DNA from: an uncultured Arenicella sp.
GTDB taxonomy: Bacteria; Pseudomonadota; Gammaproteobacteria; Arenicellales; Arenicellaceae
DNA length: 42,623 nt
Assembly (NCBI GenBank): GCA_937989675.1
Contig: CALKRK010000052.1
Coordinates: 1-42,623, forward strand
Reading direction: 5' to 3'
Shown here piece after piece: positions 1-42,623 of this stretch. Numbering within the stretch: the first letter of the stretch is position 1; every line of letters starts with the position of its first letter. Both the position numbers and the translations under genes were made by a program. Below the pieces are notes generated by a model. The model was not told where the DNA came from and made no database searches. It saw only the letters and a list, made by a program, of their open reading frames with translations.

Positions 1-1562
1 TCAGCCATTTCATCTGGCATCGCCCACATGCCTTTGCCAATTTGAGCCGTTCTGGAGAAGCCACACTCTAGGCCAATATCTACATTCCAATCCTCATAAG
101 CGCTAATCCAAGGCTGCTGCTTGATCTCGGCTTTAGGGGCCATGGCGCCCAGCAACATGCTGGTGTGGATTTCGTCACCGGTGCGATCTAAAAAACCGGT
201 ATTAATAAACACAACACGATCTTTCACCTGACGAATACACTCTTTAAGGTTTACCGTAGTGCGGCGCTCTTCATCCATAACACCGATTTTAATAGTGTGA
301 CGAACTAAACCAAGCTCATCTTCAACTCTATCAAACAGCGTATTGGCAAAGGCCACTTCTTCCGGGCCATGCATTTTCGGCTTAACTATGTAGACACTAC
401 CCGTTCGAGAATTTCGGTGTTCACCGTGGCCTTCCAAATCATGCTTAGCGATTAGCACGCTGATCATGGCATCCATAATGCCTTCTTGAATCTCATTGCT
501 CTGGGCATCAAGAATCGCGGGATTAGACATCAAATGACCAACATTACGGCAGAACAACAAGGAACGCCCGTGCAAAACAAGCTCAGTTCCATCGAGAGCG
601 GTATAGCGCTTGTCGGCCTCAAGGCTTCTCGTCAGCGTTTGCCCACCCTTATTAAAGCTTTCAGTTAAATCGCCCTTCATCAACCCAAGCCAGTTTCGAT
701 AAACGCCCACTTTATCTTCAGCGTCAACGGCCGCGACCGAATCTTCAAAGTCTTGAATTGTGGTTAAAGCCGCTTCAGTGGTCAGATCTTTAACCCCGGC
801 TTTATCAGTTTGGCCAACGACTGAGGAGGCATCAATTTCAATCGCCAGGCGCAAACCATTGTGAGTTAGCAAAATTGATGTCGGATTGCTGGCATCTCCC
901 TGATAGCCTAGGCATTGTGAGGGCTCACTTAAAACACTTTGTTCTCCATTCTCCAGAGTGGCCAACAAACCATCATCATTGAGCTGGTACTTAACAACCT
1001 CTGCGTGCGAACCGCTAACTAGTGGCCAATACGCATTCAATAAATCACGACCATATTGAATCACCTTTGCGCCGCGAACGGGGTTATAGGCGCCGATTTT
1101 CTTGGCTCCGCCTTCCTCGGATATCGCGTCTGTACCATACAGCGCGTCGTACATACTACCCCAACGCGCGTTGGTCGCATTTAGTGCAAAACGGGCATTT
1201 GAGGTAGGCACAACAAGTTGCGGTCCAGCTTGCCTGGCTATCTCAGCATCAACATTCTTAGTACCAATTTCAAAGTCGTCGCCCTCTTCTACCAGGTAAC
1301 CAATATCGCTGAGAAACCGCTTATATTTACCTGCCTCGAATGATGCACGATTCGCCTGGTTCCAACTATCTATTTGCTCCTGAAGCTCGTCTCGTTTCGC
1401 AAGCAAACTTCTATTCATAGGTGTCAAATCACCGATTACCGACGCCAGAGAGGCCCAAAAACCTTCCGCCGTTATGTTAAGACCAGGCAAAACTTCCGTT
1501 TCCACAAACTCGGCCAGAATGGGGCTAACTTTCAATGAAGATCGCTCAATATACGTACTCAT
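1..1562 (-). CDS. glcB: Malate synthase G, N-terminal 520 residues (truncated by window start)
   Basis: Condenses glyoxylate with acetyl-CoA to malate, the second step of the glyoxylate shunt, in the cytoplasm. Translating the minus strand from the ATG at 1562 gives MSTYIERSSLKVSPILAEFV and stays open to the window edge. The family is usually about 725 residues, so about 200 C-terminal residues lie outside. Family motifs seen: FCRNVGHLM around the active-site arginine, GVMDEERRT with a catalytic/metal glutamate, and NTGFLDRTGDEIH with the metal aspartate. The late catalytic Asp is in the missing part. The gene diverges from isocitrate lyase, its pathway partner. The Shine-Dalgarno before the ATG is weak. 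Identity is secure from the motifs and the neighbour. Confidence 0.96.
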   Translation of the reverse strand, partial: MSTYIERSSLKVSPILAEFVETEVLPGLNITAEGFWASLASVIGDLTPMNRSLLAKRDELQEQIDSWNQANRASFEAGKYKRFLSDIGYLVEEGDDFEIGTKNVDAEIARQAGPQLVVPTSNARFALNATNARWGSMYDALYGTDAISEEGGAKKIGAYNPVRGAKVIQYGRDLLNAYWPLVSGSHAEVVKYQLNDDGLLATLENGEQSVLSEPSQCLGYQGDASNPTSILLTHNGLRLAIEIDASSVVGQTDKAGVKDLTTEAALTTIQDFEDSVAAVDAEDKVGVYRNWLGLMKGDLTESFNKGGQTLTRSLEADKRYTALDGTELVLHGRSLLFCRNVGHLMSNPAILDAQSNEIQEGIMDAMISVLIAKHDLEGHGEHRNSRTGSVYIVKPKMHGPEEVAFANTLFDRVEDELGLVRHTIKIGVMDEERRTTVNLKECIRQVKDRVVFINTGFLDRTGDEIHTSMLLGAMAPKAEIKQQPWISAYEDWNVDIGLECGFSRTAQIGKGMWAMPDEMA

Positions 1563-1735
1563 AGAACATTCTCTAAATGCTTATCAACGGGTAAAATCCG
1601 TTTGTTTTTAAAGGGAAAAGCGTTGTAATGTTTCTCAATAGAAACAAGATTGAAACGAAGTTTACACTCGCAATCGACTAATCCGTCTGAATGGCTATTA
1701 TTCGGCTAATGAATAGTAAGCCCAATCGCTAGAAA

Positions 1736-1757
1736 AATGGTGAATATTCGCACCATT
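1736..1757. repeat. Inverted repeat upstream of aceA (7-bp arms)
   Basis: AATGGTG at 1736-1742 and CACCATT at 1751-1757 are perfect reverse complements around an 8-base spacer. The site lies about 150 bases before the aceA start and 5 bases before a second inverted repeat, which suggests a regulator site. Function is inferred only. Confidence 0.4.
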
Positions 1758-1761
1758 ATTC

Positions 1762-1796
1762 AATAAGCGAATGATAATCATACAGTTTCGCTTATT
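1762..1796. promoter_or_regulatory. Inverted repeat enclosing a Fur-box-like core
   Basis: AATAAGCGAA (1762-1771) and TTCGCTTATT (1787-1796) are perfect 10-bp arms. The centre contains AATGATAATCAT at 1770-1781. Aligned by eye with the classical 19-bp Fur consensus, 13 of 19 positions match, all 12 central ones among them; the right half-site is poor. It could be an iron-responsive site for aceA, or the outer arms could bind another regulator. Not tested. Confidence 0.35.
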
Positions 1797-1907
1797 TCTC
1801 TACCCGTGCTTCAAGGATATCGTAGCGTCATCAGAAACAAATCGGTGCTAGCGCACACTATTCCACGAAGACTAATGAACCATATTGTAAATAAGCAGGA
1901 GATGAAG

Positions 1908-3503
1908 ATGTCTACCTACAAGCAAGAAATAGAATCAACTGAACGTCTAATTGATGATAATGGCTCATCTTGGGCGGGTATCAACCCGGAATACGCGGCT
2001 CGCATGAAGCTACAAAACCGCTTTCAAACCGGCTTAGAAATCGCCAAATACACCGCTGGCATCATGCGCAAAGACATGGCGGAGTATGACGCTGATTCAG
2101 CGCAATACACCCAATCCTTAGGTTGCTGGCACGGCTTTATTGCACAGCAAAAAATGATCGCCGTAAAAAAGCATCACGGCACGACTAGCAAGCGCTACTT
2201 GTATCTGTCTGGCTGGATGATTGCCGCCCTACGTTCGGAATTTGGCCCTCTGCCAGATCAATCGATGCACGAAAAAACAAGCGTTCCAAAACTGATCGAA
2301 GAACTGTATACCTTTCTTCGCCAAGCCGACGCTCGTGAATTACGACACCTGTTTAAAGAACTAGACGCAGCACGCGCAGCTGGCAATACAGCGCTAGCCG
2401 CCGAAGTTCAGCACCACATAGATACCTTTGAGACACATGTTGTTCCAATCATTGCCGATATCGACGCTGGCTTTGGTAATGAAGAGGCCACTTATTTGTT
2501 GGCTAAACAAATGATTGAAGCCGGTGCCTGCGCAATTCAAATTGAAAACCAAGTTTCGGATGAAAAACAGTGCGGCCACCAAGACGGAAAAGTGACTGTA
2601 CCGCATGCAGACTTTCTCGCCAAAATCCGCGCAGTACGCTATGCATTCTTAGAGCTCGGCGTAGATGACGGTGTTATTGTTGCGCGTACCGACTCCTTGG
2701 GTGCTGGTTTGACCAAGCAGATTGCGGTTACTACAGAAAAAGGCGATATCGGTGACTTGTACAACTCGTATTTAGATTGCGAGGAGCTAACACCAGGCCA
2801 AATGAGTAACGGCGACGTTGTTATTCATCGTGATGGCAGCCTAGTTAAACCAAAGCGCTTACCAAGCGGACTATTCCAATTCAAACCCGATACTGGCGAA
2901 GATCGTTGCGTATTAGACTGCATTACTAGCTTGCAAAACGGCGCTGACCTTATTTGGATTGAAACTGAAAAACCACATGTTGGCCAAATTGGCGGCATGG
3001 TTAACCGCATCCGTGAAGTGGTGCCAAACGCAAAGTTAGTTTACAACAACTCACCATCATTCAACTGGACGCTCAGCTTCCGCCAGCAGGCTTATGATTT
3101 AATGACTGATGCCGGTGATGATGTAAGTGAATACAACCGTGATGAACTGATGGACGTTAAGTACGACGGCTCTGAATTAGCTGACCGCGCTGACGAGATG
3201 ATTCAAAACTTCCAGCGCGATGGTGCGCGTGAAGCCGGTATTTTTCACCACTTAATCACGCTACCAACGTATCACACCGCTGCATTGTCAACTGACAACC
3301 TAGCGCAAGGCTACTTTGGTGAAGAAGGCATGTTGGCGTATGTAAAAGGTGTTCAGCGTAAGGAAATCCGTCAGGGGCTGGCTTGCGTTAAGCATCAAGA
3401 CATGGCTGGTTCGAACATCGGTGATGATCACAAAGAATACTTCTCTGGCGACGCGGCACTCAAAGCCGCCGGCGAAGACAATACTATGAACCAATTTGGC
3501 TAA
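1908..3503 (+). CDS. aceA: Isocitrate lyase
   Basis: Splits isocitrate to succinate and glyoxylate, the first step of the glyoxylate shunt. The start is the ATG at 1908, because AGGAG at 1897-1901 sits six bases before it; the frame is open further upstream but without a ribosome site. The product is 531 residues, the length of the long Pseudomonas-type enzyme. KQCGH at residues 220-224 is the catalytic signature with Cys222. ADIDAGFGN near 183-191 supplies magnesium ligands, and QIENQ lies just before the signature. It diverges from glcB. A strong terminator follows at 3554. Expression is probably carbon-controlled, for growth on acetate or fatty acids. Confidence 0.97.
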   Translation: MSTYKQEIESTERLIDDNGSSWAGINPEYAARMKLQNRFQTGLEIAKYTAGIMRKDMAEYDADSAQYTQSLGCWHGFIAQQKMIAVKKHHGTTSKRYLYLSGWMIAALRSEFGPLPDQSMHEKTSVPKLIEELYTFLRQADARELRHLFKELDAARAAGNTALAAEVQHHIDTFETHVVPIIADIDAGFGNEEATYLLAKQMIEAGACAIQIENQVSDEKQCGHQDGKVTVPHADFLAKIRAVRYAFLELGVDDGVIVARTDSLGAGLTKQIAVTTEKGDIGDLYNSYLDCEELTPGQMSNGDVVIHRDGSLVKPKRLPSGLFQFKPDTGEDRCVLDCITSLQNGADLIWIETEKPHVGQIGGMVNRIREVVPNAKLVYNNSPSFNWTLSFRQQAYDLMTDAGDDVSEYNRDELMDVKYDGSELADRADEMIQNFQRDGAREAGIFHHLITLPTYHTAALSTDNLAQGYFGEEGMLAYVKGVQRKEIRQGLACVKHQDMAGSNIGDDHKEYFSGDAALKAAGEDNTMNQFG

Positions 3504-3553
3504 TGTGGAGTTAGCACAAAGAAGGGAGCAAAAGGAATCGCTTCGTGGAGCTG

Positions 3554-3592
3554 AAAAGGCGGCTGGTATTTACCAGCCGCCTTTTCTTTTTT
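3554..3592. terminator. Bidirectional intrinsic terminator after aceA
   Basis: A perfect 15-bp stem (AAAAGGCGGCTGGTA, 3554-3568, pairing with 3571-3585) has a two-base apparent loop and is followed by CTTTTTT on the plus strand. On the minus strand the same stem ends in TTTT, so it can also stop transcription of the convergent DUF1295 gene at 3605. Confidence 0.92.
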
Positions 3593-3604
3593 AGCTTATA
3601 TATT

Positions 3605-4480
3605 TTAACGAGATGGCGGCCGAGGAATCAGCGTTGAAGTAGACGATAGATAGCGTTGAAACTCCAGGTCATGTCCCCACCGTTGCTGCGCCTTGGCCGC
3701 CAGTAATGGAATACCGCTCACTCGAGTCAATAACAAGAAAACAAAGATTGGAGATATGAGTGTCACCCATTGCCAACCGCTTAAGATGGGCATCGCCATA
3801 ATTGCCATACCGCACCAAAGTACGATTTCACCGAAGTAATTCGGGTGCCTTGACCAGGACCATAAACCGGATGAAATAAACCTACCTTTATTCTTGGGGT
3901 TGCGCTTGAACGCGCGCTTTTGAGCATCAGCAATAACTTCTATCAAAAAGCCAAGTAACCATATGGCAATACCAATTTTCCCTAGCCACTCGAGAGGAAC
4001 CTTGTTGTTACTGGTGATAATGGCCAGCGCGCAAGCGGCAGTTAATAAAGCCCAAAGCGCCTGCATGGTCCAGGCCGATAAAAATCGCAATGGATGAACT
4101 TTAATGTCATCAAAACGGTCATCGTGGCCATCTTTACTGATACGCATAAATAAAAACGTACCCAAACGCAACGCCCACACCACAACCATCAGTGCGGCCA
4201 AAATTGAACGAGTATCTAAGCTGCTCGCCAACATCACCGCAAGTGCAATAATAGAGAGATAAGTAAGGCTACCTACCAAATCGTAGTATCGCTCTGACTT
4301 GGCCTGATTCGCCGGTATGAAAGCGAGCCAATTCACTAGAAAAGCCAGCAACCCACACAGAGCAAAAACAGGAATCGGACCTATTCTCGCGCCCTGACTA
4401 CCGCCAGCTAAACAAACGCCACCCGCAATTAGTACACACACGAGAATGGTAACAATAATGGAAGTGTTAGATCTTTGCAT
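3605..4480 (-). CDS. DUF1295 family membrane protein (steroid 5-alpha-reductase/ICMT-like fold)
   Basis: A 291-residue integral membrane protein with about seven hydrophobic segments. The C-terminal part carries WSRHPNYFGEIVLW near residue 210, the RHPNY hallmark of the DUF1295/steroid 5-alpha-reductase C-terminal family and related isoprenylcysteine methyltransferases. Bacterial members have no firmly established reaction; oxidoreduction or methylation of a lipid-like substrate is possible. It stands alone, convergent with aceA and sharing its terminator. The start is the ATG at 4480. The family call is good; no function is proposed. Confidence 0.85.
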   Translation of the reverse strand: MQRSNTSIIVTILVCVLIAGGVCLAGGSQGARIGPIPVFALCGLLAFLVNWLAFIPANQAKSERYYDLVGSLTYLSIIALAVMLASSLDTRSILAALMVVVWALRLGTFLFMRISKDGHDDRFDDIKVHPLRFLSAWTMQALWALLTAACALAIITSNNKVPLEWLGKIGIAIWLLGFLIEVIADAQKRAFKRNPKNKGRFISSGLWSWSRHPNYFGEIVLWCGMAIMAMPILSGWQWVTLISPIFVFLLLTRVSGIPLLAAKAQQRWGHDLEFQRYLSSTSTLIPRPPSR

Positions 4481-4797
4481 AAAAATTAGCCAATTGTTTC
4501 GATTCTTTATTTCACCAGCTAAGGAGGATAACAGCCAAGGTAAAAGACCGAGTTGACAAAACTAACACCTTACCTCTCTATGTCGGTATGAAAATCAGCA
4601 ATCTGAGCGACCTAATACCAGTTTATTACAAACTATTTAGTCAGAATCTTAGCCGATGTGGCCACAATGATGCGTTCAAAAAACGAAAGCCAAGGTTTCC
4701 AAGCCATCGCTAATAATTTGGATAGAAAAACCAGTAAAAACCAGAGAATATCGAGATCTATCAATCTACAAAACAAACAGACTATCTCGATATTAAA
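4481..4797. other. Intergenic region between IclR gene and DUF1295 gene
   Basis: 317 bases with no supported gene. It should contain the promoter of the minus-strand DUF1295 gene and the 3-prime end of the IclR transcript. A perfect inverted repeat at 4747-4794 lies just past the IclR stop codon. AAAAACCAG is repeated directly at 4726-4734 and 4736-4744. An AAGGAGGA sequence near 4521 has no start codon at a useful distance. Confidence 0.5.
4747..4794. repeat. Inverted repeat (11-bp perfect arms) after the IclR gene
   Basis: AATATCGAGAT at 4747-4757 and ATCTCGATATT at 4784-4794 are exact reverse complements, separated by 26 bases. On the minus strand the second arm is followed by CTCTGGTTTTTACTGG. 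It could therefore be a weak terminator with a long loop, or a pair of operator half-sites. The large spacer argues against a classic terminator. Confidence 0.4.
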
Positions 4798-5583
4798 TCA
4801 AAGGTATCCCATACCAACCGGGCTGGACATCGTTTCGGACACATCAGGAACGCTAGCACCGCCACTATTGATTTCATCGGCCACTTCAATCAAAGTATCC
4901 ATAATTTTGCGAGTACTTTCATCAGGTATCCAGCCTGATACGGCAACCGCGCTATGCGCTGGTTTCCCGACGGGTACAGCCACAGTGTGTTGCTCATCTT
5001 TCACCAGTAACCTGACAAAGCCCTGATCCCGTATCGTTTTTAGGTCATCAAGTAGTGGAGCAATACCGCTTGGATACCTAGGAATATCTTTGCCATCGTA
5101 TAGAGCATAAATTGAATCGTCACTCAATTGTGACAACAATGCCATTCCAATGCCTCCAAGAGTCGCGGGATAAAGACCAATTCGACCGATCGCATCGGCT
5201 TCATGCATAGATGGGCGAGCGTGGTACAAATAGCTAACATTGTCGCGCCACAGTACACCCATAGCGACCGTGTGCCCAAAACGACGCAATTTGCTTAAAG
5301 CGGGGAGCGCTTTTTGTACAAATCCAGAAGCAAACATGGATTGCGCAGCCAACACCGTCATACCTGGCCCGGAAACGTATTTCCGGTCAGGTGTTTGCCG
5401 CGCAATATCCAAATAGGCGAGAGTCTTGAGTAAACGGTTAACGCGAGTTGGCTCAAAAGAAAGACGCCTAGATAGCTCAAGCCCGCCTACCGGTTCACTG
5501 GAAATTGCCAGTGCCTGCAAAACCGCAATTCCGTCGATCAGACTTCGGTTTGGTTGGGCGCCAGCGGATCGTTTTTTTGCCAT
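4798..5583 (-). CDS. IclR-family transcriptional regulator
   Basis: 261 residues. The N-terminal winged helix-turn-helix (about 13-75: IDGIAVLQALAIS, then GGLELSRRLSFEPTRVNRLL) and the C-terminal effector-binding domain (about 80-250, with GRIGLYPATLGGIGMALLS) are in the usual IclR order and length. IclR proteins of the KdgR type commonly control sugar-acid catabolism. This one lies downstream of the GH2 gene on the same strand (104-base gap), beside the receptor/catabolic operon, so it is the likely local regulator of the locus. Effector and sign of control are unknown; a keto-deoxy sugar acid is a reasonable guess. The inverted repeat at 5630-5659 in front of it could be an autoregulatory site. 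Confidence 0.9.
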   Translation of the reverse strand: MAKKRSAGAQPNRSLIDGIAVLQALAISSEPVGGLELSRRLSFEPTRVNRLLKTLAYLDIARQTPDRKYVSGPGMTVLAAQSMFASGFVQKALPALSKLRRFGHTVAMGVLWRDNVSYLYHARPSMHEADAIGRIGLYPATLGGIGMALLSQLSDDSIYALYDGKDIPRYPSGIAPLLDDLKTIRDQGFVRLLVKDEQHTVAVPVGKPAHSAVAVSGWIPDESTRKIMDTLIEVADEINSGGASVPDVSETMSSPVGMGYL

Positions 5584-5629
5584 ATCAAGTCTATTCTTTT
5601 ATTCCCGTCATATTCTTCTGACAACCATC

Positions 5630-5659
5630 ATAGATCATACCGCTAAAAATTTGATCTAT
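5630..5659. promoter_or_regulatory. Inverted repeat upstream of the IclR gene
   Basis: ATAGATCA (5630-5637) and TGATCTAT (5652-5659) are perfect 8-bp arms with a 14-base spacer. They lie about 47 bases before the IclR start, between it and the end of the GH2 gene. A candidate operator for self-regulation; the arms are short and the function is inferred. Confidence 0.35.
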
Positions 5660-5687
5660 ATACTGCATTCGGTTAGACCTCGAATAT

Positions 5688-8564
5688 TTAATCACTGAGT
5701 TTTTTAATTGTAACGGCAGGCCCAGGTTGCTGGCTATTATCAAGGCTGGATACCGTATAGTTTACATTTTGGGAGTCATCTAAACTAAGACCGTCAAGCA
5801 CAATAAAACCGGACTGAGCCAAGCGAGTATCGACAACCTGTTCAGTGTTTTCACCTGATATTGTTACTCGGTAGCCAGAGGCGCGATCCACTGGAGTCAA
5901 ACCAAGAATAACACCATCCTCAGTGGGAATGACATACGCATCTTGAGGAGCTGAAAGCCCATCTTTGCCAGGCAATTGAACTGAATATTCATCTGTCCAG
6001 TCACTGTCCACGCTGCCAGTGACTAAACGCCGCATTCTAAAATAATGTTTTTCACCCTCTTTAATTGCTGGAATACGCGTTGCTCCGTGTGTCTCGATTA
6101 AATGTCGTCGCTTATAGACGCCTGCCTCTAAACCATATTCAATTTCATACCGAAAGTCCTTGCGATGTGCTGAGAACCCAATAAAAAAGGCATCTTGTTT
6201 CGCCGAGGTCTCCCAGATAACCGGGGGCAACTCATCATTATCAGTAGCCACGTTGCCGGCCGCACTGGTCGCCTTGCTTTTACCCGCGTTATTTATTGCC
6301 ACCAACTCAACCTTATAAGATTTATTCGGCTGCAACTCTGGCATTTCAATAAAATCATTAATACTCGTATCACTGACCATTTTGTTGCCATCTTGATCCG
6401 TTAGTATCAACTGATGTTCATCAGCAATAGCTGATTTTTCAAACAACACTAAAATAGTATCAATTGAGGAATGTACGCTGCGAATTACTGGAGCCTTAGG
6501 CGCCTTGTAGTCATCATGTTTAGATAAAACCACGTAGCCAGCGGGGTCGATAAGGTGCGCAGAGAATTTCGCAAAACCCTTCCCGTGATCGATGGTATAC
6601 GTTGATACTGAGCTGTCGGGCTTTATGGTAGGCAGGCTAACGCTGCCAGCCGAAATTGTATTGCCATCCAAATCTCTACCGGTCCAGACTATGCGATACC
6701 CCTTAAGCGTAAAGGACGGAAAGCTATTTATGCTTCTCGGTTCAATCGATACTTCGTGGCCAGTACTCTTTCTGCTTACGTCCATCGACTCCACCGGAGC
6801 AAAAAAGTTTTGTACCCGCTTGAACGAACGTTTGGGCGTTCGAAACGCGGTCACGACCCCCCAACTTCTATTCTCTGACAAAGGCGTCGTCCACGTTGCC
6901 TTTTCATCACGCCAATTGCTGCGGTAATCGCTAAACGCAAAAAGTGACGTCCCAACTAAATACGGATACTTCTTAAGGCCACCCATCATTTCTTCTGGGT
7001 CCATGACTGACAAATTAGGGTCTTCAGAATCAAGTTGACGGCCAATTTCAGAAAAGAATATCGGTTTACCAGGCTGATATCCTCGCACCACTTTTAAACG
7101 CTCTTCATGATCATTGTATTTATTAAACATCACAATGTCTGAGAAGCTAGTCGGGTCATTAGCTTGAAAGTCAGCCGAATAGGAAATATAGACGGCAAGC
7201 CTTGTAGGGTCTAGTTTTCTAGCATGCTCCGTGGCTGTTTTTACATACTCGATCGCTTTAGGATTTTTATGTAAATCACCAATTTCATTACCAACACTCC
7301 AGGCCACAACGGATGGATGGTTGTAGTGATCGTCCACCATACGTTCTAGCCAGAGTTTAGGCAATGGGTGGTCGGGGTCTACCAATCTGTCTTTGCCCCA
7401 TAGACCAACTTCTTCTACCAATAAAAAGCCAACTTCGTCTAAGTAATCTAAATATTCTTTTGGCAGTGTTGGGCCAGACAAACGTGCAAAATTTGCGTTA
7501 AGAGATTTTAGTATATCAACATCTTCTTTGATGCGTGACAACGGCAAGGCATTACCATCGAATCGGTCTTCTGGCACCATATTGAAACCAACCAATCTTA
7601 CAGCTTCACCGTTCAAAAATAGCTGCTCGCCTTTTACTTCTACCTTACGAATGCCGAAGCGATCTTTCTCCAAATGAATCTCTTGGCCTTCTAACCTCAA
7701 TATCGCTTCAATAGAATACAGATTAGGCTCGTTAAAATGCCAAAGTGCCACCAATTCAGGTGAAAGCTCAAGTTCCGAGTCAATTTCAGTCATTTCGCCC
7801 GCGACAACGCGTTGTTTGTCTAAGGAGTGACTAGCGACAACCACACCTTTTCGCAGAATGTTCAAATCAATACCCACTTGCGAACTGTCTATTGAGCTCG
7901 ACACTCTGGTTTTCACGCCAATATGCGCGCTGCCCTGTTCAAGATCAGGCGTTGCCGTAACGTGCACTCGCTCAATTCTTGTTTGTGGCGTTATCTCTAT
8001 ATAAACTGGGCGACGTATTCCGCCCCAGTTCCATACCGCACCTCGCTTAACTCTATTATTAACCCGGACAACAAGCGTATTTTCTCCCTGCTTTTTAAGG
8101 ACATCTTCTATCTGAAAACTGAACGGAATAAACCCTAGCTGACTCTCTCCTAGTTTCGAGCCATTCAACCATATTTCGGAGTCGTGATACACACTATCAA
8201 ACACCAAGCGAGCCCCTTTACCATCCCAATCAGAACCGGTAGAAAAGCTTGTGCGGTACCACGCATCACCGGTGTAATCATGATATTGATCATACACATC
8301 CCAAACTCCGGGAACAGAGATACTGTCCCATTGAGCGGTATTAAATTCAGGCTTCCACCATTGCTGCCCCCCCCCTTTTTTGTATGGGTCAATCTGAAAA
8401 GACCAGTCGCCAGCTAGAGAATACGTTTTGGTCTCGATCTGCTCTTTTACAGCTCTCTCCTGCGCCTGAGTCAATAGGCTAATGAGGAATAAACTTAGAA
8501 ATGCGACTACTGCAAGACTCCTATTAAGCCTTCGAATAAACACTGATATGGTTCCTATATACAT
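5688..8564 (-). CDS. Secreted glycoside hydrolase family 2 protein (beta-galactosidase-like) with C-terminal Fn3-type domains
   Basis: 958 residues. A signal peptide (about 1-35, ending TQAQ) sends it to the periplasm or outside. Then come the GH2 sugar-binding jelly roll (about 45-190), the immunoglobulin-like domain (195-305) and the TIM barrel (310-590). Acid/base Glu427 lies in WSVGNEIGD and nucleophile Glu506 in IFFSEIGRQ. The last 350 residues look like fibronectin type III repeats. The usual RxSHYP barrel motif reads RLSGP here (361-365), so the conserved His is lost. The start at 8564 has TAGGA in front; GTG at 8543 would also give a good signal peptide. In an agarase locus it probably removes terminal beta-linked galactose or a modified galactose. 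An A6G9 run interrupts the first domain. Confidence 0.9.
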   Translation of the reverse strand: MYIGTISVFIRRLNRSLAVVAFLSLFLISLLTQAQERAVKEQIETKTYSLAGDWSFQIDPYKKGGGQQWWKPEFNTAQWDSISVPGVWDVYDQYHDYTGDAWYRTSFSTGSDWDGKGARLVFDSVYHDSEIWLNGSKLGESQLGFIPFSFQIEDVLKKQGENTLVVRVNNRVKRGAVWNWGGIRRPVYIEITPQTRIERVHVTATPDLEQGSAHIGVKTRVSSSIDSSQVGIDLNILRKGVVVASHSLDKQRVVAGEMTEIDSELELSPELVALWHFNEPNLYSIEAILRLEGQEIHLEKDRFGIRKVEVKGEQLFLNGEAVRLVGFNMVPEDRFDGNALPLSRIKEDVDILKSLNANFARLSGPTLPKEYLDYLDEVGFLLVEEVGLWGKDRLVDPDHPLPKLWLERMVDDHYNHPSVVAWSVGNEIGDLHKNPKAIEYVKTATEHARKLDPTRLAVYISYSADFQANDPTSFSDIVMFNKYNDHEERLKVVRGYQPGKPIFFSEIGRQLDSEDPNLSVMDPEEMMGGLKKYPYLVGTSLFAFSDYRSNWRDEKATWTTPLSENRSWGVVTAFRTPKRSFKRVQNFFAPVESMDVSRKSTGHEVSIEPRSINSFPSFTLKGYRIVWTGRDLDGNTISAGSVSLPTIKPDSSVSTYTIDHGKGFAKFSAHLIDPAGYVVLSKHDDYKAPKAPVIRSVHSSIDTILVLFEKSAIADEHQLILTDQDGNKMVSDTSINDFIEMPELQPNKSYKVELVAINNAGKSKATSAAGNVATDNDELPPVIWETSAKQDAFFIGFSAHRKDFRYEIEYGLEAGVYKRRHLIETHGATRIPAIKEGEKHYFRMRRLVTGSVDSDWTDEYSVQLPGKDGLSAPQDAYVIPTEDGVILGLTPVDRASGYRVTISGENTEQVVDTRLAQSGFIVLDGLSLDDSQNVNYTVSSLDNSQQPGPAVTIKKLSD
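8367..8381 (-). repeat. Homopolymer tract A6G9 inside the GH2 gene
   Basis: Plus-strand C9T6 reads AAAAAAGGGGGGGGG in the coding direction and encodes KKGGG at about residues 62-66 of the GH2 protein. Such runs are slippery for polymerases and ribosomes, and could switch the gene on and off or be a sequencing-error hot spot. In this copy the frame is intact. Confidence 0.8.
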
Positions 8565-8604
8565 TAGTTCCTACCTTTTATGGTCTTTTTCTGGATTGAT
8601 CTAG

Positions 8605-8653
8605 TTCAGCTTCTTAATAAAGTGCTTATAAAGCAATTTATTAAGAAGCTGAA
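8605..8653. promoter_or_regulatory. 49-bp near-perfect palindrome in the divergent GH2/receptor region
   Basis: TTCAGCTTCTTAATAAA (8605-8621) is exactly complementary to 8637-8653. Inside, TGCTT (8623-8627) pairs with AAGCA (8631-8635) around ATA, leaving one mismatched pair (G8622/A8636). It lies 41 bases before the GH2 start and about 185 before the receptor start. Neither side has a T-run, so it is not a standard terminator. It is a candidate operator for the locus regulator, or a leader hairpin on the GH2 mRNA. Confidence 0.6.
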
Positions 8654-8754
8654 TCGCATTTGTTAGTCATGGAAACTCGCAGATAATAGCAAATTCAATT
8701 GTTATTCCAACCTAAATGTCAAAATATCGATAGAACAAATACTTTAATTATTGC

Positions 8755-8760
8755 TATAAT
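8755..8760 (+). promoter_or_regulatory. Possible -10 element for the TonB receptor gene
   Basis: A perfect TATAAT lies 78 bases before the receptor ATG. The matching -35 position (about 8732-8737, AGAACA) is poor, which fits an activator-dependent promoter. Picked by eye in an AT-rich region. Confidence 0.35.
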
Positions 8761-8837
8761 AGCATTATATTGTCTTAGAACAATCAATAATTACTTATAA
8801 AGATAGCCACAAAATGACACCTATAAGGAGGGTTAAA

Positions 8838-11618
8838 ATGACAACCAAAACCAACTTTCATCAAAAGAATTGGGACAGTATTAGGAAAGCCATAGTAACA
8901 ACAGCCGCAGCACCACTCTTTATTGCATCCTTTCCTACCTACTCTCAAGAAAGTGAAGACATAAAAAGTGCGGACAATGATTCACCTGTCCTTGAAAGTA
9001 TCGTTGTGACAGGTATACGTAGGAGCTTAACCGAGGCGCGCGACCTAAAACGCACCACCAACCAATTCATTGACGCCGTTGTTGCCGAAGACATCGGAAA
9101 GCTACCTGATAACAATGTAGCGGAGTCATTGCAACGCGTTTCAGGAATTCAGCTTGACCGAGGTATTGGTGAAGGTACGTCAGTGTCGATCCGAGGTATT
9201 CGAAATAATGTGGTTTTACTGAATGGTCGAGAGATCTTTGATGCCGGTGGTCGAGGCGGACAAGGGCCAGATACGCTAGGTACGTCAACCTATGGTCTTT
9301 TGTCCCTAGTACCATCCGAATTAATTTCGCGTTTAGAAGTCACAAAATTAGCTGGTGCGGATGAAATAGAGGGTGCTATAGGTGGTACCATCAATATTGT
9401 TACGGCAAAGCCACTTGACTCTCCGGGCTTCAGAGCTTCAGGAAGCGTGGGCACAAGATATGGTGACCTAAGTGGCGAAGCAAACCCAAAGGCGTCGTTT
9501 TTGGTCTCTAATACCTTCGCCGATGATACCTTTGGCATTTCACTAAGTGGTTCATACAGCGACAATAATTATAGAGAAGACGGTTTCAACACCTTTTCTG
9601 GATATACTCGCCTTGAAAACGGCTTAAATTTCACTGACCTGAATTCCTTTAATGCTGTAACCGGCCCGGATGGACTGTTACTTAACCCAGACCCAAATGG
9701 CGACGGGGTAAACGGAATTGTCCATCAAGATCCGCGTTACTGGCAAATCAATGATGGCCGAGAGCGAACTGGTTTTAACCTAAATGCCCAGTGGCTACCC
9801 AATGAAGCTATGGAGCTAAATTATGACGTGCTCTATTCAAAGGTTGAGTCTCAACGAGACAGATACTGGCTCGGTGTGTTCGTGCCTTTTGGTCGAATCG
9901 AAAACGCCGTGCTTAGCGATAATGAAGTGTTGATTAGTGGTATTTCAAACCGCCCTCAGCAGACGAATGTAGAATATGCCGACTTTGAATCAGAAGTTGT
10001 TTCTCAGGCACTCACCTTCAACTGGGACATATCAGAAAACATTCGCTTAAACACAGAGCTTGCCATGTCGAGTTCTGAAAGCACAACACACCAAAACTTT
10101 TTCCGCTTGCAGGCCACCGAGCGCCCTCCTCTACCGTTTTCTTTTGTGCCAGAAATTCCTGAGTTCGGATTTAATGGCGGTTTGTTAAGCGACATCGACT
10201 CACTTCTGTTGACGATTTTATTTGATAGTCGAAGCGGATCGGAAACTGACAATACAGCACTGAGTTTAGATTTTGACCATTACATTAACGATGGCCTAAA
10301 CCTTGAGTATGGGGCACGTTACTCAAAAGTCGAGACAGCATTTACATCCGACACCGTTGACTTGCGGCCAAACACACCCGCAGCCGGTTTAAGCCAATTT
10401 ATTTCAACGTGGTCTAGCCCTGACTTCTTCGCAGGCGAAGCTCCAAGCGTTCCACGTTCCTACCTTGTTGGCTCAAACGTTTTAAGAAGTGCTGGCGGGG
10501 GCTGCGCCGCTTTGGAAAGCTTCTATCTCAACAACCCCGACCCAGCACAAAGAGACGCCTATCTAAATGGCGGAAATCCAGGTTTAGGTTGCGGAACTCA
10601 TGCGGCCGAAACTGATACAGTTGAAGAAGAATTTCAGGCAATTTATGCAAAGCTTAATTTCACATCGGAATTAGGCTCTATACCGGTGTCTGGTAACGTT
10701 GGAGTTCGTTATCTCAATCGAGACCTTACCTCTACCGGCACGTTACTACTGGAAGGGTCTCCACCACAGCCCTTTGTTACCAAAAAAGACGACTCGACTG
10801 TACTACCGTCGGCGGTCGTGAAATTCGATTTAAACGACAATCTAGTTGCTAGAGCTGGCTATGCCAAAGTGCTTTCTTACCCAAGCTCAGGAAGCTTGAG
10901 AAACAATCTAACACTTTTTGGTAGTGGTGACGGCTTTGGCGGTTCACCAGAACTTGACCCGTTTGAAGCTGATCAATTCGACCTGTCACTGGAATACTAC
11001 TTTTCAGAAGACGCGCTGCTTTCAGTAGCCTATTTCAAGAAGGAAATAGACTCTTTCGTTATCCAGCAAACAGACCGAGAAGTCATTCCTAACTTTGTTA
11101 ACCCGGATGATGGCTCAAACCTAGGTTTGATCTCTCGCGGCGTCAACGGTGATGGTGGGTCGGTTGATGGAATTGAGCTGTCTTACCAGCAGTCTTTTTC
11201 AACATTACCCGCCCCATTAGACGGCCTTGGTATACAAGCAACGTATACAAACATTTCCAGCGACACTCCGTTTACCGACCCAAGCGGGCGTGTACTGCCT
11301 CAGCCAGGCTTATCCGAAAACAACATAAACGCAGTTCTGTATTGGGAAAAAGGCCCACTAGGAGCGCGCCTAGCTTATAACTGGCGTGACGAATACCTTG
11401 ATCGCTTAGGTTTCAGTGGCTCAGGCATTTTTGCTGACTCTTATGACGATCTGGTATTTAGCGCGTACTACGATATTAATGACAGATTCACAGTATCGTT
11501 TGAAGCGACAAACTTACTGGATACTCGCCTTAAGCTTTTCAATACATCTACTGAGGCAACTCGTAGCATTGTGGAATTTGGGCCTTCCTATGCATTAACA
11601 CTGCGCGGTTCTCTATAA
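8838..11618 (+). CDS. TonB-dependent outer-membrane receptor (TIGR01782-like, carbohydrate type)
   Basis: Imports a large solute, here probably galactan oligosaccharides, across the outer membrane using TonB energy. The start is the ATG at 8838, because AAGGAGGG ends six bases before it. 926 residues: signal peptide (1-38), TonB-box-like LESIVVTG, plug domain (VAEDIGKLPDNNVAESLQRVSGIQL, then SVSIRGIRNNVVLLNGREI), and a beta-barrel rich in alternating aromatic strands. The plug wording is typical of the Xanthomonas/Caulobacter-type receptors found in polysaccharide loci. The last residue is Leu (RGSL), not the common terminal Phe or other aromatic. First gene of the plus-strand block, followed by its own terminator. 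Confidence 0.94.
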   Translation: MTTKTNFHQKNWDSIRKAIVTTAAAPLFIASFPTYSQESEDIKSADNDSPVLESIVVTGIRRSLTEARDLKRTTNQFIDAVVAEDIGKLPDNNVAESLQRVSGIQLDRGIGEGTSVSIRGIRNNVVLLNGREIFDAGGRGGQGPDTLGTSTYGLLSLVPSELISRLEVTKLAGADEIEGAIGGTINIVTAKPLDSPGFRASGSVGTRYGDLSGEANPKASFLVSNTFADDTFGISLSGSYSDNNYREDGFNTFSGYTRLENGLNFTDLNSFNAVTGPDGLLLNPDPNGDGVNGIVHQDPRYWQINDGRERTGFNLNAQWLPNEAMELNYDVLYSKVESQRDRYWLGVFVPFGRIENAVLSDNEVLISGISNRPQQTNVEYADFESEVVSQALTFNWDISENIRLNTELAMSSSESTTHQNFFRLQATERPPLPFSFVPEIPEFGFNGGLLSDIDSLLLTILFDSRSGSETDNTALSLDFDHYINDGLNLEYGARYSKVETAFTSDTVDLRPNTPAAGLSQFISTWSSPDFFAGEAPSVPRSYLVGSNVLRSAGGGCAALESFYLNNPDPAQRDAYLNGGNPGLGCGTHAAETDTVEEEFQAIYAKLNFTSELGSIPVSGNVGVRYLNRDLTSTGTLLLEGSPPQPFVTKKDDSTVLPSAVVKFDLNDNLVARAGYAKVLSYPSSGSLRNNLTLFGSGDGFGGSPELDPFEADQFDLSLEYYFSEDALLSVAYFKKEIDSFVIQQTDREVIPNFVNPDDGSNLGLISRGVNGDGGSVDGIELSYQQSFSTLPAPLDGLGIQATYTNISSDTPFTDPSGRVLPQPGLSENNINAVLYWEKGPLGARLAYNWRDEYLDRLGFSGSGIFADSYDDLVFSAYYDINDRFTVSFEATNLLDTRLKLFNTSTEATRSIVEFGPSYALTLRGSL

Positions 11619-11636
11619 TTTTATTCTCTCCTATTC

Positions 11637-11668
11637 GAGAGCAGGCAATTTGTCTGCTCTCATTTTTT
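11637..11668 (+). terminator. Intrinsic terminator after the receptor gene
   Basis: GAGAGCAG (11637-11644) pairs with CTGCTCTC (11654-11661), and the loop can add a CAA/TTG pairing. ATTTTTTT follows. It separates the receptor transcript from the downstream catabolic genes, which suggests they have their own promoter in 11670-11900. Confidence 0.88.
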
Positions 11669-11902
11669 TATACCTAAAATTTGAAACACAACTACGGTCA
11701 AGCGTAAATTAAGGACATGATAGAGACACAATCGACTTTTTATACCTTCGAATGATCAAAAGCTATTAATTAAACCTCGCAGCCACCTATTAGACCTTCT
11801 AGTGGCAACCATTAGAATCGATAGGTAGTGTGAATAAAAACAACCTATATTGCGAATAACGACGCAGTACCAATTAACTATACAAAAAGTTTAGGCATTA
11901 TT

Positions 11903-12838
11903 TTGACTACACAATTTTCGGGTGTTCTACCTGTGATACCCACCCCTTTTTCACAAGAAAACGAAGTAGACTTGGAGTCTTTAAAAAGTGTCGTGCAATA
12001 CGCGACTGACAGCCACGCAAATGCGCTGGTTTATCCTGGTGTGGCTAGCGAAGACATTCAGCTAAGTGCGCAAGAACGTTTACAGTGCCTGACGGTTGTC
12101 ACCGAAACAGCAGCAGGCCAGACACCAATCATCGCTGGAGTTAACTCAAACGAACCAGAAACCATGGTTGAGATGGCAGCATTAATGCGCCAACACGGAG
12201 CTGATGGCATCATGGCTATGGCGGTACCAAGCATGGTCGAAAAAGGCTACAAGTACTGGTTTCAAGCTATTTCAGACGCCACTGATGGCTTACCGATTAT
12301 TCTGCAAAATCTATTTTCCCCCAGAGGTGCTGACCTCAGCGCTGACCAGATGATAGAACTGGCTAAAGACGTTGAAGCCATACGCTATGTTAAAGAAGAA
12401 GGCATTCCATCAGGACCAAAGGTGAGCGCCGTATTCAAAAATGCGGGAGATTATCTGGATGGCATTATTGGAGGCGGTGGCGCACGCTACGTGTTTGAAG
12501 AACTTGAACGTGGCGCAATAGCCACAATGCCGGCCATTGAGCTCTTAGAGCTTCATGTTGCTTTGCTTGAATCTTATCTGGCTGGTGAGCGTGATAAGAC
12601 ACTACGACTCTACCAACAAAGCCTAGCGATCCTGTTAATGCAAGCTCCATACCGAATGCGTTTAACCAAATTGATTCTTAAACACCGAGGAATTATCAAG
12701 ACGGACGTCGTTCGCGAATCTCTTCCCGAGCTGGATGAATACTCTAAAAAGTTAATCTTAGAAATGTACCAACAGTTAGACCTAACTAACGTATCTAGTG
12801 GCATTGCTGATAACTGTATGGCTCTTAATCATGCATAA
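11903..12838 (+). CDS. DapA-superfamily aldolase/dehydratase (sugar-acid lyase candidate)
   Basis: 311 residues with the class I aldolase barrel of the dihydrodipicolinate synthase/N-acetylneuraminate lyase superfamily. Schiff-base Lys164 lies in IRYVKEEG. The GTTGE loop is changed to GVASED (46-51). Where DapA has the catalytic Tyr of its YN motif, this protein has Gln-Asn (LQNLFSP, 134-140), as in a sub-branch of uncharacterised members. It is therefore not the lysine-pathway enzyme. Beside an enolase-superfamily dehydratase, it most likely cleaves or dehydrates a 2-keto-3-deoxy sugar acid, giving pyruvate plus a three-carbon aldehyde if an aldolase. The start is TTG at 11903 with AGG seven bases upstream. 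It overlaps the next gene by 8 bases, so translation is probably coupled. Confidence 0.85.
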   Translation: MTTQFSGVLPVIPTPFSQENEVDLESLKSVVQYATDSHANALVYPGVASEDIQLSAQERLQCLTVVTETAAGQTPIIAGVNSNEPETMVEMAALMRQHGADGIMAMAVPSMVEKGYKYWFQAISDATDGLPIILQNLFSPRGADLSADQMIELAKDVEAIRYVKEEGIPSGPKVSAVFKNAGDYLDGIIGGGGARYVFEELERGAIATMPAIELLELHVALLESYLAGERDKTLRLYQQSLAILLMQAPYRMRLTKLILKHRGIIKTDVVRESLPELDEYSKKLILEMYQQLDLTNVSSGIADNCMALNHA

Positions 12839-14000
12839 CACCATAGAACATATTGATGTATTCGTTTTTGAACGAGAGCCTAATCAAGCCTACCTTGGTG
12901 ATGTAAGCGATGGTGACATCCAGCTAAATGAGCACCATTTTGTGCGAAAATTCAATGGTACCGTCTACCCACTTCGTGATCGGTCAGTTGTTGTTCGAAT
13001 TATCGACAAAGACGGTGTTATCGGTTGGGGCGAAACCTATGGATTAGTCGCCCCGAAAATTGTTGCCGCTCTGGTAGATGATTTGTTTGGGCCGTATCTA
13101 AAGTCACTTGATCCAATGTCCCCTGACAAAGTTTGGGATGCCTTCTATTCATTGCAACGTAATCGGGGTTATTGGGGTGGCTACCTTGCTGATACCTTTG
13201 CCGCCATTGATATTGCTCTGTGGGACTTATATTCGCGAGCGCAAGGCATCAGCATTCAAGCCGCGATTGGCTGCGCAGGTAACGGCAAGGTTCGAGCCTA
13301 CGTATCCGGTTTACCCAAAAACACCACTGAGGAACGCGTAGAGCTTGCACAAGCATGGCAAGCAAAGGGGTTCGACCAACTTAAGATTCCCATTAGCGCT
13401 ACTCAAGATGGTGACGTGCCAGGCGAATTTAATGCACTACGCAAGGCTCTTGGTGAAAAGCAGAAAATTGCGTTGGACATGCACTGGTGTAAATCCACCG
13501 AAGAAACAATCACTATCGAAAGTGCCATTCGCCCCTATAACCCTTGGTTTATTGAAGCGCCTACCTTGCCTGAAGATGTTGAAGCCCAAATACGCATAGG
13601 TCAATCAATGCCTACACCACTCGCCTTAGGTGAGGAATGGCGCACCGAATGGGATTACCGTCTGCGCAAAGACAGCTGCCGGATTGTACAGCCAGAAATG
13701 GGGCATACCGGAATCACGCAGTTTCTCCGCATTAGCAAACTAGCGCAAGCAAATAAAGCACTTGTTATGCCTCATGCCACTATCGGTATGGGCATATTTA
13801 TGGCCGCAAGTTTAAGAGCCGCGCTGGCGGTAGACGCAGCCGCACATGAATTTCAGCACACGATTTACCATAGAAACGGGGCGTTACTCGAAGGTACTGC
13901 CTCTTGCGAAGAGGGCTACTTTGATATTCCTGACACCCCTGGCCATGGAGTCGTGCCCAATGACGAGGGCCTTGGCTATTTAACTCTATTGCAGGTTTAA
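12831..14000 (+). CDS. Enolase-superfamily (mandelate racemase group) sugar-acid dehydratase or cycloisomerase
   Basis: 389 residues. The start is the ATG at 12831 (MHNTIEHIDV), inside the end of the DapA-like gene. Metal ligands are Asp216 (LDMHW), Glu242 (WFIEAP) and Glu268 (ALGEEW). His218 two residues after the first ligand and His315 (VMPHATIGMG) match the acid/base layout of galactonate-type dehydratases. The usual KxK of many group members is Lys185-Ile-Pro (LKIPIS). Such enzymes remove water from aldonates to give 2-keto-3-deoxy acids. In agar users a relative converts 3,6-anhydrogalactonate to a 2-keto-3-deoxy acid. Galactonate dehydratase or anhydrogalactonate cycloisomerase are both possible; sequence alone does not decide. 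Confidence 0.85.
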   Translation: MHNTIEHIDVFVFEREPNQAYLGDVSDGDIQLNEHHFVRKFNGTVYPLRDRSVVVRIIDKDGVIGWGETYGLVAPKIVAALVDDLFGPYLKSLDPMSPDKVWDAFYSLQRNRGYWGGYLADTFAAIDIALWDLYSRAQGISIQAAIGCAGNGKVRAYVSGLPKNTTEERVELAQAWQAKGFDQLKIPISATQDGDVPGEFNALRKALGEKQKIALDMHWCKSTEETITIESAIRPYNPWFIEAPTLPEDVEAQIRIGQSMPTPLALGEEWRTEWDYRLRKDSCRIVQPEMGHTGITQFLRISKLAQANKALVMPHATIGMGIFMAASLRAALAVDAAAHEFQHTIYHRNGALLEGTASCEEGYFDIPDTPGHGVVPNDEGLGYLTLLQV

Positions 14001-14046
14001 TTTCACTGATCAATCTGTGATCACAACGCCTATTACAAAAACACCT

Positions 14047-14790
14047 ATGACGACTACTTACACAGACTTTAAACAAAAACATGTCATCGTAACAGGCGCG
14101 GCCAACGGTATTGGGCAGGCCATCGCCCTCGCCTTCGCTGAGCAAAATGCAGTTGTCGGCGCATGGGACATTGATGAAGAGAACTTACGGCGAACCTGCA
14201 TTGACCACGACAACCTCTACCCGCTAGTTTGCGACTTGTCAGACCCTAAGCAAGTTGCCTCAACACATGCTTTGGCCGTAGCTAAGCATGGTGAAGTAAG
14301 TACGTTGATTAATAATGCGGGCGTGGATCGACGCATGTCTATCAGTGAGCAATCGTCGCAGGATTGGCGTTGGATGTTATCCGTAAATCTGGATCATCAA
14401 GCACAATTGAGCGCACTGGTGGCGCCTGCCATGAAACAACATAACACCGGCGCTATTATTAACATGTCGTCAACCGCCTGGATGAAGCTGGCTGAAAACC
14501 TGACGGCTTACCATGCGGCCAAGGCCGGTGTGATTGGACTAACCCGCGGTCTTGCGAGTGAACTCGGGCCTTACAACATCCGTGTCAACGCGATTGCTCC
14601 AGGCCGCGTTATCACGGAACGAGTGGCAAACCTGGTGGACGAAAAATGGATTGAGGAAACCAAGCAACTACAGTGCCTTAAATATCTGATTAGCCCAGAA
14701 GATATTGCCCAAACTGCGTTATGGCTCGCATCACAATCAGCAAGAAGCATTACAGGCCAAACCATCATTGTTGATGCTGGCGTAACGTAA
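14047..14790 (+). CDS. Short-chain dehydrogenase/reductase, sugar dehydrogenase-like
   Basis: 247 residues from the ATG at 14047; an upstream GTG at 14017 adds ten unlikely residues. Classical SDR features: TGAANGIG (16-23) for dinucleotide binding, Asp41 at the end of strand two suggesting NAD rather than NADP, NNAG (89-92), Ser141/142, Tyr155 and Lys159. The C-terminal stretch (TERVANLVDEKW, then ISPEDIAQTALWLAS and TGQTIIVDAG) resembles sugar 1-dehydrogenases and keto-deoxy-aldonate dehydrogenases. In this operon it would either oxidise galactose to galactonolactone or oxidise a 2-keto-3-deoxy acid. It lies 46 bases after the dehydratase gene. Confidence 0.87.
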   Translation: MTTTYTDFKQKHVIVTGAANGIGQAIALAFAEQNAVVGAWDIDEENLRRTCIDHDNLYPLVCDLSDPKQVASTHALAVAKHGEVSTLINNAGVDRRMSISEQSSQDWRWMLSVNLDHQAQLSALVAPAMKQHNTGAIINMSSTAWMKLAENLTAYHAAKAGVIGLTRGLASELGPYNIRVNAIAPGRVITERVANLVDEKWIEETKQLQCLKYLISPEDIAQTALWLASQSARSITGQTIIVDAGVT

Positions 14791-14847
14791 AAGTCGGTCT
14801 CGCGCTCGAATACATAAATTCCAAAAAAACAATAATTTGATTCCAAT

Positions 14848-16551
14848 ATGACTCAGTTTGACACAATAACCGCCGTAATCTTCAGCTTAGTTGTTTTTTC
14901 GGCCGGACTCGCGTTTGCGCGACTCAGTTCAGGTTCGGGCACTCGATCCTTCTTCTCTGGCGGCGGTGCAGTGCCTTGGTGGGTTAGTGGTCTATCCTTA
15001 TACATGAGTTTCTTTTCCGTCGGCACCTTTGTGGTCTGGGGGTCAATTGCCTATTCCGACGGCTTAGTCGCCGTCACAATTCAAACCATGATGTGTTTGG
15101 CGGGTATTATCATCGGCGCCATGATCGCACCACGCTGGAATCGAACATCGGTCATGACTGCGGCCGAGTACATAGGTGACCGTTTAGGTGAAAAAACCAA
15201 AGTCACTTACACATCACTCTTCTTACTGAGCTCAATGGTTGGTATGGGCGGGTGGCTGTACCCAGTTGGAAAAATAGTTGAGGTGTCAACTGGTATACCA
15301 TTGGAAACCGCCATCCTGTTTCTCGCCGGGTTCATTCTTGTTTACACCGTTGTTGGTGGCTTGTGGGCCGTTTTAGTCACCGACATTCTGCAGTTCGTGG
15401 TACTCAGCGCGGCTATCATCATCGTTGTACCCTTGGCATTTGGGCAAATCGGTGGTTTCAGCGGCTTTCTGGAAAAAACTCCAGAGGGTTTTTTTAACCT
15501 CACCAACAGTGAATACACGCCAGGCTTTCTCATCGCCTTTTTAGTTTACAATACCGTCTTCATTGGTGGCCACTGGGGCTACGTGCAACGCTACACTACG
15601 GTTTCATCACCGTCATCGGCCAGAAAAGTAGCCTGGCTATTTTCAGCCCTGTATTTGTTTAGCCCATTAATTTGGATGCTGCCCCCGATGATCTACCGAG
15701 TTATGCAACCCGACCTCGCCGGTCTTGCCAACGAAGGCGCCTACATGCTGGTAAGCAAAGCGGTTCTGCCAAGTGGCATATTGGGGCTTATGATCGCAGC
15801 CATGGTGTTTGCCACGGCCAGCTCAGTAAACACGGTTTTGAACATATCCGCAGCTGTATTCACCAATGATATATACAAACCATTACGCAAGTCTGCGTCA
15901 GAGAAACATCTGCTGACGGTTGGCCGACTATCAACCGCTGTGTTGGGAATCACCGCCGTGGTGAGTTCATTTTTTGTGCAGCACTTTGGTGGGCTAGTGA
16001 ATATGATACTGGCTATATCGGCTATTATAGGGGGCTCGTTGTTCATGCCACCGATATGGTCGCTGTTTTCACGGCGTCAAACGGCACGTAGCATTCTGAC
16101 CGTGACATTCATCTCCTTAGGCGCAAACATTGCCCTAAACCTCATTACACCGAGCACACTGGGAATCTCCCTGGACCGCAGCGAACAAATGATGTTTGGT
16201 GTATTTTTCCCGCTTACACTACTGTTAGCTTTCGAGCTTTGGTACCTCCTGCAGAACAAGGAAGACCCTCAAATGGCGCACTACGATGCCGCCACGCGAA
16301 TGCGTCGTCAGCAAAAAGTCAGTGCCGTTGAACAATCGTCAGAACAACACGTTGATGATCAATCAGTCACTATTATTTCTCTCAGCATTTGCGTTGTCGG
16401 CCTGTTAATTATTGCGCTAGGAATGATCGCTGAGAGCGCGACACTCACGGTCTCGACCACCGGTTTCATCATTTTGCTTGGAGGCGCATGCCTTAATCCA
16501 CGCTTCCGACGTTGGAGAAGCGGCATAACACAGAAGAATACCGGTATGTAG
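14848..16551 (+). CDS. Sodium:solute symporter (SSS family)
   Basis: 567 residues with about 13-14 membrane segments. The N-terminus (SFFSGGGAVPWWVSGLSLYM, then GTFVVWGSIAYSDG) and ASSVNTVLNISAAVFTNDIY near residue 325 are typical of sodium/sugar and related symporters. The position between the catabolic enzymes and the GH50 gene suggests uptake of a monosaccharide or small oligosaccharide from the periplasm. The sugar cannot be read from the sequence. 57 bases separate it from the SDR gene and 87 from GH50, consistent with one operon. Confidence 0.9.
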   Translation: MTQFDTITAVIFSLVVFSAGLAFARLSSGSGTRSFFSGGGAVPWWVSGLSLYMSFFSVGTFVVWGSIAYSDGLVAVTIQTMMCLAGIIIGAMIAPRWNRTSVMTAAEYIGDRLGEKTKVTYTSLFLLSSMVGMGGWLYPVGKIVEVSTGIPLETAILFLAGFILVYTVVGGLWAVLVTDILQFVVLSAAIIIVVPLAFGQIGGFSGFLEKTPEGFFNLTNSEYTPGFLIAFLVYNTVFIGGHWGYVQRYTTVSSPSSARKVAWLFSALYLFSPLIWMLPPMIYRVMQPDLAGLANEGAYMLVSKAVLPSGILGLMIAAMVFATASSVNTVLNISAAVFTNDIYKPLRKSASEKHLLTVGRLSTAVLGITAVVSSFFVQHFGGLVNMILAISAIIGGSLFMPPIWSLFSRRQTARSILTVTFISLGANIALNLITPSTLGISLDRSEQMMFGVFFPLTLLLAFELWYLLQNKEDPQMAHYDAATRMRRQQKVSAVEQSSEQHVDDQSVTIISLSICVVGLLIIALGMIAESATLTVSTTGFIILLGGACLNPRFRRWRSGITQKNTGM

Positions 16552-16638
16552 CGCGACACTAAAAACAGACAGAAACCTTCCTTTTTGGTGCCGCCTTCCC
16601 GAACGAGAGCGTACGGAAAACTCAAGGTAGATAACAAA

Positions 16639-18933
16639 ATGAACCGACACATACGAAAATCACTGATGGTAATGGCCATAGCAAACCTAACGTTCGCTTG
16701 TACACACCAGCCTTCAAAGAATAAAACAACATCTGAATCACAAGCAACGTTATTGGACTTCGAGAAAACGTACGATGTTTCACTAGTAGAGTTAGAAAAT
16801 GCCCAAGCAGATCGAGTAGCGATCAATACAGGGCATGCTCTACACATTGATTTACAATCATCTAACCACCACAACACATCTTTCACGCTTAAACCTAACG
16901 AACCTTGGGACTTCAGCCATCTGCCTAATGTGGCCATTGCCGTAGACATTGAGAACCCAGAAAAGTCCTCCGTGCATGCATACATTTACACGTATGACGC
17001 CGATGGAAAGTTTCAACTACGCAATGTGGCAATCCCAGCCGAATCCAAAGCCAGCTACCTTATCGAGCTAAAGGTGCCCTCTTTGCAACTCAACAGCGGC
17101 ATTCGCAACAACCCGCCAAGTTGGCCACACAACCATGTACAAACCATTTGGCGTGGCGGTAGCAGTTCACTCAACGTAGGCGCCATTAGCTCAGTACGCT
17201 TTATGATTTCTGGCGTACTCGAAGACAAGAAGCTGACCATTGATAATGTAAGAGCTATTGAACCGAAAAATTTTAATCCAAAATTTATGAAAGGCTTAGT
17301 TGATAAATTTGGGCAGAACACCAAGCAGGGCTTTACAAACAAAGTCCACAGTATCAATGAGCTAAAATCATATTCAGAACAAGAACAATCATTATTACAA
17401 AACACCTCACTTTCTGATCGATCAACGTTTAATGGCTGGGCTAGTGGCACCCGCCTAGAAGCCACAGGCTACTTTCGCACGGCAAAACACCAAGGTAAAT
17501 GGACGCTAGTTGACCCGGAAGGATACCTGTTTTTTTCTAATGGTATAGCCAATATCAGAATGGCTAACACATCGACCATTACTGGCTATGAATTTGATGT
17601 AAATCTCATCAAACAACGTGATGCCCGCGACTACACGCCAGAAGACTCGATTGGCCTGAATCGTGCACCTAAGGCCGCTTGGCCTACTCGCCGCGTTAGC
17701 TCAGCCCTCCGCGCCAACATGTTTACCTGGCTGCCCTCTTATCAAAGTGAAGAAGCTGAAAGTTTCGGCTATCGCCGCTCGGTGCACTCTGGGGCACTTG
17801 AACATGGCGAGACCTATAGTTTTTATCGTGCCAACTTAGCCCGAAAGTATGAAACTAACGAAGAACCCCTACTCATGCAGCGCTGGCGTGATACCACCAT
17901 CAAACGCATGCACAGTTGGGGGATGACGTCATTTGGTAATTGGGTTGACCCCAGCTTTTACCAACTTAACCGCCTACCCTACTTTGCTAACGGATGGATT
18001 ATAGGGGATTTTAAAACAGTGAGTTCCGGCAACGATTACTGGGGGGCGATGCCTGATCCTTATGACCCATTATTTGCCGAACGTGTGGACGAAACAATTA
18101 AGCAAGTCGCTCACGAGGTAGACAATAACCCCTGGTGTATTGGTGTTTTTATCGACAATGAAAAAAGCTGGGGCAGTGTCGGCAGCGTGCAATCGCAATA
18201 TGGGATCGTGCTAAATGGTCTAAAAATGAACGCCGCTGATAGCCCATTCAAAAGGTCGTTAGTGAAACAACTGAAAAACCGATATGCATCAATTGATGAG
18301 CTGAATAAAGCATGGGAGGGCAAGTTCGACTCTTGGGAATCATTTGCACAAAAAGCCGTGTTAGTCGAATTCAGCGATCTAATGGTTGGAGATTTATCAA
18401 GCTTACTAAAGAACTATGCCGAAACGTATTTCAGATTGGTTGACAGTGCAATGGATCAATACATGCCAAACCACCTGTATATGGGGCCGCGTTTTGCGCA
18501 TTGGGCTATGGGGCCTGAAGTTCGCCAAGCGGCAGCTAAATATGCTGATGTAATGAGCTACAACTATTATCGCGAAGGAATTGATCAACCTTATTGGGAT
18601 TTTCTAGAGCAATTAGATATGCCCAGTATTATTGGTGAATTTCATATTGGTGCAATGGATTCAGGCCTATTCAATCCGGGCTTAATTCACGCTGAATCTC
18701 AGATTGATCGAGGTAAAAAATATCAAGAGTATATCGGCAGTGTCCTAGACAACCCTTACATGGTTGGGGCACATTGGTTCCAGTACATCGACTCCCCTCT
18801 CACAGGACGAGCTCATGATGGAGAAAATTACAACGTGGGTTTTGTCAACGTGGCGGACATTCCATATGCACCTTTGATTGAGGCAGCAAAACAGATAAAC
18901 AGCACGTTATACAAGCGTCGCTTTGGACGGTAA
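16639..18933 (+). CDS. GH50 beta-agarase-type lipoprotein
   Basis: 764 residues from the ATG at 16639 (MNRHIRKSLMVMA). The short N-terminal signal ends FACTHQ with Cys21, a non-ideal but likely lipidation site, so it is probably membrane-anchored in the outer membrane or periplasm. An N-terminal beta-sandwich (about 38-210) resembles a carbohydrate-binding module. The catalytic barrel follows: GYFRTAKHQGKWTLVDPEGYLFF begins near 277, NGWIIGDF at 451, acid/base Glu508 in FIDNEKSWG and nucleophile Glu667 in IIGEFHIGA. These fit GH50, whose known members are mainly beta-agarases releasing neoagaro-oligosaccharides. This identifies the probable substrate of the whole locus. Action on another red-algal galactan is possible. 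Confidence 0.88.
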   Translation: MNRHIRKSLMVMAIANLTFACTHQPSKNKTTSESQATLLDFEKTYDVSLVELENAQADRVAINTGHALHIDLQSSNHHNTSFTLKPNEPWDFSHLPNVAIAVDIENPEKSSVHAYIYTYDADGKFQLRNVAIPAESKASYLIELKVPSLQLNSGIRNNPPSWPHNHVQTIWRGGSSSLNVGAISSVRFMISGVLEDKKLTIDNVRAIEPKNFNPKFMKGLVDKFGQNTKQGFTNKVHSINELKSYSEQEQSLLQNTSLSDRSTFNGWASGTRLEATGYFRTAKHQGKWTLVDPEGYLFFSNGIANIRMANTSTITGYEFDVNLIKQRDARDYTPEDSIGLNRAPKAAWPTRRVSSALRANMFTWLPSYQSEEAESFGYRRSVHSGALEHGETYSFYRANLARKYETNEEPLLMQRWRDTTIKRMHSWGMTSFGNWVDPSFYQLNRLPYFANGWIIGDFKTVSSGNDYWGAMPDPYDPLFAERVDETIKQVAHEVDNNPWCIGVFIDNEKSWGSVGSVQSQYGIVLNGLKMNAADSPFKRSLVKQLKNRYASIDELNKAWEGKFDSWESFAQKAVLVEFSDLMVGDLSSLLKNYAETYFRLVDSAMDQYMPNHLYMGPRFAHWAMGPEVRQAAAKYADVMSYNYYREGIDQPYWDFLEQLDMPSIIGEFHIGAMDSGLFNPGLIHAESQIDRGKKYQEYIGSVLDNPYMVGAHWFQYIDSPLTGRAHDGENYNVGFVNVADIPYAPLIEAAKQINSTLYKRRFGR

Positions 18934-18953
18934 AAATAAAGCTATTGAGTATA

Positions 18954-18977
18954 CCCGGCTGGAATACACCAGCCGGG
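18954..18977. terminator. Hairpin between the convergent GH50 and M3 peptidase genes
   Basis: CCCGGCTGG (18954-18962) pairs perfectly with CCAGCCGGG (18969-18977) across six bases. There is no T-run on the plus side. A second perfect stem, AAGTGATTAAA/TTTAATCACTT at 18995-19020, overlaps the end of the peptidase gene. The pair probably limits read-through in both directions. Confidence 0.6.
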
Positions 18978-19014
18978 CGACACAATTAGCTCCAAAGTGA
19001 TTAAACCTCTTTAA

Positions 19015-21189
19015 TCACTTACCAGTCAGACCTTTGCGCTCTAGTAGTGGTTGAATATTTGGCTCGGCACCTCTGAAGTTTTTAAAGATAGACATCGCAT
19101 CTTCGGAACCGCCTCGAGAAAGCAGTGTCTTACGAAAATGGTCACCATTTTCGCGTGTCATTCCACCGTTTTCTTTAAACCATTCTACCGAGTCAGCATC
19201 CAGCACCTCACTCCAAATATAGGAATAATAACCAGCCGAATACCCGCCTAGAATATGTGAAAAGTAGGTGCTGCGATACCTCGGCGGTACGGCGTCCAAT
19301 TTCACACCAGCCTTGCTTAACGCAGCCTCTTCAAATGCCAAAACGTCTTCAGCATTAGGTACCTCATCAGGCGTTAGCTGGTGCCATGCTTGATCTAACA
19401 ATGATGCTGCAAGATATTCAGTTGTACCGTAACCTTGATTAAATTTTGAGCTGGCCAAGACTTTATCCAACAAAGCACGAGGCATCGGCTCACCGGTTTC
19501 GTGATGCTTCGCATAATTGGCTAGTACCTCAGGCCAATCAGCCCACATTTCATTGACTTGCGACGGATACTCCACAAAGTCTCTCGGTACCGAGGTGCCA
19601 GCAAACGATGGGTAATTTACATCTGAAAACATGCCATGCAGCGCGTGCCCAAATTCATGGAACATCGTAGTAACTTCATCCCAGGTCAACAAGGTTGGTT
19701 CACCTGCGGGCGGCTTGGGCACATTCAGGTGATTCGCCACCACGGGTTCAGTCCCCATCAACTTAGACTGAGACACATAGGCGTTCATCCAAGCACCACC
19801 GCGCTTTGACTCACGCGCATAAAAGTCTTCAATGAATAGAGAGAGTGTGCGGCCATCGGCATCAAACACTTCCCAAACATTGACGTCTGGGTGATAAGTT
19901 GGCAAGTCCGTGCGTTTTTTAAAAGTAAGCCCAAACACTTTTTCGGCGGCAAAAAACACTCCGTTAACCAATACGTTTTCCATTTCAAGATATGGCTTCA
20001 ACTGAGATTCATCAAAGTTATAGCGCTCTGCTCGCACTTTCTCTGAATAGTAATCCCAATCCCAAGCAGCAAGTTCAAAATCACCACCCTGAGACTTGAT
20101 CATCTCCTGTAAGTCAGCAGCTTCGCGCTTTGCATTCGCAACCGACGCGGGCGCGAGCGTGGCCAACCGTTTATTCACAGCGTCGGTCGTTTTTGCGGTT
20201 TGACTCACCAATTGATAGGCCGCGTGATTCTCATATCCAAGCAACTGAGCACGCTCAGCGCGCAATTTAAATACTTTGGCAATCAGTTCACGGTTATCGA
20301 AATCACCACCATCGCTGCCACGAGAAAGAGATGTTTTTAGTATGCGTTCACGCAAGGCTCGATTATCTAACGACGACAAAGACGGTTGCTGACTAGTGTT
20401 CAATAAAGGCAACACATACTTACCTTCTAAACCTCGCGCTTTCGCCGCCTCGAGAGCTGACGCTATCTGGCCCTCGGAGAGCCCCGCCAAATCTTCCACT
20501 TTATCGACAATAATCGCTCTTTCGTTTACTTCTTCAAGCACGTTTTGACTGAATTTCGTAGTCAAAACGGAAAGCTCTGAATTGATTGCCTTTAATTTCT
20601 CTTTATCGTCGGCTGACAATTCAGCGCCTGCCCCGACAAAGTCTTTATACGTTTCAGACACCAATCGTTTTGATTCAGCGTCCAGGCCTAATTGGTCCAC
20701 ATTGTCATGTATTGTCTTAATGCGCGCGAAAAGCTTTGAATCCAACAAAATCTCATCTGAGTGCGCTGATAGCTTTGGAGCAAATTCGGCACGTAGCGCT
20801 TTAATGTTGTCATTGGTATGTGCCGATGACATAGCAAAAAACACGCTGGCAACACGGTTTAGTAGCTGCCCGCTTCGCTCCATCGGTATCATGGTATTTT
20901 CAAAAGTCGCAGCGTCGAGGTTTGCCGTAATTGCCGCAATTTCAGCTAGCTGATCTTGCATCCCTTGGGTAAATGCTGGTGCATAGTGGGCATTGGTAAT
21001 TTTATCAAACGCTGGATAGCGCATGAATAAATCACTTTCTTTGTAAAACGGGTTGCTTTCGCTTAAGGGGGCGTTCACTTCTTTTGATGCCTCTTGTTTT
21101 GCTGAACTTAGCGCAGCTATATTATCAGTGTGATTACAAGCTCCAACGGTCAAGCAAAAAGCCGCCGTTGCAATCGATATCTTTTTCAT
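19015..21189 (-). CDS. dcp: M3-family zinc metallopeptidase lipoprotein (peptidyl-dipeptidase Dcp-like)
   Basis: 724 residues. The signal peptide ends LTVGAC with Cys18, a good lipobox, so it is a lipoprotein rather than the cytoplasmic form. The zinc site HEFGH is at 511-515 in TTMFHEFGHALHGMFS, with a further glutamate ligand about 25 residues later (PSQVNEMWADW). Length and the sequence around the site match peptidyl-dipeptidase Dcp, which removes C-terminal dipeptides. It probably recycles peptides in the periplasm. It diverges from the class V PLP gene and has no visible link to the sugar genes. Confidence 0.93.
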   Translation of the reverse strand: MKKISIATAAFCLTVGACNHTDNIAALSSAKQEASKEVNAPLSESNPFYKESDLFMRYPAFDKITNAHYAPAFTQGMQDQLAEIAAITANLDAATFENTMIPMERSGQLLNRVASVFFAMSSAHTNDNIKALRAEFAPKLSAHSDEILLDSKLFARIKTIHDNVDQLGLDAESKRLVSETYKDFVGAGAELSADDKEKLKAINSELSVLTTKFSQNVLEEVNERAIIVDKVEDLAGLSEGQIASALEAAKARGLEGKYVLPLLNTSQQPSLSSLDNRALRERILKTSLSRGSDGGDFDNRELIAKVFKLRAERAQLLGYENHAAYQLVSQTAKTTDAVNKRLATLAPASVANAKREAADLQEMIKSQGGDFELAAWDWDYYSEKVRAERYNFDESQLKPYLEMENVLVNGVFFAAEKVFGLTFKKRTDLPTYHPDVNVWEVFDADGRTLSLFIEDFYARESKRGGAWMNAYVSQSKLMGTEPVVANHLNVPKPPAGEPTLLTWDEVTTMFHEFGHALHGMFSDVNYPSFAGTSVPRDFVEYPSQVNEMWADWPEVLANYAKHHETGEPMPRALLDKVLASSKFNQGYGTTEYLAASLLDQAWHQLTPDEVPNAEDVLAFEEAALSKAGVKLDAVPPRYRSTYFSHILGGYSAGYYSYIWSEVLDADSVEWFKENGGMTRENGDHFRKTLLSRGGSEDAMSIFKNFRGAEPNIQPLLERKGLTGK

Positions 21190-21270
21190 GTTTTTCGTGG
21201 AGTGTGGTGGAATCAGCCAATATCATACGCAATGATCGACCCTCATGCCAAGGCGCCGTATAATCGAATT

Positions 21271-22671
21271 ATGCAATCCTTACCAAAATTTATCGGCCTT
21301 GATACCGAATACCCCACGGCCGATGGCCGTCGAATGCGACGCACACATTTAGATGGAGCAGGATCAACGCTTGCATGCTCTAAGGCAATTCAAACAATTG
21401 AATCTGTATTGCCACACTATTCGAACACACACAGCTATGTGCATAGTTCCGCACGCATTTCTACACAAGCTCTCGCTTGGGCGCATGAAATGGTACTCAA
21501 GTTTGTCAATGCTGAACCAGCGACATATACAGCGATTTTTACCGGCTCAGGCACAACCTCCGGCATTAACCGAGTTGCACGAGGTTTGCATGCAGCGCGT
21601 TCTGAAAGAAATACGGTGTTGGTATCGGCGATGGAACATCACGCTAACGACTTACCGCATCGTCAGTTCAATAATAAGGTCGTTTACATCCCTCTTATGG
21701 GTGAAGGCGCTTCGCTCGGCGCAATTGATATAGATCGTTTTTCGCAACTCTGTGAAGAACATCAAACGACAGCAAACTATGTTGCTGTTTCGTCTGTGAG
21801 CAATGTTACTGGCGTTCACAACCCTATTAAAGAGATGACCGAAATTGCTCACCGATATGGCATTTTTATGTTAGTCGATGGCGCTCAAAGCGTTGCGCAT
21901 GTGCCCACTGAATTATCCGACCGCGATGTCGACTTTTTTGTATTCTCTGGTCACAAGGTTTACACGCCAATGTCACCCGGCGTGTTGGTGGCCAAAAAGT
22001 CATTGCTTAACTCGCTTCCGGGTCAAGACCTGGGCGGAGGATCGGTCGACACCGTGAGCTATTTCGACTACGAAATGCTGAGCACGTATCCAGACAAAGA
22101 AGAATCCGGCACACCTAATATCGTGGGAGCCATTGCGTTGGCTAGCGTGCTTGAAGAACTCGACTCATATGGCATGGATAAAATTGAAAGCCATGATCAA
22201 AGTTTAATGTCGAAACTGATCGATGGTTTAGGAGGCATTGAGGGCGTTACCGTCTATGGCGATCCAAGTCTAAAACGCACTGGCGCCGTGGCGTTTAATA
22301 TGCGCGACGTAGATCATGGTCTTTTGGCGGCCATTCTTAACGATTATTTCGCGATTGCCGTTAGAAATGAATGTTTCTGCGCACACCCCTATGTCAGCAG
22401 CATGATCAAGCATGAGTTGTGGCAAATTGATCTAAGTGATATTGCCGAAGGTGATCAACAAGCTGTGGTCAATCGTAAACGAGGAATGGTGAGAGCCAGT
22501 GTTAGTTTATATAACACCAAAGATGATGTTGAGAACTTGATTTCGGCCCTTCGTAAAATTCAGACAGGCATTGATAGTTATAGAAACTTATATAAACCGG
22601 AATTCGACGGATCGTACCGCCACAGACACTACAGTTTGGATTGGCGCGAAGAGCTAAACCTAACTATCTAA
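21271..22671 (+). CDS. Class V aminotransferase-fold PLP enzyme (cysteine desulfurase-like)
   Basis: 466 residues from the ATG at 21271; an ATG at 21232 would add 13 residues and cannot be excluded. PLP lysine Lys229 lies in FVFSGHKVYTP, Asp203 in LVDGAQS contacts the ring nitrogen, and SAMEHHAND (119-127) matches the SufS/CsdA type. A Cys pair (NECFCAHPY) in the C-terminal third may hold the reactive cysteine. The family includes cysteine desulfurases and related lyases. It is not next to suf or isc genes, so the substrate is uncertain. The C-terminal tail after about 425 (SYRNLYKPEFDGSYRHRHYS) is not typical of SufS. Confidence 0.82.
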   Translation: MQSLPKFIGLDTEYPTADGRRMRRTHLDGAGSTLACSKAIQTIESVLPHYSNTHSYVHSSARISTQALAWAHEMVLKFVNAEPATYTAIFTGSGTTSGINRVARGLHAARSERNTVLVSAMEHHANDLPHRQFNNKVVYIPLMGEGASLGAIDIDRFSQLCEEHQTTANYVAVSSVSNVTGVHNPIKEMTEIAHRYGIFMLVDGAQSVAHVPTELSDRDVDFFVFSGHKVYTPMSPGVLVAKKSLLNSLPGQDLGGGSVDTVSYFDYEMLSTYPDKEESGTPNIVGAIALASVLEELDSYGMDKIESHDQSLMSKLIDGLGGIEGVTVYGDPSLKRTGAVAFNMRDVDHGLLAAILNDYFAIAVRNECFCAHPYVSSMIKHELWQIDLSDIAEGDQQAVVNRKRGMVRASVSLYNTKDDVENLISALRKIQTGIDSYRNLYKPEFDGSYRHRHYSLDWREELNLTI

Positions 22672-22691
22672 GGCATTTAGCTCAGCGAGAC

Positions 22692-22724
22692 TTGGCGTAA
22701 TGTGCTTTAGGCACTGTACGCCAA
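22692..22724. terminator. Hairpin at the 3-prime end of the class V gene
   Basis: TTGGCGTA (22692-22699) pairs with TACGCCAA (22717-22724), and inside it GTGC (22702-22705) pairs with GCAC (22711-22714). No T-run follows. It overlaps the last codons of the small minus-strand gene and may end transcription from both sides. Confidence 0.5.
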
Positions 22725-22949
22725 ACGCAGATTGCGAGCTTTCATTTGGCTTACTCGCGGCTCGACTTTTCGAATCTCTTTAGATCTGTCAGATCCGTTA
22801 GATCCATCAGACTCGTCCGGGTTAATTTCGATAGACAACCATTCGTGGCATTCCATCCCTGCCGCGTAAGGAATAAGTGGGCCTTCGATCTGCTCTGGAT
22901 GGTTATAGATAAGTTCGTCGGTTACGGGTACAAATACTTGATGACTCAT
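22707..22949 (-). CDS. Small conserved-looking hypothetical protein (80 aa)
   Basis: The N-terminal half (MSHQVFVPVTDELIYNHPEQ, then GPLIPYAAGMECHEWLSIEIN) has balanced, protein-like composition and resembles short uncharacterised gammaproteobacterial proteins I have seen, but I cannot name a family. The middle (residues 45-56) is an Asp/Ser/Gly repeat made by a 9-bp tandem repeat in the DNA. The C-terminal part is basic (VSQMKARNLRLAY). No signal peptide or membrane segment. The ribosome site is not clear. It is convergent with the class V gene. Confidence 0.6.
   Translation of the reverse strand: MSHQVFVPVTDELIYNHPEQIEGPLIPYAAGMECHEWLSIEINPDESDGSNGSDRSKEIRKVEPRVSQMKARNLRLAYSA
22782..22817. 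repeat. Four-copy 9-bp tandem repeat within the 80-aa gene
   Basis: Consecutive units AGATCTGTC, AGATCCGTT, AGATCCATC and AGACTCGTC. Read on the minus strand they encode DES, DGS, NGS and DRS. The period is three codons, so unit gain or loss would keep the frame. Confidence 0.75.
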
Positions 22950-23367
22950 GATTTTTTTTCGCGCTGCCTGATAGTAATACTAACTAGATTAATAAGGCTG
23001 CGTGTCTACTCTCCAATTATTTACAAATATGGCTAAAAAGCCCTTCTCGCATACAGTGTTTTGCTAAAATCGCCAAATGCCGCTAATCCAAACACCCCAC
23101 TCTTGCTGCCCCTCTTATTTCGCTCGTTTAACTTCGCTGTAGGCTTTATCGCATAAGTGCATAACAACATCTGATTCGATGTCCCTATTAGACGCCTTCA
23201 GAATGTCTAAATCGGGATAAACTAATGGTAAAAATGTGGTTTTAAGCCTAATTCGTGTTAAACCAGTACATTTAAGGCAAAATATCAATCGTACCCTCGT
23301 CGAAACCCGTTGAACAAACACCGTAAATCGACTAATCGAGTTAACCCATTAATTCCCTAAAAGCTAT
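22950..23367. other. Intergenic region before pdsR, with one doubtful small ORF
   Basis: 418 bases. It must hold the promoter for the plus-strand regulator pair and for the 80-aa gene. A minus-strand frame at 23115-23321 (GTG start, 68 codons) has a protein-like acidic C-terminal half ending SEVKRAK, but no clear ribosome site or family. I leave it as a possibility, not a gene call. The last 40 bases before pdsR are AT-rich with no strong Shine-Dalgarno. Confidence 0.4.
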
Positions 23368-24075
23368 ATGGCCCGAAAAGTAGCAATCGTCGAAGACGAT
23401 TTTGATCAACGTGAAAACTATCGTGATGCTCTGCAAAAGTCTGGTTATGACGTAGACACCTATGCAAACCGCCCTGACGCACTGGCTGGCATGCGCAATA
23501 ACATGCCTGACCTCGCAATTTTAGACATTATGTTAGAGAACGAAATGGATGGTGGCTTTGATTTGTGCCGAGATTTGCGTGCACTATCACCAACCCTGCC
23601 GATTATATTTTTAACCGCACGAGATACCGATATTGATCGTGTTTCCGGCCTGCGCCTAGACGCTTGGGATTACTTAACCAAGCCCCTCAACATGCAGTTT
23701 CTTAGCGTCAGAATTAATTCATTGTTCCGCATTGTTGACAGCCTAGCAAAAGACACTGGCGATGCAGACGAAGCAGACACCTTGCTAATCGACGACTTAG
23801 AAATAAACGAAGACAGCATGTCCATCCGTTGGAAAGGCCAAGAGTTGAGCCTAACACTGACTGAGTTTTGGTTAATTGAGTCCATGGCCCGTCACCCTGG
23901 GCATGTAAAAACTTATGAAAACATGATGCAGATCACTCGCCAGAGCTACGTCGAACGAAATACCATTAATGGTTATATTCGTCGTATACGTAATAAATTC
24001 AAAGAGATTGACCCTGATTTCAAACGAATACAAACGGTTTTTGGCGTCGGCTATAAATGGAACACCGACAACTAA
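23368..24075 (+). CDS. pdsR: OmpR-type response regulator (proteobacterial dedicated sortase system type)
   Basis: 235 residues. Receiver domain 1-115 with acidic pair VEDD (8-11), phospho-acceptor Asp53 (LAILDIM), Thr83 (IIFLTA) and Lys105 (DYLTKP). The C-terminal winged helix (about 135-233) has NTINGYIRRIRNKFKEID and a final GVGYKW, as in OmpR/PhoB proteins. The wording matches, from memory, the TIGR03787 group of regulators encoded with a dedicated marine sortase. The kinase follows after 24 bases. No sortase or sortase target is visible nearby, so its regulon may be elsewhere. Confidence 0.85.
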   Translation: MARKVAIVEDDFDQRENYRDALQKSGYDVDTYANRPDALAGMRNNMPDLAILDIMLENEMDGGFDLCRDLRALSPTLPIIFLTARDTDIDRVSGLRLDAWDYLTKPLNMQFLSVRINSLFRIVDSLAKDTGDADEADTLLIDDLEINEDSMSIRWKGQELSLTLTEFWLIESMARHPGHVKTYENMMQITRQSYVERNTINGYIRRIRNKFKEIDPDFKRIQTVFGVGYKWNTDN

Positions 24076-24099
24076 TATAAACAGCCTAGAGAATTAAGC

Positions 24100-26292
24100 A
24101 TGCGCACAGGCTTTTCAATTCGCACCAAGTTGTTGATGGTCGCGCTATTGTTATTACTGATTCCTTGGATGTCCTACGAGTACGTCCGAGAGATGAAAAC
24201 CTACTTATTGTCGGGCCAGGAACAAGCACTTAGCTTGACATCACGGGCAGTGGCAACCGTTCTGCATGATCGCCCTGAGCTCTTTAGCGAAGACACTCCC
24301 GTTGACCCTAACAATCTAAGTGAAGATGAAATTTACGCGGCTCCGCTACCTAACTATATAAATCTGAATGGCGATCTGAGCGACTGGGGCGAACAAGTAA
24401 ATCAGGCCATCACGTTTACCAAACCAGAAAACGGTGAAGCGGATTTAAGTAATCTAATCGAGGTTAAATACGCTCTAGGCTATCGTGGAAACTACATTTA
24501 CACCATGTTCCAAGTTACTGATGATTCAGTACTTTTTCGGCCAAGAGAGTTTCTGCGCGTAGACATGGGTGATCACATTCGTCTAACACTACAAGACCCG
24601 GGTCAGGCGCCAAAACGTTATACGATGGTAGCGCACGAACCTGGGCGGATGAGCATCTACTTGATGGATGATGCTTGGCAATACCCTGTGACCGGAGAGC
24701 CCAATTACGATTTGGCGGCCGAAGTAGATGTTACCGACACCGGCTATAACGTTGAACTGCGAATTCCTCGCTTCGTACTATCTTCCGACACTCGCGTTCG
24801 AATGGCCGTCGCAGACGTGGATAACCCTGAATCGAGAGAGCTAGCGGCTTTGGTTCCCACGACACCGCAAAGCGAGACAGACGAGCTTTCGAAATTGTTA
24901 GTACAATCGCCCAGGATAACCAAAATCCTAAAGGGGCTTGATCGTGATGAAACGCGAATTTGGGTATTCAATACCGATAAGCGTGTGCGCACCGTTGTTG
25001 GCAATCTAATTACCGAAGCAAGCGATGGCGAGTTGGATAAACCCTCAAATGAAACCGGTGTGGCCTATCTTTGGGAAATGCTTCGTTACTACTATAACTC
25101 GGCACTACAAACCATTTTCGCCTACATCATCGAACAACCGAGCGGCGACTTCGCTGATCATGAACGCAGCATCGAAGAACGTAACGATGAGATCATCCAA
25201 AAAGCGCTCAATGGCGCGGTTTCATCCGACCGACGCCCTTCCCTAGACAATCAAAGCACGATTCTTATGTCCGCGCACCCCATTTATCTAGCCGATGGCA
25301 TTTTGGGTGCCGTGGTGGTAGAGCAAAGTACCAATCAGGTGCTTTTGCAACAAAAGGATACTTTGGAAAACGTAATCAGCGTTACGCTGCTGGTACTAAT
25401 CACGGTAGCAACGGCACTATTGGTATTTGCCTCTCGCTTAACACTCAGAATCAGACGGCTGCGCAACGCCACCGAAACGGCGATTGACCGAGATGGCCGA
25501 ATCATCAGCCCACGCCTTGATGCCGAAGCCAAATCTGGCGACGAAATTGGCGACTTATCTCGTTCCGTCAGCAATATGTTAGGGCGTTTGTCACAATACA
25601 CAAATTATTTGCGTGGTTTGCCCGACACCTTGGCACATGAAGTCAGTAACCCGCTTAACGTCGTTAATTCATCTCTGCACAACCTCTCAGAGGAAATCCC
25701 TGGCTCGGCCGACAGCAAATACATGGAGCGTGCCAAGAACGGACTCAACCGAATCGGCAGTATATTGCGCAACCTAACCGAGGCCGCCAATTTAGAGCAA
25801 GCCATGCAATCCGAAACACGTGAGGTTGTTGACCTTATTGAGTTGATCGAAAGCTATGTTGATGGTTATTCGTTTTCAAACCCGGATCAAAAGTTCAAAG
25901 TAATCATTCACTCTCGTCCGATACTGGTTGAAATCGCACCCGACTATATCGCGCAAGCTCTCGATAAGTTGGTCGATAATGCGATTGATTTTGCCGCAGC
26001 TGATACAGCTATTGTATTTAAAGTACGGCGGCTAGATAACTTCGCTCAAATCGATATTATTAACCAAGGCTCACAACTGCCAGAAGGCATGGCGGAACGC
26101 ATCTTCGAGCCTCTCGTATCACTGGGCCGCAAAGATGCACAGAAAATCAGCTTGGGCATGGGTTTGTATATCGTAAAATTGATCGCCAGCTTCCACGGCG
26201 GAGATGTTATTGCGCGTAATCTACTCAGTTCTGACGGCGTGATATTCTCTTTATCCTTACCATTACATGACCCGTATACGGCTACGGTTTAA
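24100..26292 (+). CDS. pdsS: Sensor histidine kinase with periplasmic CBM9/DOMON-like domain (PdsS type)
   Basis: 730 residues. TM1 at about 9-24; a large periplasmic region with a CBM9/DOMON-like sandwich (about 82-255: INLNGDLSDWG, then VKYALGYRGNYIYTMFQVTD); TM2 at about 425-445; HAMP linker; H-box with phospho-acceptor His513 (LAHEVSNPLN); N-box (KLVDNAIDFA); and G-box (LGMGLYIVKLIASFHGGD). The NGDLSDW sandwich in front of a kinase is characteristic of the TIGR03785 'dedicated sortase system' kinase. It partners with the regulator directly upstream. The ligand is unknown; CBM9-like domains often bind glycans, so a surface polysaccharide signal is conceivable. Confidence 0.87.
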   Translation: MRTGFSIRTKLLMVALLLLLIPWMSYEYVREMKTYLLSGQEQALSLTSRAVATVLHDRPELFSEDTPVDPNNLSEDEIYAAPLPNYINLNGDLSDWGEQVNQAITFTKPENGEADLSNLIEVKYALGYRGNYIYTMFQVTDDSVLFRPREFLRVDMGDHIRLTLQDPGQAPKRYTMVAHEPGRMSIYLMDDAWQYPVTGEPNYDLAAEVDVTDTGYNVELRIPRFVLSSDTRVRMAVADVDNPESRELAALVPTTPQSETDELSKLLVQSPRITKILKGLDRDETRIWVFNTDKRVRTVVGNLITEASDGELDKPSNETGVAYLWEMLRYYYNSALQTIFAYIIEQPSGDFADHERSIEERNDEIIQKALNGAVSSDRRPSLDNQSTILMSAHPIYLADGILGAVVVEQSTNQVLLQQKDTLENVISVTLLVLITVATALLVFASRLTLRIRRLRNATETAIDRDGRIISPRLDAEAKSGDEIGDLSRSVSNMLGRLSQYTNYLRGLPDTLAHEVSNPLNVVNSSLHNLSEEIPGSADSKYMERAKNGLNRIGSILRNLTEAANLEQAMQSETREVVDLIELIESYVDGYSFSNPDQKFKVIIHSRPILVEIAPDYIAQALDKLVDNAIDFAAADTAIVFKVRRLDNFAQIDIINQGSQLPEGMAERIFEPLVSLGRKDAQKISLGMGLYIVKLIASFHGGDVIARNLLSSDGVIFSLSLPLHDPYTATV

Positions 26293-26333
26293 GCGAACCA
26301 ACAACCAAACCGAATAAACTCAGGAGTTTTTTT

Positions 26334-26882
26334 ATGGGAAACCGACTTAGTAAACTGTATACCCGCACTGGCGATGATGGTACATCCGGCTTAAGCGGCG
26401 GCGAACGAATCCCTAAGAACCATGAGCGCATGAATGCCATGGGCACCGTTGATGAGTTGAATAGCGTTATTGGCCTACTGATATGCAAACTGCAGGATAC
26501 TGAACTCGAATCTATGTTTACCGCGATTCAACACGACTTATTCAATATCGGCGGAGAAATCAGCATGCCGGGCCAGAGCTTTATTCAACAGGAAAAAATC
26601 ACCGGCCTGGAACAACAAATTGATCAATTTAACGAGTCCGTCGAACCGCTCAAAGATTTCATTCTTCCGGGTGGTAGCGAAGCCGCATCGGTATGCCATA
26701 TGGCGCGTTCTATCGCGCGGCGTGCTGAACGTGATGTAGTAACATTGCATCACCTAGAACCCGTTTGTGATACCACTCGTCAGTATCTAAACAGGCTCTC
26801 CGACCTACTGTTCGTTGTCGCCCGTATTATTAACCAGCGGCTTGGTCATGATGACGTACTTTGGAAGAAAGAGTTGGCGTAA
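26334..26882 (+). CDS. pduO: PduO-type cob(I)alamin adenosyltransferase
   Basis: 182 residues, the normal length. It transfers the adenosyl group of ATP to cob(I)alamin, making the B12 coenzyme. The N-terminal ATP-binding stretch KLYTRTGDDGTSGLSGGERIPK, MGTVDELNSVIG, and the late motifs SIARRAERDVV and YLNRLSDLLFVVAR are all present and in order. CAGGAG lies eight bases before the ATG. It follows the kinase gene by 41 bases but is not functionally linked to it. No B12-dependent enzyme is seen in the window. Confidence 0.95.
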   Translation: MGNRLSKLYTRTGDDGTSGLSGGERIPKNHERMNAMGTVDELNSVIGLLICKLQDTELESMFTAIQHDLFNIGGEISMPGQSFIQQEKITGLEQQIDQFNESVEPLKDFILPGGSEAASVCHMARSIARRAERDVVTLHHLEPVCDTTRQYLNRLSDLLFVVARIINQRLGHDDVLWKKELA

Positions 26883-26942
26883 ATCAAAGCTTGGTATATA
26901 CAAGATCAAAGATGGAATAACTAAAACAATAAGAGAACCGAC

Positions 26943-28154
26943 ATGAACGCACTTTCAACGCTGTTTCAATGGATTACACAAAAAAGCTTAGTCTTAAAGA
27001 TCTTCGTAGGAATCATTCTGGGTAGCCTTCTCGCTGTGCTGTCCCCGGAAGCTGGCCACTCAGTCGCATTTCTTGGGCAGTTATTTGTGGCGGCTCTCAA
27101 AGCTGTGGCTCCTATTCTTATCTTTGTCCTGGTGTTGTCATCGATTGCCAACCAGAAACCAGGGCAATCAACGCAAATGAAACCGATCATCGTGCTGTAT
27201 TTCATCGGCACTTTAGCGGCTGCCAGCGTCGCGGTGCTGCTCAGTTTTGCATTTCCTACCGAACTTGTATTAGTGGCCGCAGAAGCTTCTAATGCGCCAC
27301 CACAAGGGCTTACCGAGATACTAAAAACGTTATTATTCAAAGTCGTCGATAACCCCATCAACGCCCTATTGACCGGAAACTTCATCGGCATACTGGCATG
27401 GGGCATTGGCCTCGGCTTGTTACTTCGCTCGGTAAACGACCACACCAAAATCATACTCCATGACATCAGTGATGCCGTTACGGGTATTGTTCAGTTTGTT
27501 ATTCAACTTGCTCCGATCGGCGTCTTTGGCTTAGTCGCAGGCACGGTCGCCGCAACCGGCTTAGATGCACTACTCGGCTATTCTCACCTGCTTGCTCTGT
27601 TGCTAGGGGCGATGCTCATTGTTGCCTTAATTGTAAACCCAATTATTGTGTTTTTCACAAGCCGACAAAACCCTTACCCGCTGATATTTCGCTGCTTACA
27701 GGAAAGCGGAGTCACCGCATTCTTTACTCGCAGTTCGGCGGCCAACATTCCGGTAAATCTAGCCCTTTGCGAAAAATTGGAGTTAGATGAAGATACCTAC
27801 TCCGTATCCATTCCACTTGGTGCGACAATCAATATGGCTGGCGCCGCGATCACCATCACGATCATGACTTTGGCGGCGGTGAACACGCTCGGCATGCAAG
27901 TCGATATAACGACAGCTTTATTGCTCTGTGTTATTGCGGGAATCTCGGCTTGCGGCTCATCAGGGGTTGCTGGGGGCTCTTTGCTGCTAATACCCTTGGC
28001 ATGCAGTTTATTCAACATCCCGAACGACGTTGCTATGCAGGTTGTTGGCGTTGGGTTCATTATCGGTGTGGTGCAAGACTCGGCTGAAACGGCGTTAAAC
28101 AGTTCGACCGACGTCGTATTTACGGCAGCAGCCTGCGCGGCCGCAGACCGCTAA
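26943..28154 (+). CDS. sstT: Sodium/serine-threonine symporter SstT
   Basis: 403 residues of the dicarboxylate/amino acid:cation symporter family. Eight or so membrane helices and two re-entrant loops, with [18 protein letters not shown] and [19 protein letters not shown] forming the serine-rich and NMxGA substrate/sodium motifs near 266-305, and [23 protein letters not shown] typical of SstT. It takes up serine and threonine with sodium. Convergent with the ICMT-like gene, only 7 bases away. Confidence 0.94.
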
Positions 28155-28161
28155 ACCTCAG

Positions 28162-28674
28162 CTAAAAAATCAAGGGCATTAATAGGCGAGTGTTTGCTCG
28201 CCATTCGCTAAACTGGCGGCCAAAGGTCGCCTGTAAGAACTCATCTTCAACCATTGCTTGCTTTGCCAAAGCAAGGTAAGCAAGCAGCAGTACCATCAAA
28301 GTTGCCAAGTTTGGCGCAATTAAAAACAGCCCTGTATAGGCAATCATATCCGAGATATACATAGGGTGACGTATCCATCGAAATAAACCCCGATCAACGA
28401 TCAGTGCCTTGGGCTCCGCAATATCGTTACTCCCCTGCTTTAAAAAACGGTAGTGCAATATCGAACTTAAACCACCAACAACAACTAATGATTGAGCCAA
28501 TAAAATTGGGGCACGAAAAAGCACATTGATGTTATAGATAATCATCAAAAACAAAGAGGCGATAAGAGTTGCTCCACAAACAACCTTAATCGACCACCAA
28601 AAAATGGAGTGCGCTGGCAACGGATTAGTTATCGAGTGGTCCCGCGTCTCTGACTTCAATTTCAAACCTTTCAT
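28162..28674 (-). CDS. ICMT/phospholipid methyltransferase-family membrane protein
   Basis: 170 residues with four or five hydrophobic segments. WIRHPMYISDMIAYTG (about residues 100-115) and VEDEFLQATFGRQFSEW (142-158) are the RHPxY and ExxxxxFGxxYxxW signatures of isoprenylcysteine carboxyl methyltransferase-like proteins, which use S-adenosylmethionine at the membrane. The start at 28674 lies inside the CPBP protease gene (50-base overlap). Bacterial members methylate phospholipids, small lipophiles or unknown targets. Its coupling to an Rce1-type protease is noteworthy. The exact start could be later. Confidence 0.83.
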   Translation of the reverse strand: MKGLKLKSETRDHSITNPLPAHSIFWWSIKVVCGATLIASLFLMIIYNINVLFRAPILLAQSLVVVGGLSSILHYRFLKQGSNDIAEPKALIVDRGLFRWIRHPMYISDMIAYTGLFLIAPNLATLMVLLLAYLALAKQAMVEDEFLQATFGRQFSEWRANTRLLMPLIF

Positions 28675-29257
28675 TGGTCAAGTCTAACCCGAGTAAATCA
28701 GGCCGTTTCACAACCATGAAGAAAGCGCATACATCGTAGATGGCGTGGCCAATAATGACAAACAAAATGCTGTCGCTCAGCACTAACGCCACGCCAAATA
28801 AAATGCCAAGAACCGTTGTAACAATAACGTAAATACGGCTGAGATAATGCATCAGGCCAAATACAAGCGAGGCAATAAGAACACCACTCACAGGGTTTAT
28901 TAGCTCGATCAGCCAAGTCTGTAGGGCGCCTCGTAATAACAGCTCTTCACCAATACCAGCCAAACACGAAACAAACACAATATCGAACCATGAAAAATTC
29001 TTAAATAAAGAGTGCAGCGTGTGCATCAATTGCCGCATCGACGGCGTATAAAAGGGTCGCCAACAGGTTAAACCAAAACACAAACCGTATAAGGCTAAGC
29101 CGAACAACACACCACCGGGGATAGCCCACCAACCCAGCACACCGAGCAATGACCAATTTGCCACTACAAATGAGCTAAGCACCACACCTAGCACAACAAC
29201 GCTAAGCGCCGACGGGAGAACATCTTTTAGCACCAGCGGTCTGTTAAACACCTTCAT
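28625..29257 (-). CDS. CPBP-family glutamic intramembrane protease (Rce1/Abi type)
   Basis: 210 residues with six or so membrane helices. The family motifs are in order: EELLLRGALQTWL (EExxxR, about 105-117), FGLMHYL (FxxxH, 135-141) and HAIYD (HxxxD where HxxxN is more usual, about 178-182). The CPBP family includes eukaryotic Rce1, which trims CaaX proteins, and bacterial proteins for bacteriocin immunity or maturation. The start overlaps the pgeF stop (ATGA), and the ICMT-like gene starts within its end, so all three are probably co-translated. The target is unknown. Confidence 0.87.
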   Translation of the reverse strand: MKVFNRPLVLKDVLPSALSVVVLGVVLSSFVVANWSLLGVLGWWAIPGGVLFGLALYGLCFGLTCWRPFYTPSMRQLMHTLHSLFKNFSWFDIVFVSCLAGIGEELLLRGALQTWLIELINPVSGVLIASLVFGLMHYLSRIYVIVTTVLGILFGVALVLSDSILFVIIGHAIYDVCAFFMVVKRPDLLGLDLTNERFEIEVRDAGPLDN

Positions 29258-29997
29258 TTGCTATCTCCAGCCGCATCAATCCAAATTAGGCTGGCCATAC
29301 GTCCGCACTGACCGTCGCGTCGATATGAAAAATATCGCTCAGGGTTAGAAAACGTGCATTGTTCTGAGCTGTAGAACTCAGTTACACCTATATCAGCAAG
29401 GCGTGTCTGCGCCAGTAGTGCGAGGTTTGCAAGCACTTTGCCTGGCGATTGTGAGGGCAAGTAAGCCCTTTTTGGGCCACCTAGCTCTGCCATAACATCA
29501 ATGCCAACCTCAAAAGTAGCGGGGCCAATACACGGCCCTGCCCAAGCGAAAATGTCTTTAGGGTCTTCGTTGAACACATTAACACCATGCTCGATTATAC
29601 CCGCGGCCAAACTTCGCCAGCCAGCATGAACCGCCGCGACTCGATTGCCTTTTCGATTGGTTAACAGTAAAGGCAGGCAATCGGCGGTAAGAATCGCGCA
29701 AACCACGCCGGAACTATTAGTCCAAACACCATCCGCTGTCTGTGTTTCTAACTTGGATAAAGGAGTTGCTTCTACCACGCGCGTTCCATGTATTTGGTCA
29801 AGCCAAACCGGCTCACTTGGTAGTCTTGCGTTAAGCTTCAAAATTTCTCGATTTTTGGCCACGGAATTAGGATCATCATCGACATGATCGCCGAGGTTCA
29901 ATGCTGAATATACACCCTTACTCACACCACCAATTCGAGTGGTCGATAAGGCTCTAATCGAGGGTGGTGCGGGCCAATTCGGCGAAATAAAATTCAC
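29254..29997 (-). CDS. pgeF: PgeF/YfiH: multicopper-type purine nucleoside phosphorylase / peptidoglycan editing factor
   Basis: 247 residues. The conserved metal-site and catalytic residues lie in ILTADCLPLLL, VAAVHAGWRSL and WAGPCIGPATFEVG, exactly as in the YfiH/laccase-domain family. The E. coli protein prevents Ser replacing Ala in peptidoglycan precursors, and family members phosphorolyse purine nucleosides. It follows rluD by 12 bases, the usual order in gammaproteobacteria. Confidence 0.95.
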   Translation of the reverse strand: MNFISPNWPAPPSIRALSTTRIGGVSKGVYSALNLGDHVDDDPNSVAKNREILKLNARLPSEPVWLDQIHGTRVVEATPLSKLETQTADGVWTNSSGVVCAILTADCLPLLLTNRKGNRVAAVHAGWRSLAAGIIEHGVNVFNEDPKDIFAWAGPCIGPATFEVGIDVMAELGGPKRAYLPSQSPGKVLANLALLAQTRLADIGVTEFYSSEQCTFSNPERYFSYRRDGQCGRMASLIWIDAAGDSK

Positions 29998-30009
29998 AAG
30001 CGGCCTGAA

Positions 30010-30978
30010 TTAGTGATTATCCTGTTCACAACCGTCTACCAATGCCTGCATATCGTCGGGCATTGGCCTTTCCCAGCTCTGATGTTCACCGCTAGTTGGA
30101 TGAATATATTCTATACGCGTCGCATGCAATGCCTGACGCTTAAATCGTCTTAACTCGGCTTCTAACTGGGGATGGCAATCGCCAGGTATGGCGAGCCTAC
30201 GACCATAAACTGGGTCGCCAACTAGAGGGAAACCAATATGCGTCATATGCACACGAATTTGATGAGTTCGCCCGGTTTCAAGCTGAACTCGAAGCAATGT
30301 CTGGTTTCGATACCTTGCATCAACCCGATAATGTGTAATTGCCTCTTTGCCCATCATATTAATCGCCATTTTGCGGCGATCATGCTTATCCCGCGCAATG
30401 GGTTCATCGACCGTATTACCTGAAATTACGCGCCCATGAGTCAACGCCAAATACTCTCGATGCAAACTATGGTCAACTAGCTGACTTGTTAAACCCAAAC
30501 GCGCCGCCTCGGTTTTCGCCACCACCATCAAGCCCGATGTGTCTTTATCCAGGCGATGCACGATTCCAGCTCTGGGCAACGCACGGCTTTCCGGGTAATG
30601 AAACAACAGCGCGTTGAGTAAAGTGCCATCGGGGTTACCGGCACCCGGGTGAACCACCCAACCAGCGTTTTTGTTAATCACCAACATTGCGTCATCTTCG
30701 TGCACAATTTCAATCGGCAAATCTTGAGCTTCCCATTCGCCTTTGCGAACTTCAGGCACATCAACTTCGATCACCTCACCACCAAAGACTTTATCTTTTT
30801 GCCGTGGAGGTTCTTCATCAATACTGACGCGCCCTTGCTTGATCCAAGTCTGAATTGTGCTTCTTGAATACTCTTCACACAATTGCGCCAGCACCTTATC
30901 TACCCGTTGACCAACCATCTCTTCTGGAACGGTGTAGCTATGTACTCCGGTAGTGCTCGTTTGTTCTGAATCTGTCAT
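30010..30978 (-). CDS. rluD: 23S rRNA pseudouridine synthase RluD
   Basis: 322 residues. N-terminal S4 RNA-binding domain (VGQRVDKVLAQLCEEYSRST, about 22-80) and an RluA-type catalytic domain with GIVHRLDKDTSGLMVVAKT, where the Asp is the catalytic residue. It makes the pseudouridines of helix 69 (1911/1915/1917 in E. coli numbering) needed for ribosome assembly. Divergent from bamD and followed by pgeF, the standard gammaproteobacterial arrangement. Confidence 0.97.
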   Translation of the reverse strand: MTDSEQTSTTGVHSYTVPEEMVGQRVDKVLAQLCEEYSRSTIQTWIKQGRVSIDEEPPRQKDKVFGGEVIEVDVPEVRKGEWEAQDLPIEIVHEDDAMLVINKNAGWVVHPGAGNPDGTLLNALLFHYPESRALPRAGIVHRLDKDTSGLMVVAKTEAARLGLTSQLVDHSLHREYLALTHGRVISGNTVDEPIARDKHDRRKMAINMMGKEAITHYRVDARYRNQTLLRVQLETGRTHQIRVHMTHIGFPLVGDPVYGRRLAIPGDCHPQLEAELRRFKRQALHATRIEYIHPTSGEHQSWERPMPDDMQALVDGCEQDNH

Positions 30979-31103
30979 TGAATCGTATCGTTTTGCTAAA
31001 ACTTGCTACAGGTGAAGCGCACAAATGCTAAATATATAGCAACCTTGGAAGTGATTAATTCTCTTCTCTGATCAGCGTTTTCGCGCTATCCTTACGGGAT
31101 TGC

Positions 31104-31967
31104 ATGATAACCCATAAGAACAACGACATGAGTGTTTTAACAGCCCCCAAAACCACTTCTACACTGATTCGCATCGTCACCTTGCTGTGTGCGATTCTTA
31201 TCGCTGCTGGATGCTCGTCGAAGAAAAAGAACGCTCTATCTGAAGAAGAGTTAGTGTCTCAGGCCGTCGAAGAACTCTACAATAAATCCAAAGCGGCACT
31301 CGATCGAGGCAATTACAACTTTGCCATTAATAACTATCGGCGCTTGGAATCGGCTTTTCCGTATGGAGAGTTTACCGAGCAAGCAAAACTCGACATGATC
31401 TTCGCGTTTGACAAAACCGGTCAGGTAGAAAAGGCAGTCGAAGCGGCAGACAACTTCATCAAATTGTACCCCACACACCAGAATGTCGATTACGCCTATT
31501 ACATGAAAGGGGTTGCTAGCTTCGAGAAAAAAACCGGCGCCATCGACAAATTCATAAAAGGTGGTAAGAAGTCGATCCGTGATCCCAAGCCTTTCCGTGA
31601 CTCACAAAAAGCGTTTGAAGAACTGGTCAAGCGCTACCCCAATAGTATTTATGCTGATGATGCCAAGCAACGTATCGTTTACATACGTAATGCACTGGCC
31701 GAACGTGAGTTAGCCATTGCCCAGTTTTATTATGATAATCAAACCTACGTTGCCACCGTAAATCGTTGTAAGACTATCATTTACCGATACGAGACATCAC
31801 CATCGACTGAAGGCGCGTTGGTTTTAATGGAAAAAGCTTACCTGGAAATGGGGCTGGATGATTTGGCGGCGAGCACACACCAGATTTTGCTTGAGAATTT
31901 TCCAGATAATCAAAAAGAACCATTCAAGAAGAAAAAAGGTTTCTTTAGCCGTTTGAACCCGTTTTAG
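31104..31967 (+). CDS. bamD: Outer-membrane protein assembly lipoprotein BamD
   Basis: 287 residues from the ATG at 31104; the second ATG at 31128 gives a more ordinary signal peptide and is equally possible. The lipobox IAAGC sits after a hydrophobic stretch. Tetratricopeptide repeats cover the rest, with the hallmark YNKSKAALDRGNYNFAINNYRRLESAFPYG and the YYMKG motif. It is an essential part of the Bam complex that inserts beta-barrels, including receptors such as the one at 8.8 kb. The C-terminal tail is Lys/Phe rich (KKKKGFFSRL). Confidence 0.96.
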   Translation: MITHKNNDMSVLTAPKTTSTLIRIVTLLCAILIAAGCSSKKKNALSEEELVSQAVEELYNKSKAALDRGNYNFAINNYRRLESAFPYGEFTEQAKLDMIFAFDKTGQVEKAVEAADNFIKLYPTHQNVDYAYYMKGVASFEKKTGAIDKFIKGGKKSIRDPKPFRDSQKAFEELVKRYPNSIYADDAKQRIVYIRNALAERELAIAQFYYDNQTYVATVNRCKTIIYRYETSPSTEGALVLMEKAYLEMGLDDLAASTHQILLENFPDNQKEPFKKKKGFFSRLNPF

Positions 31968-32119
31968 CTTTCATTCGGTTTGTTAGGCAAGTTGAAGAAT
32001 AATTAGAAAAATATCATGCCAGCGCAGATGTTTAAATTTTGATAAATCATTTGAAAACTGTCTGTTGAGACGCTATAAAATACACTAAGACATTACAAAA
32101 CTACATTATTGATATGAGA

Positions 32120-33022
32120 TTACTTAAGTTGGTTGGCCCAAATAGCGGCCCGGTCCTTTAAAAAACCCCAGTTAGTTGAAACGGCTAGCACCGATGTCAG
32201 ATATTTCGGTATAGCCAACAAAATAAGATATTTAGGAACGGTTACTAGTAGCCGCGGAAGAACAAGGAAATTCATCACCCAATCCATTACTCTTAGATCT
32301 TTTACCAGATCAAGCTCCTCTCGTGCCACTCTGCTTGCTCGGTGCCATTCTTTTTTCGCCTCAAACATCGCTTTAATCACGGTTAAGCGCCGCTTCTTTT
32401 TCATATTAATAACCAGCTCATCTGACATCGCTTGCATAGCACTCAGTGCGTAAGCTTCAGCATTTACATATTCAACAACTGCGTTAATAGCATTGCTGTG
32501 CAAAAAGCTGTAATCATTCTTTATTGTTTCAAACGTAAGCGCCTTAGTTGGATCAAACATTGGGTAAGGAACATAGGCACTTTTCCTATCCATAATCGCT
32601 TCTATATCCGCGATATTCTCCGACACATCGAGTGTTTCAACCCATCTAAAAAGAGATACCTTAGGGTGTTGCACAAGTTCGAGCTGCTCACTTTCCCATG
32701 TTTTCTCTTGATTTTCCTTTAAGTCCTCTTCTGCACCTGAGATATAAGTCGACAATGCTTTAAGCATGTGCCGACGATTGCGCAAATAGATAACCCCAGA
32801 AACCATGATTTTAATGCTGTACAAAGCCACGCCTAGAAAAAACGCACCGGCGATATTTTCTGCATTTGGTGGCTCAACCCCATCAACCTTGATTTCTAAC
32901 CACTGAAAAATCCAATAAAGAATACCTCCTGAAACCAAGAGAAATAGTGATTTACTGATCCAGCCAAACTTTATCGGCTTATCAGACGTAATCACGCCGA
33001 ACAATCCACGAATAAATTGCAT
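32120..33022 (-). CDS. Unknown membrane protein (300 aa)
   Basis: No family recognised. Two hydrophobic segments near the N-terminus (about 22-42 and 60-82) are followed by a long charged, helical middle (85-235; EEDLKENQEKTWESEQLEL, then KKKRRLTVIKAMFEAKKEWHRASRVAREELDLV). A hydrophobic C-terminal stretch (about 243-280, VMNFLVLPRLLVTVPKYLILL) suggests further membrane contact. No enzyme motif. It lies 83 bases downstream of nadE on the same strand and might be co-transcribed. The charged coil between membrane segments suggests a scaffold or membrane-associated role, but nothing supports a specific function. Confidence 0.75.
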   Translation of the reverse strand: MQFIRGLFGVITSDKPIKFGWISKSLFLLVSGGILYWIFQWLEIKVDGVEPPNAENIAGAFFLGVALYSIKIMVSGVIYLRNRRHMLKALSTYISGAEEDLKENQEKTWESEQLELVQHPKVSLFRWVETLDVSENIADIEAIMDRKSAYVPYPMFDPTKALTFETIKNDYSFLHSNAINAVVEYVNAEAYALSAMQAMSDELVINMKKKRRLTVIKAMFEAKKEWHRASRVAREELDLVKDLRVMDWVMNFLVLPRLLVTVPKYLILLAIPKYLTSVLAVSTNWGFLKDRAAIWANQLK

Positions 33023-33105
33023 TCCTTTCCCCCTATTTAGCTCATGCCATAAACTGTGCGTCCCAACTGAAAATCAATTCATCAACTCCCCTTCGCGCGT
33101 TTAGC

Positions 33106-34743
33106 TTACCAATCCACTTTCGGCCGAAAACCTGAGGTGATCGGATACCTGCGGTCGCGCCCGAAGGCACGTTTAGTAATTCTCACACCCGGAGCCGCTT
33201 GACGCCGCTTATATTCATTACGATCCACCATACGGATCACCTGCGATACATAGCGCTCCTCATAGCCTTTAGCCACAATCTCAGCCGGTGGGCAATCCTG
33301 TTCAACGTACAACTCTAATATTGGGTCGAGAATTTCATACGGCGGCAAACTGTCTGAATCTATTTGGTCTGGTCGTAACTCGGCGGATGGTTCGCGCGTG
33401 ATAACTCTTTCAGGAATAACGGGAGAAATCGTGTTTCGATATTTCGCTAACTCGTAAACTAATATTTTAGGCACGTCTTTAATTGCGTTATAACCACCAA
33501 CCATGTCTCCGTACAAAGTGGCGTAACCAACAGACATCTCGCTTTTATTGCCTGTTGTTAGCACCATCTTGCCAGTTTTATTGGAATACGCCATTAGAGT
33601 TAGGCCACGACACCGCGCCTGAATATTTTCTTCGGTTGTGTCTTGTTCAGTGCCCGCGAAAATTGGTGCCAATTGTTGCATGAAAGCGTCATACATCGGC
33701 TCGATTGAGATCACGTGATACTTGATACCAAGAGCCTCCGCCTCTGCATGCGCGTCGTGTTTTGATATATCTGAGGTATACCGAAACGGCATCATAATCA
33801 CATCGACATTGTCCGCCCCCAGAGCATCTACCGCGATAGTCGTGGTTAAAGCGGAGTCGATACCGCCAGACAAACCAATAACCACGCCTGAGAATCCGTT
33901 CTTTTTCACGTAGTCTCGCACACCCAATACTAAGGCATCATAAATACTCTTCAGGCGCTCAGACTCAGCCACCATCTCACTGCCATGCAGAGCGACGCCA
34001 TTTGCACCCTGAGATATCTTCACACAACTCAAGCCTTCTTCAAAGCTGGCCATTTGATGAACCACTTCACCAACGCCTGAGGTTGCAAATGAAGCACCAT
34101 CGAAGACCAGTTCATCCTGCCCTCCAACCTGATTCACGTACACAACCGGAGTCTTTGTGGCCTTCGCGCGTGCGCAAACCACGTCTCGTCGTTCGGAAAT
34201 TTTATTAGCATGAAACGGAGAACCATTGATATTAACGATAAGCTCTGCACCCTGCTCTACCGCGGCTTCAATCGGGCCATCATGCCAGATGTCTTCACAC
34301 ACGGTTAACCCTAGCTGATAACCTTTATAATCGACAACGCATGCCTCTTCACCTGGGATGAAATAACGCATCTCATCGAACACGCTGTAATTGGGTAATT
34401 TGATTTTGGCGTATTCATGTTTGATTTCACCGTCGATAATCAGCGCGCCAATATTAAACAAGCCTGCATCGGTCTTCTTCGGGTAGCCTACAATAAGGTC
34501 GATGCCTTTAACTGCGCCACACAAACGCGCTAACTGTTGGCGTATACGACTATTAAAACCTGGACGTAACAACAAATCTTCGGGCGGATAACCCGTCAGC
34601 ACGAGCTCAGAACAAACCAGCAGGTCACAATTCATTTCATCACGAGCACGTTTAGCAAACTCGATGATTCGGTCAACGTTATTTTCAATACCACCAACGA
34701 TTACGTTGATTTGGGCTAAGCCGATATTAATTTCACTTGTCAT
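33106..34743 (-). CDS. nadE: Glutamine-dependent NAD+ synthetase
   Basis: 545 residues in two domains. The N-terminal nitrilase-type glutaminase (1-245) has the Glu-Lys-Cys triad in VCSELVLTGYPPEDL, YAKIKLPNY and LTVCEDIWHDG. The C-terminal synthetase (about 265-545) has the ATP PP-loop VIGLSGGIDSALTT. It amidates nicotinic acid adenine dinucleotide using ammonia from glutamine, in the cytoplasm. Length and domain order are normal for the bacterial two-domain form. Confidence 0.96.
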   Translation of the reverse strand: MTSEINIGLAQINVIVGGIENNVDRIIEFAKRARDEMNCDLLVCSELVLTGYPPEDLLLRPGFNSRIRQQLARLCGAVKGIDLIVGYPKKTDAGLFNIGALIIDGEIKHEYAKIKLPNYSVFDEMRYFIPGEEACVVDYKGYQLGLTVCEDIWHDGPIEAAVEQGAELIVNINGSPFHANKISERRDVVCARAKATKTPVVYVNQVGGQDELVFDGASFATSGVGEVVHQMASFEEGLSCVKISQGANGVALHGSEMVAESERLKSIYDALVLGVRDYVKKNGFSGVVIGLSGGIDSALTTTIAVDALGADNVDVIMMPFRYTSDISKHDAHAEAEALGIKYHVISIEPMYDAFMQQLAPIFAGTEQDTTEENIQARCRGLTLMAYSNKTGKMVLTTGNKSEMSVGYATLYGDMVGGYNAIKDVPKILVYELAKYRNTISPVIPERVITREPSAELRPDQIDSDSLPPYEILDPILELYVEQDCPPAEIVAKGYEERYVSQVIRMVDRNEYKRRQAAPGVRITKRAFGRDRRYPITSGFRPKVDW

Positions 34744-34834
34744 AGGGTATTTTTACTCTGGTCAGTGTCGCCAAAAAAGCGGCAAGATAAGCCCCTTCTT
34801 TTTATTGCGAAAGTATATAGTTTAATCCAGCCTT

Positions 34835-35980
34835 ATGCATATTGTTGTTCACTCCAGTCTAGCCGAAATCGATGCCAAGCAATGGAACAGATTATTAGCT
34901 AATAACAACCCGTTTGTGCGGCATGAGTTTCTATTGGGCCTCGAAAAATCCGGCTGCGTCACCCCAGAGAAAGGCTGGCAGCCCATGCATATTGCCGTTT
35001 ACCAAGAAAAAGTAAAAAGCAAATTGATCGGCGCCATGCCTGGTTACATCAAGTCTCATTCTTATGGTGAGTACATCTTTGACTGGGCCTGGGCCGATGC
35101 CCATCAACGCCATGGGTTAGACTATTACCCAAAGTTCTCAAACGCGGTGCCGTTTACCCCAGCGACTGGCGAACGTTTCTTAACTGATTCAAGTCAAAAC
35201 CCCTTGGCGATTCGTAAAGCGATCTTTAACAAAGTACTGGAGTTGCTAGAAAAACATAACTTATCGAGTTTCCACAGTTTGTTCTGCACTCAAAGCCAAA
35301 GCGATCAATTCGCCAGCGCAGATTTTATGCAACGCCAATCCACACAGTTTCACTGGCAAAATAAAGCTTATGCGAACTTCGATGATTTTCTTGACCAACT
35401 GAGCTCTAAAAAGCGCAAAAACATAAAGCGTGAACGACGGCGCGTTCAAGAGACAGGCATCCAATACCGATGGCTCAGCGGTGAACAGCTAGACCAAACA
35501 GCTAGCCAAACGATGTATCGCTTTTACTCGCGCACCATCGCTTGTTACGGGGCGCAATCGTATTTAAACAGAGCGTTTTTTGACTATCTAACGACTAATT
35601 TTAGCCATCAAACTTTATTCCTATTTGCCGAATTCGAAAATCAAATAATTGCGGGCGGCCTTTACTTCATCAGCGATGATACTTTGTACGGCCGATACTG
35701 GGGTGCATTAGAAAATTTTCATAGTGTGCACTTTGAAACTTGCTACTACCAAGCCATTGAATGGTGCATAAAGCATGGTTATCAGCGTTTCGAAGCAGGC
35801 GCACAAGGTGAGCATAAATTGGCGAGAGGCCTAGAGCCGACCACAACCTACTCATCGCACTGGATTAGTCATCCAGATTTTCGTCGCGCCATTGATGATT
35901 TTCTCGAATCGGAAAAACAGCATATTGACCACTATAAAACAGTGATGGCTTCACACTCTCCTTATAAAACTGAGATCTAA
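34835..35980 (+). CDS. FemAB-like GNAT-fold protein (COG3146/DUF482)
   Basis: 381 residues. The start MHIVVHSSLAEIDAKQWNRLL, then NNPFVRHEFLLGLEKSGC, and SSKKRKNIKRERRRVQETG in the middle are typical of the COG3146 FemAB-like family. GRYWGALENFHSVHFETCYYQAIEWCI followed by FEAGAQGEHKLARG forms the conserved C-terminal part. Function is unknown; relatives transfer amino acids from aminoacyl-tRNA. It is followed after 12 bases by aat and then bpt, two transferases of related fold that do use aminoacyl-tRNA. That context makes an aminoacyl-tRNA-linked role plausible, but this is inference. Confidence 0.87.
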   Translation: MHIVVHSSLAEIDAKQWNRLLANNNPFVRHEFLLGLEKSGCVTPEKGWQPMHIAVYQEKVKSKLIGAMPGYIKSHSYGEYIFDWAWADAHQRHGLDYYPKFSNAVPFTPATGERFLTDSSQNPLAIRKAIFNKVLELLEKHNLSSFHSLFCTQSQSDQFASADFMQRQSTQFHWQNKAYANFDDFLDQLSSKKRKNIKRERRRVQETGIQYRWLSGEQLDQTASQTMYRFYSRTIACYGAQSYLNRAFFDYLTTNFSHQTLFLFAEFENQIIAGGLYFISDDTLYGRYWGALENFHSVHFETCYYQAIEWCIKHGYQRFEAGAQGEHKLARGLEPTTTYSSHWISHPDFRRAIDDFLESEKQHIDHYKTVMASHSPYKTEI

Positions 35981-35992
35981 CAAAAAAGCGCA

Positions 35993-36709
35993 ATGGTTCA
36001 ATTCGTACAATTCCCAGATGTTTCAAATGCGACCGATGACGGTTTGCTCGCCTCCGGTGGTGAGTTATCGACCGACATGCTGGTATCAGCCTATGCGCAA
36101 GGCATTTTTCCGTGGTTTAACGATGATCAACCCCTACTTTGGTGGTCACCGGACCCACGGCTGGTTCTTTACCCAAATAAAGTAAAAGTATCTCGTAGCT
36201 TGAGAAAAAAAATTAGGCAACGCTTGTTCTCAGTTACTGCCAATCAAGCGTTCAACGACGTAATATTGGCCTGCGCCTTACGCGGCAAAGGCGATGCAGA
36301 AACCCGCGAGGGCCAAAACAAAGCAGACACATGGATCACCGAGTCTATGTTGACCGCCTACAAGGTACTGCACCAACAAGGTTATGCACACTCTATTGAA
36401 GTTTGGCAAGAAAACCGCTTGGTCGGAGGTCTTTATGGAATAGTACTTGGAGATATGTTCTTTGGCGAAAGCATGTTTAGCCGAGTAAGCGATGCATCAA
36501 AAACCGCATTAGTCAGCCTCTGTCGATGGATGAATCATCGGGGGTTTCGACTAATAGATTGTCAGATTTATAGCGATCATCTGGCCAGCCTTGGCGCCGA
36601 AGAAATTCCACGAGAAAACTTTCTTCTAGCGCTCAAAGACTGCAAACTCGAGGCAAATTATGATTTTTTTAGTAAGGAATTCAACAACTTCACACAAGAC
36701 AATGTATAA
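35993..36709 (+). CDS. aat: Leucyl/phenylalanyl-tRNA-protein transferase
   Basis: 238 residues. LLASGGELSTDMLVSAYAQGIFPWF, LWWSPDPRLVL and GGLYGIVLGDMFFGESMFSR are signature stretches of Aat. It adds Leu or Phe from tRNA to N-terminal Lys/Arg of proteins, marking them for ClpAP. It sits between the FemAB-like gene and bpt with 8-12-base gaps, so the three probably form one operon. Confidence 0.97.
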   Translation: MVQFVQFPDVSNATDDGLLASGGELSTDMLVSAYAQGIFPWFNDDQPLLWWSPDPRLVLYPNKVKVSRSLRKKIRQRLFSVTANQAFNDVILACALRGKGDAETREGQNKADTWITESMLTAYKVLHQQGYAHSIEVWQENRLVGGLYGIVLGDMFFGESMFSRVSDASKTALVSLCRWMNHRGFRLIDCQIYSDHLASLGAEEIPRENFLLALKDCKLEANYDFFSKEFNNFTQDNV

Positions 36710-36717
36710 CTAAGCCC

Positions 36718-37431
36718 ATGAGCACTGCACACAATCCAATTCGCTTATTTGAAACGGTTGTCGACGACTGCCCGTATCTTGAGGACAAAAAAAGCGCTTC
36801 AATATTGGTAGATCCGGACCATGAGATTGACAATGCATTGTTTACTATGTTGTCGCGCTCTGGGTTTAGGCGCAGCGGCGACATGCTCTATTCCCCCAAA
36901 TGCCCAAGTTGTAACGCCTGCGTATCCGTGAGAATCCCGGTAAATCGTTTCAAAGCCTCGCGTGGTCAAAAGCGTGTTTGGCGCAAAAACCTTGATCTAA
37001 AAGTATCGATCGAAGACGTGCGTTTTGAAGATGAGCACTTTGATATGTACCTAAAGTATCAACAACAACGCCACCCCGACAGCAGTATGTGCGATGAAGA
37101 CCCAGATAAGTACATCGGCTTTATCGATTCCTATTTTTCCCGTTCAAAATTTTTATGTGTGCGCCTTGAAGGCAAACTCATCGGTATTAGCGTACTGGAT
37201 CAATTTGACGGAGGCCTTTCGGCGGTCTATACATTCTTCGACCCCGATTACAGTAATCGTAGCTTGGGCACCTACGCCATCCTCTATATGATCAAGTTAT
37301 GCCGGCTCAGAGACATACCATTCGTGTATCTGGGCTACTGGATAGATGGCTCGCAAAAAATGGATTACAAACGCCAATTTAAGCCATTACAAGGCTATCG
37401 CAATCGACAATGGGAAGAACTGTCGGTGTGA
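36718..37431 (+). CDS. bpt: Aspartate/glutamate leucyltransferase (Bpt, arginyltransferase family)
   Basis: 237 residues, the normal size. CPYLEDKKSASILVD, MLSRSGFRRSGDMLYSPKC, SCNACVSVRIPV and the C-terminal FVYLGYWIDGSQKMDYKRQFKP are the expected Bpt/ATE motifs. The paired cysteines near residue 60 (CPSCNAC) are present. It transfers Leu from tRNA to N-terminal Asp/Glu, the bacterial counterpart of the arginine N-degron step, and works alongside Aat. Confidence 0.96.
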   Translation: MSTAHNPIRLFETVVDDCPYLEDKKSASILVDPDHEIDNALFTMLSRSGFRRSGDMLYSPKCPSCNACVSVRIPVNRFKASRGQKRVWRKNLDLKVSIEDVRFEDEHFDMYLKYQQQRHPDSSMCDEDPDKYIGFIDSYFSRSKFLCVRLEGKLIGISVLDQFDGGLSAVYTFFDPDYSNRSLGTYAILYMIKLCRLRDIPFVYLGYWIDGSQKMDYKRQFKPLQGYRNRQWEELSV

Positions 37432-37484
37432 ATACTGTAAAGCACTTGAAATAAGCCACAAAAGCTTTATTTATAGTGCCAGTT

Positions 37485-37506
37485 GGGGCATGATAGCCCC
37501 GATTTT
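37485..37506 (+). terminator. Possible small terminator between bpt and infA
   Basis: GGGGC (37485-37489) and GCCCC (37496-37500) form a GC stem with a six-base loop, followed by GATTTTCT. The stem is short and the T-run broken, so it may only partly stop transcripts entering infA. Confidence 0.4.
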
Positions 37507-37600
37507 CTAGCCGCCTCCCTTTATTTCAAAAGGTCGGTAGGCAACAGCAAAGCACTGATTATAAAGTGCCCTAATTTCAAAGTAGAGAAACAGTAAAACA

Positions 37601-37822
37601 GTGGCAAAAGAAGACCAAATAGAAATGGAAGGGACCGTCATAGACGCGTTACCTAACACCGAATTTAAAGTAGAGCTTGAAAACGGCCATGTTGTGCATG
37701 CCCACATCTCCGGTAAAATGCGTAAAAACTACATCCGTATCTTACGTGGCGACCGGGTTACCGTTGAGCTAACACCATACGATTTAACCAAAGGCCGTAT
37801 TACCTATCGTAACCGTACTTAA
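37601..37822 (+). CDS. infA: Translation initiation factor IF-1
   Basis: 73 residues including the initiator, one more than E. coli. One S1/OB-fold domain: [40 protein letters not shown] and KGRITYRNR are nearly invariant. It blocks the ribosomal A site during initiation. The start is GTG at 37601, since no in-frame ATG gives the conserved MAKED terminus. It lies after bpt, the order seen in Pseudomonas. Confidence 0.97.
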
Positions 37823-37930
37823 TCCCGCATATATCAATTCAAACATCAGCAGCAGCCTTGGCTAAAAAACCTCGTCGCTGCAAACCAAGTCTCTATCTCA
37901 TGGAGTGAGAAGCTCAAGCCGCATAAAAAG

Positions 37931-37950
37931 CACTGGATGTTAAAACAGTG
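37931..37950. promoter_or_regulatory. SOS box (LexA operator) of lexA
   Basis: CTG at 37933-37935 and CAG at 37946-37948 are separated by exactly 10 bases (GATGTTAAAA), matching the gammaproteobacterial CTG-N10-CAG operator. The palindrome extends to CACTG/CAGTG. It ends about 18-20 bases before the lexA ATG, so LexA binding would cover the promoter: autoregulation. Confidence 0.85.
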
Positions 37951-37968
37951 CTCTGATAGACTGTGGGC

Positions 37969-38649
37969 ATGAGTATCATTGAATTAAAGCCGCTAACTAA
38001 GCGGCAACAAGAGATTTTCGATTTCATTCTTGAATGCATGGCTGCCAATGGCGCACCACCTACTCGAGTTGAGATTGCTGAACATTTTGGTTTCCGCTCA
38101 CCCAATGCGGCAGAAGATCACCTCAAAGCACTTCACAAGAAAGGCCATATCGAACTTCGCTCTGGCACATCCAGGGGTATTTTCATTTGTGAAGAAGCGC
38201 GCTCAGGAACCATTTTAGGTATCGAAAATCCCGAGTTTAGTTCCGCCGCAGGCGCGAATATAGACCCAGGCATCGCTGTTATTGGAGATGTCGCGGCTGG
38301 CGCCCCTATTTTTGCATCGCAACACGTTCAACAATATGTAAAAGTTGATCAGAGTCTTTTTTCAGATTCGGCTGACTTTTTACTCAAAGTTCGTGGCGAC
38401 AGTATGATTAACGTCGGTATTTTTGAAAGAGATTTGTTAGCGATCAAAAAAGCTGACACAGCTAAAGACAACGAAATTGTTGTCGCTAGAATCGACGATG
38501 ACGTAACCGTAAAACGCTACCAGCGGCATGGTGCTACTGTTTCGTTAATCGCCGAAAATGACGATTATGACCCAATAGAAGTGGACCTACAAACTCAGAG
38601 TTTTGCCATTGAAGGCGTCGTTGTCGGTCTGATTCGCCAAGGCTTGTAA
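37969..38649 (+). CDS. lexA: LexA repressor
   Basis: 226 residues from the ATG at 37969; a GTG two codons earlier is less likely. Winged-helix DNA-binding domain 1-72 (LTKRQQEIFDFILECM, then PPTRVEIAEHFGFRSPNAAEDHLKAL). The self-cleavage bond is Ala110-Gly111 (GDVAAGAP), with catalytic Ser145 (RGDSM) and Lys182 (VTVKRY). It is about 24 residues longer than E. coli LexA, mostly in the linker between domains (about 75-100). It represses DNA-damage genes, and its own SOS box lies just upstream. No Shine-Dalgarno is visible, so the leader may be very short. Confidence 0.95.
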   Translation: MSIIELKPLTKRQQEIFDFILECMAANGAPPTRVEIAEHFGFRSPNAAEDHLKALHKKGHIELRSGTSRGIFICEEARSGTILGIENPEFSSAAGANIDPGIAVIGDVAAGAPIFASQHVQQYVKVDQSLFSDSADFLLKVRGDSMINVGIFERDLLAIKKADTAKDNEIVVARIDDDVTVKRYQRHGATVSLIAENDDYDPIEVDLQTQSFAIEGVVVGLIRQGL

Positions 38650-38688
38650 AAAAAATTTACAATAAAAACAAATTCTTATAAATCAAAG

Positions 38689-39141
38689 TTAATTTAATTT
38701 CTTTTTATTTACTGGCTTAGGTGGCAATGGTACTGCTGTCACTCCCTCTTCGGCTAGTTCCTTAATTTCATCCGGGGTAGCTGTGCCCCGAATGTTTTCC
38801 TTGTCTTTCTCTCCACGATGGATACTGAGCGCCTCCTCGGCAAACTTATTTCCAACATCTTCAAAGTTGGTTTCGACAAATTTGTGCACTTTTCCGAGCA
38901 TTTCTTGCAACTGAGAGTAAGCTTCGGCAGACCCGTTACCAATAGCCACTTCTTGAGGTGCTGGCGCTGAATTGCTTTTACGGCTCAGTTTTGGCGCAGC
39001 CAGCTTCTTGCTCACCATTTCCGATTCACAGAATGGGCACGTCACCATGCCCGAGGTTACTTGTGCATCAAAATCTTCAGCGTTCTTAAACCAACCTTCA
39101 AATGTATGGCTGGCATCGCATATCAAGTCATAAATTACCAC
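38689..39141 (-). CDS. DUF1178 family protein
   Basis: 150 residues. It begins MVIYDLICDASHTFEGWFKN and has CPFCES near residue 36, a Cys-x-x-Cys pair that could bind metal, as in the DUF1178 family. Function is unknown. The C-terminal half is charged and ends in a basic KKLN tail. It follows typA by 15 bases and is probably co-transcribed. Convergent with lexA. Confidence 0.9.
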   Translation of the reverse strand: MVIYDLICDASHTFEGWFKNAEDFDAQVTSGMVTCPFCESEMVSKKLAAPKLSRKSNSAPAPQEVAIGNGSAEAYSQLQEMLGKVHKFVETNFEDVGNKFAEEALSIHRGEKDKENIRGTATPDEIKELAEEGVTAVPLPPKPVNKKKLN

Positions 39142-39156
39142 GTTCGCAACCTGCTG

Positions 39157-40968
39157 CTAGCTCGCCTCTCTACTGGCGCGCTTACGTTCGTGCTCCAATA
39201 AAAATCGCTTTCGTATCCGAATACTCTCGGGTGTAATTTCAACCAACTCGTCATCGTCGATAAATTCTAATGCAGACTCAAGTGTGTGTTTAATTGGCGG
39301 CACCAGTTGTATCGCATCGTCCTTACCGGATGCACGCACATTGGTTAGCTGCTTACCCTTTAATGGATTAACCGTCAGGTCGTTGTCTCTAGAGTGAACT
39401 CCAACAACCTGCCCTTCATAAACCATCTGCGATGGACTTATCATCATTTTACCACGCTCTTGTAAGTTAAAGATCGCAAAGCCCAGCGATTTTCCTGTAC
39501 CGTTGGCGATAAGCACCCCATTCTTGCGCTGACCAAAAGACTTATTCTTTTTCGGTGCATATTTATCGAACACATGGTAAATCAAGCCAGAGCCTGATGT
39601 CATTGTCATAAAATCAGTTTGAAACCCGATCAGACCTCGAGATGGAATACTGAAATCAAGACGTATGCGCCCTTTACCATCTGGAGTCATACTTTGTAGA
39701 TCGCCACCACGCTCTTGCAAGGCCTGCATAATAGAACCTTGATTTTCATCATCAATGTCGACTGTTAGGTTTTCGTAAGGCTCGTGAATTTCACCATCAA
39801 CATCTTTATAGATCACCTCTGGTCGCGAAACCGCTAACTCAAAGCCTTCGCGTCGCATATTTTCAATCAATACAGACAGGTGTAACTCACCACGCCCGGA
39901 AACCTTAAACTTCTCAGGATCTTCGGTGTCTTCAACACGCAACGCCACATTGTGCAGCAACTCTTTTTGCAAACGATCACGAATCTGTCGCGACGTTAAG
40001 TATTTACCTTCCTGACCAGCAAATGGCGACGTATTCACTTGGAACGTCATAGTCACTGTAGGCTCATCGACACTCAGTGGAGGTAAAGCCTGTACCGCTT
40101 CACGGTCGCAAATAGTGTCCGAAATAAATAGTTCGTCCATTCCTGTGATGGCCACAATATCACCGGCTTTCGCTTCGGCAACTTCAATGCGCTCTAAGCC
40201 TTTAAAACCAAAGACCTTACCAATGCGGCCATTTTTAGTTTTTCCATCAACGTCAATAACCGTGATAGGCGAATTTGTGCCAACCTTACCCTGCTTGATT
40301 CGGCCGATACCGATTACCCCAAGGTAGCTCGAGTAGTCCAGTTGCGATACTTGCATTTGAAAAGGCTTATCTTCTTCTACTGGAGGTGGCGGCACATGGT
40401 CAACGATGGTTTGAAACAGAGCATCCATGTTATCCGTAAGTTCGGCGGCGTCTTGCGTAGCAAAACCATTAATTGCCGAAGCATAAATAACTGGGAAGTC
40501 CAACTGCTCGTCTGTTGCGCCTAACATATCAAAGAGATCAAAGGTTTGATCTAACACCCAATCTGGGCGAGCACCCTCACGGTCGATTTTGTTAATCACT
40601 ACGATTGGCTTTAAATCATGCTCAAATGCCTTTTGAGTAACGAATCGTGTTTGTGGCATTGGGCCATCAACTGCATCTACTAACAGAATCACCGAATCAA
40701 CCATCGATAGAATACGCTCAACCTCACCACCGAAATCCGCGTGACCAGGCGTGTCTACGATATTGATTCGATAGTCTTTCCAGTTTAGAGCCGTAGGCTT
40801 AGCCAGAATGGTGATACCGCGTTCCTTCTCGATATCATTGCTGTCCATTACTCGTTCAACCAACTCAGCACGCTCATCAAACGTACCTGATTGTTGTAAA
40901 AGTTTGTCCACGAGCGTCGTTTTGCCGTGGTCAACGTGCGCGATGATCGCAATATTACGTAAATTCAT
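39157..40968 (-). CDS. typA: Ribosome-associated GTPase TypA/BipA
   Basis: 603 residues. Elongation-factor-like G domain: G1 [10 protein letters not shown] (10-19), RGITI G2, DTPGHADF G3, NKID G4. Domains like EF-G II, III and V follow, and the family-specific C-terminal domain contains [18 protein letters not shown]. It binds 70S ribosomes and aids large-subunit assembly, especially in cold or stress. Length and motifs are normal. It heads a two-gene operon with the DUF1178 gene. Confidence 0.97.
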
Positions 40969-41079
40969 GAGAGTTCGAAAAGTCGGTTGGCCAAAATAAA
41001 GCGCGATTATAGGGTAACCGGGTGTAATTACTAGCTTTTCCAGCCAGAATATAGAACTAACTTACGCTATTTAACACTG

Positions 41080-42201
41080 TTAGCCAGATTCCAGATCCTT
41101 AGGAAATGTTAGGCGTATTTGACAGTATTCTCCGGGCTCATTTTGTAGCGAAAATACCCCACCTAGTGTTTTTACTAATAAACGTAACTCACTCAAGCTT
41201 TGATCGTTCTCGGCCAGCGAAGTTTGACGATACTCACTATGAAAACCTGGTAGAAAAATGAGCTTTATGGCCTGCGCTGCAGACATCTTTGCGGCAACCT
41301 CTTTATTCAGAAGATTTAGATCCAGCGCACGTTGTTTAATCCTAACTGGGTCTAACCCCTCTCCGTCATCTCGAACCGAAATATGATAAGCCTCTTGCGT
41401 TTCTCTAACAGTAACTGAAACGACTATACCCTCTGGTTTACCCGCCATAACGCGCTGCTCAGTGGGCCGACCACCGTGTTCTACACTATTGCGGACTAAT
41501 TGCTCGATCACCTGCTCCGCAACCGTAAAAAATGGTTCTGGAAGAGCTTCTAAACTAATACCTTCGACCTCCACTACAGCTGGGTGCCCAGTAAAAGTCG
41601 CCTCCTCGCTTACGACATTCTGTAAATGCTCGTTGAATGACGAAGGCTTTGCTACTGCGTAATCGGCCTCGGACATAAACGTGATCTCATCACTCCAGTG
41701 ACGACGCATCCTAAAACCTGCGTACAAGGCATATATTGCCAAGAATACAGCCAGCGCCACGCCAATATCAGAGAGCGTGCTGATAAGCCGAGCTCGACGA
41801 TCATTCGCCCTTGTAAGCTTTGTTGCTAAGAGCCTTAATTTGGTTTCGGCGGAACGAAGCTGATTGTCTTTAAGTAGGGCGACGGTTGCGTTAACATCAA
41901 ATTTATCTGCACCAAGATAGTCATCAAGCGGCTTAGTTTTAAAATCTAAACCCAGCAAGGGCTGCTCACCGCCGATTTGAAGCGACTCCAAGGTATCGCT
42001 TAAACGCTCTGATTCTTGCAGAGTCATCGATTCATGGAAACGCTCAGGCAAAGAGCTTATGACGGCCTTAAACTCGGCGCGTTGAATACTCGAATGCGTT
42101 ACAAGCCCGTGTATCAAGACGAATGCGATCACATACGCCGCCAGCAAAACGCAAGCCCATATCAACCGCTTTAGCTTTGCGTCATGCTCCAAAACTATCA
42201 T
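41080..42201 (-). CDS. Membrane protein with CheA-like (P4) ATPase domain, no histidine phosphotransfer domain
   Basis: 373 residues from the ATG at 42201; TTG at 42213, or an internal TTG near 42192 placed better behind AGGGGAG, are alternatives. TM1 at about 12-32, a 110-residue periplasmic part, TM2 at about 145-165, then a GHKL ATPase domain (225-368). LVRNSVEHGGRPTEQRVMAGKP, ISVRDDGEGLD and AIKLIFLPGFHSE are the CheA N-box, G1 and F-box stretches. The second glycine box (GRGVGM in CheA) is replaced by SLAENDQSL. No H-box, Hpt or CheW-like domain is present. It may be a degenerate kinase or an ATP-sensing signalling protein. Family unknown. Confidence 0.8.
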   Translation of the reverse strand: MIVLEHDAKLKRLIWACVLLAAYVIAFVLIHGLVTHSSIQRAEFKAVISSLPERFHESMTLQESERLSDTLESLQIGGEQPLLGLDFKTKPLDDYLGADKFDVNATVALLKDNQLRSAETKLRLLATKLTRANDRRARLISTLSDIGVALAVFLAIYALYAGFRMRRHWSDEITFMSEADYAVAKPSSFNEHLQNVVSEEATFTGHPAVVEVEGISLEALPEPFFTVAEQVIEQLVRNSVEHGGRPTEQRVMAGKPEGIVVSVTVRETQEAYHISVRDDGEGLDPVRIKQRALDLNLLNKEVAAKMSAAQAIKLIFLPGFHSEYRQTSLAENDQSLSELRLLVKTLGGVFSLQNEPGEYCQIRLTFPKDLESG

Positions 42202-42365
42202 CTCCCCTATCAACCATAAATTTATAGTAGCGCAAGCTATCTAAAAGGCAAGAAAGATTACATCAGTCCGCTTAGTTATTAGATTTTAACCTCGGTTAAT
42301 GCGCTAGTGCACTCAGGCCTTCAAAATCCAACTTTAGACGAACTCTTAATAGAACCATCGAGACT

Positions 42366-42623
42366 ATGAAAGCCTTGCTTAAAATTATGCTGACCCTCGC
42401 CTTAGTGTTTGCTACCACCTTCGTGCTAGCGAAAATAGCGGGAATTCTAACTTATGAAAAAATTGAAGCTTTACTTGCCGCAGCTGGTTCGCTGTCGCCT
42501 TGGTATATCTCTCTGGCAATCGTGGCCTTGCTATTTGCCGATTTATTTATCGCGGTTCCTACCCTTACTATCATCATATTAGCGGGCTATTTCCTAGGCC
42601 CAATTTTAGGCGCGAACGTTGCT
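42366..42623 (+). CDS. TVP38/TMEM64 (VTT domain) membrane protein, N-terminal part
   Basis: The ATG at 42366 opens a frame that runs to the window end (86 codons seen). It begins MKALLKIMLTLALVFATTFV, and LFADLFIAVPTLTIIILAGYFLGP is the typical start of the VTT/SNARE-associated domain of the DedA/TVP38 superfamily, linked to lipid scrambling or membrane integrity. About two thirds of the protein lies outside. Divergent from the CheA-like gene. Confidence 0.8.
   Translation, partial: MKALLKIMLTLALVFATTFVLAKIAGILTYEKIEALLAAAGSLSPWYISLAIVALLFADLFIAVPTLTIIILAGYFLGPILGANVA

Follow-up and report, generated by a model that had tools for sequence, protein, structure and literature searches.

The window, by which we mean the whole 42,623-nucleotide stretch of DNA from an uncultured Arenicella sp. 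that was analysed, contains eight genes that run from an IclR-type regulator to a GH50 beta-agarase and are flanked on both sides by host backbone genes. Six of the eight are intact open reading frames with significant profile matches and follow one another on the plus strand: a TonB-dependent outer-membrane receptor (TBDR; 8814–11618; TIGR01782, 573.7 bits, cut-off 310), an enzyme of the DapA/NAL superfamily (11903–12838; DHDPS, PF00701, 94.5 bits, cut-off 22.1), an enolase-superfamily (MR_MLE) enzyme (12831–14000; MR_MLE_C, 127.7 bits), a classical SDR (14017–14790; adh_short_C2, 190.6 bits), a sodium:solute symporter (SSF; 14848–16551; 136.6 bits) and the GH50 enzyme (16585–18933; Agarase_CBM, PF17992, 203 bits, with a full-length GH50 alignment). 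The DapA and MR_MLE reading frames overlap by 8 nt, the likely MR_MLE start being the ATG at 12831, ahead of the DapA stop; for the SDR, a later start at ATG 14047 is possible. The remaining two genes lie immediately to the left on the minus strand and encode a GH2 glycoside hydrolase with Glyco_hydro_2 domains that is probably secreted (5688–8564) and the IclR-type regulator, which has weak Pfam IclR_C/HTH_IclR matches (4798–5583). The initial annotation had set the extent of the locus at 8838–18933, which proved too narrow in that the GH2 and IclR genes are part of the same inserted unit.

Comparison with related genomes defined the boundaries of this unit. On the left lies a DUF1295 gene (3605–4480, minus strand) and on the right an M3 peptidase gene (19015–21189, minus strand) whose product is 72–80% identical in ten congeners. 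In three congeners (G010, G017 and G007) these two genes are directly adjacent with nothing between them, in others they are separated by one to three unrelated genes, and in the window the eight genes from IclR to GH50 occupy exactly this gap. A search for the MR_MLE enzyme across 108 other genomes of the order came back empty, as did one for the GH2 across 368 others of the class. Because the flanks adjoin in congeners and these two genes were not found in the other genomes searched, the IclR-to-GH50 genes constitute one acquired, discrete island of about 14 kb that is to be read as a unit. Within the window, base composition did not set the island apart from its surroundings. The insertion site varies among congeners, being either empty or filled by one to three genes; in two of them it holds a 229-aa gene, a relative of which is found on contig C31 of the present genome (L068, 3035–3718).

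The GH50 enzyme ties the island to agar. GH50 homology extends across the full length of the protein, including a CBM-like domain (E 1e-230 to 6xj9 and 7.5e-225 to 4bq2), which bears out the earlier description of an agarase locus. An internal ATG at 16639 is followed by a lipobox-like LTFAC, and the agarase is probably a lipoprotein. The best solved relatives of the GH2 protein are beta-galactosidases, and it is 56% identical to the GH2 of the corresponding Sphingomonas cluster; it is a candidate agarolytic beta-galactosidase, and release of D-galactose from agaro-oligosaccharides is a known activity of some GH2 enzymes. The IclR regulator is 57% identical to that of the Sphingomonas turrisvirgatae cluster and 50% identical to a Catenovulum IclR adjoining GH2-SSF-GH16. 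IclR would be expected to control the island, and no shared regulator site was found in the intergenic regions of the window and of Sphingomonas. The TBDR, which is 53% identical to a Sphingomonas receptor adjoining GH2, and the SSF symporter, which is 50–52% identical to Catenovulum symporters near GH16 and GH2/GH117-like genes, have predicted transport roles, the latter as the presumed importer of the released sugar. The NCBIfam models closest to the SDR, those for D-xylose 1-dehydrogenase and glucose 1-dehydrogenase among them, scored below the curated cut-offs; by profile, the enzyme appears to be of the aldose 1-dehydrogenase type. SDRs encoded in the related operons described below share 53–60% identity with it.

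The MR_MLE enzyme retains both the DxH and the PH histidines of D-galactonate dehydratase: its DMHW and PHATIG motifs align with DFHG and PHCPLG of the genome's own DgoD and are invariant in ten homologues. Against the DgoD equivalog model NF010624 it scored 140.7 bits, under the cut-off of 311, and the MR_MLE protein on contig C85 of the same genome scored 653 bits. These features suggest that it is likely an acid-sugar dehydratase with a D-galactonate-dehydratase-like active site, belonging to a subfamily other than DgoD. Orthologues with 59–65% identity occur in marine Rhodobacterales, Granulosicoccus and S. turrisvirgatae. Its match to the cycloisomerase VejACI reached only E 4e-19, and it differs from the genome's own homologue of that enzyme. 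Since it lacks the cycloisomerase active-site motifs, a part in the late steps of anhydrogalactose breakdown, which the initial annotation had offered as one option, is unlikely. A uronate-dehydrogenase/galactarolactone route was also considered and rejected: the SDR is of the classical and not the extended type, and the MR_MLE enzyme lacks the motifs expected for such a route.

More unusual is the DapA-family enzyme, whose AlphaFold model is confident, with a pLDDT of 89.5. Its Schiff-base Lys164 is invariant in 11 homologues and aligns with Lys171 of the L-2-keto-3-deoxyarabinonate dehydratase (KdaD) of Azospirillum. At the position of the proton-shuttle Tyr of class I DHDPS/NAL aldolases stands Gln135, likewise invariant, and PGVASE replaces the GTTGE of aldolases, leaving the GxxG(E) substrate motif unmatched. 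Glu166 is also invariant, and the Gln135/Glu166 pair matches Gln143/Glu173 of KdaD, an enzyme reported in a review to have Gln in place of the aldolase Tyr and a Glu173 conserved in no other family member. KdaD (7c0c) was the best match by sequence, Foldseek and VIA, at 24–25% identity; in the structure comparison it gave a Z of 38.5 versus 37.1 for a sialic acid lyase, a margin too small to tell dehydratase from aldolase. Against a KdaD assignment, all homologues have a glycine (Gly193) where KdaD has its second base Glu200, with an invariant Gly-rich motif, GGGGAR, instead. Arg195 is invariant in the 11 homologues and missing from KdaD. By these residues the protein is not a standard aldolase, and it is not a standard KdaD either; we place it in an uncharacterised subgroup. 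We did not find this subgroup, its place in a red-galactan locus, or a DapA-type KDPGal aldolase in the open-access papers searched. Direct aldol cleavage appears doubtful because the catalytic Tyr is replaced by the invariant Gln135. Of the oxidise-dehydrate-cleave scheme first proposed for the SDR, MR_MLE and DapA-family enzymes (hereafter the trio), the oxidation and dehydration logic stood and the direct cleavage became questionable.

Analysis of related loci revealed that a DapA gene lies beside an MR_MLE gene in every one with full flanks, most of them also carrying a similar SDR; the linkage of DapA and MR_MLE is not a matter of chance. The closest parallel is the S. turrisvirgatae cluster, which comprises IclR, MFS, DgoK, DapA, MR_MLE, SDR, GH2 and TBDR, with GH50 further on, and thus has the genes of the island minus the SSF symporter. 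The DapA and MR_MLE proteins of the window and Sphingomonas grouped together at 93% bootstrap. The agarolytic complement of S. turrisvirgatae (C57: L013, L034; C10: L036/L037) includes several GH50 genes, GH16, a cycloisomerase homologue and sulfatases, one of which seems to be fragmented; no GH117 was found there, either with a Catenovulum GH117 query that had no positive control or with a distant GH43/117-like query. In marine alphaproteobacteria and Granulosicoccus, the operon reads DapA, MR_MLE, an ABC transporter, an IclR domain fused to an SMP-30/SGL lactonase, and SDR. This conserved gene set occurs on Agrobacterium and Rhodobacterales replicons (L064, L065, L009–L017), and its Agrobacterium pAtC58 version (L064, 8096–17823) encodes the protein of structures 2NQL/4DN1, together with a different SDR that is not orthologous to that of the island. 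We found neither a function for the DapA-MR_MLE-ABC operon nor a substrate for 2NQL/4DN1 in the open-access papers searched. A divergent 2-keto-3-deoxygalactonokinase (DgoK) adjoins DapA-MR_MLE in Phaeobacter, Marinovum and Agrobacterium. No DgoA was annotated or found beside DgoK in the loci of these three genera or of Sphingomonas, and canonical DgoA is also present in the alphaproteobacterial genomes searched. The alphaproteobacterial SDR, lactonase, dehydratase, kinase and DapA would together form a complete route from galactose to pyruvate. In Catenovulum adriaticum, homologues of IclR, GH2 and SSF lie beside GH16 and the trio is absent. Catenovulum also has two GH43/GH117-like proteins distant from GH117 (L103, 19373–20461; L071, 32668–33753), one of which adjoins GH2 and an IclR homologue; the pair are possible anhydrogalactosidases.

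We then turned to the sugar pathways of the remaining genome, searching the assembly (80% complete, 288 contigs) by family and region. Profile searches confirmed that the block first described has neither GH117 nor an aldehyde dehydrogenase, and the island has no PF01081 aldolase, DgoK kinase or lactonase. The supposition that the trio takes the place of the usual galactose and anhydrogalactose genes nevertheless failed, as canonical routes were found elsewhere in the genome. Contig C277 carries an anhydrogalactonate cycloisomerase homologue (E 1.8e-147 to VejACI); the genes beside it encode an aldehyde dehydrogenase, two SDRs and a zinc ADH. The DgoD equivalog is on C85; C31 carries GH50, an SGL lactonase, a DgoD-like MR_MLE, an SDR, a sugar porter and SGL-DgoA-DgoK; C120 carries DgoA-DgoK-GH42; and C87 an Eda-type (KDPG) aldolase. 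There are accordingly two DgoK-DgoA pairs in the genome (C31 and C120) and none in the island. Among the genes that the initial annotation had suggested looking for, an aldehyde dehydrogenase (beside the cycloisomerase), the KDG kinase (on C31, scoring below its equivalog cut-off) and the KDPG aldolase are present. GH117 was not found: a Catenovulum GH117 query (E 2.5e-50 to the canonical 3p2n) returned nothing from the 80%-complete assembly, a search with no positive control, and a second query, a distant GH43/117-like protein, recovered its own record and nothing in this assembly. With the cycloisomerase locus, DgoD, DgoK-DgoA, lactonases, KDG kinase and Eda all in the same genome, the trio is an additional route beside the canonical ones and no substitute for them. 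Five GH50 genes are present in the assembly. One, on C206 (L031), has an unusual neighbourhood for an agarase, in that the genes after it encode a DUF1592/DUF1588/planctomycete-cytochrome protein and a DUF1552 protein; near another, on C33, lies a protein with eCIS_core and OmpA domains (L033, 6409–8349).

On balance, we favour a reading of the island as an acquired set for red-algal galactan, in which SDR, MR_MLE and DapA would act in that order on a galactose-type sugar. GH50, presumably with GH2, would release oligosaccharides and a galactose-type sugar, which the TBDR and SSF would carry inward. The SDR would then oxidise the sugar at C1. From the resulting galactonate-type acid the MR_MLE enzyme would remove water, and the 2-keto-3-deoxy acid so formed would be processed by the DapA-family enzyme via a Schiff base. 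We infer both the substrate and the order of reactions from sequence. The best-supported core of the proposal is SDR oxidation and MR_MLE dehydration of a galacto-configured sugar, and the most likely substrate would be D-galactose or a substituted D-galactose, such as 6-O-methyl-D-galactose, rather than 3,6-anhydro-L-galactose; the earlier suggestions of a galactose-type substrate and of a variant of known routes are thereby supported. The island has no lactonase or kinase, so that these would have to come from genes elsewhere or be dispensed with, and a second route for plain D-galactose would be redundant where DgoD and two pairs of DgoK and DgoA exist already. As to the final reaction, the make-up of the related operons, with a kinase next door and a complete set, favours cleavage by a DapA-type aldolase, possibly on a phosphorylated acid, an assignment we make tentatively. 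The active-site residues favour a KdaD-like dehydration, which we hold with slightly less confidence.

One form of the proposal is a De Ley-Doudoroff variant that converts D-galactose to galactonate and KDGal, with phosphorylation by DgoK and cleavage by DapA to pyruvate and glyceraldehyde-3-phosphate, Arg195 binding the phosphate. The position of DgoK next to DapA-MR_MLE in Agrobacterium, Marinovum, Phaeobacter and the Sphingomonas cluster, with no DgoA beside it, would make the set complete, and the invariant Arg195 that KdaD lacks fits a phosphorylated substrate; yet Gln135 is in the place of the proton-shuttle Tyr and the alphaproteobacterial genomes have canonical DgoA as well, and we consider this variant possible but rather doubtful. 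The matching Lys, Gln and Glu residues and the top rank of KdaD by sequence, Foldseek and structure would instead agree with an elimination in which the 2-keto-3-deoxy acid loses its substituent at C4, giving a Weimberg-type pathway from L-arabinonate or a 2,5-dioxo acid from a hexonate. This is unlikely given the low overall identity, the glycine at the second base in all homologues, the inconsistent linkage of a semialdehyde dehydrogenase in related loci and the fact that L-arabinose is no agar sugar.

The coexistence of canonical galactose genes and the parallel with sulfofucose make a substituted galactose attractive as substrate. A C6-blocked galactose, for example the 6-O-methyl-D-galactose of agar and porphyran, would be unusable by the phosphorylating route, and this would account for the trio persisting alongside DgoD, DgoK and DgoA; sulfofucose, also blocked at C6, is degraded by the same logic, and the one P450 that turned up in the genome resembles CYP120 and is not evidently a 6-O-methylgalactose demethylase. 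However, the assembly is incomplete and the linkage of DgoK in alphaproteobacterial operons suggests a free C6 hydroxyl there, so that we give this specific form little weight. Very improbable is the notion that the breakdown of anhydrogalactose falls to the trio in a genome without the usual genes: GH117 went undetected and both pathways pass through a 2-keto-3-deoxy acid, but C277 has genes for the cycloisomerase, an aldehyde dehydrogenase, SDRs and a zinc ADH, and the cycloisomerase motifs are missing from the MR_MLE enzyme of the trio. Both agarolytic genomes with the full module, this one and S. turrisvirgatae, have a cycloisomerase homologue and no detected GH117. A GH117-independent split of neoagarobiose, in which the SDR would oxidise C1 of the reducing galactose and the MR_MLE enzyme would beta-eliminate the C3-linked anhydrogalactose to give 2-keto-3-deoxygalactonate and free anhydrogalactose, seems highly unlikely as well. 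If the trio works as we favour, on a galactose-type sugar, red-algal galactans would feed a second oxidative route ending in an enzyme of the uncharacterised DapA subgroup. Assigning its reaction would likewise explain the role of an operon widespread in alphaproteobacteria, which includes the protein of 2NQL and 4DN1.

SDR/MR_MLE/lactonase sets have already been reported for red-algal galactan loci. With the De Ley-Doudoroff pathway (DgoD/DgoK/DgoA), as in PUL 7 of Pseudoalteromonas carrageenovora (PMC6262041), the island shares a sugar dehydrogenase and an enolase-superfamily galactonate dehydratase alongside red-algal galactanases; it differs in having a DapA-family enzyme instead of DgoK and a PF01081 DgoA, and an MR_MLE of another subfamily. 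The Vibrio sp. EJY3 3,6-anhydro-L-galactose pathway (VejAHGD, VejACI) likewise uses an enolase-superfamily enzyme to bring an agar sugar to a 2-keto-3-deoxy acid, but here the cycloisomerase homologue is on C277 and has an active site unlike that of the trio MR_MLE. KdaD (7c0c; PMC9795676, PMC13398020) and the island DapA have in common the Schiff-base Lys, the Gln for the aldolase Tyr and the Glu two residues past the Lys, at 25% identity and with GGGGAR conserved in the latter where Glu200 is missing. The sulfofucolytic Entner-Doudoroff pathway of Paracoccus, shown experimentally to act through SDR, MR_MLE and HpcH aldolase on a C6-blocked galactose (PMC12421959), shares SDR and MR_MLE on a D-galacto sugar followed by a non-phosphorylative last step; its aldolase is HpcH (PF03328), its sugar is sulfonated and it has no glycoside hydrolases. 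We rejected it as an assignment for the island, whose third enzyme is a DHDPS (PF00701) protein and not an HpcH (PF03328) aldolase. The pAtC58/Rhodobacterales operon has orthologous DapA and MR_MLE (44–65% identity for MR_MLE) and, in most marine loci, an SDR with 53–60% identity; in the island, GH2, TBDR, SSF and GH50 replace its ABC transporter, lactonase fusion and DgoK.
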